Below, one piece after another: positions 1 through 46,530 of a stretch of DNA of 46,530 nt (positions are counted from its first letter, which is position 1; every line of letters starts with the position of its first letter). This DNA is from Deltaproteobacteria bacterium (lineage in GTDB: Bacteria > Desulfobacterota > Syntrophia > Syntrophales > Smithellaceae), in assembly GCA_022703375.1 (NCBI GenBank), contig JAKLDS010000015.1, forward strand, positions 1 to 46,530. Reading direction: 5' to 3'. The translations under genes and the position numbers were made by a program. A model generated the notes under the pieces. It searched no databases. It was given only the letters and a program-made list of their open reading frames with translations, and was not told the DNA's origin.

Positions 1-806
1 GAGGCATCCGCCAGCAATTCCTTCTGGCGCGAAATCGCGCATTGAATGAGTTTGCCGGCAAAAGAACCCCCGCTGCCTATTATTCTGAGCAGCACACCGG
101 TGAAAAAAGCCAGCGGACTGAGCCGGTTGCCGAATTTCTGTTGCATCAATTCGTTGCCGATTATGCCGATGGCCATAATGCCGTAAATCAATCCTATTAA
201 TTGAATATTCAACCGGGAATCGCCATAGAGAATATGGCTGAACTCGTGAGCTATTACGCCCTGCATCTCTTCGCGGTTAAATCGTTCCAGAGCTCCCCGC
301 GTGACAGCAATTACCGTATCATCGAGGCGCAATCCCGCGGCAAAGGCGTTAATGCATTTTTCATTATCCAGAACATACACCTGCGGAACTACAACGCCTG
401 CGGCTATGGCCATTTCCTCCACTATATTGCGAAGCTGCCGTTCGGCATTATCTATCGTTTTCCAGGAAACAAGACGGCCGCCCAGCATTTCAGCAACAGC
501 CGCTCCACCGCCCTTCAATTCATGCATTTTTATTGCACAGGCTATGAAGATGACTAAACCTACGGCAAGGGAAACAATGATAAAACTTAAGGGCTCCCAG
601 AAAGTAAAGGCCGAAATTTTAGCCTGAAGTTCCTCATTGGTGGGGATATTGGTGGCCAGAGACAGATACCAGAGAAGGCGCACCACACAATAAACGGCAA
701 AAATAATTACCGCCACGGCAGCCAGAAAGAGAATGATTAACTTCCGGCAATTGCCGCGGGCCTCATCCTGCCTGGCAAAAAAATTGGTAGCGCGCCGCTC
801 CTTCAT
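1..806 (-). CDS. M48-family zinc metalloprotease (HtpX-like), C-terminus cut by window edge
   Basis: Membrane-bound zinc endopeptidase of the M48 family. Reading leftward from an ATG at 804-806, the protein has two hydrophobic N-terminal segments (about residues 20-45 and 60-80). The zinc motif HEFSH lies at 234-248, and a Glu in a QKELLADAS context close to base 1 fits the third metal ligand of the family. The rest of the gene lies outside the window. It follows lemA by 14 bases, and LemA/M48 pairs are a common arrangement, so it is probably co-transcribed from the lemA promoter. The ribosome binding site is weak, which suggests translational coupling to lemA. The family call is firm; the substrate is unknown. 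Confidence 0.88.
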   Translation of the reverse strand, partial: MKERRATNFFARQDEARGNCRKLIILFLAAVAVIIFAVYCVVRLLWYLSLATNIPTNEELQAKISAFTFWEPLSFIIVSLAVGLVIFIACAIKMHELKGGGAAVAEMLGGRLVSWKTIDNAERQLRNIVEEMAIAAGVVVPQVYVLDNEKCINAFAAGLRLDDTVIAVTRGALERFNREEMQGVIAHEFSHILYGDSRLNIQLIGLIYGIMAIGIIGNELMQQKFGNRLSPLAFFTGVLLRIIGSGGSFAGKLIQCAISRQKELLADA

Positions 807-820
807 ATGGATTTCAGCAA

Positions 821-1405
821 CTATTTAAAAGATACTTTGGGCGCCTGGCGATCTTCCGGTTTTTCCAAGGACTCCAGCAATTCCGCCGCTGCAAAATTGA
901 ACAACACATTATTGGGAAACTGTTCCCGATTCGTGTTGTATTCGGCGACATCATCATTATAGACCTGACGGGCGAAGGATATTTTGTTTTCCGTGGCAGT
1001 CAATTCCTCCATCAGCTGGCTGATGGTTTCATTGGCTTTCAGGTTCGGATAAGATTCCACAACGGCCAGCAGTTTTCCCATAACGGCGCCCAGTGCGCCT
1101 TCCGCCTGCATCAAACCGGCCATGGCTGAAGCATTCCCGGGATTGGCGGCAGCCAGTTTGCTGGCATCGAAAGCGTTATTACGGGCGCTGATGACGGCTT
1201 CGAGCGTTTTGCTTTCGTGCGTCAGATAACCTTTGGCGCTTTCCACCAGATTCGGGATGAGATCGTAACGGCGCTTCAACTGCACATCAATCTGTTTATA
1301 ATCAGCTTTATAGCGATTGCGCAGGGCGACAAGCTTGTTATAAAGGCTGGCCAGATAATAAACGAGAAAAGCGATAAGCACGGCAAAAATAATCAACGGA
1401 ATCAT
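821..1405 (-). CDS. lemA: LemA family protein
   Basis: 194-residue LemA protein. It has one N-terminal transmembrane segment (about residues 2-20, MIPLIIFAVLIAFLVYYLA) followed by a long helical domain with the family core (YKQIDVQLKRRYDLIPNLVE, then AISARN). The length is typical. The start is supported by AAGGAGG a few bases upstream. LemA proteins are membrane-anchored helical bundles of unclear molecular role. The downstream gene is an M48 protease, the usual partner. A probable promoter sits at 1468-1495. Confidence 0.95.
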   Translation of the reverse strand: MIPLIIFAVLIAFLVYYLASLYNKLVALRNRYKADYKQIDVQLKRRYDLIPNLVESAKGYLTHESKTLEAVISARNNAFDASKLAAANPGNASAMAGLMQAEGALGAVMGKLLAVVESYPNLKANETISQLMEELTATENKISFARQVYNDDVAEYNTNREQFPNNVLFNFAAAELLESLEKPEDRQAPKVSFK

Positions 1406-1467
1406 ACAGCCCTCCTTGTGCCGGTGTTTTTAGTAACAGGCAGCAACCCGGCTTATAATGTGCTGCC

Positions 1468-1495
1468 ATATTAGCAATTCTTCCGATAATAGCAA
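1468..1495 (-). promoter_or_regulatory. Probable sigma-70 promoter of lemA-M48
   Basis: On the minus strand TTGCTA (1490-1495) and TAATAT (1468-1473) are separated by 16 bases, about 60 bases before the lemA start. Five of six -10 positions fit the consensus if one shift is allowed. No transcript data are available. Confidence 0.5.
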
Positions 1496-1538
1496 CAAAA
1501 AAAGTCCGCAATTTTCAGTCTTTTGCCTGAATGAGAAA

Positions 1539-2687
1539 TTATATTTTCTTTGGATTTTGTTTGGTTACGGCCAGATTGTCACGGTGGATTACTTCGTCGT
1601 AGTCCTTGTGCCCCAGCACCTGTTCAATCTTTGCCGATTTCAAACCCATTATTTTGCGGATTTCTTCAGAGCTGAAATTAACCAGGCCTTTGGCGATAAC
1701 CGCTCCTTCGCCATCCACGCAGGATACCGGATCACCCGGAGCAAATGTCCCCTCGACGGCAATGATGCCGGAAGGCAGCAGGCTTTTGCCTTTTTCCGTG
1801 AGCGCCTTTTTCGCGCCGTCATCAATCGTCAGGCGTCCCCGGGAATGCAGGGTAAAAGCAATCCAGTATTTTTTGCTGGTGAGCCGTTGCGATTCCGGCA
1901 GAAAGAGGGTGCCGATTTCTTTGCCGGCCAGAATATCAGCCAGCACTTTTTTGCGCTTGCCCTCCGCAATAACACAGGGAATGCCGCAGGCGATGACTTT
2001 TTTAGCCGCCAGCACTTTGCTTTTCATGCCGCCCGTTCCCACGGAAGAAGTTGTCGCCGCGGCAATTGCTTCAATTTCGGAGGTCATGGCGCTGACCAGC
2101 GGAATCAATTTAGCCTTGCCGGACAAAGCGGGATCACAGTCATAAAGCCCGGGCGTATTCGTCAGGTTGATAAAAACATCGGCTTCAATAACATTGGCAA
2201 TCATGGCCGCCAGATTATCATTATCGCCGAATTTTATTTCATCAACAGCGACAGTGTCATTTTCATTAATGATGGGAATGACGCCCCATTGCTGCAAAGT
2301 GGTAAGAGTATTGCGGATGTTCAGATAGCGTTGCCGGTCGGTCAAATCGCTCATAGTCAGGAGAATCTGGGCTACGTAAATGCCGTTCTTTTCAAAAGCT
2401 TTGGAATAGACGCGCATCAACCTCCCCTGCCCGACGGCGGCGGCGGCCTGCTTCTCCGGCATGCTTTTTAATTTGCCGGTGATACCCAGGCGATTTTTCC
2501 CCGAAGCAATCGCGCCGGAGGTAACTAGAACCACTGCATAACCACGCTGAGCCAGTTGTGTCATTTCATTAACCAGAGAATCAATGATTTTGAGATCAAG
2601 GCCGTCCGCTCCCGTGAGAACCGCCGAGCCAATTTTAATCAGTATTTTTCTGGCGTGTGATAGTGTTTCCTGACGGATATTGTTCAT
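1539..2687 (-). CDS. proB: Glutamate 5-kinase
   Basis: ATP-dependent phosphorylation of L-glutamate to glutamyl 5-phosphate, the first step of proline synthesis in the cytoplasm. The 382-residue protein has the amino-acid kinase fold from KILIKIGSAVLTG near residue 14 and conserved INENDTVAVDEI and FGDNDNLAA blocks. A C-terminal PUA-like domain starts near residue 275. The gene begins inside the 3' end of obgE, a 53-base overlap in another frame, and no later start exists before the conserved KIGS motif. The overlap therefore seems real and implies translational coupling. The usual neighbours proA and nadD are absent here; lemA follows instead. Confidence 0.95.
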   Translation of the reverse strand: MNNIRQETLSHARKILIKIGSAVLTGADGLDLKIIDSLVNEMTQLAQRGYAVVLVTSGAIASGKNRLGITGKLKSMPEKQAAAAVGQGRLMRVYSKAFEKNGIYVAQILLTMSDLTDRQRYLNIRNTLTTLQQWGVIPIINENDTVAVDEIKFGDNDNLAAMIANVIEADVFINLTNTPGLYDCDPALSGKAKLIPLVSAMTSEIEAIAAATTSSVGTGGMKSKVLAAKKVIACGIPCVIAEGKRKKVLADILAGKEIGTLFLPESQRLTSKKYWIAFTLHSRGRLTIDDGAKKALTEKGKSLLPSGIIAVEGTFAPGDPVSCVDGEGAVIAKGLVNFSSEEIRKIMGLKSAKIEQVLGHKDYDEVIHRDNLAVTKQNPKKI

Positions 2688-3702
2688 CGCTTATAATTTC
2701 CCGTGGTTGGCTTAACAGTTCAATTATCTTGTTCAATATTTCCTTTACGCCCTCGCCTGTTACGGCAGAAAACGGATGCAGTATTATCCCTTTTTTCCTG
2801 AACAGCGCAACTTCTTTTTTCACCCTTTCCTTTACATTGGGCAGGTCAATTTTATTGAGCGCCACAATCTGCGGCTTTTCCAGCAATTCCGGATTGTAGA
2901 AGCCCAGTTCCTTATTGATGGTCTGATAATTCGACCAGGCTTTGATATCCGGTTCGGTAGAGATGTCAATGATATGCAGCAGCAGCGATGTCCTCTCCAC
3001 ATGTTTCAAAAACTGAATGCCCATGCCGTGACCTTCATGCGCCCCGGTAATCAGCCCCGGAATATCGGCCATGACAAAGCTTTTGCTGTCCAGATGCTGG
3101 ACAACGCCCAAATGCGGCGTGAGGGTGGTAAAAGGATAATCGGCAATTTTGGGGCGCGCTGCGGAAACGCGGGAAATAAAGGTGGATTTTCCGGCGTTGG
3201 GAAAACCGAGAATGCCGACATCCGCCAGCAGTTTCAACTCCAGTTTGAGCCAGCGTTCATCGCCTGCCATTCCTTCCTGCGCGAAACGCGGCGTCTGATG
3301 GGTGGAGGTGGCAAAATGCGCGTTGCCCTTGCCGCCGATGCCGCCTAAACCTGCGACATAAGTTTGCCCGACGACGGATAAATCGGCCAGCAACTCATTT
3401 GTCTCGAAATCTTTAACCACCGTGCCGACAGGCACAACAATTTCCAGATTATCGGCGCTTTTGCCGCTGCGGTTATTGCCCGAACCAGGCCCGCCGTTTT
3501 TGGCCAGATACTGCTGTTGATATTTTAAATCCAGCAAAGTGCGGTGGCTCTCCGCCGCACGAATAATCACATCGCCGCCCCTGCCCCCTTCACCGCCGTC
3601 GGGGCCGCCCTTGGGCACAAATTTCTCCCGCCGAAAACTGACGCAACCCGGGCCGCCGTGCCCCGCGCGAATGAATATCTTTGCTTCATCAACAAATTTC
3701 AT
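2635..3702 (-). CDS. obgE: Obg-family GTPase (ribosome assembly / stress GTPase)
   Basis: 355-residue Obg GTPase. The N-terminal glycine-rich OBG fold covers about residues 1-158 (GGPGCVSFRREKFVPKGGPD). The P-loop GFPNAGKST is at 166-174, with switch and base-recognition motifs DIPGLI and NKID following. Family role: 50S subunit maturation and growth control. Gene order rplU-rpmA-obgE-proB is widely conserved. A hairpin terminator lies between rpmA and obgE, so obgE is either read through or expressed from a separate promoter. Its 3' end overlaps proB. Confidence 0.97.
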   Translation of the reverse strand: MKFVDEAKIFIRAGHGGPGCVSFRREKFVPKGGPDGGEGGRGGDVIIRAAESHRTLLDLKYQQQYLAKNGGPGSGNNRSGKSADNLEIVVPVGTVVKDFETNELLADLSVVGQTYVAGLGGIGGKGNAHFATSTHQTPRFAQEGMAGDERWLKLELKLLADVGILGFPNAGKSTFISRVSAARPKIADYPFTTLTPHLGVVQHLDSKSFVMADIPGLITGAHEGHGMGIQFLKHVERTSLLLHIIDISTEPDIKAWSNYQTINKELGFYNPELLEKPQIVALNKIDLPNVKERVKKEVALFRKKGIILHPFSAVTGEGVKEILNKIIELLSQPREIISDEQYPSGNTITRQKNTD

Positions 3703-3718
3703 GACTTCTCATTAAACT

Positions 3719-3746
3719 AAAAAGGCGCTTTAAAAAGCGCCTTTTA
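3719..3746 (-). terminator. Intrinsic terminator after rplU-rpmA
   Basis: AAAAGGCGCTTT at 3720-3731 is exactly complementary to AAAGCGCCTTTT at 3734-3745. On the minus strand the stem is followed by a run of five T. It lies 20 bases past the rpmA stop and before obgE, so it would end or attenuate the ribosomal-protein transcript. The A/T tracts are symmetrical, so it may also work on the other strand. Confidence 0.8.
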
Positions 3747-3766
3747 ATTAACTATCCACGTAAACT

Positions 3767-4021
3767 CTATGCCGCGTAAACGCTTACTTTCTTTCTTGTC
3801 TTATCCAGTCTCTCAAATTTCACAACGCCGTTAATCAATGAAAAAAGAGTAAAATCCTTGCCCAATCCTACATTGTTGCCCGGATGAATTTTTGTTCCCA
3901 CCTGCCGCACGATGATGGAGCCTGCGTTTATCTTTTCGCCGCCAAATACTTTGACGCCGCGTCTTTGTGAATTACTGTCTCTGCCGTTGCGGGAACTTCC
4001 CTGTCCTTTTTTATGTGCCAT
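3767..4021 (-). CDS. rpmA: 50S ribosomal protein L27
   Basis: 84-residue bL27, a large-subunit protein near the peptidyl-transferase centre. It begins [16 protein letters not shown] and keeps the full conserved core ([18 protein letters not shown], then [10 protein letters not shown]). There is no N-terminal extension of the kind that is cleaved in Firmicutes. It follows rplU by 12 bases and shares its promoter. Confidence 0.98.
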
Positions 4022-4033
4022 GATTTCCTCCGC

Positions 4034-4345
4034 TTACATCGAAATCTTTTTTATTTTCATGCTTGTTAATTGCTGGCGATGCCCTGTCTTCTTGTGAAAA
4101 CCTTTGCGGCGTTTCATCCGGAAAACAATAAGTTTAGGGCCCTGCGTCTGGGCGACAATTTCACCGACAACGGTGGCGCCTTCAACAAGTGGCTTGCCTA
4201 TTTTTACTTCTTTATCGTCAGAAACCATGAGGACTTCCTTGAAAATGACTTCCGCGCCCTTCTCGCCTTCCAGTTTCTCAATGGATAAAACTTCACCTTC
4301 GGTTACCTTGTGCTGTTTTCCACCTGTTTTTATTACTGCGTACAT
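4034..4345 (-). CDS. rplU: 50S ribosomal protein L21
   Basis: 103-residue bL21 with the typical start [14 protein letters not shown] and C-terminal basic segment ([16 protein letters not shown]). It binds 23S rRNA in the large subunit. It is the first gene of the rplU-rpmA unit. An excellent promoter lies 33 bases upstream, giving a short leader, and AAAGGA precedes the start codon. Confidence 0.98.
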
Positions 4346-4377
4346 AAACGTATCCTTTATTTGATTTAAGACCGAGC

Positions 4378-4406
4378 TTTATAGATAATTAACGCCTGTT
4401 TGTCAA
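4378..4406 (-). promoter_or_regulatory. Strong sigma-70 promoter of rplU-rpmA
   Basis: On the minus strand a perfect TTGACA (4401-4406) and TATAAA (4378-4383) are separated by exactly 17 bases. It is the best consensus promoter in the window, as expected for a ribosomal-protein operon. Confidence 0.85.
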
Positions 4407-4485
4407 TAAAATTTAACGGAACGGGCGATATTTTTTCAGCGAAGCCTGTTTCTCTCCTAAGATAATGAAATAACAGGACAATATA

Positions 4486-6945
4486 TTATCGGCGCAGCAG
4501 CGTTGCCGTTTTCACAATGCGGATCTGCCGCGCCTGATCATCATTGAATCCCAGCACATGAGTTATTATATCCACCGGACGGGCTGAACCACCCTGCGCA
4601 TGTTGGACTATCAAAATAATTTTTTTGCCGTCCTCCGACATCGCCAGTTTCTCCACAAAGGGGCGAATATCTTTGCGGATAGTTTTCCCTTTGGATAACC
4701 GTTCAATGGGAAAAGAGGCGCGGGCGAGAAAGCTGCTGATTCTTTCCGCTACCGGTTTCCATAAATCATCATCCTTTTTTTCCGGCAGGATTAACTCATA
4801 AGCAAAAGCCCGCAGCAATCGGGACAGATCAGGCTCGTCCGCGGCCAGCGGTTTTATTTCCAGCACGGCGACGCCACCAGGCAGCGCAGAATTGATTTCA
4901 TTGAGCAGCCCCGGCAAAGCTGACGGATATTCAACAGCCGTAATATCCAGGTATTCCAGGTCGCTCTCCATACCCACGGACGTGGCCGTGGCAAAAGATA
5001 TTTTCGGATGCGGATGAAAGCCGGTGGAGTAGGATAGCTTTAAACTGCTGCGCCGCAGGGCTCGCAGCAACGAGCCGGAAAGCTCCAGATGCGAGAGAAA
5101 CCGGGAATTGCCTTTTTTCGTAAAAGTTAGGCGATAGTTCTTTTCCCTCCCGGTGCCGGTAATTGCTGCAGCGGGCGCGGCAATCTCCTCAGGCGCGGAA
5201 AAAACATTTTGCGTAGTTTCAAAATCACAGACGCCGCAGTTCTGACAACTCGCGAAACGGCAATCGCCGGTCGGAGCTTCCTGAAGCGACTTTTCGTATT
5301 CGCCAAGCAGAAAACTCCGGCTGACTCCGCAATCAATATTCTCCCAGGGCAGAACTTCACCGGTTTCCCGGGCGCGTAAATAATCAGCGGAATTAAAATT
5401 TGATTCGGCGAGCGCCGTCTGCCAAAGGTCAAAACGGAAGATTTCCGACCAACCGTCAAACCGGCACCCGAGAGAGTGTGCTTTTTCCAGCAGTGCGCCC
5501 AATCTCTCATCACCGCGGGAAAACAATCCTTCCAGCAGGCTCATGCGCGCGTCATGCCATTTCACATTGAGCCTGCGGCTCTTGACGCGCTGCCGGATGT
5601 ATTCCTGCTTCGCCCTGGTCTCTTCGATATTTATTTGCCGATGCCATTGAAAGGGTGTATGCGGTTTGGGAACAAAGGTGGACAGGCTGATGGTAACTTC
5701 GCCGCGGCTGCCTGCTGTTTTGAGCGCCCGATAACCAAGATCAATTATTCCGTCAAGATCGGCTTGTGTTTCGGAAGGCAGGCCGAGCATAAAATAGAGT
5801 TTGACGGATTTCCAGCCGGCGGCAAAAACCTTGTCCATCGAGTTGAGCAGTTCATCGGCAGTATTGCCCTTGTTGATGACCCGGCGCATCCTGTCCGTGC
5901 CCGCCTCCGGCGCCAGAGTAAAGCTTGTTTTGCGGGTGCGTTTTATTTCTTCGATTAGCACTTCATTTAACGATTCGACGCGCAACGAAGGCAGCGCCAG
6001 GGCCACCCGGCGCGACCTGTAACGGTTCATCATGTTTGTAATCAGGGTCGTGAGGCAGCTGTAATCGCCTGCGCTCAAAGCCAAAAGTGATATCTCATCG
6101 TGGCCGCTTGCCGCCAGAGCCGTATCGGCCATTGCCGTAACCAGCGCGGCATTTCTTTCCCTGTAGGGGCGCCACAACATCCCGGCCTGACAAAACCGGC
6201 AGCCGCGCGTGCAACCACGCGCGATTTCCAGCACGATGCGGTCGTGAATAGTCTGCATCAGCGGCACAACTGGTTTGACAGGGTGCGGCCATAAATTCAA
6301 ATCAATGACTTTTCTTTTTTGGATATTCTGTTTTTTGCCGTGGACAGCCGGCGCATAAATGCCGGGAATCTGCGCCAGTTTTTCTATCAGTCCTGTCCGG
6401 GAAAGTTTGTCTTTTATGCCGGCACGCACAGCTGCGGCAATTTCCCGGACAGCCTCCTCGCCTTCGCCGATGACAAAGGCGTCAATAAAATCAGTCAGCG
6501 GCGCGGGATTAAAACAACAGGGACCCCCGGCAATAATCAGGGGATGCGAGTCATTGCGCAAGACGCGGCGCAGCGGAATGCCCCCCAGCTCCAGCATATT
6601 TAAAACATTGGTATAGGAAAGTTCATATTGCAGAGAGAAGCCGACAACGGTAAAATCATGCAGCGGTTTTTGCGTTTCCTGAGATGTCAGCGGCAATCCC
6701 TGTACCCGCAAATATTTTTCCCTGTCCGGCCACGGGGCAAAGGAGCGCTCGGCGGCCACCCAGGGAATTTCGTTTAAAACGGAATAAATAATTTGCAGCC
6801 CCAGATGCGACATGCCGACTTCATAAGTATCGGGAAAAGCGAGGGCAAAGCTCAATTCGCAATCAGTTTTTATAACGGAATTAACTTCACCGCCGATGTA
6901 GCGGCTGGGCTTTTCCGTATTGAGTAAAGAATCATCAATCATCAT
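4486..6945 (-). CDS. B12-binding-like radical SAM protein fused to a DUF2344-type domain
   Basis: About 819 residues. The N-terminal part resembles the cobalamin-binding-like fold of methylthiotransferase-type radical SAM proteins (KPSRYIGGE, then DTYEVGMSHLG). It is followed by the radical SAM cluster motif C-TRG-C-RF-C (residues about 245-252), which binds [4Fe-4S] and S-adenosylmethionine. From about residue 615 a second domain (RLTFTKKGNSRFLSHLEL) matches the separate family usually fused here. The reaction is not established. I start at the ATG at 6943-6945, which overlaps the previous stop as ATGA and is preceded by AGGAA. An upstream in-frame ATG at 6963 would add six residues. The gene is commonly seen near rplU. 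Confidence 0.9.
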   Translation of the reverse strand: MMIDDSLLNTEKPSRYIGGEVNSVIKTDCELSFALAFPDTYEVGMSHLGLQIIYSVLNEIPWVAAERSFAPWPDREKYLRVQGLPLTSQETQKPLHDFTVVGFSLQYELSYTNVLNMLELGGIPLRRVLRNDSHPLIIAGGPCCFNPAPLTDFIDAFVIGEGEEAVREIAAAVRAGIKDKLSRTGLIEKLAQIPGIYAPAVHGKKQNIQKRKVIDLNLWPHPVKPVVPLMQTIHDRIVLEIARGCTRGCRFCQAGMLWRPYRERNAALVTAMADTALAASGHDEISLLALSAGDYSCLTTLITNMMNRYRSRRVALALPSLRVESLNEVLIEEIKRTRKTSFTLAPEAGTDRMRRVINKGNTADELLNSMDKVFAAGWKSVKLYFMLGLPSETQADLDGIIDLGYRALKTAGSRGEVTISLSTFVPKPHTPFQWHRQINIEETRAKQEYIRQRVKSRRLNVKWHDARMSLLEGLFSRGDERLGALLEKAHSLGCRFDGWSEIFRFDLWQTALAESNFNSADYLRARETGEVLPWENIDCGVSRSFLLGEYEKSLQEAPTGDCRFASCQNCGVCDFETTQNVFSAPEEIAAPAAAITGTGREKNYRLTFTKKGNSRFLSHLELSGSLLRALRRSSLKLSYSTGFHPHPKISFATATSVGMESDLEYLDITAVEYPSALPGLLNEINSALPGGVAVLEIKPLAADEPDLSRLLRAFAYELILPEKKDDDLWKPVAERISSFLARASFPIERLSKGKTIRKDIRPFVEKLAMSEDGKKIILIVQHAQGGSARPVDIITHVLGFNDDQARQIRIVKTATLLRR

Positions 6946-7334
6946 GTTTTGGTTTCCTGGCATCGCTGATAATTATAATGGTTTTTTCTGATATTCCGCA
7001 GCCCGGCAAGACAAAATTTCTGCGCAAAATTGTCCGCAGCCACATAACCAAGGGAATTTTCTTTGAAGGTGTTAATCAATTCAGCGCGGACAGCTTCCCC
7101 GTTATCCTTCGGAACAAATGTTCTTTCCATCTTATACTCGTAAGTAAGCTGATCGCCGAAGATGTCTTTAACCAGCCGGCAATCATCCGCTGCGCTGAAG
7201 TAAGACTCCCGAAGAGCAATATCCGCCTTAAATACAACCTCCACCTTGACGGTATCAGCGGCTATTTCGCGGGAACAGTCAAAAATATTCAGATGAAGGC
7301 CGTTGGCCAAGACCATTTCTTCGATTAATATCAT
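6942..7334 (-). CDS. Conserved-looking protein of unknown function
   Basis: About 130 residues, not recognised. It begins MILIEEMVLANGLHLNIFD and is a compact alpha/beta-looking protein without membrane segments or cysteine motifs. It ends four bases inside the radical SAM gene (ATGA overlap), so the two are translationally coupled and probably work together. An in-frame start 41 codons upstream (7457) exists, but the extra residues look like non-coding sequence. No strong ribosome binding site marks 7334, so the start is uncertain. Confidence 0.7.
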   Translation of the reverse strand: MILIEEMVLANGLHLNIFDCSREIAADTVKVEVVFKADIALRESYFSAADDCRLVKDIFGDQLTYEYKMERTFVPKDNGEAVRAELINTFKENSLGYVAADNFAQKFCLAGLRNIRKNHYNYQRCQETKT

Positions 7335-7598
7335 GGCTAATTTTTTTATATAATCCTCTGATAAAAGACACAAACGAGATTGACGATTACAAATTCTCTG
7401 AAAACAGATGTCCGGAGCAGGCCTGAAATCTTTTCCCATCCGGTAAATTGGAACCAATTATCATATTCACGGGGGCACCCTAAAACAAAGAAGACTGAAA
7501 ATCAATGATAAAAAGGAATTCCTGCAATCTTTTCTTGTTGACTCGGAAGACAAATTAATAATACGTTAATGTCATAATAAAAACAAGGGAGCAGCGGC

Positions 7599-8024
7599 AT
7601 GGATGAAAAAATCAAAAACGCCATAATCAGACAGGCGGAAGCCGAACCATTCGCCTGTAAATCAGGATTAAAGCTTGTTGAAGTTCAGGAAGGCTATGCC
7701 CGCGTAGCAATGGATTTCACGGAGGATATGGAAAATATTTTCGGCATGGCGCACGGCGGGGCGCTGTTTGCGCTGATTGACGAGGCGTTCGAAATCGCCT
7801 CCAATTCGCACGGCACGATGGCCGTTGCCCTGAACATGAATGTCAACTACTTAGCCTCTCCAGCGCGAGGTGCGAAATTGACCGCGGAAGCTAAGGAAAT
7901 GAACAAAACCAGAAAGACGGCTCTCTATGATATTCGTGTCACTGATGAACACGCTGTTCTCATCGCCTCCTGCCAGGCGCTCGTATACCGCAAAGATAAC
8001 CCGCTGCCATTTTTGGAGAAATAA
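7599..8024 (+). CDS. Hotdog-fold thioesterase (PaaI/YbgC-like)
   Basis: 141-residue single hotdog domain. The hallmark helix is MAHGGALFALIDEAFEIA (about residues 51-68), where the HGG turn and the acidic residue correspond to the catalytic region of PaaI-type acyl-CoA thioesterases. AAGGGAG precedes the ATG. It is monocistronic, with the next gene 280 bases away. The natural acyl-CoA substrate cannot be read from the sequence; phenylacetyl-CoA and other aromatic or short-chain acyl-CoAs are typical for the family. Confidence 0.88.
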   Translation: MDEKIKNAIIRQAEAEPFACKSGLKLVEVQEGYARVAMDFTEDMENIFGMAHGGALFALIDEAFEIASNSHGTMAVALNMNVNYLASPARGAKLTAEAKEMNKTRKTALYDIRVTDEHAVLIASCQALVYRKDNPLPFLEK

Positions 8025-8228
8025 TTTTAGCTATTTTATTCATTTTTCCAGTAAAATAAGGTATGTTTGAAATGTTGAATAAGCTGGATAAAATATATCC
8101 GTCTGGATTCTTAATTTGGATACCTTTTATCCATGAGTAAAAAAAATTTTAAATATTTTTCCTGTTGAACATGAAGATAGTTAATAATAACAGCGCTAAA
8201 TTATTTTCCGCAAGTATTGGTATAAACT

Positions 8229-8257
8229 TTGCTCAAAAAAAGAGACGACTCTAAAAT
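8229..8257 (+). promoter_or_regulatory. Probable promoter of tolC-macAB operon
   Basis: TTGCTC (8229-8234) and TAAAAT (8252-8257) are separated by 17 bases, about 50 bases before the operon. The rest of the 8025-8306 gap is AT-rich. It contains one short hairpin, TGGATA-N5-TATCCA, near 8120, and nothing else I can name. Confidence 0.5.
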
Positions 8258-8306
8258 ATAGAATTGAGAATTCCTTGAACTACATTTACCAAATATCCGG
8301 GTGATG

Positions 8307-9587
8307 ATGAAACATAAAATACTTTTTCTTTCAATAGCATTTTTAACCTGGCCGATTTTCGCCGGCGGCGCTGATATAGCCAGAGATGACACTCTGGATT
8401 TAAAGCGCTGTCTGGATATTGCCATACATAATCATCCCAACATCAATTCGGCAGCCAATACTATCAGAATAATTGAAAGCCGCGAGGGGCAGGCGAAGGC
8501 CAATTACTATCCTCAACTTTATTTATCTTCCGGTTATTCGCGCATCGGTCCGGCAACAGCCTCTTTAATACGCGGGACGGATCCCTATGATTACTATACC
8601 GGCAGCATCAACCTCAATCAGACTATATTTGATTTCGGCAAAACGGCCACGCAGGTGGAAATCCAGCGATTCAATATCACCTCGGCCAAAGCTGATTTTT
8701 CCGATATCATCAACTCCATTATTCTGAATGTAAAAAAGGCTTATTACGGCTTGTTGCAGGCCAGAAGAAATGCCGACGTCGCCTTGGAAACAGTCAAACA
8801 GTTTCAGCAGCACCTGGAGAGAGCCAAAGGTTTTTTTGAAATCGGCACAAAACCAAAATTTGACGTAACTAAAGCGCAGGTTGATTTGAGCAACGCGAAA
8901 ATAAATCTGCTCAAAGCGCAAAACGCGGCACGCATCTCCGCCATAACGCTGAAAAACACGATGGGAATGCCGGATGCTCCCGACTTTAACCTGCAGGATA
9001 ATTTATCCGCGACATTTACCGAAATAAAATTTACTGAAGCGCTTTCCCTCGCCTATCAAAACAGGCCTGATTTGGCATCCGTTATTGCCAAACGTGAAGC
9101 TGCGGAACGCAACATCAATCTCGCCGGGAAAGGTTATTTTCCCGTTCTTTCGGGAACTGCCGGATATGGTTTATCCGGCAGTGATTTTCCGCTCGACCGG
9201 GGCTGGAATGCCGGAGCCACCCTCACATTTCCTCTATTCAGCGGTTTTTCGACAAAATATCAGGTGGCAGAAGCCAGAGCCAATCTGCAGGTCTTAAAAT
9301 CCAACGAGGAACTGCTCCGCCAGTCCATCATATCCGATGTTCAGCAGGCCTACGCCAATCTGCAGGAAGCAAAAGATGAAATCGCCGTAGCTGAACTGAT
9401 TGTTGTGCAGGCTCAGGATAATTACGATCTTGCTCAGGGCAGATATGCAACCGGCGTCGGCAATCCCATTGAAATTACCGACGCGCTGGTGTCGCTGAAT
9501 AATGCGAAATATGCCTTAAATGCCGCGCTTTACGGATTCAAGATTGCAGAGGCGACGCTGCAAAAAACGATAGGGGCCAGAGAATGA
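8307..9587 (+). CDS. tolC: TolC-family outer-membrane efflux protein
   Basis: About 427 residues with an N-terminal signal peptide (MKHKILFLSIAFLTWPIFAGG). Two repeats of long coiled-coil helices and short beta segments form the TolC/OEP fold: the first repeat begins near residue 30 (LKRCLDIAIHNHPNI) and the second near 220 (LSLAYQNRPDLASVI). It forms the trimeric outer-membrane channel. Start codons GTG 8301, ATG 8304 and ATG 8307 are possible; 8307 gives the cleanest signal peptide. The stop overlaps macA as ATGA, so the channel, adaptor and ABC pump are made together. The gene symbol is by family, not proven orthology. Confidence 0.92.
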   Translation: MKHKILFLSIAFLTWPIFAGGADIARDDTLDLKRCLDIAIHNHPNINSAANTIRIIESREGQAKANYYPQLYLSSGYSRIGPATASLIRGTDPYDYYTGSINLNQTIFDFGKTATQVEIQRFNITSAKADFSDIINSIILNVKKAYYGLLQARRNADVALETVKQFQQHLERAKGFFEIGTKPKFDVTKAQVDLSNAKINLLKAQNAARISAITLKNTMGMPDAPDFNLQDNLSATFTEIKFTEALSLAYQNRPDLASVIAKREAAERNINLAGKGYFPVLSGTAGYGLSGSDFPLDRGWNAGATLTFPLFSGFSTKYQVAEARANLQVLKSNEELLRQSIISDVQQAYANLQEAKDEIAVAELIVVQAQDNYDLAQGRYATGVGNPIEITDALVSLNNAKYALNAALYGFKIAEATLQKTIGARE

Positions 9588-10783
9588 AGAAGAAAATTAT
9601 TATCATTTCCATAATTATTTTAATCTTAATTATCGGCGGATTTTTCTTTTTCCGGAAAAGCGATGGTGCAAAAGGATATAAAACAGAAGCCCTGTCCAGA
9701 GGCATAATCAAGGCAACTGTAACGGCGACGGGAACAGTGAACGCCGTAACTACTGTTCTTGTAGGAACACAGGTTTCCGGAACTATTAAAAAGCTGCTTG
9801 TTGACTATAATTCTCCGGTAAAAAAAGGCCAGTTGCTGGCACAAATTGATCCGGAGCTTTTTCAGGCGCAGGTTGATCAGGCCAGAGCCAACCAGCAACT
9901 GGCTGTCGCTAATGTCGCGAAGGCAGAGGTTGCCCTGACCGACACCCATCGCACATACGAACGTAACAAAACCCTTTTCGCCAAGAATTTTATCGCCCGC
10001 AGCGATCTGGATAATGCCGAAACAGCCTTTCAATCGGCGGACGCTCAGCTCAAAGCCGCCAAAGCGCAGGCCGCTCAGGCCCAGGCCGCACTGCGCGTTG
10101 CGGAAACCAATTTGCATCACACTAACATTCTTTCGCCCGTCAACGGCACTGTTATTTCCCGCAGTGTTGACGTTGGTCAGACCGTAGCCGCCAGCTTCCA
10201 GACACCTACCCTCTTCAATATCGCCGCTGATTTAACCAAAATGCAGATTGACACCAGTGTTGATGAAGCCGATATCGGCAGGGTGCAGGCGGGACAAAAA
10301 GTTACATTCACAGTAGACGCCTATCCGGAAATATCTTTTCAGGGAAACGTTTCGGTGGTCCGCAACGCTCCCATAACTGTGCAAAATGTTGTTACTTATA
10401 ATTCTGTAATCACAGTGGACAATTCCGCTTTGAAACTCAAACCGGGTATGACAGCCAATGTTTCCATTGAAACAGCTACCCGGGAAAATGCCCTGCGTGT
10501 GCCCAATGCCGCTCTGCGTTTCAAGCCTTCCCTGCCTGCAGAAAAAGCCGGAAGCAATCCGGCGATCAGGGGAGAAAAGGCCGCCCGGGGGTCGGGTATC
10601 TGGATTCTGGAGAATAAAAAGCCGAAACATGTAAGAATTTCAACGGGCATCAGTGACGGCAAATACACGGAAGTAACCTCAGGTGAAATAAGCGAAGGCC
10701 AGCAGGTTATTATAGATACCCAAAGCGCGGTTAAAAAAAATGATCAGGCTGCGGGGGCAGGCGCACCGCGTTTTATCCGCTAG
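9584..10783 (+). CDS. macA: MacA-like periplasmic adaptor (HlyD/RND family)
   Basis: 399-residue membrane-fusion protein. It has a single N-terminal anchor (about residues 3-23, a run of I/L then FFF), a beta-barrel/lipoyl segment (VSGTIKKLLVDYNSPVKKGQ), an alpha-helical hairpin rich in Ala/Gln (about 85-165), and the second lipoyl half (SPVNGTVISRSVDVGQ). It links the inner-membrane MacB pump to the TolC channel. Start ATG 9584 overlaps the tolC stop. It is followed after nine bases by the ABC ATPase. Confidence 0.93.
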   Translation: MKKKIIIISIIILILIIGGFFFFRKSDGAKGYKTEALSRGIIKATVTATGTVNAVTTVLVGTQVSGTIKKLLVDYNSPVKKGQLLAQIDPELFQAQVDQARANQQLAVANVAKAEVALTDTHRTYERNKTLFAKNFIARSDLDNAETAFQSADAQLKAAKAQAAQAQAALRVAETNLHHTNILSPVNGTVISRSVDVGQTVAASFQTPTLFNIAADLTKMQIDTSVDEADIGRVQAGQKVTFTVDAYPEISFQGNVSVVRNAPITVQNVVTYNSVITVDNSALKLKPGMTANVSIETATRENALRVPNAALRFKPSLPAEKAGSNPAIRGEKAARGSGIWILENKKPKHVRISTGISDGKYTEVTSGEISEGQQVIIDTQSAVKKNDQAAGAGAPRFIR

Positions 10784-10792
10784 GAAAATAGA

Positions 10793-11485
10793 ATGGCCCT
10801 GATTGAAACAAGAAACCTCTGCAAATTTTATAATGTCGGCGATACCGTTGTCCGCGCGCTCGACAACGTGAGTCTGCAAATCAATGCCGGAGAATTTGTG
10901 GCGATTATGGGACATTCCGGTTCGGGTAAATCAACCTTTATGAACTTAATCGGCTGCCTGGACCAACCCACCGGCGGTAATTATCTGCTTGACGGCATCA
11001 GCATCAGCGGCCTGCAAAAAGATGAACTCGCTGATATCCGTAACCGCAAAATAGGATTCGTTTTTCAGGGATTTAATTTATTATCCCGCACCTCTGCCGA
11101 AGAGAATGTCGAACTGCCGATGCTCTACAGCCATGTTCCGGTCAAAGAAAGAAAAAAACGGGCAAAAGAAGCGCTGGGAAAATTAGGTCTTGCCGGAAGG
11201 GAAGACCATCACCCCAATCAGCTCTCCGGAGGACAGCAACAGCGCGTGGCAATAGCCCGTGCTCTGGTTAACAAAGCGCCGGTTATCCTTGCCGATGAGC
11301 CGACCGGAAATCTCGACAGTAAAACCAGTGAGGAAATAATGGAGCTTTTTGTTGAGCTGAATCAGGCGGCGCAAACAACAATTATTCTGGTGACACACGA
11401 ACCGGATATTGCCCGGTTCAGCAACCGGATTATCCGCTTTATGGACGGACAGGTTGTCAGCGACGAGCCGGTGGTGAAATCATGA
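10793..11485 (+). CDS. MacB-type ABC transporter ATP-binding protein
   Basis: 230-residue ABC ATPase. Walker [10 protein letters not shown] is at 40-48, the Q-loop sits in [10 protein letters not shown], the signature is LSGGQQQR, and Walker B with the catalytic Glu is [10 protein letters not shown] switch His follows in LVTHEPD. It belongs to the LolD/MacB/FtsE group, which powers mechanotransmission across the periplasm. In E. coli this domain is fused to the permease; here it is a separate gene overlapping the permease gene by four bases (ATGA). Confidence 0.96.
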
Positions 11486-12711
11486 TTAATATTACTTCGA
11501 CGCTGAAAATAGCTCTGCGCGCCTTATGGGTCAATAAAATGCGCTCCTTCCTGACCATGCTGGGCATTATTATCGGTGTCGGAGCCGTTATCACGATGCT
11601 CGCTGTCGGCACGGGAGCCAGCGAAAAAATATCGGAGCAAATCGCCAGTGTCGGCAGCAATCTGATTATCGTTATTCCCGGCAGCATCACCCAGGGCGGT
11701 ATCCGCATGGGTATGGGCAGCCAATCCACTTTGACCAGAGATGACGCCGAAGCAATTGAGAAAGAATGCTCGGCGGTAAAAGCGGTAGCTCCGGTTTTGA
11801 ATACCGCCGCGCAGATTATTTACGGCAATCAAAACTGGGCAACGGGTGTTTACGGCACATCTCCCGGAATTCTGGAAGTTAAGGATTGCGGGCTTGTCGC
11901 CGGCAGAAATTTTATCGATCAGGATATCCGCAGCGCCAACAAAGTCTGTCTGCTTGGGCAAACAATTGTAGATAATCTTTTCGGCGGAATTGATCCCATA
12001 GGCCAGATAATCCGCATCAAGAAAGTCCCTTTTACAGTCATTGGTATTCTCGAACCTAAAGGCCAATCCTTAATGGGACAGGATCAGGATGATGTAATTT
12101 ATGTGCCGGTAACAACAGCCCAAAAAAGGCTTGTCGGCAGAGCAACGCCGGGAATGGTTCGTTCCATCATGGTTAAAGCCATCAGCGCCGATCATATGGC
12201 TCTTGCGGAAAAGCAAGTAACGGAACTACTCCGGCAAAGACACCGCACCGGCAGCAATAAAGATGACGATTTCACGGTGCGCAATCTGACTCAAATGATG
12301 CAGGTGGCGGAACAATCAGCCAATGTTATGACCATCCTGCTGGGCGCCATAGCGTCTATTTCCCTCATTATCGGAGGGATCGGCATTATGAATATCATGC
12401 TCGTTTCGGTTACGGAGAGAACAAGGGAAATAGGCATCCGCATGGCTATCGGAGCCAAAACCTGGGATATCCGCGTGCAGTTTATCATTGAAGCCCTGAC
12501 GCTTTCCATGATCGGCGGTATATTCGGCATAGTAACCGGCGTCACCGGAGCGAATATTTTATCAGCAGTGGCCGGCTGGTCTACAATTGTATCCGCGCTA
12601 TCCATTTTCCTGGCTTTTGGTTTTTCCGGTCTTGTCGGTATATTTTTCGGTTTCTACCCCGCCTATAAGGCTTCACTGCTCAATCCGATTGACGCTTTGC
12701 GCTACGAATAG
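11482..12711 (+). CDS. MacB-type ABC transporter permease
   Basis: 409-residue permease. Its first transmembrane helix is near residues 20-42 (RSFLTMLGIIIGVGAVITM), followed by a large periplasmic MacB_PCD-type domain (about 50-280). The FtsX-like C-terminal block has three more helices (LLGAIASISLIIGGIGIMNIML begins the first). The segment TERTREIGIRMAIGA after that helix is the conserved coupling region. It works with the preceding ATPase, the MacA adaptor and TolC to expel macrolides, peptides or lipids. The substrate is unknown. It is last in the operon; a T-less hairpin TTGCGG-TTCT-CCGCAA at 12744-12759 follows. Confidence 0.95.
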   Translation: MINITSTLKIALRALWVNKMRSFLTMLGIIIGVGAVITMLAVGTGASEKISEQIASVGSNLIIVIPGSITQGGIRMGMGSQSTLTRDDAEAIEKECSAVKAVAPVLNTAAQIIYGNQNWATGVYGTSPGILEVKDCGLVAGRNFIDQDIRSANKVCLLGQTIVDNLFGGIDPIGQIIRIKKVPFTVIGILEPKGQSLMGQDQDDVIYVPVTTAQKRLVGRATPGMVRSIMVKAISADHMALAEKQVTELLRQRHRTGSNKDDDFTVRNLTQMMQVAEQSANVMTILLGAIASISLIIGGIGIMNIMLVSVTERTREIGIRMAIGAKTWDIRVQFIIEALTLSMIGGIFGIVTGVTGANILSAVAGWSTIVSALSIFLAFGFSGLVGIFFGFYPAYKASLLNPIDALRYE

Positions 12712-12814
12712 GAGTTATGAAACAGAATTGCCGGCAAAACGGCTTGCGGTTCTCCGCAATCGGGCACCGGAGATAGATAACCACCAGCCATTATCAGGCC
12801 GCAAATAAGTTTTT

Positions 12815-13507
12815 TCAGGAAAACAGGTATTCCAGTTCCTTCAGGCTTTCTTCAATAGAGTAGGGAAGCTCTTTGGCGAATATATCCAGGAGAACCATCG
12901 CGTTGACGCTGGCATCTTTTTTGGCAAGAGCACGGAAACGCTCCATCAGGCCAATATTGACGGTTTGTATTTGCCGGTAAATATCCACCAATCCTTTGAG
13001 ATTCCAGTCAGCCTCTTCGCCCTTAATGTGGAGGAAATACTGACGTAGCAGATAGGAACTGGCGGCACGGTAAATCGTATCTTCCAGAGAAGCAAACGGC
13101 AGATGATAGCGCACCATTGGTTTAATCTGGCTCAGAATAGGGCAGCCGCACGTCACCATATAAATTCCCAACATCGAGCTTAAACCCTTCTGGATGGTGG
13201 TATCGGAACTATAGACGCGCTCCGCCGCCTGAACAATTACTTTTACTTTTTCGTAAGAAGCGGTATTGAGAAAAGCATTCAGAATGTTATGAATCCGCAG
13301 GCAAACCGGGCAATAATCTATCTTTGCTGAATGCAGAGTACAGTTGGGGCACTGACCGTTTTCCAGTTTGGCCCATTCGGCGGGAACATCATTATCATCA
13401 GCAACATAATTCAGATTATGGGCATCCAGACTAATAGAGAAATCAATGGTTCTCCCGTCCGCAAAGATAAAAGAATACTTGAATTTAATTAAATCCTGAT
13501 CGCTCAC
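12815..13507 (-). CDS. Conserved-looking four-cysteine protein of unknown function
   Basis: 230 residues, not confidently recognised. Residues 7-45 look like a small beta domain (FKYSFIFADGRTIDFSISLD). Two cysteine pairs follow, C53-PN-C56 and C66-PV-C69, which suggests a zinc or iron site. The rest is predicted mainly helical, with a further CGC at about 125-127. There are no signal or membrane segments, so it is probably cytosolic. The start codon is GTG (13505-13507). A possible promoter with -35 TTGACC lies at 13615-13620 on the same strand. It stands alone, convergent with the efflux operon. Confidence 0.8.
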   Translation of the reverse strand: MSDQDLIKFKYSFIFADGRTIDFSISLDAHNLNYVADDNDVPAEWAKLENGQCPNCTLHSAKIDYCPVCLRIHNILNAFLNTASYEKVKVIVQAAERVYSSDTTIQKGLSSMLGIYMVTCGCPILSQIKPMVRYHLPFASLEDTIYRAASSYLLRQYFLHIKGEEADWNLKGLVDIYRQIQTVNIGLMERFRALAKKDASVNAMVLLDIFAKELPYSIEESLKELEYLFS

Positions 13508-13939
13508 AAAAGAACCTGCCCAGTGTTCAATAGCGTTGAAAAATCCATCCCCCGATTGCTTTTCTATTCCATTGATGCCATTGTTCTATATAATAAATGC
13601 ACTTTAAATACCACGGTCAAAACTTATTTTTTCTTCATGGTCGCCGTATTGCTCTACAATCATCGGAAGCCGGGACTGAGGAAAGCACATGGCCATATTT
13701 TTCTCATGTGCGGCTGAGATTATAACCGAATTAATCACCGTGCATTTTCTTTTTGTTCTTATCCTTAAAAAAATCAGACATCACTTGTTATTGTTCCCCA
13801 ATATTCATTAATCTGCATATGAAATCATAATATTATGGAAGTAAAGACCGGCTGTGTTTTTGGGAAAAAACGACTATTTCAGCAAAACTGTTGTTTTTTA
13901 TACTTATTTCAGGAGAATCCATTAAGTAAATGTAATAAT

Positions 13940-13986
13940 TGATAAAATTATCAGTTAACATTAATAAAGATTAATTAATATTAATC
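13940..13986. promoter_or_regulatory. Two AT-rich inverted repeats, candidate operators
   Basis: TGATAA-AA-TTATCA (13940-13953) is a perfect 14-bp palindrome. GATTAAT-TAAT-ATTAATC (13969-13986) is a perfect 7+7 inverted repeat. Both lie 30-75 bases before a TTGACT element and upstream of a Cro/CI-type HTH gene, so they are plausible sites for that regulator or a nucleoid protein. Such palindromes arise easily in AT-rich DNA. Confidence 0.35.
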
Positions 13987-14013
13987 AATTTTAATTATTA
14001 TTAATTTTTTTTC

Positions 14014-14040
14014 TTGACTTTCATTTAAAATTAGTATTTT
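14014..14040 (+). promoter_or_regulatory. Possible promoter of HTH gene
   Basis: TTGACT (14014-14019) is followed after 15 bases by TATTTT (14035-14040). The spacing is short, so the -10 assignment is tentative. The translation start is at 14084. Confidence 0.4.
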
Positions 14041-14083
14041 CTATCAATCAAATGAGGTAGCTCTTTAAGTTAGGTTCTTCAAT

Positions 14084-14269
14084 ATGCTGAAAAATAGAGT
14101 AAAAAAATATCGCGAAGCAATTCCATGGAGCTTGGCTGAATTATCCAGAAGAGCCGGACTGGCTCCGCAGACAGTCGCCAAAATGGAAAAAGGGCTTCCC
14201 ACAAGAAAGAATTCCGAGTTGAAAGTTGCCAAAGCATTACAGAAAAAATACGAAGAAATTTTTTCTTGA
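14084..14269 (+). CDS. Small Cro/CI-type helix-turn-helix protein
   Basis: 61-residue protein consisting of one HTH domain of the XRE type. Helix 2 is LAELSRRAGL and recognition helix 3 is APQTVAKMEKGLPTRKNSE, followed by a final helix (ELKVAKALQKKYEEIF). It has no other domain, so it is a minimal DNA-binding regulator. It precedes the FtsB-like gene by 57 bases. Two inverted repeats upstream may be its own operators. No strong ribosome binding site is visible. Confidence 0.85.
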   Translation: MLKNRVKKYREAIPWSLAELSRRAGLAPQTVAKMEKGLPTRKNSELKVAKALQKKYEEIFS

Positions 14270-14326
14270 GAATCTGGCGGATTTGTATGATAATTTTAAT
14301 TCCCGGAACGGGGGAAGTTGTTGCGG

Positions 14327-14593
14327 ATGAAAATAGGAAGATATCTGGTAGTCTTTTTATTTTTAATGACGATTCTGATAGCTTTCGGCAACAGGGGAAT
14401 TGTTGATAATTATTTAATGAGCAAGAGGCTGGCGCAATTAAAGACACAAAACAAAGAAATAACATTGGAAAATGATGATTTGAAAAAAAAGATATTTCTT
14501 TTGCGCAGCAATCTCAGCTACATGGAATCAATTGCCCGTAACGAGTTGGGAATGGTTAAAAAAGGAGATATTGTTTACCGGCTGGCAAGATAA
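14327..14593 (+). CDS. FtsB/DivIC-like septum formation initiator
   Basis: 88-residue bitopic membrane protein. A transmembrane helix (about residues 5-21) is followed by a coiled coil (about 33-60, QLKTQNKEITLENDDLKKKI) and the short conserved tail ARNELGMVKKGDIVYR. This architecture and the tail are diagnostic of the FtsB/DivIC family, which bridges cell-division proteins FtsL and FtsQ in the periplasm. ATG 14327 is preceded by GGGGAAG at a good distance and is preferred over TTG 14318. The pil operon follows 36 bases downstream. Confidence 0.88.
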   Translation: MKIGRYLVVFLFLMTILIAFGNRGIVDNYLMSKRLAQLKTQNKEITLENDDLKKKIFLLRSNLSYMESIARNELGMVKKGDIVYRLAR

Positions 14594-14629
14594 ATTGTCA
14601 TTATAATATTAATTAAGAACGGTGGTTCA

Positions 14630-15709
14630 ATGTTAGATTTATCAAGCATTTTTTCAGGAAGTAAGCGCTTTGTCGGCCTCGATATCGGCTCAAGTTCATT
14701 AAAACTTGCCGAAGTAATAAGCACATCACACGGACATGTTCTCAACCGTTTTCTGCAAATCCCCATCAGTAAAGGAATTGTTATCGAGGGAACTTTGGCC
14801 GACGCGCCGGCGTTGTCAGCAAAAATCAAAGAGCTTTTCAAAAATTCCGGCTGTCGCGGCAAGGGTATAGTAACATCTCTTTCCGGCAACTCGGTTATTG
14901 TTAAAAAAGTAACATTTGCGCAAATGGCGGATTCTGAACTGCGGGATCTCATTCGCGACGAAGCGGGTAAATATCTGCCATTTGATAATATGGATGACGT
15001 AAGTTACGATTTTCAGATACTGGGCGACAACGAATTTAACCCTAATCAAATGGATGTAATTATTGTCGCAGCGAAGAAAGATCATGTGAATAATTATCTT
15101 GATGCCGTGACAGGCGCAGGCCTCAATGCCGTAATTATGGATGTTGATCCTTTTGCCCTGGAAACAATGTATGAAGCAAATTATGACTTCGAAGATAACG
15201 AAATAGTTGTGCTGATAAACATTGGCGCCAGTATCACGAACATCAACGTCGTTAAAGGCGGCATGTCAATTTTTACCCGGGATTTCACCATGGGTGGTAA
15301 TGCCATTACAGAGGGCTTGCAGGAAAAATACCAGATATCATTTGAAGAAGCGGAAAAAACAAAAACGGAAGGCTTTGCCGGCAGCGACTCCGATAAAATG
15401 GAGCTGATTAACAGCATTATGGATTTTGCCGAACCAATCTGTGCGGAAATTGAAAGATCAATTGATTATTTTCGTTCCACCTATGGCGGCGAATACATTA
15501 AGCACATATATCTTTCCGGCGGTTCATCCAGGATTCACGGCTTGGCCGCCAATTTGTCACAGCGACTGAATGTCGAGGCCGAACTAGTCAATCCTTTTTT
15601 GAAAATAGGTTACAACAAGAAGAATATTGATGCCAATGCCCTGGAAGGAATTAAAACGATCGGCGCTGTGGCCATAGGTCTGGGATTGAGAAAAATAGGT
15701 GACAAATGA
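14630..15709 (+). CDS. pilM: Type IV pilus assembly protein PilM
   Basis: 359-residue actin-like cytoplasmic ATPase of the pilus alignment complex. The phosphate-1 motif FVGLDIGSSSLKL is near residue 14. A second motif, NIGASITNINV, is near 198, and YLSGGSSRIHGLA near 288 is the adenosine motif. PilM binds the cytoplasmic N-terminus of PilN. Its stop overlaps the pilN start (ATGA), and pilMNOPQ is complete and in canonical order. Confidence 0.97.
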   Translation: MLDLSSIFSGSKRFVGLDIGSSSLKLAEVISTSHGHVLNRFLQIPISKGIVIEGTLADAPALSAKIKELFKNSGCRGKGIVTSLSGNSVIVKKVTFAQMADSELRDLIRDEAGKYLPFDNMDDVSYDFQILGDNEFNPNQMDVIIVAAKKDHVNNYLDAVTGAGLNAVIMDVDPFALETMYEANYDFEDNEIVVLINIGASITNINVVKGGMSIFTRDFTMGGNAITEGLQEKYQISFEEAEKTKTEGFAGSDSDKMELINSIMDFAEPICAEIERSIDYFRSTYGGEYIKHIYLSGGSSRIHGLAANLSQRLNVEAELVNPFLKIGYNKKNIDANALEGIKTIGAVAIGLGLRKIGDK

Positions 15710-16254
15710 TTAAAATCAATCTTTTACCTTATCGCGAAAAGGCTAAAAAAGAAAATGTTACCCGCCAGATTTCGATAATGGTAGGCTCTTTTGTGATTTT
15801 TCTCCTGGCCATTATCGCTTTCCATCTCTGGTTGAGCGGAGAGGTCAGCTCTCTGGAAAATGAAGTCGGTTCATCCGAAGCCCGACTGACGGTTTTGAAC
15901 AAACAAATAGGAGATGTGGACAAATTTAAAAAAGATAAAAAGGAACTGGAGCAAAAGCTTGATGTCATAAAAACACTGGAAGAAAATCGGCTGGCTCCGG
16001 TCAGACTGTTGGATGATCTTGCTCTGCTCGTGCCGCAAAAGGATATCTGGTTTGTCAGGTTGGAGCAAAAGGGTGATAGTCTGAAAATAGACGGCGTTGG
16101 CCGGGATAATATGGCTGTCGCTGATTTTATGAAAAGTATGGAGAATTTTTCACCAGTCAAATCAGTTGAACTAATATCGTCTAAAAAGAAAGAGATAGCA
16201 GGCATTACTTTACAGGAATTCCGATTCTCCTGTGTTATGAAAAAAGGATTTTAA
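15706..16254 (+). CDS. pilN: Type IV pilus assembly protein PilN
   Basis: 182 residues. It begins with the PilM-binding motif INLLPYREK, followed by one transmembrane helix (about 25-45) and a coiled coil (about 48-95). A C-terminal ferredoxin-like periplasmic domain completes it. It forms the inner-membrane alignment complex with PilO. It overlaps pilM by four bases and ends three bases before pilO. Confidence 0.95.
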   Translation: MIKINLLPYREKAKKENVTRQISIMVGSFVIFLLAIIAFHLWLSGEVSSLENEVGSSEARLTVLNKQIGDVDKFKKDKKELEQKLDVIKTLEENRLAPVRLLDDLALLVPQKDIWFVRLEQKGDSLKIDGVGRDNMAVADFMKSMENFSPVKSVELISSKKKEIAGITLQEFRFSCVMKKGF

Positions 16255-16257
16255 TTT

Positions 16258-16956
16258 ATGGCTATTTCATTAAATGATTTCAAAAAGCTGTCTACCCCTG
16301 TTAAAGCTCTGATTATCATCATAGCCATCTTTTTCGTTGCTTATCTTTATTACTTCTATTTTGCCTCAACGCTGCTGGAAAAGAGGAATACTCTCGGTAC
16401 AAAGCTGGAGGAAACAAAAAAACAAATAGAAGAAAAACAGAAAATTGCGGCACAACTGCAAAAATATATCAGCGAAGTTGCCGCGCTGAAAGATAATTAC
16501 AAAACAGCCTTGGAAAAACTTCCCGACCAGCGGGAAATACCCGGCCTGCTGCTTTCCATTGCACAAGCCGGCAAAGATGCGGGCGTTGAATTTGTTTTTT
16601 TTGAACCAAAAGCCCCCGTGCCCAAAGTAATGCCCGGGCAGGAAAAGCCGGCGCCCAATAAAGAAACCAAACCGGCTCCGGGGGCTAAGGCAGAGGTTAA
16701 GAAAACTGCGGCGCCGGCTGCCGAACCATTTTATGAAGAAATGCCGGTAAGCCTCTCCGTGTTCGGCAATTTTCAAAACATCGTCTCTTTTTTTGAAAAG
16801 GTCGCTAAACTGCCGCGTATCGTGAATGTTTCCGATGTTATCATCAGCGACAGAAAAGAAGTTACGGGACGTGGTTACGTTATCAGCGCTACATGTCTTA
16901 TTAAAACTTATATGTTTATTGATAAAAAAGAAAAAACAAGCGAAAAAACAAAATGA
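16258..16956 (+). CDS. pilO: Type IV pilus assembly protein PilO
   Basis: 232 residues. It has a transmembrane helix (about 18-37, LIIIIAIFFVAYLYYFYFA), then a coiled coil (about 40-85). A periplasmic domain is interrupted by a Pro/Ala/Lys-rich linker (about 120-155, KPAPNKETKPAPGAKAE) and resumes at YEEMPVSLSVFGNFQNI. It is the partner of PilN and PilP. The linker is longer than in most PilO proteins I know. It overlaps pilP by four bases. Confidence 0.95.
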   Translation: MAISLNDFKKLSTPVKALIIIIAIFFVAYLYYFYFASTLLEKRNTLGTKLEETKKQIEEKQKIAAQLQKYISEVAALKDNYKTALEKLPDQREIPGLLLSIAQAGKDAGVEFVFFEPKAPVPKVMPGQEKPAPNKETKPAPGAKAEVKKTAAPAAEPFYEEMPVSLSVFGNFQNIVSFFEKVAKLPRIVNVSDVIISDRKEVTGRGYVISATCLIKTYMFIDKKEKTSEKTK

Positions 16957-17477
16957 AAAAAATTAAATTCATTATTTTCATCGTTTTCTCAATTATGCTC
17001 GGCGCATCAATTATAATTTTTGCGGCTGAGGTTAAAACTTCTTTGCCGTCATCTAAGCAGGTTTCATCTTCATCTGCCGCCGTTCAACAGCCAGCTGCCC
17101 AGTCGGCACCTCTCGTAAAAACATCAGACAATATCTACAGTTACAATCCCCTGGGCAAACCGGATCCATTCCGTCCTTTCATCGAGGAAGAAATTGCAGC
17201 AAAAAAGCGGCAAGAGGAAAAGAAAAAAATGACCTCAATGTTTCCTTTACAAAGGATGGAAGTAGAGAAATTCCGGCTAGTGGGCATAGCTGGAGACAGT
17301 GAGCGCCGTGTGGCAATAGTTGAGGATGCGTCACAGAAGTTTTATCCGATATTTGCGGGAACGCAAATTGGCATGAATGACGGAAAGGTTGTCGAAATAT
17401 TAACTGACAGAGTAATTGTGGAAGAATATGAAGCACGTAAATTAAAGAGAGTCATAATGAAACTCCGTAAAAATTAA
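16953..17477 (+). CDS. pilP: Type IV pilus assembly protein PilP
   Basis: 174 residues. An N-terminal hydrophobic segment (about 4-25) and a Ser/Ala/Gln-rich linker lead to the PilP beta-sandwich domain (SYNPLGKPDPFRPF, then RLVGIAGDSERRVAIVED). PilP links PilNO to the secretin PilQ. Most PilP proteins are lipoproteins, but no lipobox cysteine is present here, so this one is probably secreted or anchored by its hydrophobic N-terminus. Confidence 0.94.
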   Translation: MKKIKFIIFIVFSIMLGASIIIFAAEVKTSLPSSKQVSSSSAAVQQPAAQSAPLVKTSDNIYSYNPLGKPDPFRPFIEEEIAAKKRQEEKKKMTSMFPLQRMEVEKFRLVGIAGDSERRVAIVEDASQKFYPIFAGTQIGMNDGKVVEILTDRVIVEEYEARKLKRVIMKLRKN

Positions 17478-17491
17478 AATGAGGTAACGCC

Positions 17492-19195
17492 ATGAAAAAA
17501 TACCTATCCAAATCACTTCCTGTTTTAATAGCTGTTCTTTGGATTATTGCATATATGCCTGTTATTTTTGCTGCGGATGATGCCGGTCAAAAGAAAGATG
17601 ATATATCAAATGCAGATGCCCCGAATACGGGATATCTGGAAAAAGTTTTACTGGAAAATTTACCGGGAAAAGAGAGGATTACCCTTGCTTTGTCGCACCG
17701 GCCGGTTATCAGTTTAAGCAGTGAAGATAAAAACAACTTGCTGCTTAAGTTAAAGGATACCTTCGTGCCGGTTGATTTGCGGCGGCCATTCAGCCAAAAT
17801 AATATGATTAACATATTAAGAGTAACCCCTGCACAGAAGGCAATGGAAGAAAAACAGTGGGTTTATTTAACGATAGAGCTTAAAGAAAGCATTCCCTATA
17901 AAATAGTTCAAGGTGATAAAAGTGTTACTATTGATTTTAACATAGCCAGTTTATCGGGAAATAAAACTTCAGAAAAGAAAGTTGAATCTCCGGCAATCCA
18001 GGCCAGAAAAGAGCCAAAAAAATATACCGATCGTTTCATATCCATTGATTTTCAGGACGCTGATATTAAAAGCGTACTGCGTCTGATGGCTGAATACGGC
18101 AATATCAGCATTGTTTCCGGCAATGATGTTAAAGGTAATGTAACTTTAACAATGAAAAACGTACCCTGGGAACAGGCGCTGGATACAATATTGGATATTA
18201 ACGGCCTGGCGAAAAAGCAAATGGGTGATGTAATCAGCGTCATGACGCTGGAGCGCAAGAAAAAGGATGAGGGCGATAAAGCCAAGGCCGAAGAAGATCA
18301 GCGCAAAGCGGAAGATTTACGAATCGCCAGAGAACAAAAGTTGCTGGCGGAGAAGGGCAAGCTGCGGCAGGTGCTGATTGAAGCAAAAATTGTGGAAGCA
18401 ACGGAAGAATTTATCAGAAAAATCGGCGTCAGTTGGGGAGTCGGCAATCACCAGTCTATCGGCAGTTACGGATTGGGAATATCCGCCGGCTCAAGCACAA
18501 TACAAACAAATGCCTCGACAATTTCTTATCCGGGGAATATTCCGTGGGTTCAGGGCACTACCACCGATCCGCTGCGTATGGCCGCCGTTAATTTCCCCGC
18601 GGCAGTTGCCGCGCCGACAATCGGTCTGGTATTCGGCAGCGCCGCCGGATTTCTGGAGGCGCAATTAGCCGCATTGGAAAGCTCGTTGAGCGGTAAAATT
18701 ATTTCGGCTCCCAAAGTCGTTACGATGGATAATGTCAAGGCGACAATCAAACAGGGTGACGAAGTCCCGTATATTACTCCAGCTTCAGGAACCTCTCCGG
18801 CGACAGTTTCTTTTAAAGAGGCATTATTAAAACTGGAAGTGAAACCGAGAATTACCGAAGAGGGAAAAATTTCAATGGAAATAAAAGCATCCAACGATGT
18901 GCCTGATTACGCCAAGGCTCCGCTTCTTTCCAATAATGCGCCGATTCGCAAAAATGAAGTAGAATCAACTGTTGTCATCAGAGATGGCGATACGGTTGTC
19001 ATTGGCGGCATTGTGAGATCACAGGACGATAAAGGCGTAAGCGGTTTGCCCTGGCTGCAGAAAATTCCTGTTTTGGGATGGCTTTTTAAAACTGAAGATA
19101 TCTCAAGAACAAAAAGGCAGTTGCTCATATTTGTCACTCCCAAGATATTGAGCGGAGACGGCTTTGCCGAAAGTGAAGAAAAGATTATCAACTAA
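17492..19195 (+). CDS. pilQ: Type IV pilus secretin PilQ
   Basis: 567-residue outer-membrane secretin. Regions in order: signal peptide (1-28), one AMIN-like beta domain (about 45-155), and an STN/N0-like domain (FISIDFQDADIKSVLRLMAE, from about 185). A charged helical stretch (about 255-290) leads to the secretin pore domain (LIEAKIVEATEEF through VVIGGIVRS and LPWLQKIPVLGWLF). Many PilQ proteins exceed 700 residues with two AMIN domains, so this is a short form. GAGGTAA precedes the ATG. It forms the gated channel for the pilus. Confidence 0.95.
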   Translation: MKKYLSKSLPVLIAVLWIIAYMPVIFAADDAGQKKDDISNADAPNTGYLEKVLLENLPGKERITLALSHRPVISLSSEDKNNLLLKLKDTFVPVDLRRPFSQNNMINILRVTPAQKAMEEKQWVYLTIELKESIPYKIVQGDKSVTIDFNIASLSGNKTSEKKVESPAIQARKEPKKYTDRFISIDFQDADIKSVLRLMAEYGNISIVSGNDVKGNVTLTMKNVPWEQALDTILDINGLAKKQMGDVISVMTLERKKKDEGDKAKAEEDQRKAEDLRIAREQKLLAEKGKLRQVLIEAKIVEATEEFIRKIGVSWGVGNHQSIGSYGLGISAGSSTIQTNASTISYPGNIPWVQGTTTDPLRMAAVNFPAAVAAPTIGLVFGSAAGFLEAQLAALESSLSGKIISAPKVVTMDNVKATIKQGDEVPYITPASGTSPATVSFKEALLKLEVKPRITEEGKISMEIKASNDVPDYAKAPLLSNNAPIRKNEVESTVVIRDGDTVVIGGIVRSQDDKGVSGLPWLQKIPVLGWLFKTEDISRTKRQLLIFVTPKILSGDGFAESEEKIIN

Positions 19196-19353
19196 TCAAT
19201 CAGATTAGCGGCTGCTTTATCAGGTTAAATTATTATCAGGTAAATCATTTTGGTGTAATTTCGCTCAGTAAGGAATAAACCTTAATTTAATCCGGCAGGT
19301 AATTAACCGTGATATTGCGTTTGCCGGAAACTTATTTAAAAATATTTGGTGAT

Positions 19354-20112
19354 ATGGTTAAAAAGCATCTATTCTTCTTTTCAATAATCAGTCTGCTGCT
19401 GGCCGTTGCCTGCACGAATACTCCGTGGCACAAACAACAATCAGAATTATTCCTTAACAAGGGGATATCTTATATTGAACTCAGGCAATATAATAATGCG
19501 CTGAAAGATTTGATGGAAGCCGAAAAATATGCTCCGGACGACCATAGAATCCACTATTATCTCGGAATGAGTTATCATGGCAAAGGCTTAAGGGATATGG
19601 CGTTAGAAGAATTTAAAAAAGCAGTTGAGTTAAAAGAGGATTATTCGGAAGCCTGGAATTACCTGGGAACAATGTATTTAGACAGGGGGCTTTATGATGA
19701 AGCAATTGCATCATTTAATAAAGCGCTGGCCAATTATGTATATGACACGCCTTCGATAGCGCTTTATAACATGGCCATGGCCTATTACTCAAAAAAGGAT
19801 TATCAAAAATCACTGGCCAGATTTAATGAAGCACTGAGAATTCAGCCGGAGACTGTTTTGCGGCCGCAAATAGAAAAAAATGTCGGTCTAATCTATTACG
19901 ACCAGGGAAAGATCAGCGAAGCCATAGCACATTTTAAAAAAGCAGTTGAATTGAATTCTCTTCTTTATGATGCTCATCTCCTTCTTGGTGAATGTTATCT
20001 TAAAATCAAAGATAATGAAAATGCCCGGAAATCACTGCAAACTGTTATCAAACTTTCCCCGGAATCATCTTTTGGGCTGAAGGCAAAATCTTATTTACAA
20101 TCAATTCAATAG
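19354..20112 (+). CDS. TPR-repeat lipoprotein, PilF/PilW pilotin-like
   Basis: 252 residues from ATG 19354. It has a lipoprotein signal peptide (MVKKHLFFFSIISLLLAVAC) whose lipobox cysteine is at about residue 20. At least five tetratricopeptide repeats follow (for example YIELRQYNNALKDLMEAEKY and YHGKGLRDMALEEFKKAVEL). An upstream in-frame GTG (19309) would bury the signal peptide and is rejected. Its position after pilQ and its architecture resemble PilF/PilW pilotins, which help PilQ assemble in the outer membrane. That role is inferred. Confidence 0.88.
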   Translation: MVKKHLFFFSIISLLLAVACTNTPWHKQQSELFLNKGISYIELRQYNNALKDLMEAEKYAPDDHRIHYYLGMSYHGKGLRDMALEEFKKAVELKEDYSEAWNYLGTMYLDRGLYDEAIASFNKALANYVYDTPSIALYNMAMAYYSKKDYQKSLARFNEALRIQPETVLRPQIEKNVGLIYYDQGKISEAIAHFKKAVELNSLLYDAHLLLGECYLKIKDNENARKSLQTVIKLSPESSFGLKAKSYLQSIQ

Positions 20113-20179
20113 AAAAAACCAAGTCAATTTTTCAATTCCAAGGCAAAGATAATACCACGGCGACCAGCCATGCTGTACA

Positions 20180-20284
20180 AATTTAATTTTGCAGATATTC
20201 GTTGAAAGAGCCGTCAACTATCGGGGCAAAGATACCGCTTTAATTTATCACGGGAATAAATCCGGCCGGCTTGACATGGTATAG
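20180..20284 (+). pseudogene. Possible remnant of an AMP-binding acyl-CoA ligase N-terminus
   Basis: An open stretch without a start codon translates as NLILQIF followed by VERAVNYRGKDTALIYHGN and then stops at TAG (20282-20284). The pattern (ERA, then KDTALIY-x-G) resembles the first 30 residues of AMP-dependent acyl-CoA ligases. No continuation is visible in any frame downstream. It could be a degraded gene end or chance similarity. Confidence 0.35.
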
Positions 20285-20295
20285 GCGCTGTGTTA

Positions 20296-20317
20296 GCTAC
20301 TTTCCATGGAAAGTAGC
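20296..20317. repeat. Perfect 22-bp palindrome centred on a start codon
   Basis: The 11-base half GCTACTTTCCA is followed at once by its exact reverse complement TGGAAAGTAGC. The ATG of the downstream TPR gene (20306-20308) is at the centre. It could be an operator, or an mRNA hairpin occluding the start. TTGACA at 20271-20276 is a possible -35 element just before it. Confidence 0.75.
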
Positions 20318-20980
20318 AATTTTGAAGAAAATCGTAAAATCTTTTTGGATTTGACCGGAGAACTCCTGATTCAGAACAAGCATCCGGAAGCGCTCAAACT
20401 GGCCGAGGAACGTCTGCTCCTTTTTCCTTCCGATAATGATGCCATCATAGTCAAAGCCAGAGCGCTTATCGGTATGGACAGACTAAATGATGTCCGTGAT
20501 ATCCTGCAGGAAGCAGAAAACAAAATTACCCTCTTATCTCAAATCTATTTACAGGCAGGAGATTTTTACAGCAAGCATGGCTATAAGGATGACGCAGTTG
20601 CCTGCTATCGGAAGTTTATTGATTTCAATCCATCTTCCAGACTTTCGGGCGATGTCGAGTTGAGAATAGCCAGACTTGTCCAGGAAAATCAACTGGCGCT
20701 TAATCTTGATGAAACAACCGCCAAACCTGAGTTTTACACCGTTACACTCGCGGATTTATACATTAAGCAGGGACACTATAAAATGGCCGCAGATGTGCTG
20801 ACAGAACTTTTAAAAAGAGAGCCACAAAATCAGGCGGCCCTTGTTAAACTTGCCAGCATCAATAACCGGTTAACCCAAAAGGAAAAAACAGATAATGGTT
20901 ATCTGCGGCAAAAAAAAATATTATCAATCCTCTCCGTCTGGCTCACCAATATCGGCAGGTTAAAAGAAAATGAACGTTAG
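20306..20980 (+). CDS. TPR-repeat protein of unknown function
   Basis: 224-residue soluble protein made mainly of tetratricopeptide-like helical pairs (HPEALKLAEERLLLFPSDND; HGYKDDAVACYRKFIDFNPS; QGHYKMAADVLTELLKREPQ). There is no signal peptide or membrane helix. The start ATG is embedded in a perfect palindrome and lacks a recognisable ribosome binding site, and upstream in-frame extension is blocked by TAG at 20294-20296. It overlaps the aminopeptidase gene by 11 bases and is probably the first gene of a four-gene unit. It may be a scaffold protein, but its partner is unknown. Confidence 0.85.
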   Translation: MESSNFEENRKIFLDLTGELLIQNKHPEALKLAEERLLLFPSDNDAIIVKARALIGMDRLNDVRDILQEAENKITLLSQIYLQAGDFYSKHGYKDDAVACYRKFIDFNPSSRLSGDVELRIARLVQENQLALNLDETTAKPEFYTVTLADLYIKQGHYKMAADVLTELLKREPQNQAALVKLASINNRLTQKEKTDNGYLRQKKILSILSVWLTNIGRLKENER

Positions 20981-22058
20981 TAAAAATGCTGCGGCAGCAA
21001 GATCAGAAACTCTGCATAAAATAATATGTCAATCAGACATTGACGCCGTCCTGTTCTTCAACATAAACAACATCCGCTATCTGACCGGATTTACCGGCAG
21101 CGAGGCAATGCTTATTGCTGGCAAAAATGAGGCCTTGTTGTTTGTTGATGGCCGTTACATAACTCAAGCCGGAAAGCAGGTTAAAAATGCTGCGGTTATT
21201 GAATTTAAAGACAAAGCGGTAATAATCGCCGACACCATTAAAAAAAACGGGCTGAAAAAAATCGGCTTGGAAGCCGCGGCAATAAGTTTGCAGTTTTATC
21301 ATCAGTTAATAAAAAAAATCCCGGCAAAATTCTTCCGGACGCTGGGAGACGAGCTGAAATTATTAAGAGCGGTCAAAGACGAAAACGAAATCAAGCTGAT
21401 GAAAAAAGCGGCGGTTATTTCATCGGCCGCTGTTCTTTCTCTTGCCGATAAAATAAAAGCCGGAGTGATGGAAAGAGATTTGGCGCTGGAGTTTGAATTC
21501 AATGTCCGCCGGGCGGGGGCCGAGCAACTCTCTTTTGCCACAATAATTGCTGCGGGGGAAAATTCGGCGCTGCCGCATGCCCAGCCGTCCGGCAGAAAAA
21601 TAAAAAAAGGCGATTTAATCGTTATTGATTTTGGTGTTAAGTATCAGGGCTACTGTTCGGACGAAACCTGTACTTTTGCTTTTGGGGGATTGACAGATAA
21701 GCAAAGGAATGCTTATCAAGCGGTGAAAGAAGCGCATGATCTGGCGATTGCCGGTGTTCAAGCCGGCGTGTCCGCAGCCGCAATTGATCTGCACGCCAGA
21801 GACGTTCTGCGAAAAAATAAGTTAGACCGCTACTTTGTTCATTCCACCGGTCATGGCGTCGGCATGGACGTGCATGAACCGCCGCGGTTGGCCGAAAATT
21901 CACCGGATGTGCTGGATAAAGGCATGGTGATTACAATTGAACCGGGCGTTTATTTCGCCGGTCAATGGGGAATTCGTATCGAAGATATGGTGCTGGTTAA
22001 AAATAATGGTTGCGAAATATTATCAAAATTGGATAAAGAACTTACCGTTATTGAATAA
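20970..22058 (+). CDS. Xaa-Pro aminopeptidase / M24B metallopeptidase
   Basis: 362 residues. The N-terminal creatinase-like domain (about 1-130, NNIRYLTGFTGSEAML) precedes the pita-bread catalytic domain. All five metal ligands are recognisable: Asp in VIDFG, Asp in CSDETCTF, His in HSTGHGVGMDVHEPP, Glu in TIEPGVYF and Glu in GIRIEDMV. It removes N-terminal residues before proline (PepP/PepQ-like). Which of the two activities cannot be fixed. It overlaps the TPR gene and is followed by gcvH. Confidence 0.95.
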   Translation: MNVSKNAAAARSETLHKIICQSDIDAVLFFNINNIRYLTGFTGSEAMLIAGKNEALLFVDGRYITQAGKQVKNAAVIEFKDKAVIIADTIKKNGLKKIGLEAAAISLQFYHQLIKKIPAKFFRTLGDELKLLRAVKDENEIKLMKKAAVISSAAVLSLADKIKAGVMERDLALEFEFNVRRAGAEQLSFATIIAAGENSALPHAQPSGRKIKKGDLIVIDFGVKYQGYCSDETCTFAFGGLTDKQRNAYQAVKEAHDLAIAGVQAGVSAAAIDLHARDVLRKNKLDRYFVHSTGHGVGMDVHEPPRLAENSPDVLDKGMVITIEPGVYFAGQWGIRIEDMVLVKNNGCEILSKLDKELTVIE

Positions 22059-22079
22059 AATATATGAGGTAATATTGTC

Positions 22080-22478
22080 ATGAAAGTTTTTCCGGAAGAT
22101 CTTCTTTACAGTTGCGAACATATCTGGGTCAAGGTGGAAGGCGACCTGGCAACGATAGGCGTTACTGATTACGGTCAGGAACGCCTGGGAGAAATTCTCT
22201 CCGTCGAATTTTCTGAAATTGATTCCTACCTGGAACGCGATGAAACTTTCGGCTCCCTGGAATCAACAAAAGCAGTCGTTGACCTGATAACTCCGGTCAG
22301 TGGAACTATTGTCAGCATTAATGAAATCATCAGCGATGATGTCAGCATAATTAACAATGACCCCCATGACACAGGATGGCTGATAGTTATTGCCATGGAC
22401 GACTTGCAGCAGCTTGATGATTTGCTTGATGCGGCAGGCTATCTTGATTTTGTGACCCAGGAGGAAGAAATCGAATAG
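22080..22478 (+). CDS. gcvH: Glycine cleavage system H protein
   Basis: 132-residue lipoyl-carrier protein. The lipoylated lysine is K64 in the conserved ESTKAVVDL turn, and the C-terminal GWL motif is present (DTGWLI). GAGGTAA precedes the ATG. No gcvT or gcvP is nearby. The adjacent gene is a LipM-like transferase, and in organisms with LipM the H protein is the octanoyl acceptor that relays the cofactor to other enzymes. This H protein may act mainly in lipoyl assembly. Confidence 0.96.
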   Translation: MKVFPEDLLYSCEHIWVKVEGDLATIGVTDYGQERLGEILSVEFSEIDSYLERDETFGSLESTKAVVDLITPVSGTIVSINEIISDDVSIINNDPHDTGWLIVIAMDDLQQLDDLLDAAGYLDFVTQEEEIE

Positions 22479-23312
22479 TTGACCGATATGAAGCCGGCAT
22501 GGCGGCTGATACCTTACAAACAATACAGCGCTTGCGAAAATATGGCCATTGACGAGGCTGTCCTGCAGGCGACAATAAAAAACAGAAAATCACCGACTCT
22601 GAGATTCTACGGCTGGAACCCTGCTGCCGTGTCTATTGGTTTCTTCCAGGATGCGGAAAAAGAAGTGAATATTGAAAAATGCCGGGCTTCGGGAATAGAT
22701 ATTGTCAGGCGGCTGACAGGCGGAAAGGCAGTTTTTCATAAAGTCGAGCTTACTTATTGTATAGCTGCAGGTGATGATGACAATTTTTTCCCTTCCGATA
22801 TTATGGGCACCTATAAAACAATCAGCGACTGCCTTGTTGAAGGATTGTCCCGTTTGGGAATCAAAGCCTGTTTAGCTGAAAACGGCAGAGCCCTGGCCGA
22901 AAATCAATTTAAAGCATGCTGTTTTTCCGCTGCTTCCCGGCATGAACTGCTGGTGGAGGGGCGCAAAATCTGCGGCAGCGCTCAAAAACGCCAAAAAGGC
23001 GGTTTTTTGCAGCATGGTTCTCTGTTGCTTGATTTCAATCCGGAGGAATCCGCTGCTCTGATGCTGCCGCCGCGTTCCGATAGCGAGTTGCGTATTCTTA
23101 TAAATTCAGTGACTTCAATTAAGAGACAGACAGGCCGTTCCATTGCGCCGGAGAAAATTTGTTCAATTATGGAAGAAAGTTTCTGTGCAATTCTCGGCAT
23201 GACAACAGCAGAGGCGCCTTTGAGTGCGGAGGAAATCGAGCTGAAAAACAAATTAATCAATAAATACAATGATATGAACTGGAATAAGGATAAAGTCGCA
23301 AACATCTTTTGA
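22479..23312 (+). CDS. lipM: LipM-like octanoyltransferase (BPL/LplA/LipB fold)
   Basis: 277 residues of the biotin/lipoate ligase fold: RRLTGGKAVFHKVELTY (about 77-93) and GRKICGSAQKR (about 161-171) with the conserved lysine K163. The segment FKACCFSAASRHEL (about 144-157) has Cys at the site where Bacillus LipM carries its catalytic cysteine, whereas true LplA ligases have another residue. This favours ACP:GcvH octanoyl transfer. The start TTG abuts the gcvH stop, with AGGAGG 14 bases upstream; ATG 22488 is an alternative. It is very probably co-transcribed with gcvH. Confidence 0.82.
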   Translation: MTDMKPAWRLIPYKQYSACENMAIDEAVLQATIKNRKSPTLRFYGWNPAAVSIGFFQDAEKEVNIEKCRASGIDIVRRLTGGKAVFHKVELTYCIAAGDDDNFFPSDIMGTYKTISDCLVEGLSRLGIKACLAENGRALAENQFKACCFSAASRHELLVEGRKICGSAQKRQKGGFLQHGSLLLDFNPEESAALMLPPRSDSELRILINSVTSIKRQTGRSIAPEKICSIMEESFCAILGMTTAEAPLSAEEIELKNKLINKYNDMNWNKDKVANIF

Positions 23313-23364
23313 GATATAGTTTTTTTTGTTGCTCTTTGGCCGCAGTTCGCATATAAGAAAGCGC

Positions 23365-23541
23365 AGGTAATGATATAAGTATTACTTACTGCAGCAAGCA
23401 GGGATTTGAAAGGAAATGACGGCTTTGCTGGGCTTTTTGCCTTTGTCGTTTCTGAGTAAGGAGCGTGATTTAGAATAGGTTAATAATTTAAGGGTAGGTT
23501 ACGGCACAAGTTTTTGGGCTATGTCGTACTGCCCTTTTTTT
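23365..23541 (+). ncRNA. Candidate structured leader or small RNA upstream of rpsU
   Basis: Four consecutive hairpins can be drawn by eye. H1 is AGGTAAT/ATTACTT (23365-23387). H2 is CTGC/GCAG (23389-23401). H3 is GAAATGACGGC against GCC...GTCGTTTC (23413-23452). H4 is a two-part stem ending in seven T (23491-23541). The region lies between lipM and rpsU and shows no coding potential. It could be an attenuator-controlled rpsU leader or a separate small RNA. No named Rfam family was recognised. Confidence 0.4.
23491..23541 (+). terminator. Intrinsic terminator or attenuator before rpsU
   Basis: AGGGTAG (23491-23497) pairs with CTGCCCT (23529-23535). Inside it, TACGGCA (23500-23506) pairs with TGTCGTA (23522-23528). 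Both stems contain one G-T wobble each. A run of seven T follows at once (23535-23541). The rpsU start is 45 bases further on. Confidence 0.7.
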
Positions 23542-23585
23542 GCGTTTAATGCTCACAATAATAAATAATAGAGGAGGAAATTCAT

Positions 23586-23777
23586 TTGGAAGTAAAGGTT
23601 ATTGACAACGATGTAGAGAAAGCGCTGAAAATTTTAAAAAACAAATTATCGAAGAGCGGTTTATTTAAAGAATTAAAAGTTCGCCGCGCCTACGAAAAAC
23701 CTTCGGTAAAGAAAAAGAGAAAAACCATCGAGGCGCGTCGCCGCCTGGCAAAGGTGCAAAGGCGCAGACATTTTTAA
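23586..23777 (+). CDS. rpsU: 30S ribosomal protein S21
   Basis: 63-residue bS21, a small-subunit protein near the anti-Shine-Dalgarno region of 16S rRNA. Typical sequence: EVKVIDNDVEKALKILKNKL, then RRAYEKPSVKKKRK. The start codon is TTG (23586-23588) with a strong AGGAGG upstream; no in-frame ATG is near. A terminator-like hairpin precedes it, so expression may be attenuated. The usual partners dnaG or gatB are not adjacent. Confidence 0.97.
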   Translation: MEVKVIDNDVEKALKILKNKLSKSGLFKELKVRRAYEKPSVKKKRKTIEARRRLAKVQRRRHF

Positions 23778-23864
23778 CAACCTCTCAGGCAGCAGATTTT
23801 TCAAAAGTTCTCCCGACTGTTTTTCAAAAAGCCGGGTGGCTTTGGCGAAACGGAGGAATGTTAT

Positions 23865-24518
23865 ATGGATGAAAAGCAATATGTAGTTGATGCTTTGTCC
23901 GTGGAAGAATCATGGCGCATGTTTCGCATCATGGCGGAATTTGTTGATGCCTTTGAAACATTGTCCAAAATCCACAATGCCGTGACTATTTTCGGTTCGG
24001 CGCGAGTTAATCCGGAAGATGAATATTACAGAAAAGCGGAACAGATCTCTTATCTTCTGGCTAAAAACGGATTCAATATTATTACCGGCGGAGGGCCGGG
24101 AATAATGGAAGCCGCCAATAAGGGCGCTGCGGAAGGCGGCGGCAGGTCAGTGGGAATGAATATTCTGCTCCCCTTTGAGCAAAAGCCGAATCCCTATGCC
24201 AACGTTCATATTGACTATAAATACTTTTTTATTCGCAAGGTAATGTTTGTCAAATATGCGGTAGCTTACGTCATTCTGCCGGGAGGCTTCGGCACGCTCG
24301 ATGAGTTTTTTGAAGCACTGACTTTAATTCAAACCAGGAGAATAAAAAGTTTCCCTGTTATTCTGATGGGCAGTGATTACTGGGAGGGATTACTCGACTG
24401 GCTGGAAAACACCGCACAGGGCGAAGGGAAGATATGTGCCGCTGATCTGGAGCTTATTCAGGTTATTGATGATCCGGAAGAAGCTGTAAAATATATCAAA
24501 AAGTACGTCATCTTGTAA
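23865..24518 (+). CDS. LOG-family protein (nucleotide 5'-monophosphate phosphoribohydrolase-like)
   Basis: 217 residues with a Rossmann-like fold. The family motifs are ITGGGPGIMEAANKGA (about 71-86) and LPGGFGTLDE (about 142-151), the latter holding the catalytic Glu and phosphate-binding Thr of the LOG/PpnN group. These enzymes split nucleotide monophosphates into base and ribose 5-phosphate; some make cytokinins. The N-terminal extension (about 1-40) is slightly longer than in the minimal family. GGAGGAA precedes the ATG. Confidence 0.93.
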   Translation: MDEKQYVVDALSVEESWRMFRIMAEFVDAFETLSKIHNAVTIFGSARVNPEDEYYRKAEQISYLLAKNGFNIITGGGPGIMEAANKGAAEGGGRSVGMNILLPFEQKPNPYANVHIDYKYFFIRKVMFVKYAVAYVILPGGFGTLDEFFEALTLIQTRRIKSFPVILMGSDYWEGLLDWLENTAQGEGKICAADLELIQVIDDPEEAVKYIKKYVIL

Positions 24519-24552
24519 TAATTAGACTATCCCTGATCCGCATGAAAACATT

Positions 24553-25911
24553 ATGAGCCTGGATAAGATACTGGCTGATCTGAAAAAAGGTAAAATTGCG
24601 CCCTGCTATCTTCTTTATGGCGGGGAAGAATATCTGATCAATGAAGCCGTAACAAAAATCATTGAAACAATCCTGCCGGAAGCCGACCGCGATTTCGGCC
24701 TCTTTAATCTGGAAGGCGAAAGCGCTTCCCTGGAGAGTATCAGCGAATTCATCCTGACCCCTTCCCTTTTAGGCGGTCGCAAGATCGTTCTGGTCCGCAA
24801 TACAACAATTTTTCATTCCCGTGATTCTCTGGCGGAGCTCGTCCAGAAAATACGCGAAAATATCAGCGACAATAAAGATAAAGCCGCAAAATATTTTATT
24901 TCTTTTTTGAAGCTGGCCGGTTTGTTCATGGAAGATTTACAGGGGGCGGCCTGGAAAAATATTTCCAATGAACAATGGCAAAAAATTGTCGAAGGAGATT
25001 CCGGTGAGGACAGGGAGAAGTGGCTGCCGCAAATTGTGGAAATTTGTATCAGCAGCGGTCTTGCCGTCAGCAAAGATACAGCCGATGAATCTGATAAATT
25101 CAGTGCATTAATAAAAAAAGGATTGCCGGCAGGGAATTGTTTAATTCTCACGGCGAGCTCAGCCGATAAAAGAAAAAAGGTTTTTAAAATAATTTCCGAT
25201 AATGGAATCGTTCTGCATTTCGGGGAGGTTAAAAAAGCGGCCAAAGAGGAAACTCTCAAGGAAGCAGCGCAGCAACTTCTGGAAAGATACGGCAAGAAAA
25301 TGAAACCGGCGGCCTGGCTTGTTCTGGGGAAGAAAACCGGTTTTGAACTGCGCCGTTCAATGAACGAACTGGAAAAGCTTATTTCTTTTGTCGGTGAAAG
25401 AAGTGTCATCGAAGATAAGGATATAGAAACAGTAGTCGGTAAAACCAGGGAGGATTCCATTTTTGAATTAACTGCCGCTCTCAGCGATAAGAATCAGGCG
25501 GCGGCGCTCGCGGCTCTGAAATCATTAATGGATCAGGGGATGCATCACTTGATGATTCTGACAATGATTACCAGAGAAATAAGATTCTTATTGCAGGCCA
25601 AAATATTGATAAATTCCGGCAGAATTCCCGCTATGCGCTCAGCGGCGGAATACGGCTGGTTTCAGAAAAATATTATTCCGGCTCTGGGACAACTTGCTGA
25701 AGCGGAAGTTAAAAAAGAAGGTTTTTTGACCGGCCAGCACCCTTTCGTCGTTTTCAATGCGCTGCGTAATGCCGAGCGTTTTCCTTATTCCACCCTGCTG
25801 GAGCTGCAAAGCAATTTGCTGGAAATTGACCGGCAGCTGAAATCATCAGTCAGTGATCCCCATTTATTGCTGGAAAATTTCCTCATTAAAGCCTGTTCTA
25901 AAGCTTTGTAA
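24553..25911 (+). CDS. holA: DNA polymerase III subunit delta, with large internal insertion
   Basis: 452 residues. It is the clamp-loader subunit that opens the beta sliding clamp. N-terminal core: APCYLLYGGEEYLINEAV (about 16-33). AAA+ lid and C-terminal collar are normal (KPAAWLVLGKKTGFELRRSMNELEKL, then EDSIFELTAALSDKNQAAAL). Typical delta subunits are about 335-345 residues; the surplus lies between KIVLVRN (about 78-83) and NCLILTASSADKRKK (about 195-209). That interval is normally 25-30 residues but is about 110 here. It ends 14 bases into the convergent NYN gene. Confidence 0.92.
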   Translation: MSLDKILADLKKGKIAPCYLLYGGEEYLINEAVTKIIETILPEADRDFGLFNLEGESASLESISEFILTPSLLGGRKIVLVRNTTIFHSRDSLAELVQKIRENISDNKDKAAKYFISFLKLAGLFMEDLQGAAWKNISNEQWQKIVEGDSGEDREKWLPQIVEICISSGLAVSKDTADESDKFSALIKKGLPAGNCLILTASSADKRKKVFKIISDNGIVLHFGEVKKAAKEETLKEAAQQLLERYGKKMKPAAWLVLGKKTGFELRRSMNELEKLISFVGERSVIEDKDIETVVGKTREDSIFELTAALSDKNQAAALAALKSLMDQGMHHLMILTMITREIRFLLQAKILINSGRIPAMRSAAEYGWFQKNIIPALGQLAEAEVKKEGFLTGQHPFVVFNALRNAERFPYSTLLELQSNLLEIDRQLKSSVSDPHLLLENFLIKACSKAL

Positions 25912-26416
25912 TTTTTGTCCGCAGGCGTCTGGCGGCTTTGGGCAAGCGGCGGGATGGACCTTTTTTCCCGGCCGGGCGCATATCCTCTTCGCCAATTTTT
26001 TTCCCGGGGGGAAAAAAGTCTGTTGATGCCCCAGCCTTCATCATTATCAGTTCAAATTCCGGTGAGGAAAGAGCGGTCTTGCTCCTTCTCGTCACAAAAG
26101 AAACAATTTCCCGGTCGGAAGAAACAACAATTAATTCGCCGGACGAATTTCCGGCAATTCTTTTAATCACATCATCGGCTTTTTCTCCCCGCCGCGAATA
26201 AATTATATCAATCCCGCCCTGACGATCCCGTTCTTCACTTACTCCACCACTTTCCCAGCCGTCAAAAACAACCGTTATTTTATGGCCTTTTATTCTTTGA
26301 TAGCGGGAAAGTTGATTAATCAAATTAAGGCGGCCGGCCTCCAGACTCTGCCTCTCAAAACGCCGCAGGTAATCAGATTGTCTAATTAAGTTATATCCAT
26401 CTATGATTATGTCCAT
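25898..26416 (-). CDS. NYN-domain protein (YacP-like putative ribonuclease)
   Basis: 172 residues. The family hallmark MDIIIDGYNLI is at the N-terminus, with the conserved Asp and Asn of a PIN-like metal site. It is followed by ITVVFDGWESG and IIYSRRGEKADDVIKRI, and by a third acidic motif near VVSSDREIVSF. This order matches YacP/Rae1-type single-domain nucleases; in Bacillus, Rae1 cleaves mRNA on the ribosome. The C-terminal tail (about 145-172) is rich in Arg/Lys. Its 3' end overlaps holA tail to tail by 14 bases. Confidence 0.9.
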   Translation of the reverse strand: MDIIIDGYNLIRQSDYLRRFERQSLEAGRLNLINQLSRYQRIKGHKITVVFDGWESGGVSEERDRQGGIDIIYSRRGEKADDVIKRIAGNSSGELIVVSSDREIVSFVTRRSKTALSSPEFELIMMKAGASTDFFPPGKKIGEEDMRPAGKKGPSRRLPKAARRLRTKITKL

Positions 26417-26476
26417 GATTTAATGTTGCATAGAGATGCTGTAGATTCAACTGAAATTTGTTTTACTGGATTTTTC

Positions 26477-26506
26477 TTGACTTCCGGTCAGATAGTCTGT
26501 TATTTT
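26477..26506 (+). promoter_or_regulatory. Probable promoter of the acyl-CoA oxidation genes
   Basis: TTGACT (26477-26482) is followed by TATTTT (26501-26506) after 18 bases, or by TTATTT after 17. It is 62 bases before the dehydrogenase start. AGGAAAAGGAAGG precedes that start. Confidence 0.5.
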
Positions 26507-26567
26507 TTAAATAATAAAAAAATGCAATAATTTTGCTGATTATCAGCAGAGGAAAAGGAAGGGCAAG

Positions 26568-27425
26568 ATGGAAATCAGGAAGATTTGCTTACTCGGCGCA
26601 GGATTGATGGGCAACGGAATAGCCCAGGTTTGCGCTCAGGCAGGTTTTGAAGTGTCTTTAAGGGACATCGAGCAGAGATTCATTGACGGCGGAATGAATA
26701 CCATCCGGAAGAATCTCTCCCGCGATACCGAAAAAGGGAAAATAACTCAGGAACAGATGAACGCCATTATTGCCCGCATCAAACCCACGCTGGATTTAAA
26801 AGAAGCGGCGGCCGACGCCGATATTGTTGTGGAAGTTGTTATCGAAGTAATGGATGTAAAGAAAAAAGTTTATGCGGAACTCGAGCAAATTGTCCCCGCC
26901 CACTGTCTTTTTTTCACCAACACATCGGGCTTAAGCATTACCGAAATGGCTTCCGTCACGAACAGGCCGGATAAATTCATCGGCACTCATTTTTTTAATC
27001 CCGTTCCCGTCATGCGCCTGCTGGAAATAATCCGCGGCCATCAGACATCGGATGAAACGCTGGCTATTGCCAGAGAGTGGGGCAAAAAAATCGGCAAGGA
27101 AGTTATCATTGTCAAGGAAGCCCCGGCCTTTGTTGTCAACAGAATCCTCTGTACGATGCTGAACGAAGCTTTCTTCGCTTTAGATGAAGGTTTAGCCACA
27201 GCGGAAGATATTGACAAAGGAATGGTTCTGGGCTGCAACCATCCGATAGGGCCTCTGGCGCTTTCTGATCTGGTCGGCAATGACACCCTGCTACGCGTCG
27301 TCGAAGGACTGCAACGGGAGTTGGGCGACAAATACCGTCCGGCGCCGCTTTTACGCAAACTCGTCCGCGCCGGAAATCTGGGGCGTAAATCAGGTCGGGG
27401 AATTTACGATTATAGTAAAAAATAG
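26568..27425 (+). CDS. 3-hydroxybutyryl-CoA (3-hydroxyacyl-CoA) dehydrogenase
   Basis: 285 residues. The NAD-binding motif G-A-G-L-M-G is at 10-15, the catalytic His is H141 in THFFNPVP, and the paired Glu is E153 in RLLEII. A C-terminal 3HCDH helical domain ends at residue 285. It oxidises (S)-3-hydroxyacyl-CoA to 3-ketoacyl-CoA, or reduces acetoacetyl-CoA in the reverse direction. It leads a three-gene block with acyl-CoA dehydrogenase and a nitronate monooxygenase-like gene, which fits syntrophic short-chain fatty acid metabolism. Confidence 0.95.
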
Positions 27426-27457
27426 CGACAACCTTATCCTATAAAAGGAGAAGAAAT

Positions 27458-28600
27458 ATGGACTTTGAATTGACCGAAGAGCTGAAAATGCTGAAGGAAA
27501 TGGCTTATAAATTTGCCTTGGCGGAGATAAAGCCTATTGCCCAGGAATGCGATGAAGAGGAAAAATACCTGCCGGAAATTCGGAAAAAGGCTGCGGCCAA
27601 CGGCTTGGTCGGCGCCTGGATACCTGAGGAATACGGCGGAGCGGGAGCCGGAATACTGGGCAATACCATTATCACCGAAGAATTATGCAAAGTGGATATG
27701 GGCAATGCTTTGAATGTTACCGCTGCTGCTTTCGGCTGTGAATCCATCTGGCAATACGGCACGGAAGAACAAAAAAAGAAGTACCTGCCTCTTATCTGCT
27801 CCGGAGAACAGGTGAGCGCCGGCGCTTACACTGAACCCAATGCCGGGACTGATGTCGCCGGATACAAAACCAGGGCAATCAAGGACGGCAGCGACTATGT
27901 AATCAACGGCAATAAAATGTTTATCACCAATGGCGATGTGTGTGATTTCATGGTCGTCCAGTGCATTACCAATCCCGAAGAAAAAAAGCACAACAGTTTC
28001 AGCCTGATTATTGTTCCGGCTGACGCCAAAGGAATTACGCGCAATAAAATTCACGGCAAAATGGGCATCCGCGCCAGCGATACCGCAGAAATCGCCCTCG
28101 AAGATGTGCGCGTACCGCAATCCAATCTTGTCGGCAAAGAAGGCCATGGTTTCCGCCAGCTGATGCATTTTTTTGATACAACGCGCGTGATGGTTGCCGG
28201 TCAGGCGCTGGGACTGTCCGAAGCTTGCCTCGAAACAAGCGTCAAATATGTCAAGGAACGGACGGCCTTCGGCGCTCCGCTGGGCTCTTATCAGTTAACA
28301 CAGAAGAAACTCGCCGAAATGGCAATCATGATTGAAGCCCTGCGCGGCATGACATACAAATTAGCCTGGCTGATTGATCAGGGCAAGCCGGATTATAATC
28401 TGGCCGCGATGGCCAAATTCTATGGCGGGCAGACGGCGGTCTTTTGCGCCAATTATGCTGTCGAACTGCACGGCGGTTATGGCTACATTGAGGAGTATCC
28501 GGTACAGAAATGGTACCGCGACGCCAAGATTCTGGAGCTCTACGAGGGAACGAAGGAAGCGGAGATAATGACGATCGGCCGCTATTTACAGACAAGGTGA
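27458..28600 (+). CDS. Short-chain acyl-CoA dehydrogenase
   Basis: 380-residue FAD enzyme of the acyl-CoA dehydrogenase family. Domains: N-terminal helical, the beta domain with YTEPNAGTDVAGYKT and KMFITNGD, and the C-terminal helical domain. The catalytic base is probably E363 in LYEGTKE, the same position as in butyryl- and medium-chain enzymes. It makes enoyl-CoA and passes electrons to electron-transfer flavoprotein, which is not encoded here. AAAGGAG precedes the ATG. It lies 32 bases after the hydroxyacyl-CoA dehydrogenase gene. Confidence 0.95.
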   Translation: MDFELTEELKMLKEMAYKFALAEIKPIAQECDEEEKYLPEIRKKAAANGLVGAWIPEEYGGAGAGILGNTIITEELCKVDMGNALNVTAAAFGCESIWQYGTEEQKKKYLPLICSGEQVSAGAYTEPNAGTDVAGYKTRAIKDGSDYVINGNKMFITNGDVCDFMVVQCITNPEEKKHNSFSLIIVPADAKGITRNKIHGKMGIRASDTAEIALEDVRVPQSNLVGKEGHGFRQLMHFFDTTRVMVAGQALGLSEACLETSVKYVKERTAFGAPLGSYQLTQKKLAEMAIMIEALRGMTYKLAWLIDQGKPDYNLAAMAKFYGGQTAVFCANYAVELHGGYGYIEEYPVQKWYRDAKILELYEGTKEAEIMTIGRYLQTR

Positions 28601-28605
28601 TCTTA

Positions 28606-29637
28606 ATGAAAACACGAATCACGGAATTGCTGGGGGTTAAGTATCCGATTGTTTTATCGGGGATGAGCTGGATTAGCGTGCCGAAAATGGTGGCGGCGGT
28701 TTCCAATGCCGGAGGCCTGGGCATTCTGGCCACAGGTCCGCTCAATGCCGAACAGACTCGGCAAGCGATAAAGGAAATCCGGTCTTTGACCGACAAACCT
28801 TTTGGTGCCAATGCCACCCTGCTGTTTCCCGGCGCGGCGCAAAACGCCAAAGTGCTGCTGGAAGAAAAAGTGCCGGTGATTAATTTTTCCCTGGGCAAAG
28901 GCGACTGGATTGTCAAGGCCTCACATGCATACGGCGGCAAAGTAATCGCCACAGTGGTGAATGCACGTCATGCCAAAAGGGCGGAAGAATACGGCGTGGA
29001 TGCTATCATCGCCACCGGCCATGAAGCGGCGGCACATGGTGAGCAGGTAACATCACTCGTGCTTATTCCGTCTCTTGCCGATGCCGTGAAAATTCCGATT
29101 ATTGCGGCAGGGGGATTTGCCGATGGCCGCGGCTTGCTGGCGGCGCTGGCACTGGGAGCGGAAGGCATTGCGATGGGCACACGCTTCATGACGACCAAAG
29201 AAAGCCCTTTGCACGAAACATACAAAAACTTATCCATCGAAAAAGACGTTACCGATACAATCTATTCCGATCGCTTTGACGGCCTGTGGTGCCGGATTTT
29301 AAATACACCGGCCGCCCAAAATGCCGTGAAAAAAGGTCTGAACCTGCCGGCGGCTTTTTTTAATTCACAGGAGATAGCCAGACAGTTGGGTTTGCCCTAT
29401 TTCAAGCTGTTCCTCGGAGTTCTGGCTTCCGGCTGGAAAAACGCGCGGCAGCTCGCTTTTATGGCCAACGGTTTCAAGGCAATTCGCATCGCCACGGAAG
29501 AAGGCGATACGAAAAATGGTGTTCTGCCGGTGGGACAGGTAACAGGTTTAATTCACGATGTGCCAACAGTTGCGGAAGTAATTGAACAGATTGTAACTGA
29601 GGCGAAAGCAAGGCAGCAAAAACTCGCCGCCCGCTGA
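28606..29637 (+). CDS. Nitronate monooxygenase-like FMN protein
   Basis: 343 residues from ATG 28606, five bases after the acyl-CoA dehydrogenase stop. It has a TIM-barrel with FMN-binding signatures: KYPIVLSGMSWIS at the start, IIATGHEAAAHG in the middle, and IIAAGGFADGRGLLAALALGAEGIAMGTRF, the phosphate-binding loop. The family includes 2-nitropropane dioxygenases and the FabK enoyl reductases. In a fatty-acid oxidation cluster of an anaerobe, an enoyl-thioester or flavin redox role is as likely as nitronate oxidation. It converges on rpe with a four-base gap. Confidence 0.9.
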   Translation: MKTRITELLGVKYPIVLSGMSWISVPKMVAAVSNAGGLGILATGPLNAEQTRQAIKEIRSLTDKPFGANATLLFPGAAQNAKVLLEEKVPVINFSLGKGDWIVKASHAYGGKVIATVVNARHAKRAEEYGVDAIIATGHEAAAHGEQVTSLVLIPSLADAVKIPIIAAGGFADGRGLLAALALGAEGIAMGTRFMTTKESPLHETYKNLSIEKDVTDTIYSDRFDGLWCRILNTPAAQNAVKKGLNLPAAFFNSQEIARQLGLPYFKLFLGVLASGWKNARQLAFMANGFKAIRIATEEGDTKNGVLPVGQVTGLIHDVPTVAEVIEQIVTEAKARQQKLAAR

Positions 29638-29641
29638 AAAA

Positions 29642-30298
29642 TTAATCGTTGATGGCGGTTTTCATTGCGCTGATGGTTTCCTCATAATTCGGGCTGCCGA
29701 AAATTGCGGCGCCGGCGACAAAAACATCGGCGCCCGCTCTGGCGATTTCCGTGATGTTTTGCAGCTTCACTCCGCCGTCAACTTCCAAAAGCGGTTTTGC
29801 CGAAAGCTCATCAATCATTTTGCGCGCCTTGCTTATTTTGGTCAGTGAATTTTTAATAAACTGCTGGCCGCCGAATCCCGGATTGACGCTCATAATCAGG
29901 AGCAGATCAACATCCGGCAATATTTCCTCAATTTGCGTTAAAGGTGTCGCCGGATTTAAAGAAACCCCCGCTTTTTTGCCTGATTTTTTAATCAAATCAA
30001 TCGTCCGGTGGAGATGATTGGCCGCCTCCACATGGACGGTAATAATATCAGCCCCTGCTGCCGCGAAAGACTCGATATAACTATCGGGATTTTCAATCAT
30101 CAGATGAACATCAAAAGGCAGCTTTGTCGTTTTTCTCAGCGACTTTATTATGGCGGGACCAATGGTGATATTGGGAACAAAATGGCCATCCATAACATCA
30201 ACGTGAATCCAGTCGGCGCCGGCTTTTTCCACAGCCGCAATTTCTTCGGCAAGCTGGCCTCCGTCAGCCGACAAAATGGAAGGGGCAATAAGTTTCAT
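29642..30298 (-). CDS. rpe: Ribulose-phosphate 3-epimerase
   Basis: 218-residue TIM-barrel epimerase of the pentose phosphate pathway, interconverting ribulose 5-phosphate and xylulose 5-phosphate. Motifs: APSILSADGGQLAEEI, WIHVDVMDGHFVPNITIG with metal-binding His and Asp, SVNPGFGGQQF, and EVDGGV. The length is normal. It is transcribed away from waaA; 154 bases separate the two starts. GGGAGAA precedes the ATG. Confidence 0.97.
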   Translation of the reverse strand: MKLIAPSILSADGGQLAEEIAAVEKAGADWIHVDVMDGHFVPNITIGPAIIKSLRKTTKLPFDVHLMIENPDSYIESFAAAGADIITVHVEAANHLHRTIDLIKKSGKKAGVSLNPATPLTQIEEILPDVDLLLIMSVNPGFGGQQFIKNSLTKISKARKMIDELSAKPLLEVDGGVKLQNITEIARAGADVFVAGAAIFGSPNYEETISAMKTAIND

Positions 30299-30418
30299 AA
30301 TTACATTCTCCCTGTATAGTCAGGAATCTTTCTATACTAATGACGGGACTCTGTCAATAGTTGGGGGTGCGTTTCGATTCCCTTCCGGACTTCCGAAACA
30401 TGTCTCCCGAAAAGTTAC

Positions 30419-30446
30419 TTGACACAAGCTAAGAAAAATCTAAATA
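30419..30446 (+). promoter_or_regulatory. Promoter of waaA, implying a near-leaderless mRNA
   Basis: A perfect TTGACA (30419-30424) is followed after 16 bases by TAAATA (30441-30446). The waaA ATG begins at 30453, only seven bases after the -10 element. Transcription would therefore begin at or next to the start codon. Confidence 0.5.
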
Positions 30447-30452
30447 TGCACC

Positions 30453-31745
30453 ATGCTCATTTTATACAATATATTATTGCTGCTGGCGTCGGTCATCGGA
30501 ATCCCTTATTATTTACTAAAAATGGCCCTGACCGGTAAATACCGCAAAAGCCTTATTCCCAAACTGGGGGGTAGGCAGGAAACAATATTGGCTGATTTAC
30601 CAGCAGGCCGCCCACGCATCTGGATTCATGCCGTTTCGGTTGGTGAAGTTACGGCAGCCAAACCGATTGTCGCGGCTCTCAAAGCGCGAAGGCCGGATAT
30701 ACAGGTGATTTTCTCCACCAGTACGGAAACGGGTCAGGGCATGGCGCGTCAGTTACTCGCTGGAGTGGACGCATTTATTTATTTCCCGCTGGATATCCCT
30801 TTTGTTGTTCGCAAGGTTATCAGACAGGCGCACCCGGATATTTTTGTTATGGTGGAAACGGAGCTCTGGCCCAATTTCTTGCAAGTTTGCCATACCCGCG
30901 GGATAAAAGCGCTGATGGTTAACGGCAGAATTTCCCCCCGTTCTTATCTAAAATATAAGGCAACAAAATTTTTCTGGCGGATCATTCTGCGATATCTGGA
31001 TGCCGCCGCAATGATTTCTGAAATTGACGCCGCCCGCCTCAGGGAAATCGGCCTTGCCACCGAAAAGGTGCGGATATACGGCAATGCCAAGTATGACGCC
31101 CTCGCGGCAATGGCTTCGCCTGAACTGCACGAAGAAATGCGGCAAAGATTAAACATCCGGGCGGGGGAAAATTTCCTGGTCGCCGGCAGCACTCATGAGG
31201 GCGAAGAAACAGTCATCGTTGCAGTCTATCTTGAAATTTTAAAACGCCATCCGGATTTTAAGCTGATAATGGTTCCGCGCCATATTGAAAGGGCGCCGGC
31301 GGTTCTTTCTCTTTTGCAGCAGGCTGGTTTACCCGATATCGTCTGCATGTCGGAAATTAATAAAGGCCGGAAGCGGGAGAAAGAAAGAGTCATCTTGACC
31401 GATGTGATTGGAGATCTCTTTAAAATTTATTCGCTGGCGACAATTGTTTATTGCGGCGGCAGCCTTGTGCCTCGCGGCGGTCAGAATATTCTGGAAGCCG
31501 CCGCCTGGGGCAAGGTGATATTTTACGGCCCCTCGATGGAGGATTTCAGCGAAGAAAAAGAACTGCTGGAACAAGCCGGCGCCGGTATAACCATCCGTAA
31601 TGCCGCTGAATTGCAGGCCGGAATTTTTAAGCTGCTGGAGTCTCCGCAGGATCTGGCCGCGCGGGGCGCCAGAGGACAGGCAGTAGTTGAAGCTAATAAA
31701 GGCGCTGCTGCTCGCTATGCCGATTTTATTATTGGCAGGCTTTGA
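30453..31745 (+). CDS. waaA: 3-deoxy-D-manno-octulosonic acid (Kdo) transferase
   Basis: 430-residue GT-B glycosyltransferase that adds Kdo to lipid IV-A, essential for LPS and so evidence of a Gram-negative outer membrane. An N-terminal membrane anchor (about 1-22) is followed by conserved IWIHAVSVGEVTAAKP with the catalytic-region Glu. Further on are FVMVETELWPNFL and, near the C-terminus, GGSLVPRGGQNILEAAAWG, the Kdo/CMP-binding signature. No ribosome binding site is seen. The next gene converges from the other strand. Confidence 0.96.
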   Translation: MLILYNILLLLASVIGIPYYLLKMALTGKYRKSLIPKLGGRQETILADLPAGRPRIWIHAVSVGEVTAAKPIVAALKARRPDIQVIFSTSTETGQGMARQLLAGVDAFIYFPLDIPFVVRKVIRQAHPDIFVMVETELWPNFLQVCHTRGIKALMVNGRISPRSYLKYKATKFFWRIILRYLDAAAMISEIDAARLREIGLATEKVRIYGNAKYDALAAMASPELHEEMRQRLNIRAGENFLVAGSTHEGEETVIVAVYLEILKRHPDFKLIMVPRHIERAPAVLSLLQQAGLPDIVCMSEINKGRKREKERVILTDVIGDLFKIYSLATIVYCGGSLVPRGGQNILEAAAWGKVIFYGPSMEDFSEEKELLEQAGAGITIRNAAELQAGIFKLLESPQDLAARGARGQAVVEANKGAAARYADFIIGRL

Positions 31746-31778
31746 TTTTGTATCATTACTGAATCATCATGGATAAGG

Positions 31779-34700
31779 CTATTTTCTATCCAGTTCCTTT
31801 CTTACAGCCATTCCCAGTTTTTCCAGGATATAGGGCTTTTTCAGGTATGCTCCCGCTCCCAAAGCTTGTGCTTGATTAACCCTCTCTGTTTCCGAAAAGC
31901 CACTGACAATTATCGCTTTTTGCTGCGGATAAATTTTCAGAACTTCTCTATAGGTATCAAGTCCATCCATGCCGGGGTACATGATCATATCCAGAACCAG
32001 AAGATTAACCTGATGCTCCTGCAGATAGGCGACTGCATCTTCGCCGCTCGCTGAAATCGCGACTTTATAATTCAGTTTGGTCAGCATTTCCGAGGCTAAT
32101 TCACGTTGCTCTCTTACATCATCCACTACCAGAACGGATTCTCCTTTCCCTTTATATGCTGAAACAGGCGCAGCAGCTGTTTCAGATGTTACTTCCTCCC
32201 TTGTTACCGGAAAATAAAGGGTAAAAGTGCTTCCTTTTCCTTCTTCGCTCTGCACATTAATATAGCCATGATGATCTTTCACCGTTCCCCAGATTACCGC
32301 CAGCCCCAACCCTGTCCCGCTTCTCCCCATAACTTTCTTCGTGTAAAAAGGCTCGAAAATTCTTTGCAGGTCTGCGGCAGGAATGCCCTGTCCCGTATCG
32401 GATACGGAAAGAATAACGTAGTCTCCCTCACGAATTTCGTCATACCCTGAAATTGGCTTGTCCAGATATTGATTGGCTGTTCTAATAATAACATCACCAC
32501 CGCCCGGCATAGCCTCCACCGCGTTCGAAACCAGGTTAAACATGGCCTTTCCCAGGTGGACGGAAGAACCGGAAATATTCAATAAATCAGGCTCCAGATC
32601 AAGCTTCATCCTCACGCCCGCATGATAAGAAGACAGTCTTTCCAACTCCAGCGATTTCTGAGAATCAAGAATTATCATATTCAGGTTAACAACTTGTTTG
32701 ACGGGAACACCTCTTCTGGCCAGCGTAAGCAAATCCTGGACTATCGCGGAAGCTTTTTCGCTGCCGGTCATAATTTTTTCCAGACGCGGCCTGATGGAAC
32801 TTGACGGAGCTACTTCATTAAGCAACAGTTCCGCATAACCAACGATAACACCAAGGACATTGTTCAGATCATGAGCAACACCACCGGCCAGTGTTCCCAG
32901 TGCCTCCATTTTCTCCGCCCGTTGCAGTCGCTCCGCCAGACAGCGTTTTTCCTCCTCCACCCGTTTGAGCTCTGTAATATCTGACGCAATAACACCTAAC
33001 CCTTCACCTGCCTTGAAAGATTTTAATATAAAATACAGGTTGCCGAATATTGGATGAGGGATATGATTTTCAATAGAAAACGGCTCTCCGGTTCTTATAA
33101 CTTCCAGGTGTTTATCGTATCTACCCGATTCCACAACGTCGGGAACTATCTCTCTGATGTCATGGCCGATTACTTCTTCTCTTTTTTTCCCTATTATTCT
33201 TAACCCATTTTCATTGATTTCCTGAAAATGTAATTTTGCATCTAGTAGATAAAAGCTGTCCGTCGCGGCATTCATAAAGCCGGATAACCTTTCCTGACTC
33301 TCCCGCAGCGCATCTTCCGCCCGCCGGCGTTCGGTGATATCGTTGCCAATCCCAATGAAAAAACCGCCTTCCTGCTCGTTTGTTGTTACCGCCACACCAT
33401 GCCATTCAACAAGAGATGTTTTGCCTGATTTACTGACAATTCGGTTTTCATGAACTACTATCGAACCTTTTTCGATTTTGTCAAATACCGAGGCCAGTTC
33501 TGCGCGGTCTTTTTCATGAACAAATGTTGTCAGATAGTCGGTGCTTTTAATCTCCTCCGCGGTGTATTCCAGAGCATTTAGAAGAGATCTGTTCATCAGC
33601 AGCGTCTTTCCGTCAAAACCAATTGCCACAATGAACGCCGGGGAATTATCAAAAAGCAGATTGTTAAAACGCATTTCCTTACGGAGCTTTTCCGCGCTCT
33701 TTTTTAAAGCTTCTTCCGCCTGTCTGCGGCCGGTGATGTCACGGTCAGAGCCTTGAAACCCGCTTATATTTCCCATACTGTCTAAAATCGGCACAGCATT
33801 GCTTTCCAGATAACGGTATGTTCCATCCTTGTGTTTCCAACGCAAGACAAGATTCGGCCAGCCGGTTTTCTGCGCCAGACAACGATTCAGCATTTCCCTT
33901 ACTCCGGGAAGGTCTTCTTCATGAAGCAGATTGATTATGTCGCGCCCGATGATTTCATCAGGACGATACCCCAGAATTTTCTCGACGGCGGGGTTGCAGA
34001 AGGTATGGCGTCTTTCAGTATCCATAGCCCAAATCCATTCCTGGCTTGTTGTAACAATGGATTTAAAACGTTCTTCGCTATCGTGCAGCGCCTGGAGGGC
34101 TGCCTCCCGTTGAAACTCTGCCTGCTTGCGGTCGGTGACATCCAATTCGATGCCATCCCAGATGACACTCCCACTCTTATTTGTATGGGGATAAGATACA
34201 AAACGGCGCCAGCGGATTTCACCGGAGGATAGCCTTATCGGCAAGTCAATATCAAGCTTGGATTTGGTTGCGTAAGCATGGGCTTCCGCTTCTGCTATTG
34301 CCGCACGGTGATTCTCATCAATTTGATTATAGAGCAGCGAAGGATTTCTCAGGACATCTTCAGCATTCAGGCCGTGGAGTTGCGAAATGGCCGGGCTCAA
34401 GTAGGTGAATTGCCTTTTTTGCCCATCAACACCGCTGTCGATTTGATAGATCATACCCCCAGCAAGATTTTCGCTCAATGCGCGCAACTTTTCTTCACTT
34501 TCGCGGAGCGCTTCGATTGCAGCTTCTTTCTGGAGTTCAGCCTGTTTGTGATCAGTGATGTCCTGGAGAAAACCTGTCCAGAGCACATCGCCGCTGGCAA
34601 CCGGCCGGGGCAGTGATTCGAAATGCACCCACACAATTTTTTTGCCGACACATAACCGTCCTTCCCACTGAAATGGAATCAATTTCGCGTTGGCTTCTAC

Positions 34701-35093
34701 ATTCTTCCGGGCAAACTCCGTCTTGTCTTCAGGATGAACCATCTCTTCGACGATGCCGGGTGTGCTTTCAAAAATCTCCCGGGTAATTCCCAGAATTTCA
34801 CAAAAACGCTCGCTGGCCAGCTCTATTGAATAAGGTGCTGATTCCAAAACATTCCAGGCATCCTTTTTCCATTTTTCTTTGGGAAATACCCTGATCCTAT
34901 ATATACCCGCCGGCTGAGCATTGACCATGTCTTGATATAAAGAGCGTTCCTGCTGCAGCAGTTCGAGCGCCGCCTCTCTCCGGGCTTCAGCCTGCCGTAG
35001 CTTTGCTCCTGCCTGCTCCAGCTTCCTGATTCTTTTCTTTAAGACGATTATTTCTGCGGTGAGTTCCTGCTTTGTTTTGGCTGCTTTTTCCAT
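31779..35093 (-). CDS. Five-PAS hybrid sensor histidine kinase with C-terminal receiver
   Basis: About 1104 residues, no transmembrane helices, so a cytosolic sensor. An N-terminal coiled coil (LTAEIIVLKKRIRKLE) is followed by five PAS modules. Each is joined by the usual linker ending in DITD/DVTD/DITE. HisKA follows with phospho-acceptor His near residue 741 (GGVAHDLNN), then a HATPase domain with a TGLGLAVIWG box. A receiver domain ends the protein, with Asp near 1035 (LVLDMIMYPG). ATG 35093 is chosen because GGGAG lies eight bases upstream; ATG 35207 would add 38 residues with no ribosome binding site. No cognate regulator is adjacent. Confidence 0.93.
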   Translation of the reverse strand: MEKAAKTKQELTAEIIVLKKRIRKLEQAGAKLRQAEARREAALELLQQERSLYQDMVNAQPAGIYRIRVFPKEKWKKDAWNVLESAPYSIELASERFCEILGITREIFESTPGIVEEMVHPEDKTEFARKNVEANAKLIPFQWEGRLCVGKKIVWVHFESLPRPVASGDVLWTGFLQDITDHKQAELQKEAAIEALRESEEKLRALSENLAGGMIYQIDSGVDGQKRQFTYLSPAISQLHGLNAEDVLRNPSLLYNQIDENHRAAIAEAEAHAYATKSKLDIDLPIRLSSGEIRWRRFVSYPHTNKSGSVIWDGIELDVTDRKQAEFQREAALQALHDSEERFKSIVTTSQEWIWAMDTERRHTFCNPAVEKILGYRPDEIIGRDIINLLHEEDLPGVREMLNRCLAQKTGWPNLVLRWKHKDGTYRYLESNAVPILDSMGNISGFQGSDRDITGRRQAEEALKKSAEKLRKEMRFNNLLFDNSPAFIVAIGFDGKTLLMNRSLLNALEYTAEEIKSTDYLTTFVHEKDRAELASVFDKIEKGSIVVHENRIVSKSGKTSLVEWHGVAVTTNEQEGGFFIGIGNDITERRRAEDALRESQERLSGFMNAATDSFYLLDAKLHFQEINENGLRIIGKKREEVIGHDIREIVPDVVESGRYDKHLEVIRTGEPFSIENHIPHPIFGNLYFILKSFKAGEGLGVIASDITELKRVEEEKRCLAERLQRAEKMEALGTLAGGVAHDLNNVLGVIVGYAELLLNEVAPSSSIRPRLEKIMTGSEKASAIVQDLLTLARRGVPVKQVVNLNMIILDSQKSLELERLSSYHAGVRMKLDLEPDLLNISGSSVHLGKAMFNLVSNAVEAMPGGGDVIIRTANQYLDKPISGYDEIREGDYVILSVSDTGQGIPAADLQRIFEPFYTKKVMGRSGTGLGLAVIWGTVKDHHGYINVQSEEGKGSTFTLYFPVTREEVTSETAAAPVSAYKGKGESVLVVDDVREQRELASEMLTKLNYKVAISASGEDAVAYLQEHQVNLLVLDMIMYPGMDGLDTYREVLKIYPQQKAIIVSGFSETERVNQAQALGAGAYLKKPYILEKLGMAVRKELDRK

Positions 35094-35304
35094 AACTTTG
35101 ACTCCCGGAACCACTAGCTTCTGTAAGCTGATAATTCCCCGCTGGCCGTTTTTTGAAATTTTAACACAGTAGCAATAGTCAAAGCAAAATATTTTTACAA
35201 CAGCCATATTGGTTTATCTCTTTAAAAAAAACAATAAAATACGGACAATATATTAATAATGACATTGATGATAATTTCTGGTATATTACTTTTAGTGTAA
35301 CAGG

Positions 35305-35334
35305 TTCTTTGAGGGGAGAATAATACACTATAAT
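35305..35334 (+). promoter_or_regulatory. Probable promoter of the chemoreceptor gene
   Basis: A perfect TATAAT (35329-35334) is preceded after 18 bases by a poor -35, TTCTTT (35305-35310). The gene starts at 35357. The divergent kinase gene starts about 210 bases away. Confidence 0.5.
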
Positions 35335-35356
35335 TATTGCATAATAAGGAGTGTAT

Positions 35357-36784
35357 ATGAATATTCTTATCGTCTGCGGATTAATCATTGTTGTAGCGCT
35401 GGTCGTTAATGTGATTCTGACCGCGCTATACGGGAAAAGCAAGCCGACTAAACTTTTTCATTCCATTGCCGGCGGACTGCTGGTTACTGTTTTCGCTTTT
35501 TATTTTCTGGGTGTTTACGGCGCGGGCAATATCATCGTACTGGCTGTTGTCTTTGTGGTTCTGGTGGCGGCTGTGACAGCCAATCTGATTTATGTCAACG
35601 GCAAATTAACCAAGCCTCTGGGCCGGATTGCCTACGGAGTCAGTGAAGGCGGCAACCAGGTGGCGCTGGCCTCCCAGAAAGTCGCCAAGGCCAGTGATTC
35701 CCTGGCCTCCGGAGCGGCAGCCCAGTCTTCCGGCCTGGAAGAAAGTTCCGCTTCTCTGGAAGAAATGGCCTCGATGATTGCCGTCAGTTCGGAAAATGCG
35801 CAGCAGGGCAGCAGGCTGACCAAGGATGCGGTGAAGATAGTCGAGAATGTTGACAAGCACATGGAGCAGATGATTGAGGCCATCAATGAAATCACCCGTT
35901 CCAGCGAACAGACCAGCAAGATAATAAAAACCATTGACGAGATAGCTTTTCAGACCAATCTGCTGGCGCTCAATGCCGCGGTGGAGGCGGCGCGGGCCGG
36001 TGAAGCCGGAGCGGGATTTGCGGTGGTGGCCAACGAAGTGCGTAATCTGGCCATGCGGGCGGCGGAGGCGGCGAAGAATACCGGCGTTCTCATCGAGAAT
36101 ACGGTGAAGGTCGTGAAGCGCGGCCGGGAAATAACGATGGAAACCAAGCAGGCTTTCGGCCAGAATGTCGAATATGCCAATAAAATGTGCACCTTGATTG
36201 ACGAGATAGCGGAAGCCAGCCGGGAGCAGTCGGAAGGCATCAGCCAGATTAACATTGCCGTGGCCGAGATGGACAAGATTACGCAAAAGACAGCCGCCAG
36301 CGCGGAGGAATTATCCGCGGAAGCCAAGGGGACAAACGCGCAGGCCGAAAAGATGAAAGCCCACATTAATAATTTTATCGGCCTGGTCGGTGTCGGCTCC
36401 AAAGGAACAATCAAGGATTGTAAAGATCTTGTCAAACAGGCCAGAAAGCTTGTTAACACAGTCGGTATGCAAAGAGCTCTCGTGGAGTTGGGAAATTCCG
36501 ACGGCAAGTACGTTTATCTCGACACCTATATCTCGGTTTATGATTTAAACAGCTTTGTCGTAATGCATCCCTATAATAAGGCGCTCATCGGTTTAGACGG
36601 CAAAACAATCAAAGACACTAACGGTAAAACGTTTGTTAAGGATATTGTTGATATAGCAAGAGCAAAGGGTTCCGGCTATGTTGATTATACCTTTATGAAT
36701 CCCATCACCCAGAAGGTGGAATGGAAAACGGCCTATTTTGAAAAAGTCAATGATGTTGTCTTTTCTTCAGGCGCGTATAAGTAG
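35357..36784 (+). CDS. Methyl-accepting chemotaxis protein with C-terminal Cache-like domain
   Basis: 475 residues. Three hydrophobic segments (about 1-24, 34-56, 58-82) are followed, without a clear HAMP, by the chemoreceptor coiled coil. Its conserved tip is at about 194-232 (DEIAFQTNLLALNAAVEAAR, then VVANEVRNLA). After the signalling domain, residues about 354-475 look like a small Cache domain: helix VKQARKLVNTVG, then VYDLNSFVVMHPYN, GKTFVKDIVDIARAKGSGYVDYTF and WKTAYFEKV. Cache domains normally sit outside the membrane before the signalling part. AAGGAG lies five bases before ATG 35357; GTG 35351 overlaps it and is rejected. Confidence 0.92.
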   Translation: MNILIVCGLIIVVALVVNVILTALYGKSKPTKLFHSIAGGLLVTVFAFYFLGVYGAGNIIVLAVVFVVLVAAVTANLIYVNGKLTKPLGRIAYGVSEGGNQVALASQKVAKASDSLASGAAAQSSGLEESSASLEEMASMIAVSSENAQQGSRLTKDAVKIVENVDKHMEQMIEAINEITRSSEQTSKIIKTIDEIAFQTNLLALNAAVEAARAGEAGAGFAVVANEVRNLAMRAAEAAKNTGVLIENTVKVVKRGREITMETKQAFGQNVEYANKMCTLIDEIAEASREQSEGISQINIAVAEMDKITQKTAASAEELSAEAKGTNAQAEKMKAHINNFIGLVGVGSKGTIKDCKDLVKQARKLVNTVGMQRALVELGNSDGKYVYLDTYISVYDLNSFVVMHPYNKALIGLDGKTIKDTNGKTFVKDIVDIARAKGSGYVDYTFMNPITQKVEWKTAYFEKVNDVVFSSGAYK

Positions 36785-36805
36785 AATTCCGGCGGATAGA
36801 ATGCA

Positions 36806-37942
36806 ATGCGGCAGAAAAGTTGCAATGTAAATGATAAACTGAAAATCGGTGTTTTATACGGCGGCAGATCGGGCGAGCATGATGTTTCGCTTTGCTCTGC
36901 CGCTTCGGTTATATCAGCGCTGAATAAAAGTAAATACGAGATAACGGCCATCGGCATTGATCGGGACGGCCGCTGGTACGTGCAGGATAAGCCCCAAATC
37001 ATTCCTCATAAGGATTTCGGCAGAGTGCTTTCCCTAAAAAAGCGTGGCGCGTGGTTTGTCAACCATTTTGAGCAGGGCAATCAGCTGCGTATTTTCAATA
37101 ACAAAAAAGGCGGCAAAGCGCTGGCCGTGGATATTGTTTTTCCCGTTCTGCACGGCACATTTTGTGAGGATGGCACGTTGCAGGGCTTACTGGAACTGGC
37201 GATGGTGCCCTATGTCGGAGCCGATGTCGCCGGTTCCGCCGTGGGCATGGATAAGGATATTGCCAAAAGACTGCTCACCGAAGCCGGCATTCCCGTCGTG
37301 CCTTCCGTAACAATAAACAGGCAACAATGGCGCGATAAGAAAAAAGACATCAGCAAAAATATCATTGACAAACTGGGTTTGCCGCTTTTTGTCAAGCCGG
37401 TTTGCGCCGGTTCCTCCGTCGGCGTCAAAAAAATAAAAGAAATAAAAGAATTTGCTAAATCCGTTGATTTTGCTTTTCAGTATGACACCCGCGCCATAAT
37501 TGAAAAAGCCGTTGACTGCCGCGAAATCGAATGCGCCGTTCTGGGCAACGAGGCTCCTGCGGCTTCCGTCCTGGGAGAGATAATTCCCCGCCACGAATTT
37601 TATTCCTATGACGCCAAGTATCTCGATCCGCAGGGCGCGCGAGCCCAGATACCGGCAGCCATTGAAGATAAACTGGCCACCCGGATAAGGCAAACTGCCG
37701 TTAAGGGTTATCTGGCGCTTTGCTGCAGTTCGATGGCCAGGGTTGATTTCTTTCTGGATAAGAAAACCGGCAAGTTCTATCTTAACGAGATTAATACACT
37801 GCCCGGCTTTACCAGCATCAGCATGTACCCGAAGCTTTGGGAAGCAACCGGCCTTCCCTACAGCAAATTGCTGGATAAATTAATCGAGCTCGCCTGTGCG
37901 CGGCACCGGCAAAAAATGTCCATCAAAACGGAACGCATTTAA
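36806..37942 (+). CDS. ddl: D-alanine--D-alanine ligase
   Basis: 378-residue ATP-grasp enzyme that makes the D-Ala-D-Ala dipeptide of peptidoglycan. Motifs: GVLYGGRSGEHDVSLCSA near the N-terminus, HGTFCEDGTLQGLLELA, the ATP-binding loop GSSVGVKK, and EINTLPGFTSISMYPKLWEATG with metal ligands and the omega loop. The length matches DdlA-type enzymes. The Tyr-containing stretch EFYSYDAKYLD suggests D-Ala rather than D-lactate specificity. It is 21 bases downstream of the chemoreceptor gene and could be co-transcribed. No other wall genes are nearby. Confidence 0.96.
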   Translation: MRQKSCNVNDKLKIGVLYGGRSGEHDVSLCSAASVISALNKSKYEITAIGIDRDGRWYVQDKPQIIPHKDFGRVLSLKKRGAWFVNHFEQGNQLRIFNNKKGGKALAVDIVFPVLHGTFCEDGTLQGLLELAMVPYVGADVAGSAVGMDKDIAKRLLTEAGIPVVPSVTINRQQWRDKKKDISKNIIDKLGLPLFVKPVCAGSSVGVKKIKEIKEFAKSVDFAFQYDTRAIIEKAVDCREIECAVLGNEAPAASVLGEIIPRHEFYSYDAKYLDPQGARAQIPAAIEDKLATRIRQTAVKGYLALCCSSMARVDFFLDKKTGKFYLNEINTLPGFTSISMYPKLWEATGLPYSKLLDKLIELACARHRQKMSIKTERI

Positions 37943-37950
37943 TGAGACCC

Positions 37951-38085
37951 GGATTTCAGAAATCCCGATCAATCGTGATGCCCTGAAATTTGATTGTCGT
38001 AATGACGCTCATATTTCAAAAGCGTAGCGCATTGAAATTTGCAAGCGGAATTATCCCCGAGGCGAAGCTTCAGCGGGATAGTTTC
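37951..38085. repeat. Palindrome-rich stretch, possible decayed dispersed repeat
   Basis: GGATTTC-A-GAAATCC (37951-37965) is a 7+7 palindrome. TGAAATTT occurs near 37985 and again near 38034. An imperfect palindrome centred on AAGCTT lies near 38055-38080 (CCCGAGGCGAAGCTTCAGCGGG). GTCGTAATGACGC near 37997 resembles the CGTCATTGCGAG core of small repeats scattered through many bacterial chromosomes. Copy number cannot be judged from this window. Confidence 0.35.
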
Positions 38086-38091
38086 TTCAGC

Positions 38092-38110
38092 TGGTAGGCA
38101 TTACCTACTA
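38092..38110. promoter_or_regulatory. 19-bp palindromic operator, copy 1
   Basis: TGGTAGG-CATTA-CCTACTA. The two 7-base arms match as inverted repeats at six of seven positions. The same motif with identical 7-5-7 geometry recurs at 39294-39312. It lies 150 bases before the first gene of the stress cassette. Confidence 0.6.
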
Positions 38111-38259
38111 TTCCCCTTACAATTAATCAGTATTGTTTTCAACTGAAGCTTACATTAGTTTACAGGCAAAAGAAAAATCCCTGTGAACAATGGTTGTGAG
38201 TCGCGTCAACGATGTATGCTTATTACAATAGATACGCCAAATATTTAAAGGAGGTTGAT

Positions 38260-38502
38260 ATGTATGGTGACAGGCAAAAAGATTTGGACAGCGGAGAACT
38301 AAACGGCATTAAGATTCTTAAATATGACAAATGCGGCAGGCTGGCCTCGCTGACAATTTATGCGATTGATAAAGACGAGGAACTGCTGGCCGAGACCAGA
38401 TACGCCTACCGGGAAAACGAAACAAAACCTTATCAAGTAGTCAATTTCTCCATTCCGGAAAATGAAGCGAGGGAAATCATGTTTGAACATTCAGCGGCAT
38501 AA
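38260..38502 (+). CDS. Small protein of unknown function (stress cassette)
   Basis: 80 residues, MYGDRQKDLDSGELNGIKIL at the start, not recognised. It is acidic and predicted alternately beta and alpha, with a single Cys (near residue 25, KYDKCGRL). No signal peptide or membrane segment is present. AAAGGAGG lies five bases before ATG 38260, so the start is secure. It is followed after 21 bases by another small gene and then ferritin, so an iron or redox-stress role is inferred from position only. Confidence 0.8.
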   Translation: MYGDRQKDLDSGELNGIKILKYDKCGRLASLTIYAIDKDEELLAETRYAYRENETKPYQVVNFSIPENEAREIMFEHSAA

Positions 38503-38523
38503 ATTATTAAAGGAGGATTATTT

Positions 38524-38697
38524 ATGAATCAGGAAACAAAAGATCAGGCCTGGCGCAAGATAGAGTCCAATATAGATCAATTAGTATGTAAATTTCTCGG
38601 AGATAATTGCCCTGCGATAGAATACAAAACACGGATCAACGGATTTTTGGAATCTCCGCCGGAATATAACAAACAGGCAGTTGAAGAAGAATCATAA
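38524..38697 (+). CDS. Small protein of unknown function (stress cassette)
   Basis: 57 residues, not recognised. It starts MNQETKDQAWRKIESNIDQL and ends in QAVEEES. It is highly charged and probably two helices, with two cysteines (about residues 22 and 29, in VCKFLGDNCPAIEY). AAAGGAGGA lies about eight bases before the ATG, a strong translation signal for so short a gene. It lies between the 80-aa gene and ferritin in one unit. Confidence 0.75.
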   Translation: MNQETKDQAWRKIESNIDQLVCKFLGDNCPAIEYKTRINGFLESPPEYNKQAVEEES

Positions 38698-38740
38698 ATT
38701 AAGAGCAGGAGAGCCATATCGGAAAGGAAGGTGCAGGCAA

Positions 38741-39277
38741 ATGATGGGGGAAAAAATCAAAAAACACATGAATGAACAGATCAAATATGAGCTGGAATCT
38801 TTCTATATTTATCTGTCGATGGTTGCTTACTTTCATTTGCAGAATCTCGACGGCATGGCTCACTGGCTGCGCTGTCAGGCACATGAAGAAATGATTCATG
38901 CCATGAAATTTTTCGATCACATCATTGACCGGGACGCGACGGTAACTTTACTGGATGTAAAACAACTTAAGACAACCTGGAATAATCTTCTGGAGCCCTG
39001 GCAGGATGCCTATGAGCACGAGAAATTCATCACCGGCAAGATAAACTATCTCACGAAAATATCACGCGAGGAAAATGACTACACCTCCGAGCCGCTTCTT
39101 GCCTGGTTTTTAAATGAACAGATCGAAGAGGAGAAAAACACGGGGAAAATAGCCCGGGAACTGGCCATGGTGGAAAGTTCCCCGGAAGGTATCCTGCTGC
39201 TGGATCGGGAACTGGCCACCCGTTTATTTACCGCCGGCTCTCCGCTTGATCCCTCAGTATACAATCCGGCCGCCTAA
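38741..39277 (+). CDS. Non-heme ferritin
   Basis: 178-residue bacterial ferritin, forming an iron-storage cage that oxidises Fe(II). Counting from ATG 38741, the six ferroxidase ligands fall at E17, E50, H53, E94, Q127 and E130, exactly the numbering of E. coli FtnA, which supports this start. GGAAGG precedes it. The C-terminal tail (about 165-178, TAGSPLDPSVYNPAA) is longer than in FtnA. It belongs to the cassette downstream of the palindromic operator at 38092. Confidence 0.95.
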   Translation: MMGEKIKKHMNEQIKYELESFYIYLSMVAYFHLQNLDGMAHWLRCQAHEEMIHAMKFFDHIIDRDATVTLLDVKQLKTTWNNLLEPWQDAYEHEKFITGKINYLTKISREENDYTSEPLLAWFLNEQIEEEKNTGKIARELAMVESSPEGILLLDRELATRLFTAGSPLDPSVYNPAA

Positions 39278-39293
39278 AAAAATAACGAAACAG

Positions 39294-39312
39294 TGGTAGG
39301 TATTTCCTATCA
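39294..39312. promoter_or_regulatory. 19-bp palindromic operator, copy 2
   Basis: TGGTAGG-TATTT-CCTATCA. It is an inverted repeat with one mismatch, of the same geometry as the copy at 38092-38110. It lies just after the ferritin stop and 80 bases before the UspA gene, so it would control a second transcript. Confidence 0.6.
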
Positions 39313-39391
39313 CTAAACTACATAACAACCCTGATTGTAAATTTATCAATAGGGTATATTTTATATTAAAAAGAAGAAGGAGGATATAATT

Positions 39392-39844
39392 ATGTTTACA
39401 CCAAAAAACATTTTAGTACCGACGGATTTTTCTGTTTATGCAGATAACGCGTTAAAACAGGCTCTCGATCTTGCCAGACAATTCAAAGCAAAAATTCATC
39501 TTTTGCATGTCATTGATGATGGATTTCAGCAATGCGCCATAGATTATTGTTTGGATGAGTCTGTTGTCCAGAAGGTGAACAGCAACAGCATAAAAAGTGC
39601 AAAAGAAAAACTGCACAAGGAAGTTAAAAAAATAACGGACAATCATACCAATGTGGAAATTATTTACGACGTTATCAGAGGGATTCCCTATGAAGAAATC
39701 GTAAAAGAGCAGGAAGATAAAGGAATTGATTTGATTGTTATTGCTTCTCACGGGAAAACGGGCATCTTGAAAAATCTGCTGGGCGGTGTCGTTGATAAAG
39801 TTATTAAAAAAGCCAAATGCCAGGTATTGCTCATCAGAAGCTAA
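39392..39844 (+). CDS. Universal stress protein (UspA family)
   Basis: 150-residue single Usp domain: KNILVPTDFSVYADNALKQA at the N-terminus and IDLIVIASHGKTGILKNLL near the C-terminus. Against the ATP-binding form of the motif (G-2x-G-9x-G-S/T), the first Gly is Ala and the final Ser/Thr is Gly, so nucleotide binding is uncertain. AAGGAGGA precedes the ATG. A copy of the palindromic operator sits 80 bases upstream. It is probably induced with ferritin and the flavodiiron protein. Confidence 0.94.
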   Translation: MFTPKNILVPTDFSVYADNALKQALDLARQFKAKIHLLHVIDDGFQQCAIDYCLDESVVQKVNSNSIKSAKEKLHKEVKKITDNHTNVEIIYDVIRGIPYEEIVKEQEDKGIDLIVIASHGKTGILKNLLGGVVDKVIKKAKCQVLLIRS

Positions 39845-39891
39845 AGAGAAGATGACAGTCAAATCGGTGACAACGAAAGGAATTTACGCAA

Positions 39892-40221
39892 GTGAAAAGA
39901 AAATTACTATTGCTTGTTTTGGCAGCCCTACCGCTCTTGACAATGTGTTCGTGGCCTGACGGCCCGATGATGGGCAATTGGGATCGTACGGGAAATTATG
40001 GATGCGGATTCGGATTTGGTTATGGCTACGGAGGAATGTTTATGGGCATTATTTTCTTGCTTGTTCTTGCTGCCGCGATTTATTTTGTCGTGCAGGCCAT
40101 AAGGACAAAGAATGTTGCCGGACGAACGGAGGAAACACCTCTGGATATTATCAAAAAGCGTTATGCCAAAGGCGAACTGACCAAAGAGGATTTTGAGCGA
40201 ATGAAGAATGAATTGCAGTAA
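39892..40221 (+). CDS. SHOCT-domain membrane protein
   Basis: 109 residues from a GTG start, with AAAGGA ten bases upstream. It has an N-terminal hydrophobic signal segment ending in a possible but atypical lipobox (LLTMC). A Gly/Tyr/Met-rich linker (about 25-50) and a transmembrane helix (about 50-72) follow. The C-terminal SHOCT motif (IIKKRYAKGELTKEDFERMK) ends the protein. SHOCT domains are short oligomerisation helices on membrane proteins of varied role. It is directly before the flavodiiron gene, 17 bases away. Confidence 0.88.
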   Translation: MKRKLLLLVLAALPLLTMCSWPDGPMMGNWDRTGNYGCGFGFGYGYGGMFMGIIFLLVLAAAIYFVVQAIRTKNVAGRTEETPLDIIKKRYAKGELTKEDFERMKNELQ

Positions 40222-40238
40222 TATCAGGAGGCTGTGTC

Positions 40239-41426
40239 ATGAAATTTGAAATAGCTCCGAATGTTTATTGGGTCGGCAAGATTGATTGGGAACTCCGGAA
40301 ATTCCACGGCGAGGAATATTCAACCCATCGAGGTTCGTCGTATAACTCATATCTTATTAAAGACGATAAAACAGCTCTGATTGACACGGTCTGGCTGCCG
40401 TTTGCCGAAGAGTTTGTTTCCAATCTGGCCCGGGAGATCGACTTTGATAAAATCGATTATGTCATTGCCAATCACGCAGAGATGGATCACTCCGGCGCAC
40501 TGCCGGAGCTTATGCGCCATATTCCTGATAAGCCCATCTACTGCACGGCCAACGCCGTAAAATCTCTTAAAGGCCATTACCATCAGGACTGGAATTTTCA
40601 GGTGGTCAAAACCGGGGACAAACTATCCCTGGGCAAGAAAGACCTGGTTTTCGTCGAAGCAATGATGCTGCACTGGCCTGATTCCATGATGACATATCTC
40701 ACGGGTGACGCGATTTTATTTTCCAATGACGCATTTGGCCAGCATATGGCGAGCGAGCGCCTGTTCAACGATCTGGTGGCGCAATCCGAGCTTTTCGAGG
40801 AGGCAACAAAATATTACGCTAACATCCTCACGCCGTTTTCGCCCCTGGTGACGAAAAAGATCAATGAGGTGATTGCGCTGAATCTGCCGCTTCAAGCCAT
40901 CTGCCCCAGCCATGGTGTCATCTGGCGGGAAAATCCTTTGCAGATTGTGCAGAAATATTTGCAGTGGGCGGCTGATTATCAGGAAAATCAGATCACCATT
41001 ATTTACGACACCATGTGGAACGGCACGAGGATACTGGCCGAGAATATTGCCAGGGGCATCGTGCAGAAAGATGACAAGGTAACGGTTAAGCTCTACAACA
41101 TCGCCCGCAGTGATATCAACGATTTGGTCACTGAAGTATTCAAGTCCAAAGCAATTTTGCTGGGCTCCCCGACAATTAACAAGGGTATTCTCAGTGCCAT
41201 GGCGGCACTTCTGGAAATGATCACCGGACTCAAGTTTAAAAACAAAAAAGCCGCGGCGTTCGGTTGCTACGGCTGGAGCGGTGAAAGCGTCAGGATTTTA
41301 GCGGATCAGCTGACCAAAGCCGGTTTTGCAATCGCAGGCGAAGGCCTGAAAGCCGTGTGGCAACCCAACGACGAAGCGCTGGCCCAGGCTTTTGAATTTG
41401 GAAAAGAATTTGCGGGAAAAGTTTAG
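40239..41426 (+). CDS. Flavodiiron protein (O2/NO reductase, FprA/ROO family)
   Basis: 395 residues. An N-terminal metallo-beta-lactamase domain with a complete diiron site (H79, E81, D83, H145, D164, H225) is fused to a C-terminal flavodoxin domain (IIYDTMWNGTRILAENIARG; ASPTINKG-like loop). The ligand pattern matches rubredoxin:oxygen oxidoreductase of Desulfovibrio almost position for position. It reduces O2 to water or NO to N2O using rubredoxin or another donor, which is not encoded here. AGGAGG precedes the ATG. It is the last gene of the stress cassette. Confidence 0.96.
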   Translation: MKFEIAPNVYWVGKIDWELRKFHGEEYSTHRGSSYNSYLIKDDKTALIDTVWLPFAEEFVSNLAREIDFDKIDYVIANHAEMDHSGALPELMRHIPDKPIYCTANAVKSLKGHYHQDWNFQVVKTGDKLSLGKKDLVFVEAMMLHWPDSMMTYLTGDAILFSNDAFGQHMASERLFNDLVAQSELFEEATKYYANILTPFSPLVTKKINEVIALNLPLQAICPSHGVIWRENPLQIVQKYLQWAADYQENQITIIYDTMWNGTRILAENIARGIVQKDDKVTVKLYNIARSDINDLVTEVFKSKAILLGSPTINKGILSAMAALLEMITGLKFKNKKAAAFGCYGWSGESVRILADQLTKAGFAIAGEGLKAVWQPNDEALAQAFEFGKEFAGKV

Positions 41427-41597
41427 GATGTTATACTTTGGGGGCGATGGTCAGGGTTTTTCCACCGAAATCACTGCGACACTCCTGATGGACCGGCAGA
41501 GATATAATCTATTATTTAATAATATTTTATTTGTGAAGCCTGATTGAGCAGGGGAAGAGGGGCGCTGTGCCGGGCCGGGCGCGGCAAGGAAATATAC

Positions 41598-41625
41598 TTG
41601 TATTCTCAATTTTTTAATTTATAAT
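41598..41625 (+). promoter_or_regulatory. Probable promoter of the kinase-regulator genes
   Basis: TTGTAT (41598-41603) and a perfect TATAAT (41620-41625) are separated by 16 bases, about 50 bases before the kinase start. The rest of the 41427-41675 gap holds a GC-rich patch (about 41560-41585) and nothing else identifiable. Confidence 0.6.
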
Positions 41626-41675
41626 GGACAAACAAACAATATCTTTTTAATGAAGTAAAAGAAAGCAAATTGGCA

Positions 41676-43898
41676 ATGAGCAATCCTTTGCCCCCCCATA
41701 TCAAAAATAATCTTTTTATTACCATTGTAATATTTATCGCCGCTTCCGTTCTGGTCGCTATTATTGGCTACAATTTTTATCAAAATCAGAAGAAATATAT
41801 CAGTGCCAGCTCCCAGAAGCAGCTGATGGCCATTGCCGATTTGCAAGTCCGGGAAATAAGCAATTGGCGAAATGAACGTATCGGTGATGCTCAGGTAATA
41901 ATAAATAATGATGTTTTCACGAAGAGCACAATTAAATATCTTAATGATCCATCGGCCTCTGAAGCGAAAAATATTATTTTGTCATCGCTCAAAGCAACAC
42001 AAAAATCATATCAGTACAAAAATATTTTGCTGTTAGATAGAAACAAAAAAGTCAGATTAGCTCTTCATAAATTTGTTGCTGATTATAGTTTGATTCATTC
42101 CAGTGTTATTGATGAAGCTATAAAAAAGAGGGGCATCGTCTTCGGAGATTTTTACAGGGAAAACAAGAATGGCTCTGTTTATTTGACAATGGCTTTCCCC
42201 ATTATAAATGCACTGGGGAAAAATGCGCCGATAATCGGCACTATAGTAATTGTCCTTGACCCCACTTTACGCCTATATCCGTCAATTAAAGAATGGCCGC
42301 TGCCCACCTCGACGGGTGAAACGCTTTTAGTACGTCGTGAAAGCAATGAAATCGTTTATCTTAATGAATTGCGTCATGATAAAAACAAGCCGCTGACGAT
42401 CAGGCTGCCGCTTAGCGAAGCCGATCTGCCGGCAGTTAAGGCTGTCCTGGGGCAAAAAGGGATTGTGGAGGGGCGGGATTACCGGAAAAAAAATGTTTTG
42501 GCGGCAATCGGATCGGTACCGGATTCTCCATGGTTTTTTGTTGTCAAAATTGATGGCGAAGAAATATATGCTTCGCTGCGTTTACGTTACTGGGTAACTC
42601 TTTCATTTGTCGTGATCGGCATACTGATATTCGGTATCATTGTCGCTTACATCTGGCGCGATCAACAGGCCAGATTTTACCGCAAGCAATATGAAACCGA
42701 GTATAAAAGAGCTTTTTTATACGCGCGCGGCCTTATCGAAACCAGCCTCGATCCTTTGGTCACAATCAGTGCCGAAGGAAAAATCATGGATGTCAACAAG
42801 TCAACGGAACTGGTTACGGGCTTATCCAGAGAAAAGCTGATCGGCAGCCGCTTTTCCGATTATTTCACTGAACCGGAAAAAGCCGCAGGGGGATACAAAC
42901 TGGCCTTTGAAAAAGGTCTTATCCGCGATTATCCTCTGTCCATAAGGAATATTTCCGGCCAGGCAACAGATGTTTTATACAATGCATCGGTATACAAAAA
43001 TGAAAGCGGCGAAGTTCAGGGTATATTTGCGGCAGCCCGCGATATTACCGAATTGAAACGAATAGAAAAAGAGTTAAAGAAGGCTCATGATGAATTGGAA
43101 TTGCGCGTGGAAGAAAGAACAAATGAATTGCAGAAAACCAACGAATATCTACAGGAGGAAATCAGAGAAAGGAAAGTAGCCGAAAAACTGATTGATTTGA
43201 GAACACGGCTTTTGGAGGAAACAAATAAAGAGCTGGAAAGTTTCAGCTATTCCGTTTCGCACGATCTGCGCGCGCCCCTGCGGGCTGTTGACGGCTATGC
43301 CCGAATGATTCTGCGCGATCAGGCCGATAAGCTTGATCACGACGCCCGACGTAAATTTGAATTGATCAGAAGCAATACCCAAATGATGGGCAAGTTAATT
43401 GACGATTTGCTTTCGTTTTCCCGGCTGGGTCGCATGGAAATCAATATGACCAGGCTGGATATGGAAGGGCTGATCAACGATGTATGGAAGGAATTACAGA
43501 TCATTAATCCGGAGCGCAAACTTGATCTTAATATTACAAATGTACCCGCCGGCAACGGCGACCGCACATTAATCAAGCAGGTATATTCCAATCTTTTTTC
43601 CAATGCCGTCAAGTTTACGAAAAACAGAAAAAACACCAGTATCGAAACCGGCGGATATGTTAAAGGCCAGGAAAATATATATTATGTAAAAGATAATGGT
43701 GTTGGTTTTGACATGGATTACTATGACAAATTGTTCGGCGTTTTTCAGCGCCTGCACAGCGCAGACGAATTTGAAGGAACGGGCGTCGGTTTGGCTATCG
43801 TGCAGCGCATTATTCACAAGCATGGCGGCCGGGTTTGGGCTGAAGGAAAGGCTGAAGAAGGAGCAACTTTCTATTTCACATTATCGAGGAAGGATTAA
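41676..43898 (+). CDS. Membrane sensor histidine kinase (Cache-like, PAS, bacteriophytochrome-type kinase core)
   Basis: About 740 residues. TM1 (about 10-32) is followed by an extracytoplasmic sensor (about 40-300) with Cache-like features (QYKNILLLDRNKKVRLALHK, then GDFYRENKNGSVYLTMAFPI). TM2 (about 308-328) leads to one PAS domain (LETSLDPLVTISAEG), a coiled coil, HisKA with H529 (SYSVSHDLRAPLRAVDG) and a HATPase domain (GTGVGLAIVQRIIHKHGG). The HisKA type is the one usually paired with Rcp1-like regulators, and such a gene follows eight bases downstream. ATG 41676 is used; TTG 41670 is an alternative. Confidence 0.93.
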   Translation: MSNPLPPHIKNNLFITIVIFIAASVLVAIIGYNFYQNQKKYISASSQKQLMAIADLQVREISNWRNERIGDAQVIINNDVFTKSTIKYLNDPSASEAKNIILSSLKATQKSYQYKNILLLDRNKKVRLALHKFVADYSLIHSSVIDEAIKKRGIVFGDFYRENKNGSVYLTMAFPIINALGKNAPIIGTIVIVLDPTLRLYPSIKEWPLPTSTGETLLVRRESNEIVYLNELRHDKNKPLTIRLPLSEADLPAVKAVLGQKGIVEGRDYRKKNVLAAIGSVPDSPWFFVVKIDGEEIYASLRLRYWVTLSFVVIGILIFGIIVAYIWRDQQARFYRKQYETEYKRAFLYARGLIETSLDPLVTISAEGKIMDVNKSTELVTGLSREKLIGSRFSDYFTEPEKAAGGYKLAFEKGLIRDYPLSIRNISGQATDVLYNASVYKNESGEVQGIFAAARDITELKRIEKELKKAHDELELRVEERTNELQKTNEYLQEEIRERKVAEKLIDLRTRLLEETNKELESFSYSVSHDLRAPLRAVDGYARMILRDQADKLDHDARRKFELIRSNTQMMGKLIDDLLSFSRLGRMEINMTRLDMEGLINDVWKELQIINPERKLDLNITNVPAGNGDRTLIKQVYSNLFSNAVKFTKNRKNTSIETGGYVKGQENIYYVKDNGVGFDMDYYDKLFGVFQRLHSADEFEGTGVGLAIVQRIIHKHGGRVWAEGKAEEGATFYFTLSRKD

Positions 43899-43905
43899 AC
43901 GAAAA

Positions 43906-44340
43906 ATGGATGGCCTGGATGTGGTAATCGTCGAAGATAACCGTAACGATGTGGAGATGATTCTGGATGCTCTTCAGGATGCAAAAATCAATATCCGCTC
44001 ACAGATACTTAAAGACGGAGCGGAAGCCGTGGACTATTTTTTTAATCCGGCAAAAGAATTTGTCAGGGAAAAACATCAGCCGCCGCGGCTGGTGATGCTG
44101 GATTTAAAACTTCCGAAGATTAACGGTCTGGAAGTTTTAAAAAAGCTTAAATCCAGTGAAAGCACGAAAGATATTCCCGTGGTTGTTTTTACATCGTCTA
44201 ATGAAGTGCGCGACAGGATGCAAAGTTATGCTCTGGGAGTCAACAGTTATCTCCTCAAGCCTTCCGATGCCGATGAGTTCGCCAGATACATTGAGCGAAT
44301 AATGGAATATTGGGTTATAATGAATGTGAAAGCCAGGTAA
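43906..44340 (+). CDS. Single-domain response regulator (Rcp1-like)
   Basis: 144 residues, receiver domain only. Acidic pocket VVIVEDNRNDVEM at the N-terminus, phospho-acceptor D66 in VMLDLKLPKINGLEV, then VVFTSSNE and the switch lysine in LLKPSDADEF. The insertion AVDYFFNPAKEFVREKHQPP before the phospho-Asp strand is characteristic of Rcp1-type regulators. GAGGAAGGA precedes ATG 43906. It follows its probable kinase by eight bases; with no output domain it may relay phosphate to another protein. Confidence 0.94.
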   Translation: MDGLDVVIVEDNRNDVEMILDALQDAKINIRSQILKDGAEAVDYFFNPAKEFVREKHQPPRLVMLDLKLPKINGLEVLKKLKSSESTKDIPVVVFTSSNEVRDRMQSYALGVNSYLLKPSDADEFARYIERIMEYWVIMNVKAR

Positions 44341-44396
44341 AAATGACGGGCGATTGCTTCCCCGATTAACTGCAATCATAATTAGAGGGTCGGCTC

Positions 44397-45254
44397 ATGA
44401 AAAGTAACTTGCGTATCTTGATTTTAGAAGACGTGCCGGCGGATGCCGAGTTAATGGAAGATGAATTAAAGCAGTCTGGATTTAATTATGAGGCCAGGCG
44501 GGTTGCCGGCAGGGCTGCGTTTATAAAAGAACTGGCGGAATTTTCACCGGATTTGATTCTGGCCGATTACTCTCTGCCCGGTTTTGATGGCCGGTCGGCT
44601 TTGAATATTATCCGCGAGAAATATCCCGATATACCCTTTATTTTTGTTTCCGGAGCGTTAGGCGAGGAACTGGCGATTGAATTATTGAAAAAAGGGGCAA
44701 CTGATTATGTTCTGAAAAACAGACTCTTCCGGCTTGCTCCCGCTGTAAAGCGGGCGCTCGCCGAAACGGCCGAACACCAGGAGCGGAAAAGAGCGGAAAA
44801 TGAGCTGCGGCAAAAATCAAAGAGTCTGGAAGAAGCAAACATCGCCCTGAAAGTGCTGCTGCAACACCGGGATGAAGACAGAAAGGCAATTGAAGAAAAG
44901 ATTATAACCAATGTGAAAAAGCTCGCGCTGCCCTATATCGAAAAATTGAAAACACTCAAATTAAACGAAAATCAATTGGCTTATGTCCGGATAATAGAAG
45001 ATCATCTTAATGATATCATCTCGCCATTTTTACGCAATCTGACAATGGATCATCTGGATTTCACACCGCGGGAGATTCAAATTACCGCACTGGTTAAAGA
45101 GGGCAAAACGACAAAGGACATTACCGAGCTTCTCAACATATCGGCGACCGCCGTTGATTTTCACCGGAAAAATATCCGGCAGAAACTCGGCATCAAAAAC
45201 GAAAAGACCAATTTGCGCTCTTATCTGCTTTCGCTGCCGGCAAAAAATGATTAA
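44397..45254 (+). CDS. Response regulator: receiver, coiled coil and LuxR-type HTH
   Basis: 285 residues. The receiver (about 6-125) has EDVPADAELM and phospho-acceptor D57 in ILADYSLPGFDG. A long helical linker (about 130-220) joins it to a LuxR/GerE-type HTH (about 222-275: FTPREIQITALVKEGKTTKD, then ISATAVDFHRKNIRQKLGI). The HTH resembles those of PAS-LuxR proteins in deltaproteobacteria. Its position after the kinase and Rcp1-like gene suggests one pathway, with this protein as the DNA-binding output. It converges with the AOR gene, two bases apart. Confidence 0.93.
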   Translation: MKSNLRILILEDVPADAELMEDELKQSGFNYEARRVAGRAAFIKELAEFSPDLILADYSLPGFDGRSALNIIREKYPDIPFIFVSGALGEELAIELLKKGATDYVLKNRLFRLAPAVKRALAETAEHQERKRAENELRQKSKSLEEANIALKVLLQHRDEDRKAIEEKIITNVKKLALPYIEKLKTLKLNENQLAYVRIIEDHLNDIISPFLRNLTMDHLDFTPREIQITALVKEGKTTKDITELLNISATAVDFHRKNIRQKLGIKNEKTNLRSYLLSLPAKND

Positions 45255-45256
45255 CA

Positions 45257-46530
45257 TCACTTCCGGATTTCCCGGGGCAAGGAATTACAATCGCACACCG
45301 CTGCTTTTTTTTGCGCCGCCGGAGCACTCAGCGTCAGCGCCGCAATTGCCGCCCGGGCATCGTCATTGAGAAAATCCCACAGACCGATTTGCTTTAAGGT
45401 TTCTGCTTTGGGAATGCCCGAAGAATTCCAGCCTCTTTCTTCATAATAAACGGCGATTAATTTTTTGAGTTCATCTTTCCGGTAATTCATCAAAACTTCG
45501 CGTTTTGTTTCCGTCGATAATGACTGAAATTCTTCCGGCGTCAGTTTTGTTATTCTGGTTACTTCCTGATCATTGAAATCCCGCTCGGCATTGTAAAGTT
45601 CATCATCGGTGGGGGCTATGGCACGATCGGGAATCCAGTCCTGTGCCGCCGTTTCCCGGCCGAGTATCAGAACGTTCATCACCCGCTGCAAGTTGATGTC
45701 CCGGTCAGTCTGCGCAAAAATCTCTTCCCAGGTCATGGATGTGCCCAGTACGGCATTATAAAAATCGGCGTAAAGCTCCTGAGAAGCTGGATTGATGTAG
45801 ATATCCGTATCGCGGCGTTTTTCCGAATCGGGATTGAACACATCCACCCAGGGCAGCTTGCACAAACCGAGATTGTCGTTTCCCAGACGCACGCGCGGAT
45901 AGGTCATCAGCGCCCGGGCGCGCGTCTCAAAAGTCGAAAAAGCTCCCAGCAAATCCACCTTGATGAGCCAGGCGGCGGCGTGGTGCGCTCCAATATCGCT
46001 GGCCGCTGCGTAGGAAGCCTGCATGGAAAGAGAACGGTGCGTCCGGTACAGCGAAAAAGGCAAGCCCTTGACCTGCATGGCAAAACGCCGCAGTTCTTTT
46101 AAAGGTTCCGGCTTTCCAGTGCGCCGGGAGTAACGGGCGGCCACCCAATCCGTCAACTCCAGCATACCCCGGCTGGTCACTGCCGCCAGGGGCGTCGCCT
46201 GCCGGGCAATCTGATGGATGAAAGTCAGTGCAGCTTCTTCATTCCCCCAGTTAAGCATAAAGCCTTCCGTATCATCTTTGACCAGATATCCACGCTGATA
46301 ACATTCCATCAGAAAAGCCATGATTACCGCCGTGGTTATCGTGTCCATGCCGTAATTGTCGCAATGCCAGTTGGCTTCCATAATGAATTCCGGATTCCAG
46401 ATTCCGAGGTTCGAGCCAAAACCGGCGGCAGTTTCATATTCCGGTCCGTCCACCCATACCTTCCGCCCCTTGTGCTCGCCATTAGTCAGCGTCACCCAAC
46501 CGCCTTTGGTGCAGCGCAGGTTGCAGCCGG
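45257..46530 (-). CDS. Aldehyde:ferredoxin oxidoreductase family protein, N-terminus cut by window edge
   Basis: C-terminal about 424 residues of a tungsten/molybdenum-bis-pterin enzyme. The frame is open to the window edge and its first residues, GCNLRCTKGGW, hold cysteines of the [4Fe-4S] site. The distal cluster Cys is probably in NDNLGLCKLPW. Other family features are NYGMDTITTA and a His pair in GAHHAAAWLIKVD. The family covers aldehyde oxidation to acids with ferredoxin and also BamB-type benzoyl-CoA reductase subunits; this one cannot be assigned. A tail of about 60 residues ends with a Cys pair (AVCDCNS). Confidence 0.9.
   Translation of the reverse strand, partial: GCNLRCTKGGWVTLTNGEHKGRKVWVDGPEYETAAGFGSNLGIWNPEFIMEANWHCDNYGMDTITTAVIMAFLMECYQRGYLVKDDTEGFMLNWGNEEAALTFIHQIARQATPLAAVTSRGMLELTDWVAARYSRRTGKPEPLKELRRFAMQVKGLPFSLYRTHRSLSMQASYAAASDIGAHHAAAWLIKVDLLGAFSTFETRARALMTYPRVRLGNDNLGLCKLPWVDVFNPDSEKRRDTDIYINPASQELYADFYNAVLGTSMTWEEIFAQTDRDINLQRVMNVLILGRETAAQDWIPDRAIAPTDDELYNAERDFNDQEVTRITKLTPEEFQSLSTETKREVLMNYRKDELKKLIAVYYEERGWNSSGIPKAETLKQIGLWDFLNDDARAAIAALTLSAPAAQKKAAVCDCNSLPREIRK

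Follow-up and report, generated by a model that had tools for sequence, protein, structure and literature searches.

A membrane-anchored chemoreceptor from a Smithellaceae genome with a C-terminal, apparently cytosolic Cache domain

Analysis of the window, the whole stretch of 46,530 nucleotides that forms positions 1 to 46,530 of contig JAKLDS010000015.1 in the Deltaproteobacteria bacterium assembly GCA_022703375.1, indicated that one of its genes probably codes for a membrane-anchored, HAMP-less chemoreceptor that bears on its tail a cytosolic sensor for C2–C3 carboxylates. The argument is carried by the order of the domains, the fold predicted for the C-terminal Cache domain, the lack of a HAMP match, the retention of carboxylate-contact residues, the recurrence of the layout, and a sharp switch in sequence between two paralogues. 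A receptor of this design probably monitors the cell's own small organic acids, not those of its surroundings.

The relevant reading frame runs uninterrupted through 475 codons to its stop, with a good ribosome-binding site, AAGGAG, ahead of the ATG (Table 1). Pfam placed MCPsignal at residues 154–309 (E 6e-43; 147 bits against a cut-off of 34.6) and sCache_2 at residues 372–465 (E 2.5e-14; 54 bits where the cut-off is 25), with a dCache_2 match of 40 bits in the same protein: the sensor domain, residues 352–475, is thus C-terminal to the signalling domain. Residues 93–340 correspond to positions 266–513 of the NCBIfam model NF011622 (methyl-accepting chemotaxis protein II), and because the matched stretches are of equal length the hairpin is taken to be of ordinary length. 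The gap between membrane helix 3 (TM3) and the start of this match is about a dozen residues and therefore too short for a HAMP domain, and HAMP was absent from the 14 Pfam families that matched the receptor up to E = 1. A prior sequence-only reading, which had reported no clear HAMP, was borne out in this respect, as it was in describing three hydrophobic segments at the start of the protein, no obvious periplasmic loop, and no membrane segment after the signalling tip: the best 19-residue windows lay at residues 3–21, 33–51 and 59–77, a spacing that leaves no loop big enough for a sensor, and the same window rule detected nothing beyond residue 84. Two more sensory genes border this region: one for a hybrid histidine kinase that combines a receiver with several PAS domains (31779–35207, minus strand), the other for a histidine kinase in which a PAS domain accompanies a sub-threshold match to dCache_1 (41670–43898, plus strand).

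Table 1. Features of the chemoreceptor gene, in window coordinates
Feature	Positions	Strand	Basis
Shine-Dalgarno-like AAGGAG before ATG	35346..35351	+	direct reading
Chemoreceptor gene, 475 codons + stop	35357..36784	+	ORF, Pfam
Membrane helix 1, residues 2–25, N-terminus predicted outside	35360..35431	+	hydropathy, AlphaFold2, charges
Predicted cytosolic loop GKSKPTKLFH, residues 26–35, positive in related receptors	35432..35461	+	charges
Membrane helix 2, about residues 36–55	35462..35521	+	hydropathy, AlphaFold2
Membrane helix 3, about residues 59–80, straight into coiled coil, no HAMP	35531..35596	+	Pfam, hydropathy, AlphaFold2
MCP signalling hairpin, residues 81–344	35597..36388	+	Pfam, NCBIfam, AlphaFold2
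Signalling tip EIAFQTNLLALNAAVEAARAGEAGAGFAVVANEVR, residues 195–229	35939..36043	+	sequence; conserved in alignment
Short linker, residues 345–351	36389..36409	+	AlphaFold2
C-terminal single Cache domain, residues 352–475	36410..36781	+	Pfam, alignment, AlphaFold2, fold comparison
Codons 354–355, end of near-identity with C69 paralogue	36416..36421	+	codon comparison
Tyr391, equivalent of PscD Tyr90 (carboxylate contact)	36527..36529	+	alignment, counts, PMC5062169 (in part)
His404, equivalent of PscD His103	36566..36568	+	alignment, counts, PMC5062169 (in part)
Tyr444, equivalent of PscD Tyr143	36686..36688	+	alignment, counts, PMC5062169 (in part)
Lys457, equivalent of PscD Lys156	36725..36727	+	alignment, counts, PMC5062169 (in part)

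Structure prediction of the full receptor with AlphaFold2 (32 sequences) returned helices at residues 2–25, 29–54, 59–213 and 215–344, the last two forming the antiparallel hairpin expected of a methyl-accepting chemotaxis protein (MCP) around an ordinary, conserved MCP tip, followed from residue 352 by the Cache domain with block-mean pLDDT values of 82–97; the pTM of 0.44 makes the placement of hairpin against Cache in this model unreliable. A Cache-only model (79 sequences) reached a pLDDT of 92.8, and its best structural matches were the single-Cache chemoreceptor sensors 4k08, 2qhk, 5g4y and 4exo: Foldseek returned 4k08, 5g4y and 4exo at E 1e-9 to 5e-9, with corresponding VIA Z values of 17.2, 16.6 and 15.9. 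Profile, prediction and both fold comparisons hence agree with the initial assignment of residues from about 354 to 475 to a Cache domain. In the AlphaFold2 model, helices 352–369 and 371–378 come after the hairpin linker and are not continuous with a membrane helix, unlike those of a usual sCache_2 domain, a difference that speaks against a typical sCache_2 receptor and not against the fold.

Lysine and arginine residues, counted in five full-length receptors of this type, numbered 3–6 in loop 1, 0–1 in loop 2 and 2–3 after TM3, within windows of 15, 8 and 18 residues respectively that are short and were placed by a single motif. Of the five Cache-less relatives typed, three conform to this motif and charge pattern (loop 1, 3–4; loop 2, 0; post-TM3, 1–3); the misfitting L083 and L084, two of the ten typed N-termini, were left out of the charge count. 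By the positive-inside rule this pattern would put the N-terminus outside and both hairpin and Cache inside, and a cytosolic Cache is argued for also by the lack of any later membrane segment and by the order HAMP, MCPsignal, Cache in relatives such as L153 and L190. Prediction thereby favours the original proposal of a Cache facing the cytoplasm over the extracytoplasmic location that is customary, though not compulsory, for sCache_2. According to Pfam, L153, L183, L190 and L199, all from Burkholderiales, carry HAMP, MCPsignal and then Cache, the HAMP score being at the cut-off in L183 and below it in L199, while a further Burkholderiales relative, L188, has MCPsignal and Cache without HAMP. 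L190 and L199 additionally contain hydrophobic segments near residues 30–50 and 335–345, and hence have a separate region outside.

The opposite topology, with the N-terminus inside and the hairpin and Cache in the periplasm, is compatible with an odd number of helices and would suit the apparent export of the closest Cache relatives; this arrangement is nevertheless highly improbable, since each of the five full-length receptors counted is rich in lysine and arginine in loop 1 and the post-TM3 segment but not in the short loop 2, and since the signalling tip is that of an ordinary MCP. With hairpin and Cache predicted to be cytosolic, the Cache should lie close to the membrane, because the two hairpin arms are of similar length (approximately 133 residues from TM3 to the tip, and 130 back).

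The layout is not confined to the window. MCPsignal matched 12 times in the same genome, 11 of the matches exceeding the cut-off, and four genes there have the MCP-then-Cache layout: the window gene (contig C28), those on C33 and C1, whose products share 47–49% identity with the window receptor, and a C69 fragment comprising the last 191 residues of a fourth such receptor whose gene is cut by the contig end. Two genes with the same layout were found in G102 (record JAFGGB01), another metagenome-assembled genome (MAG) of the same order, and in the C33, C1 and both G102 proteins Pfam again placed MCPsignal and then sCache_2 over the cut-off. A Cache-only search of 155 genomes of the class gave a match at E <= 1e-12 in 50, mostly in short open frames, with fused genes only in the window's genome and G102. 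Further afield, named genomes were scanned with an alignment of four Cache rows. Of the 95 loci detected, 80 were retained: an MCP tip preceded the Cache in 31, the Cache stood alone in 43, and six were otherwise arranged. Two of the 31 belong to G102; the 29 further loci come mainly from Oxalobacteraceae, Comamonadaceae and other Burkholderiales, together with one record labelled Chitinophaga. The fused gene in that record (L211, titled Chitinophaga pinensis MAG) is nested in a Comamonadaceae clade and probably represents a contaminating contig or a transfer.

A full-length profile search of 395 genomes of the phylum recovered the whole layout only in the window's genome, the next best match (4.6e-122) being without the Cache part; this is a weak lower bound, as at most four candidates were scored per genome and G102 was missed despite its layout. 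The long frames among the class matches (at least 350 aa, E <= 1e-12), classified with the exception of G083:C372, proved to be stand-alone proteins in extended frames (G144, G097 on C85 and C20, G057:C1, G046:C79), larger sensory proteins with the Cache ahead of other domains (G003, G018, G024, G120) or malic-enzyme fusions (G049, G088). A viral origin found no support: in two scans of viral_contigs the Cache had no relatives and the MCP part alone was matched, at a single locus, and phages gave no match. No plasmid record covered 80% of the receptor in one place, a Pantoea match in the plasmid search extending to residue 404; two plasmid MCPs, from Caballeronia and Paroceanicella, were matched by Cache queries near the N-terminus, which is the ordinary arrangement.

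This recurrence bears directly on whether the assembly or gene calling could have wrongly joined an MCP gene to an adjoining Cache gene. The window's genome is in 120 contigs and the C69 copy stops at a contig edge inside near-identical DNA, yet such an artefact is scarcely credible when C33, C1, G102 and named strains of Herbaspirillum, Noviherbaspirillum and Ramlibacter have the same layout and the window reading frame passes through without a stop.

The pocket of the Cache domain was compared with that of PscD, for which the part of PMC5062169 consulted describes Tyr90, His103, Tyr143 and Lys156 as holding the carboxylate oxygens. These align with Y391, H404, Y444 and K457 of the receptor. 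At position 391, five of the six fused domains of the delta type have Tyr and one has Phe, whereas 404, 444 and 457 are retained in all six, and across 150 Cache domains Tyr occupies 391 in 148 and Lys occupies 457 in 145. The histidine at 404 is present in 6/6 delta-type fused domains, in 13/15 of the Oxalobacteraceae/Ramlibacter type, in 0/15 of the Comamonadaceae type, and in 84 of 94 stand-alone Cache domains with signal-like N-termini. Two Trp and a Phe that complete the propionate pocket of PscD (Trp92, Trp145 and Phe126) are replaced here by Ser393, Phe446 and Val427, so that ligand specificity should differ from that of PscD. Tyr395 of the receptor aligns with PscD N94, a position occupied in the V. 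parahaemolyticus Cache, according to the same partial source (PMC5062169), by a Tyr in contact with pyruvate. The best guess from these residues is that the Cache binds a C2–C3 carboxylate of the acetate, pyruvate, propionate or lactate class. Carboxylate binding is not to be taken as general to the fused domains, because the C69 paralogue has Phe at 391 and Ser at 395, and because all 15 domains of the Comamonadaceae type are without the histidine.

Codon comparison of the window gene with C69 disclosed an abrupt change at the Cache boundary. Over codons 283–354, 71 of 72 amino acids are identical and the same codon is used at 67 of the 71; over codons 355–475 the equivalent figures are 60 of 119 and 24 of 60, and the 3' flanks have no evident similarity. 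Near-identity accordingly ends where the Cache begins, C69 carrying a different Cache, and at that point the GC3 of the window gene declines from 0.65 to 0.46. On its left side the comparison is bounded by the contig edge that cuts C69. The plainest reading of this pattern is that a recent recombination joined one signalling module to two Cache cassettes.

Outside the fused receptors, the closest Cache domains are stand-alone proteins of about 150–216 aa with signal-peptide-like N-termini, classed as exported by a hydropathy rule rather than a signal-peptide predictor. Their alignment to the window receptor begins at about its residue 348, right after the signal-peptide-like segment; the Cache here is a relative of the mature part of exported proteins without the signal peptide, which argues for a cytosolic location. 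Of 94 rows, 27 had the stand-alone Cache gene immediately ahead of an MCP gene on the same strand, and none had it immediately behind one. The scoring used stop-to-stop frames and gaps of up to 100 nt, and 1 kb or more of DNA could be read in 86 and 84 cases respectively; the rows are not independent, having been collected by similarity and in part from shared loci. L237/L250, where a Cache follows an MCP with three membrane helices (3-TM), falls outside this count. L250 (G288:C30:1-11706), a 3-TM MCP with a stand-alone Cache gene immediately after it, is a split form of the window's architecture; it forms part of a che cluster in G288 with the order CheW, 3-TM MCP, stand-alone Cache, 4HB-HAMP MCP, CheR, CheD, response regulator, CheX, CheB and CheA, and its MCP-then-Cache order is the arrangement that a simple fusion would need. 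In G049, a stand-alone Cache and an MCP precede CheR and CheA.

Other arrangements of the same domain were also recorded. At L174 (1064-3313) a stand-alone Cache is encoded immediately ahead of an MCP that has a Cache at its own C-terminus, and L096 (G008:C33:29500-40000) has five tandem stand-alone Cache genes between two MCP genes. The domain occupies the C-terminus of an apparent ABC-type substrate-binding protein in L186 and of other frames of 415–512 aa in L071, L073 and L074. In L095 (G049:C14) and L127 (G088:C129), a Cache without a signal-like N-terminus, and with the four carboxylate-contact residues kept, stands at the N-terminus of a malic enzyme, where it is probably cytosolic and possibly an allosteric domain.

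Pairing of Cache and MCP genes suggests a source for C-terminal Cache sensors, and we infer that the tail arose by fusion with an exported Cache. A quick tree of 150 Cache domains distributed the 36 fused rows over three clades, requiring three changes, but several separate fusions are not claimed because a tree with the fused rows forced into one clade is not rejected (AU p 0.86) and scores higher. A tail resembling VIPFDDDxFKDF ends 14 of the 19 MCP frames opened, but it is clear in only 1 of the 11 receptors of the window's genome, for which a replacement of this tail by the Cache is therefore a weak proposal. Tentatively, and with the odds somewhat against so broad a scheme, it may be that exported, carboxylate-binding Cache proteins, serving MCPs in the periplasm, were captured as interchangeable cassettes for the cytosolic tails of 3-TM receptors and became sensors of metabolites inside the cell, that recombination exactly at the boundary within one genome widens the range of internal ligands recognised and leaves the signalling module unchanged, and that the same Cache family also serves as a cytosolic regulatory domain of malic enzyme (L095, L127).

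The window's genome, which is 95% complete, contains two CheW genes in addition to the 11 MCPs that exceed the cut-off; they are located on C70 and C77 (L220, L221), each near an MCP gene, while neither the CheA marker nor a CheR match was found in its 120 contigs. Twelve chosen genomes, the window's included, yielded the CheA marker in 10 and CheR in 11, G102 having both; the marker was present in 10 of the 30 nearest genomes. An assembly gap over a single che cluster would explain the absence of both genes, with their loss as a possible alternative. At positions taken as equivalent to the methylation sites of Tar, placed by the Tar site numbers and the offset from the NF011622 match, E129, E136 and E318 are present, with Ala at 122.

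In the proposed mechanism, three helices would anchor the receptor in the membrane with the N-terminus out, a block that may itself sense, and TM3 would feed directly into the cytosolic MCP hairpin, whose returning helix would lead through the short linker to the single Cache. Ligand bound there may act on the C-terminal hairpin helix near the adaptation region with no crossing of the membrane; the shifted helix would alter control of CheA through CheW, and the output would be taxis steered by the level of an internal metabolite. The three membrane helices might instead be the real sensor, of membrane state, an ion gradient or a membrane partner, with the Cache as a secondary tuner or a non-binding module for dimerisation or placement. 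Consistent with this, similar 3-TM starts occur without a Cache in L085, L086 and L237 and in matches from G192, G336 and G312 that span residues 3–5 to 352–360 in frames of 397–444 aa, the Trp positions of the pocket are altered, and C69 differs at 391 and 395; it is nonetheless unlikely, as a purely structural role would not require Y391, H404, Y444 and K457 to be near-invariant in the delta-type fused and most stand-alone domains. A carboxylate-sensing tail is accordingly retained as the preferred reading.

Among the extracytoplasmic sensors of prokaryotes, Cache domains predominate, and the usual account of how they signal relies on the membrane helix after the domain, a mechanism that cannot apply to an apparently cytosolic Cache with an intact carboxylate signature lying behind the hairpin. 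TlpD is an example of a chemoreceptor with a C-terminal ligand-binding domain. The consulted part of PMC7390727 describes a poorly characterised chemoreceptor subfamily with a sensor as C-terminal extension, drawn from at least 17 Pfam domain types of which CZB is by far the commonest, and archaeal receptors also have C-terminal sensor domains according to the portion of PMC9680633 available. C-terminal sensors on chemoreceptors and intracellular Cache domains each have precedent and are known already; among the matches listed in the open-access literature, no description of a C-terminal Cache on a chemoreceptor was found in titles or abstracts. To these precedents the present case adds that the two are combined and the carboxylate signature is retained, that the domain is linked to stand-alone Cache proteins whose genes pair with those of MCPs, and that cassettes switch at the domain boundary. 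The receptor offers a compact test system for two questions: how a C-terminal sensor drives a chemoreceptor within that poorly characterised subfamily, and how internal acid levels may guide bacterial movement.

Like the receptors with C-terminal ligand-binding domains in PMC7390727, as far as the part consulted goes, the window receptor has its sensor after the MCP signalling domain, where it would be cytosolic; it differs in that this sensor is a Cache and in its anchoring by three membrane helices. Topology class III, in the available part of PMC8396549, places the sensor before HAMP and the signalling domain. The window receptor resembles that class in having membrane helices without an extracytoplasmic sensor, the sensor being in the membrane or cytosol, and differs from class III/IIIc (cytosolic sensor, then HAMP and signalling domain) in having no HAMP and the sensor last. 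In comparison with the intracellular Cache domains described in the partial accounts consulted, which belong to the same superfamily and lie inside the cell, the Cache families differ, sCache_2 being principally extracellular there. Its closest domains, the stand-alone exported-type Cache proteins beside MCP genes, share homology starting after the signal-like segment but are separate proteins, the domain in the window receptor being joined to the end that lies in the cytosol. The fold is that of PscD (5g4y), Adeh_3718 (4k08) and the V. parahaemolyticus MCP (4exo/2qhk), and four carboxylate-bonding residues are shared with PscD; PscD and Adeh_3718 are, in the descriptions partly consulted, periplasmic or membrane-helix-flanked sensors, whereas the Cache here is C-terminal and differs at three other pocket positions.

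Follow-up and report, generated by a model that had tools for sequence, protein, structure and literature searches.

Little is known of how syntrophs, strict anaerobes that are mostly uncultured, detect oxygen and survive it. In mycobacteria, DosR/DevR governs a dormancy regulon under oxygen change, with many universal stress protein (Usp) genes and redox or iron proteins among its members. Activators of the NarL family, such as those of the FixLJ and UhpA type, work from a strong upstream site and a weaker proximal site, and the core bound by NreC is TAGGG..CCCTA, which resembles the TAGG..CCTA of the sites described here. In other anaerobes, ferritin, flavodiiron or rubrerythrin genes are regulated by PerR, Fur, Rex, HcpR, NsrR and IscR, whose consensus sequences are not known to match the operator presented here. 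In the oxygen-responsive NreBC system of staphylococci, the NarL-type regulator NreC recognizes a palindromic region rich in GC, and oxygen is detected by a 4Fe-4S cluster in its partner NreB (PMC8139620). DosRS of M. abscessus is an example of the DosR type (PMC10034137).

We analyzed a stretch of 46,530 nucleotides from a genome of the family Smithellaceae, hereafter the window, in which an initial annotation had reported two matching palindromes flanking an oxygen and iron stress cassette. Both were found on the + strand exactly as claimed, TGGTAGG-CATTA-CCTACTA at 38092-38110 and TGGTAGG-TATTT-CCTATCA at 39294-39312, and the window contained no other sequence within 2 mismatches of TGGTAGG-N5-CCTAYYA. 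At 0-1 mismatch these two were also the only copies in the whole 2.57-Mb genome. Rather than being scattered at random density, the motif occurs twice, both times in this oxygen/iron cassette. The two sites do lie beside cassette genes, but the image of palindromes flanking a single cassette had to be redrawn, as each heads its own transcription unit.

The first palindrome lies upstream of three genes, all on the + strand. An 80-aa protein with a good ribosome-binding site (38260-38502) comes first; it had no Pfam or NCBIfam match and no homologue in the compared loci. The 57-aa protein that follows (38524-38697) belongs to an unannotated family that recurs downstream of sites in 12 genomes, in some cases with several copies per genome, and is likely a new small stress protein. 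It had no match in a Pfam search, which also gave no support to the idea that it is a CsbD relative. The last gene of the unit encodes a ferritin of the non-heme type (38741-39277; PF00210, E 3e-30). The second palindrome precedes, again on the + strand, genes for a Usp (39392-39844; PF00582, E 8e-30), a membrane protein with a C-terminal SHOCT domain (39892-40221; PF09851, E 2e-8) and a flavodiiron protein with metallo-beta-lactamase-like and flavodoxin domains (40239-41426; PF19583 and PF00258, with NCBIfam NF008887 above cut-off). The nearest orthologues of this flavodiiron protein (L046-L058, 76-88% identity) are in loci that have neither the cassette nor any site, which limited their use to negative controls and excluded them as phylogenetic footprints. 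Orthologues inside the regulon (L132 and L133) showed 72% identity to the window's protein, and the window's flavodiiron gene may have been swapped in locally.

After a gap of 244 bp, the flavodiiron gene is followed on the same strand by genes for a kinase, a receiver and a regulator. This two-component set had been absent from the initial finding. A domain search showed the histidine kinase (41670-43898, + strand), the presumed partner of the regulator, to have two predicted membrane spans, a periplasmic Cache-like region, and PAS, HisKA and HATPase domains; the same search gave no match to a GAF domain. The kinase contains no cysteine, its orthologues contain 0-3 scattered ones, and the PAS domain (residues 353-464) contains neither histidine nor cysteine. 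The kinase is therefore unlikely to sense through a 4Fe-4S cluster, thiols or a FixL-type haem, and the signal is more likely a periplasmic ligand or one read by another type of PAS cofactor. The single-domain receiver, an Rcp1-like response regulator (43762-44340, + strand; PF00072, E 3e-17), probably has its true start near 43906.

The regulator (44397-45254, + strand), whose gene lies 5-6 kb downstream of the palindromes, is the candidate operator binder. Its receiver domain (PF00072, residues 7-108) has the phospho-acceptor Asp and contains DLILADYSLPGFDG and GATDYVLK, and its C-terminal GerE/LuxR helix-turn-helix (PF00196, residues 222-269, E 3e-13) matches the EsrB, SdiA and GerE structures by sequence. 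A cognate kinase lies alongside, and kinase and receiver are neighbours of the regulator in L130, L133, L134 and L136 as well. On these sequence features the regulator is a member of the NarL/FixJ family. Several of its orthologues (L130:15076-16353, L144:120-1376 and others) are about 427-441 aa long against 285 aa in the window, with the same operator; the extra length is an insertion between the receiver and the helix-turn-helix, which in L130 is a PAS domain.

Among the described systems, the locus resembles DosR/DevR in function, with a NarL-type regulator, palindromic sites upstream of and near the -35 box, and Usp genes and redox or iron proteins as targets. The DosR kinases DosS and DosT, however, are haem-GAF proteins, unlike the membrane kinase here, and DosR hosts belong to a different bacterial phylum; the hosts here are strict anaerobes. 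The consensus of the sites does not fit the known DosR 20-bp box. The locus also resembles NreBC in its NarL-type regulator and palindromic site, but it shares neither the PAS cysteines that would hold an NreB-type 4Fe-4S cluster nor the targets, which are nitrate respiration in that system and defence and storage in this one. The likeness to FixLJ and UhpA is one of layout, with a strong site upstream and a weak site beside the -35 box, but FixL uses a haem-PAS whose proximal histidine has no counterpart here, and the target genes and signals of both systems are other than those of this locus.

Palindromy by itself proved unremarkable because the same 7-5-7 shape, with 6 or more of the 7 arm positions paired, occurred at 103 places in the window, and we dropped it as evidence for an operator. 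Counting the degenerate 19-mer genome-wide gave no excess over a reversed-pattern control, and since the number of matches equaled that of the control, such counting alone was uninformative. With the shape common and the 19-mer not over-represented, the sequence alone was unable to settle the operator claim. What raises the putative operator pair above chance is its conservation. With a 50-bp profile (weight matrix) built from other genomes, leaving out the sites of the window's own genome, the two sites scored 63.2 and 43.1 bits; the next best position in the window scored -4.7, and the maximum in 20 Mb of Markov sequence was 17.0 bits. A profile that contained both window sites among its 42 found only these two in the whole genome, with E values of 5e-12 for site 1 and 3e-8 for site 2. 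The regulon in this genome appears to be these two units, as judged by a profile search that weak or diverged sites could escape.

We aligned 28 sites by their palindromes and found a second conserved region, CYTACNATNAATCNNTATTGT, at a fixed distance of 5-6 nt downstream; the consensus was TRGTAGGYAWTRCCTACYA plus this downstream element. In the window, the element reads CTTACAA at promoter 1 (38116-38122, + strand), against a consensus of CYTACCA and with the same fixed spacing as in the aligned promoters, and ACTACAT at promoter 2 (39317-39323, + strand), a position conserved in the Usp promoters of other genomes. We infer that this CYTACCA-like, half-site-like element is a second binding site. 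Beyond it, of 44 palindromes from regulator-positive genomes, 39 were followed by ATTG at +22..25, against 1 of 17 elsewhere (Fisher 1.5e-9), although the palindrome had been the only criterion for choosing the sites. This position corresponds to the predicted -35 box TTGTTT at promoter 1 (38133-38138, + strand) and, at the fixed offset seen in the aligned promoters, to TTGTAA at promoter 2 (39335-39340, + strand). The predicted -10 boxes are TAGTTT (38156-38161, + strand), after a 17-bp spacer, and TATTTT (39357-39362, + strand), after a 16-bp spacer. Among 109 aligned promoters, TAnnnT followed TTG at 17 bp in 53% and at 16 bp in 17%, compared with 0-8% at most other spacings. These promoters thus have the form of sigma-70 promoters, TTGTNN as -35 and TANTTT as -10, mostly 17 bp apart.

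On this alignment, the operator is the upstream half of a predicted rigid composite promoter made up of palindrome, half-site region, -35 box, a spacer of 16-17 bp and -10 box. The predicted +1 lies about 67 bp past the palindrome centre, which puts the centre at about -67 and the CYTACCA-like half-site near -50. The 19-bp palindromes that had drawn attention to the locus are real, but the functional unit measures about 70 bp and not 19. A start codon lay no more than 300 bp ahead of the composite in 80% of sites; looking the opposite way, the share was 30%. Of 111 composite sites, 104 avoided overlap with long ORFs. A simple promoter and terminator scanner gave no excess over shuffled sequence, and both window promoters were absent from its list. 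Two other readings of the promoter were rejected. By inspection, TGGTAGG as part of a sigma-54 -24/-12 promoter lacks the GC at -12 and has sigma-70 -35 and -10 boxes downstream, and TATTGT as a -10 box, which would place the palindrome at -41.5, was ruled out by the TANTTT hexamer 17 bp beyond TTG.

In a search of 59 related genomes, near-perfect copies of the palindrome were concentrated in few genomes. They stood upstream of the unit of 57-aa gene plus ferritin and of orthologous Usp genes, and the kinase, receiver and regulator genes turned up again at these loci. In many genomes the motif has been kept ahead of orthologous ferritin and Usp units and ahead of other oxygen-defence genes. 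Among the targets unrelated to those of the window were a WrbA-like flavodoxin, a desulfoferrodoxin-type superoxide reductase, an island with MsrAB and Fe-SOD, a YgaP-like membrane protein and a phasin-like protein. The composite was identical in kind before such non-homologous targets, both within and between genomes. The loci we read contained 139 distinct composites of more than 15 bits, spread over 29 genomes; relatives carry up to 16-25 matches per genome. The genes recurring in first or second place were, besides the 57-aa family, those for Usp and the WrbA-like protein (11 genomes each), a small secreted protein in which ATAPKSV follows the signal peptide and a GYGYG-rich periplasmic protein (6 genomes each), SHOCT proteins (4 genomes), and ferritin and ferritin-like proteins (7 in two clusters). 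Superoxide reductase, a RibD-like reductase, and BON and CsbD proteins were also among them. In G049 and G087 (L138, L241 and L314) the composite stands before a short secreted family beginning MRKLAIGIVVV..., which had no Pfam match and lies off the oxygen-defence theme.

Alongside oxygen and iron defence, the targets include proteins of general stress (Usp, CsbD and BON), and the list speaks for oxygen and iron stress as the probable occasion for the regulon. The initial annotation had suggested that the motif may mark an undescribed redox regulon. Conserved sites support the regulon, while the word redox fits the targets and, as a name for the signal, goes further than they do; no known oxygen-sensing feature was shown in the kinase. 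Searches of the open literature on this regulon in these bacteria and on D. vulgaris regulators found no description, and we provisionally regard a regulon with this operator as undescribed so far.

The regulator at 44397-45254 is most likely the protein that reads the palindromes, and we name it because of its linkage, its co-occurrence with the sites and the correlation between its helix and the sites. Receiver- or PAS-linked LuxR proteins form a large family in these bacteria, so the mere presence of a relative means little. Regulators from site-bearing genomes carry the helix AVDFHRKN, whereas FHRDN or FHRNN is found in the paralogues of site-poor ones. The codons of the recognition-helix signature V-D-F-H-R-K-N, at 45153-45173 on the + strand of the window, are diagnostic for composite-bearing genomes. 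A DNA-pattern search found V(D/N)FHRKN in 21 of 155 genomes of the class. At E <= 1e-5, the composite was present in 21 of 21 signature genomes versus 5 of 134 others (p 1.4e-21), in 6 of 6 held-out signature genomes that had no sequence in the profile (p 5e-8), and in step with the signature inside the window's own family alone (p 2e-8), all of these p-values being optimistic because the genomes are related and not fully independent. We had also considered the full-length kinase as a marker of the regulon. Its orthologues are confined to 8 genomes of the class, each of which has the composite, and the regulator helix tracks the sites better.

Beyond the class, among 379 genomes of the phylum, the signature occurred in 3; the composite was present in 2 of these 3 versus 7 of 376 without the signature. 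Both composites in signature genomes lay at the stop codon of the regulator gene itself, and the remaining signature genome, G229, had no site. The seven genomes without the exact signature had weak composite matches. Within the class, the composite without the exact helix signature was found in G033, G012, G092, G127 and, weakly, G057; three of these five genomes are 71-82% complete. In one family whose paralogous helix is FHRDN (G039, G057 and G096-G098), the composite matched weakly at one or two sites, perhaps as the variant operator of a sister regulator. In many families, distant ones among them (e.g. L354, L355, L331, L357 and L358), the composite lies against the regulator's stop codon or overlaps it; the TAG stop often forms the first bases of the palindrome, and the site there faces the next gene. 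The 3' end of the regulator gene in the window has no site.

Comparison of genomes shows the predicted composite architecture, its conservation at orthologous and unrelated targets, and its co-occurrence with the helix. We consider it highly probable that the palindromes are operators of the phosphorylated NarL/FixJ regulator 44397-45254, which would activate both units through sigma-70 polymerase. In this scheme, the adjacent membrane kinase 41670-43898 would phosphorylate the regulator, the signal being presumably oxygen or its products. A regulator dimer would then occupy the palindrome, the high-affinity operator, at about -67, while either another dimer or a further contact would take up the weaker CYTACCA-like element at about -50, beside the weak -35 box. 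The bound regulator would recruit sigma-70 RNA polymerase, probably for activation rather than repression, and so switch on the two small proteins and ferritin from unit 1 and the Usp, the SHOCT protein and the flavodiiron oxygen/NO reductase from unit 2. Readthrough from the Usp promoter into the kinase and regulator genes might provide positive feedback.

A different DNA-binding protein might read the composite, with the regulator merely sharing its neighbourhood and evolutionary fate. Co-occurrence does not equal binding, a few genomes have the composite without the signature helix, and the regulator is not beside a site in every genome. We judge this improbable, as the association follows the recognition helix and not the gene family, FHRDN and FHRNN paralogues being common in site-free genomes; the helix, unlike the full-length kinase, follows the sites over several families, and in distant families sites lie against the stop codon of the regulator. 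The TAGG..CCTA inverted repeat also suits LuxR-type helix-turn-helix sites. Somewhat less improbable, but still unlikely, is that this regulator binds and represses, or acts both ways, with relief under stress. The direction of control is unreadable from sequence and NarL-family regulators can both activate and repress; however, sites upstream of the -35 box, with the second element near -50, are in the usual position for an activator, and the -35 boxes are weak (TTGTNN).

Much less probable than either is that the palindrome is a structural element of RNA or DNA, such as a terminator hairpin, a small mobile repeat or a recombination site. A 7-bp hairpin with a 5-nt loop could form, and in other genomes the palindrome is found at the 3' end of a gene. 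On the other hand, no T-run follows the palindrome, and its place upstream of the -35 box puts it outside the transcript of its own promoter. There are just two copies in the genome, and the aligned sites prefer an orientation toward a gene and keep a fixed spacing to the -35 and -10 boxes; spacer and flank differ between the copies, so they are not recent transpositions. Coincidence, that is, two similar palindromes arising by chance in AT-rich intergenic DNA, would be in keeping with the abundance of near-palindromes of this shape in the window and with a genome-wide 19-mer count no higher than the control, but has next to no probability left and is refuted by the leave-genome-out scores, which were 63 and 43 bits where 20 Mb of null sequence gave 17 at most. 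Activation by the NarL/FixJ regulator stands as the preferred reading.

By family the system is ordinary; its regulon appears new, its operator well defined and its candidate regulator strong. On balance we lean toward a wider reading, in which this would be a DosR-like master switch for oxygen survival in strictly anaerobic syntrophs: an undescribed two-component system and regulon in several families of the class and scattered genomes of the phylum. It would bring with it a new operator class, V(D/N)FHRKN as a subfamily of recognition helices, the unusual but conserved positioning of one operator over the stop codon of the regulator gene itself, and a new family of 57-aa stress proteins. With an operator, a promoter layout, a likely transcription factor and a target list in hand, the question becomes testable with one protein and short DNA. 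The signature ties a recognition helix to a DNA motif within the large, mostly uncharacterized group of PAS- or receiver-linked LuxR regulators, the search model can predict targets in any related genome, and the regulon marks out small-protein families without annotation as stress genes. Beyond the regulator gene, on the - strand at 45257-46530, lies a convergent ORF that is truncated by the end of the contig and spans at least 423 aa; by eye it looks like a fragment of an aldehyde ferredoxin oxidoreductase.
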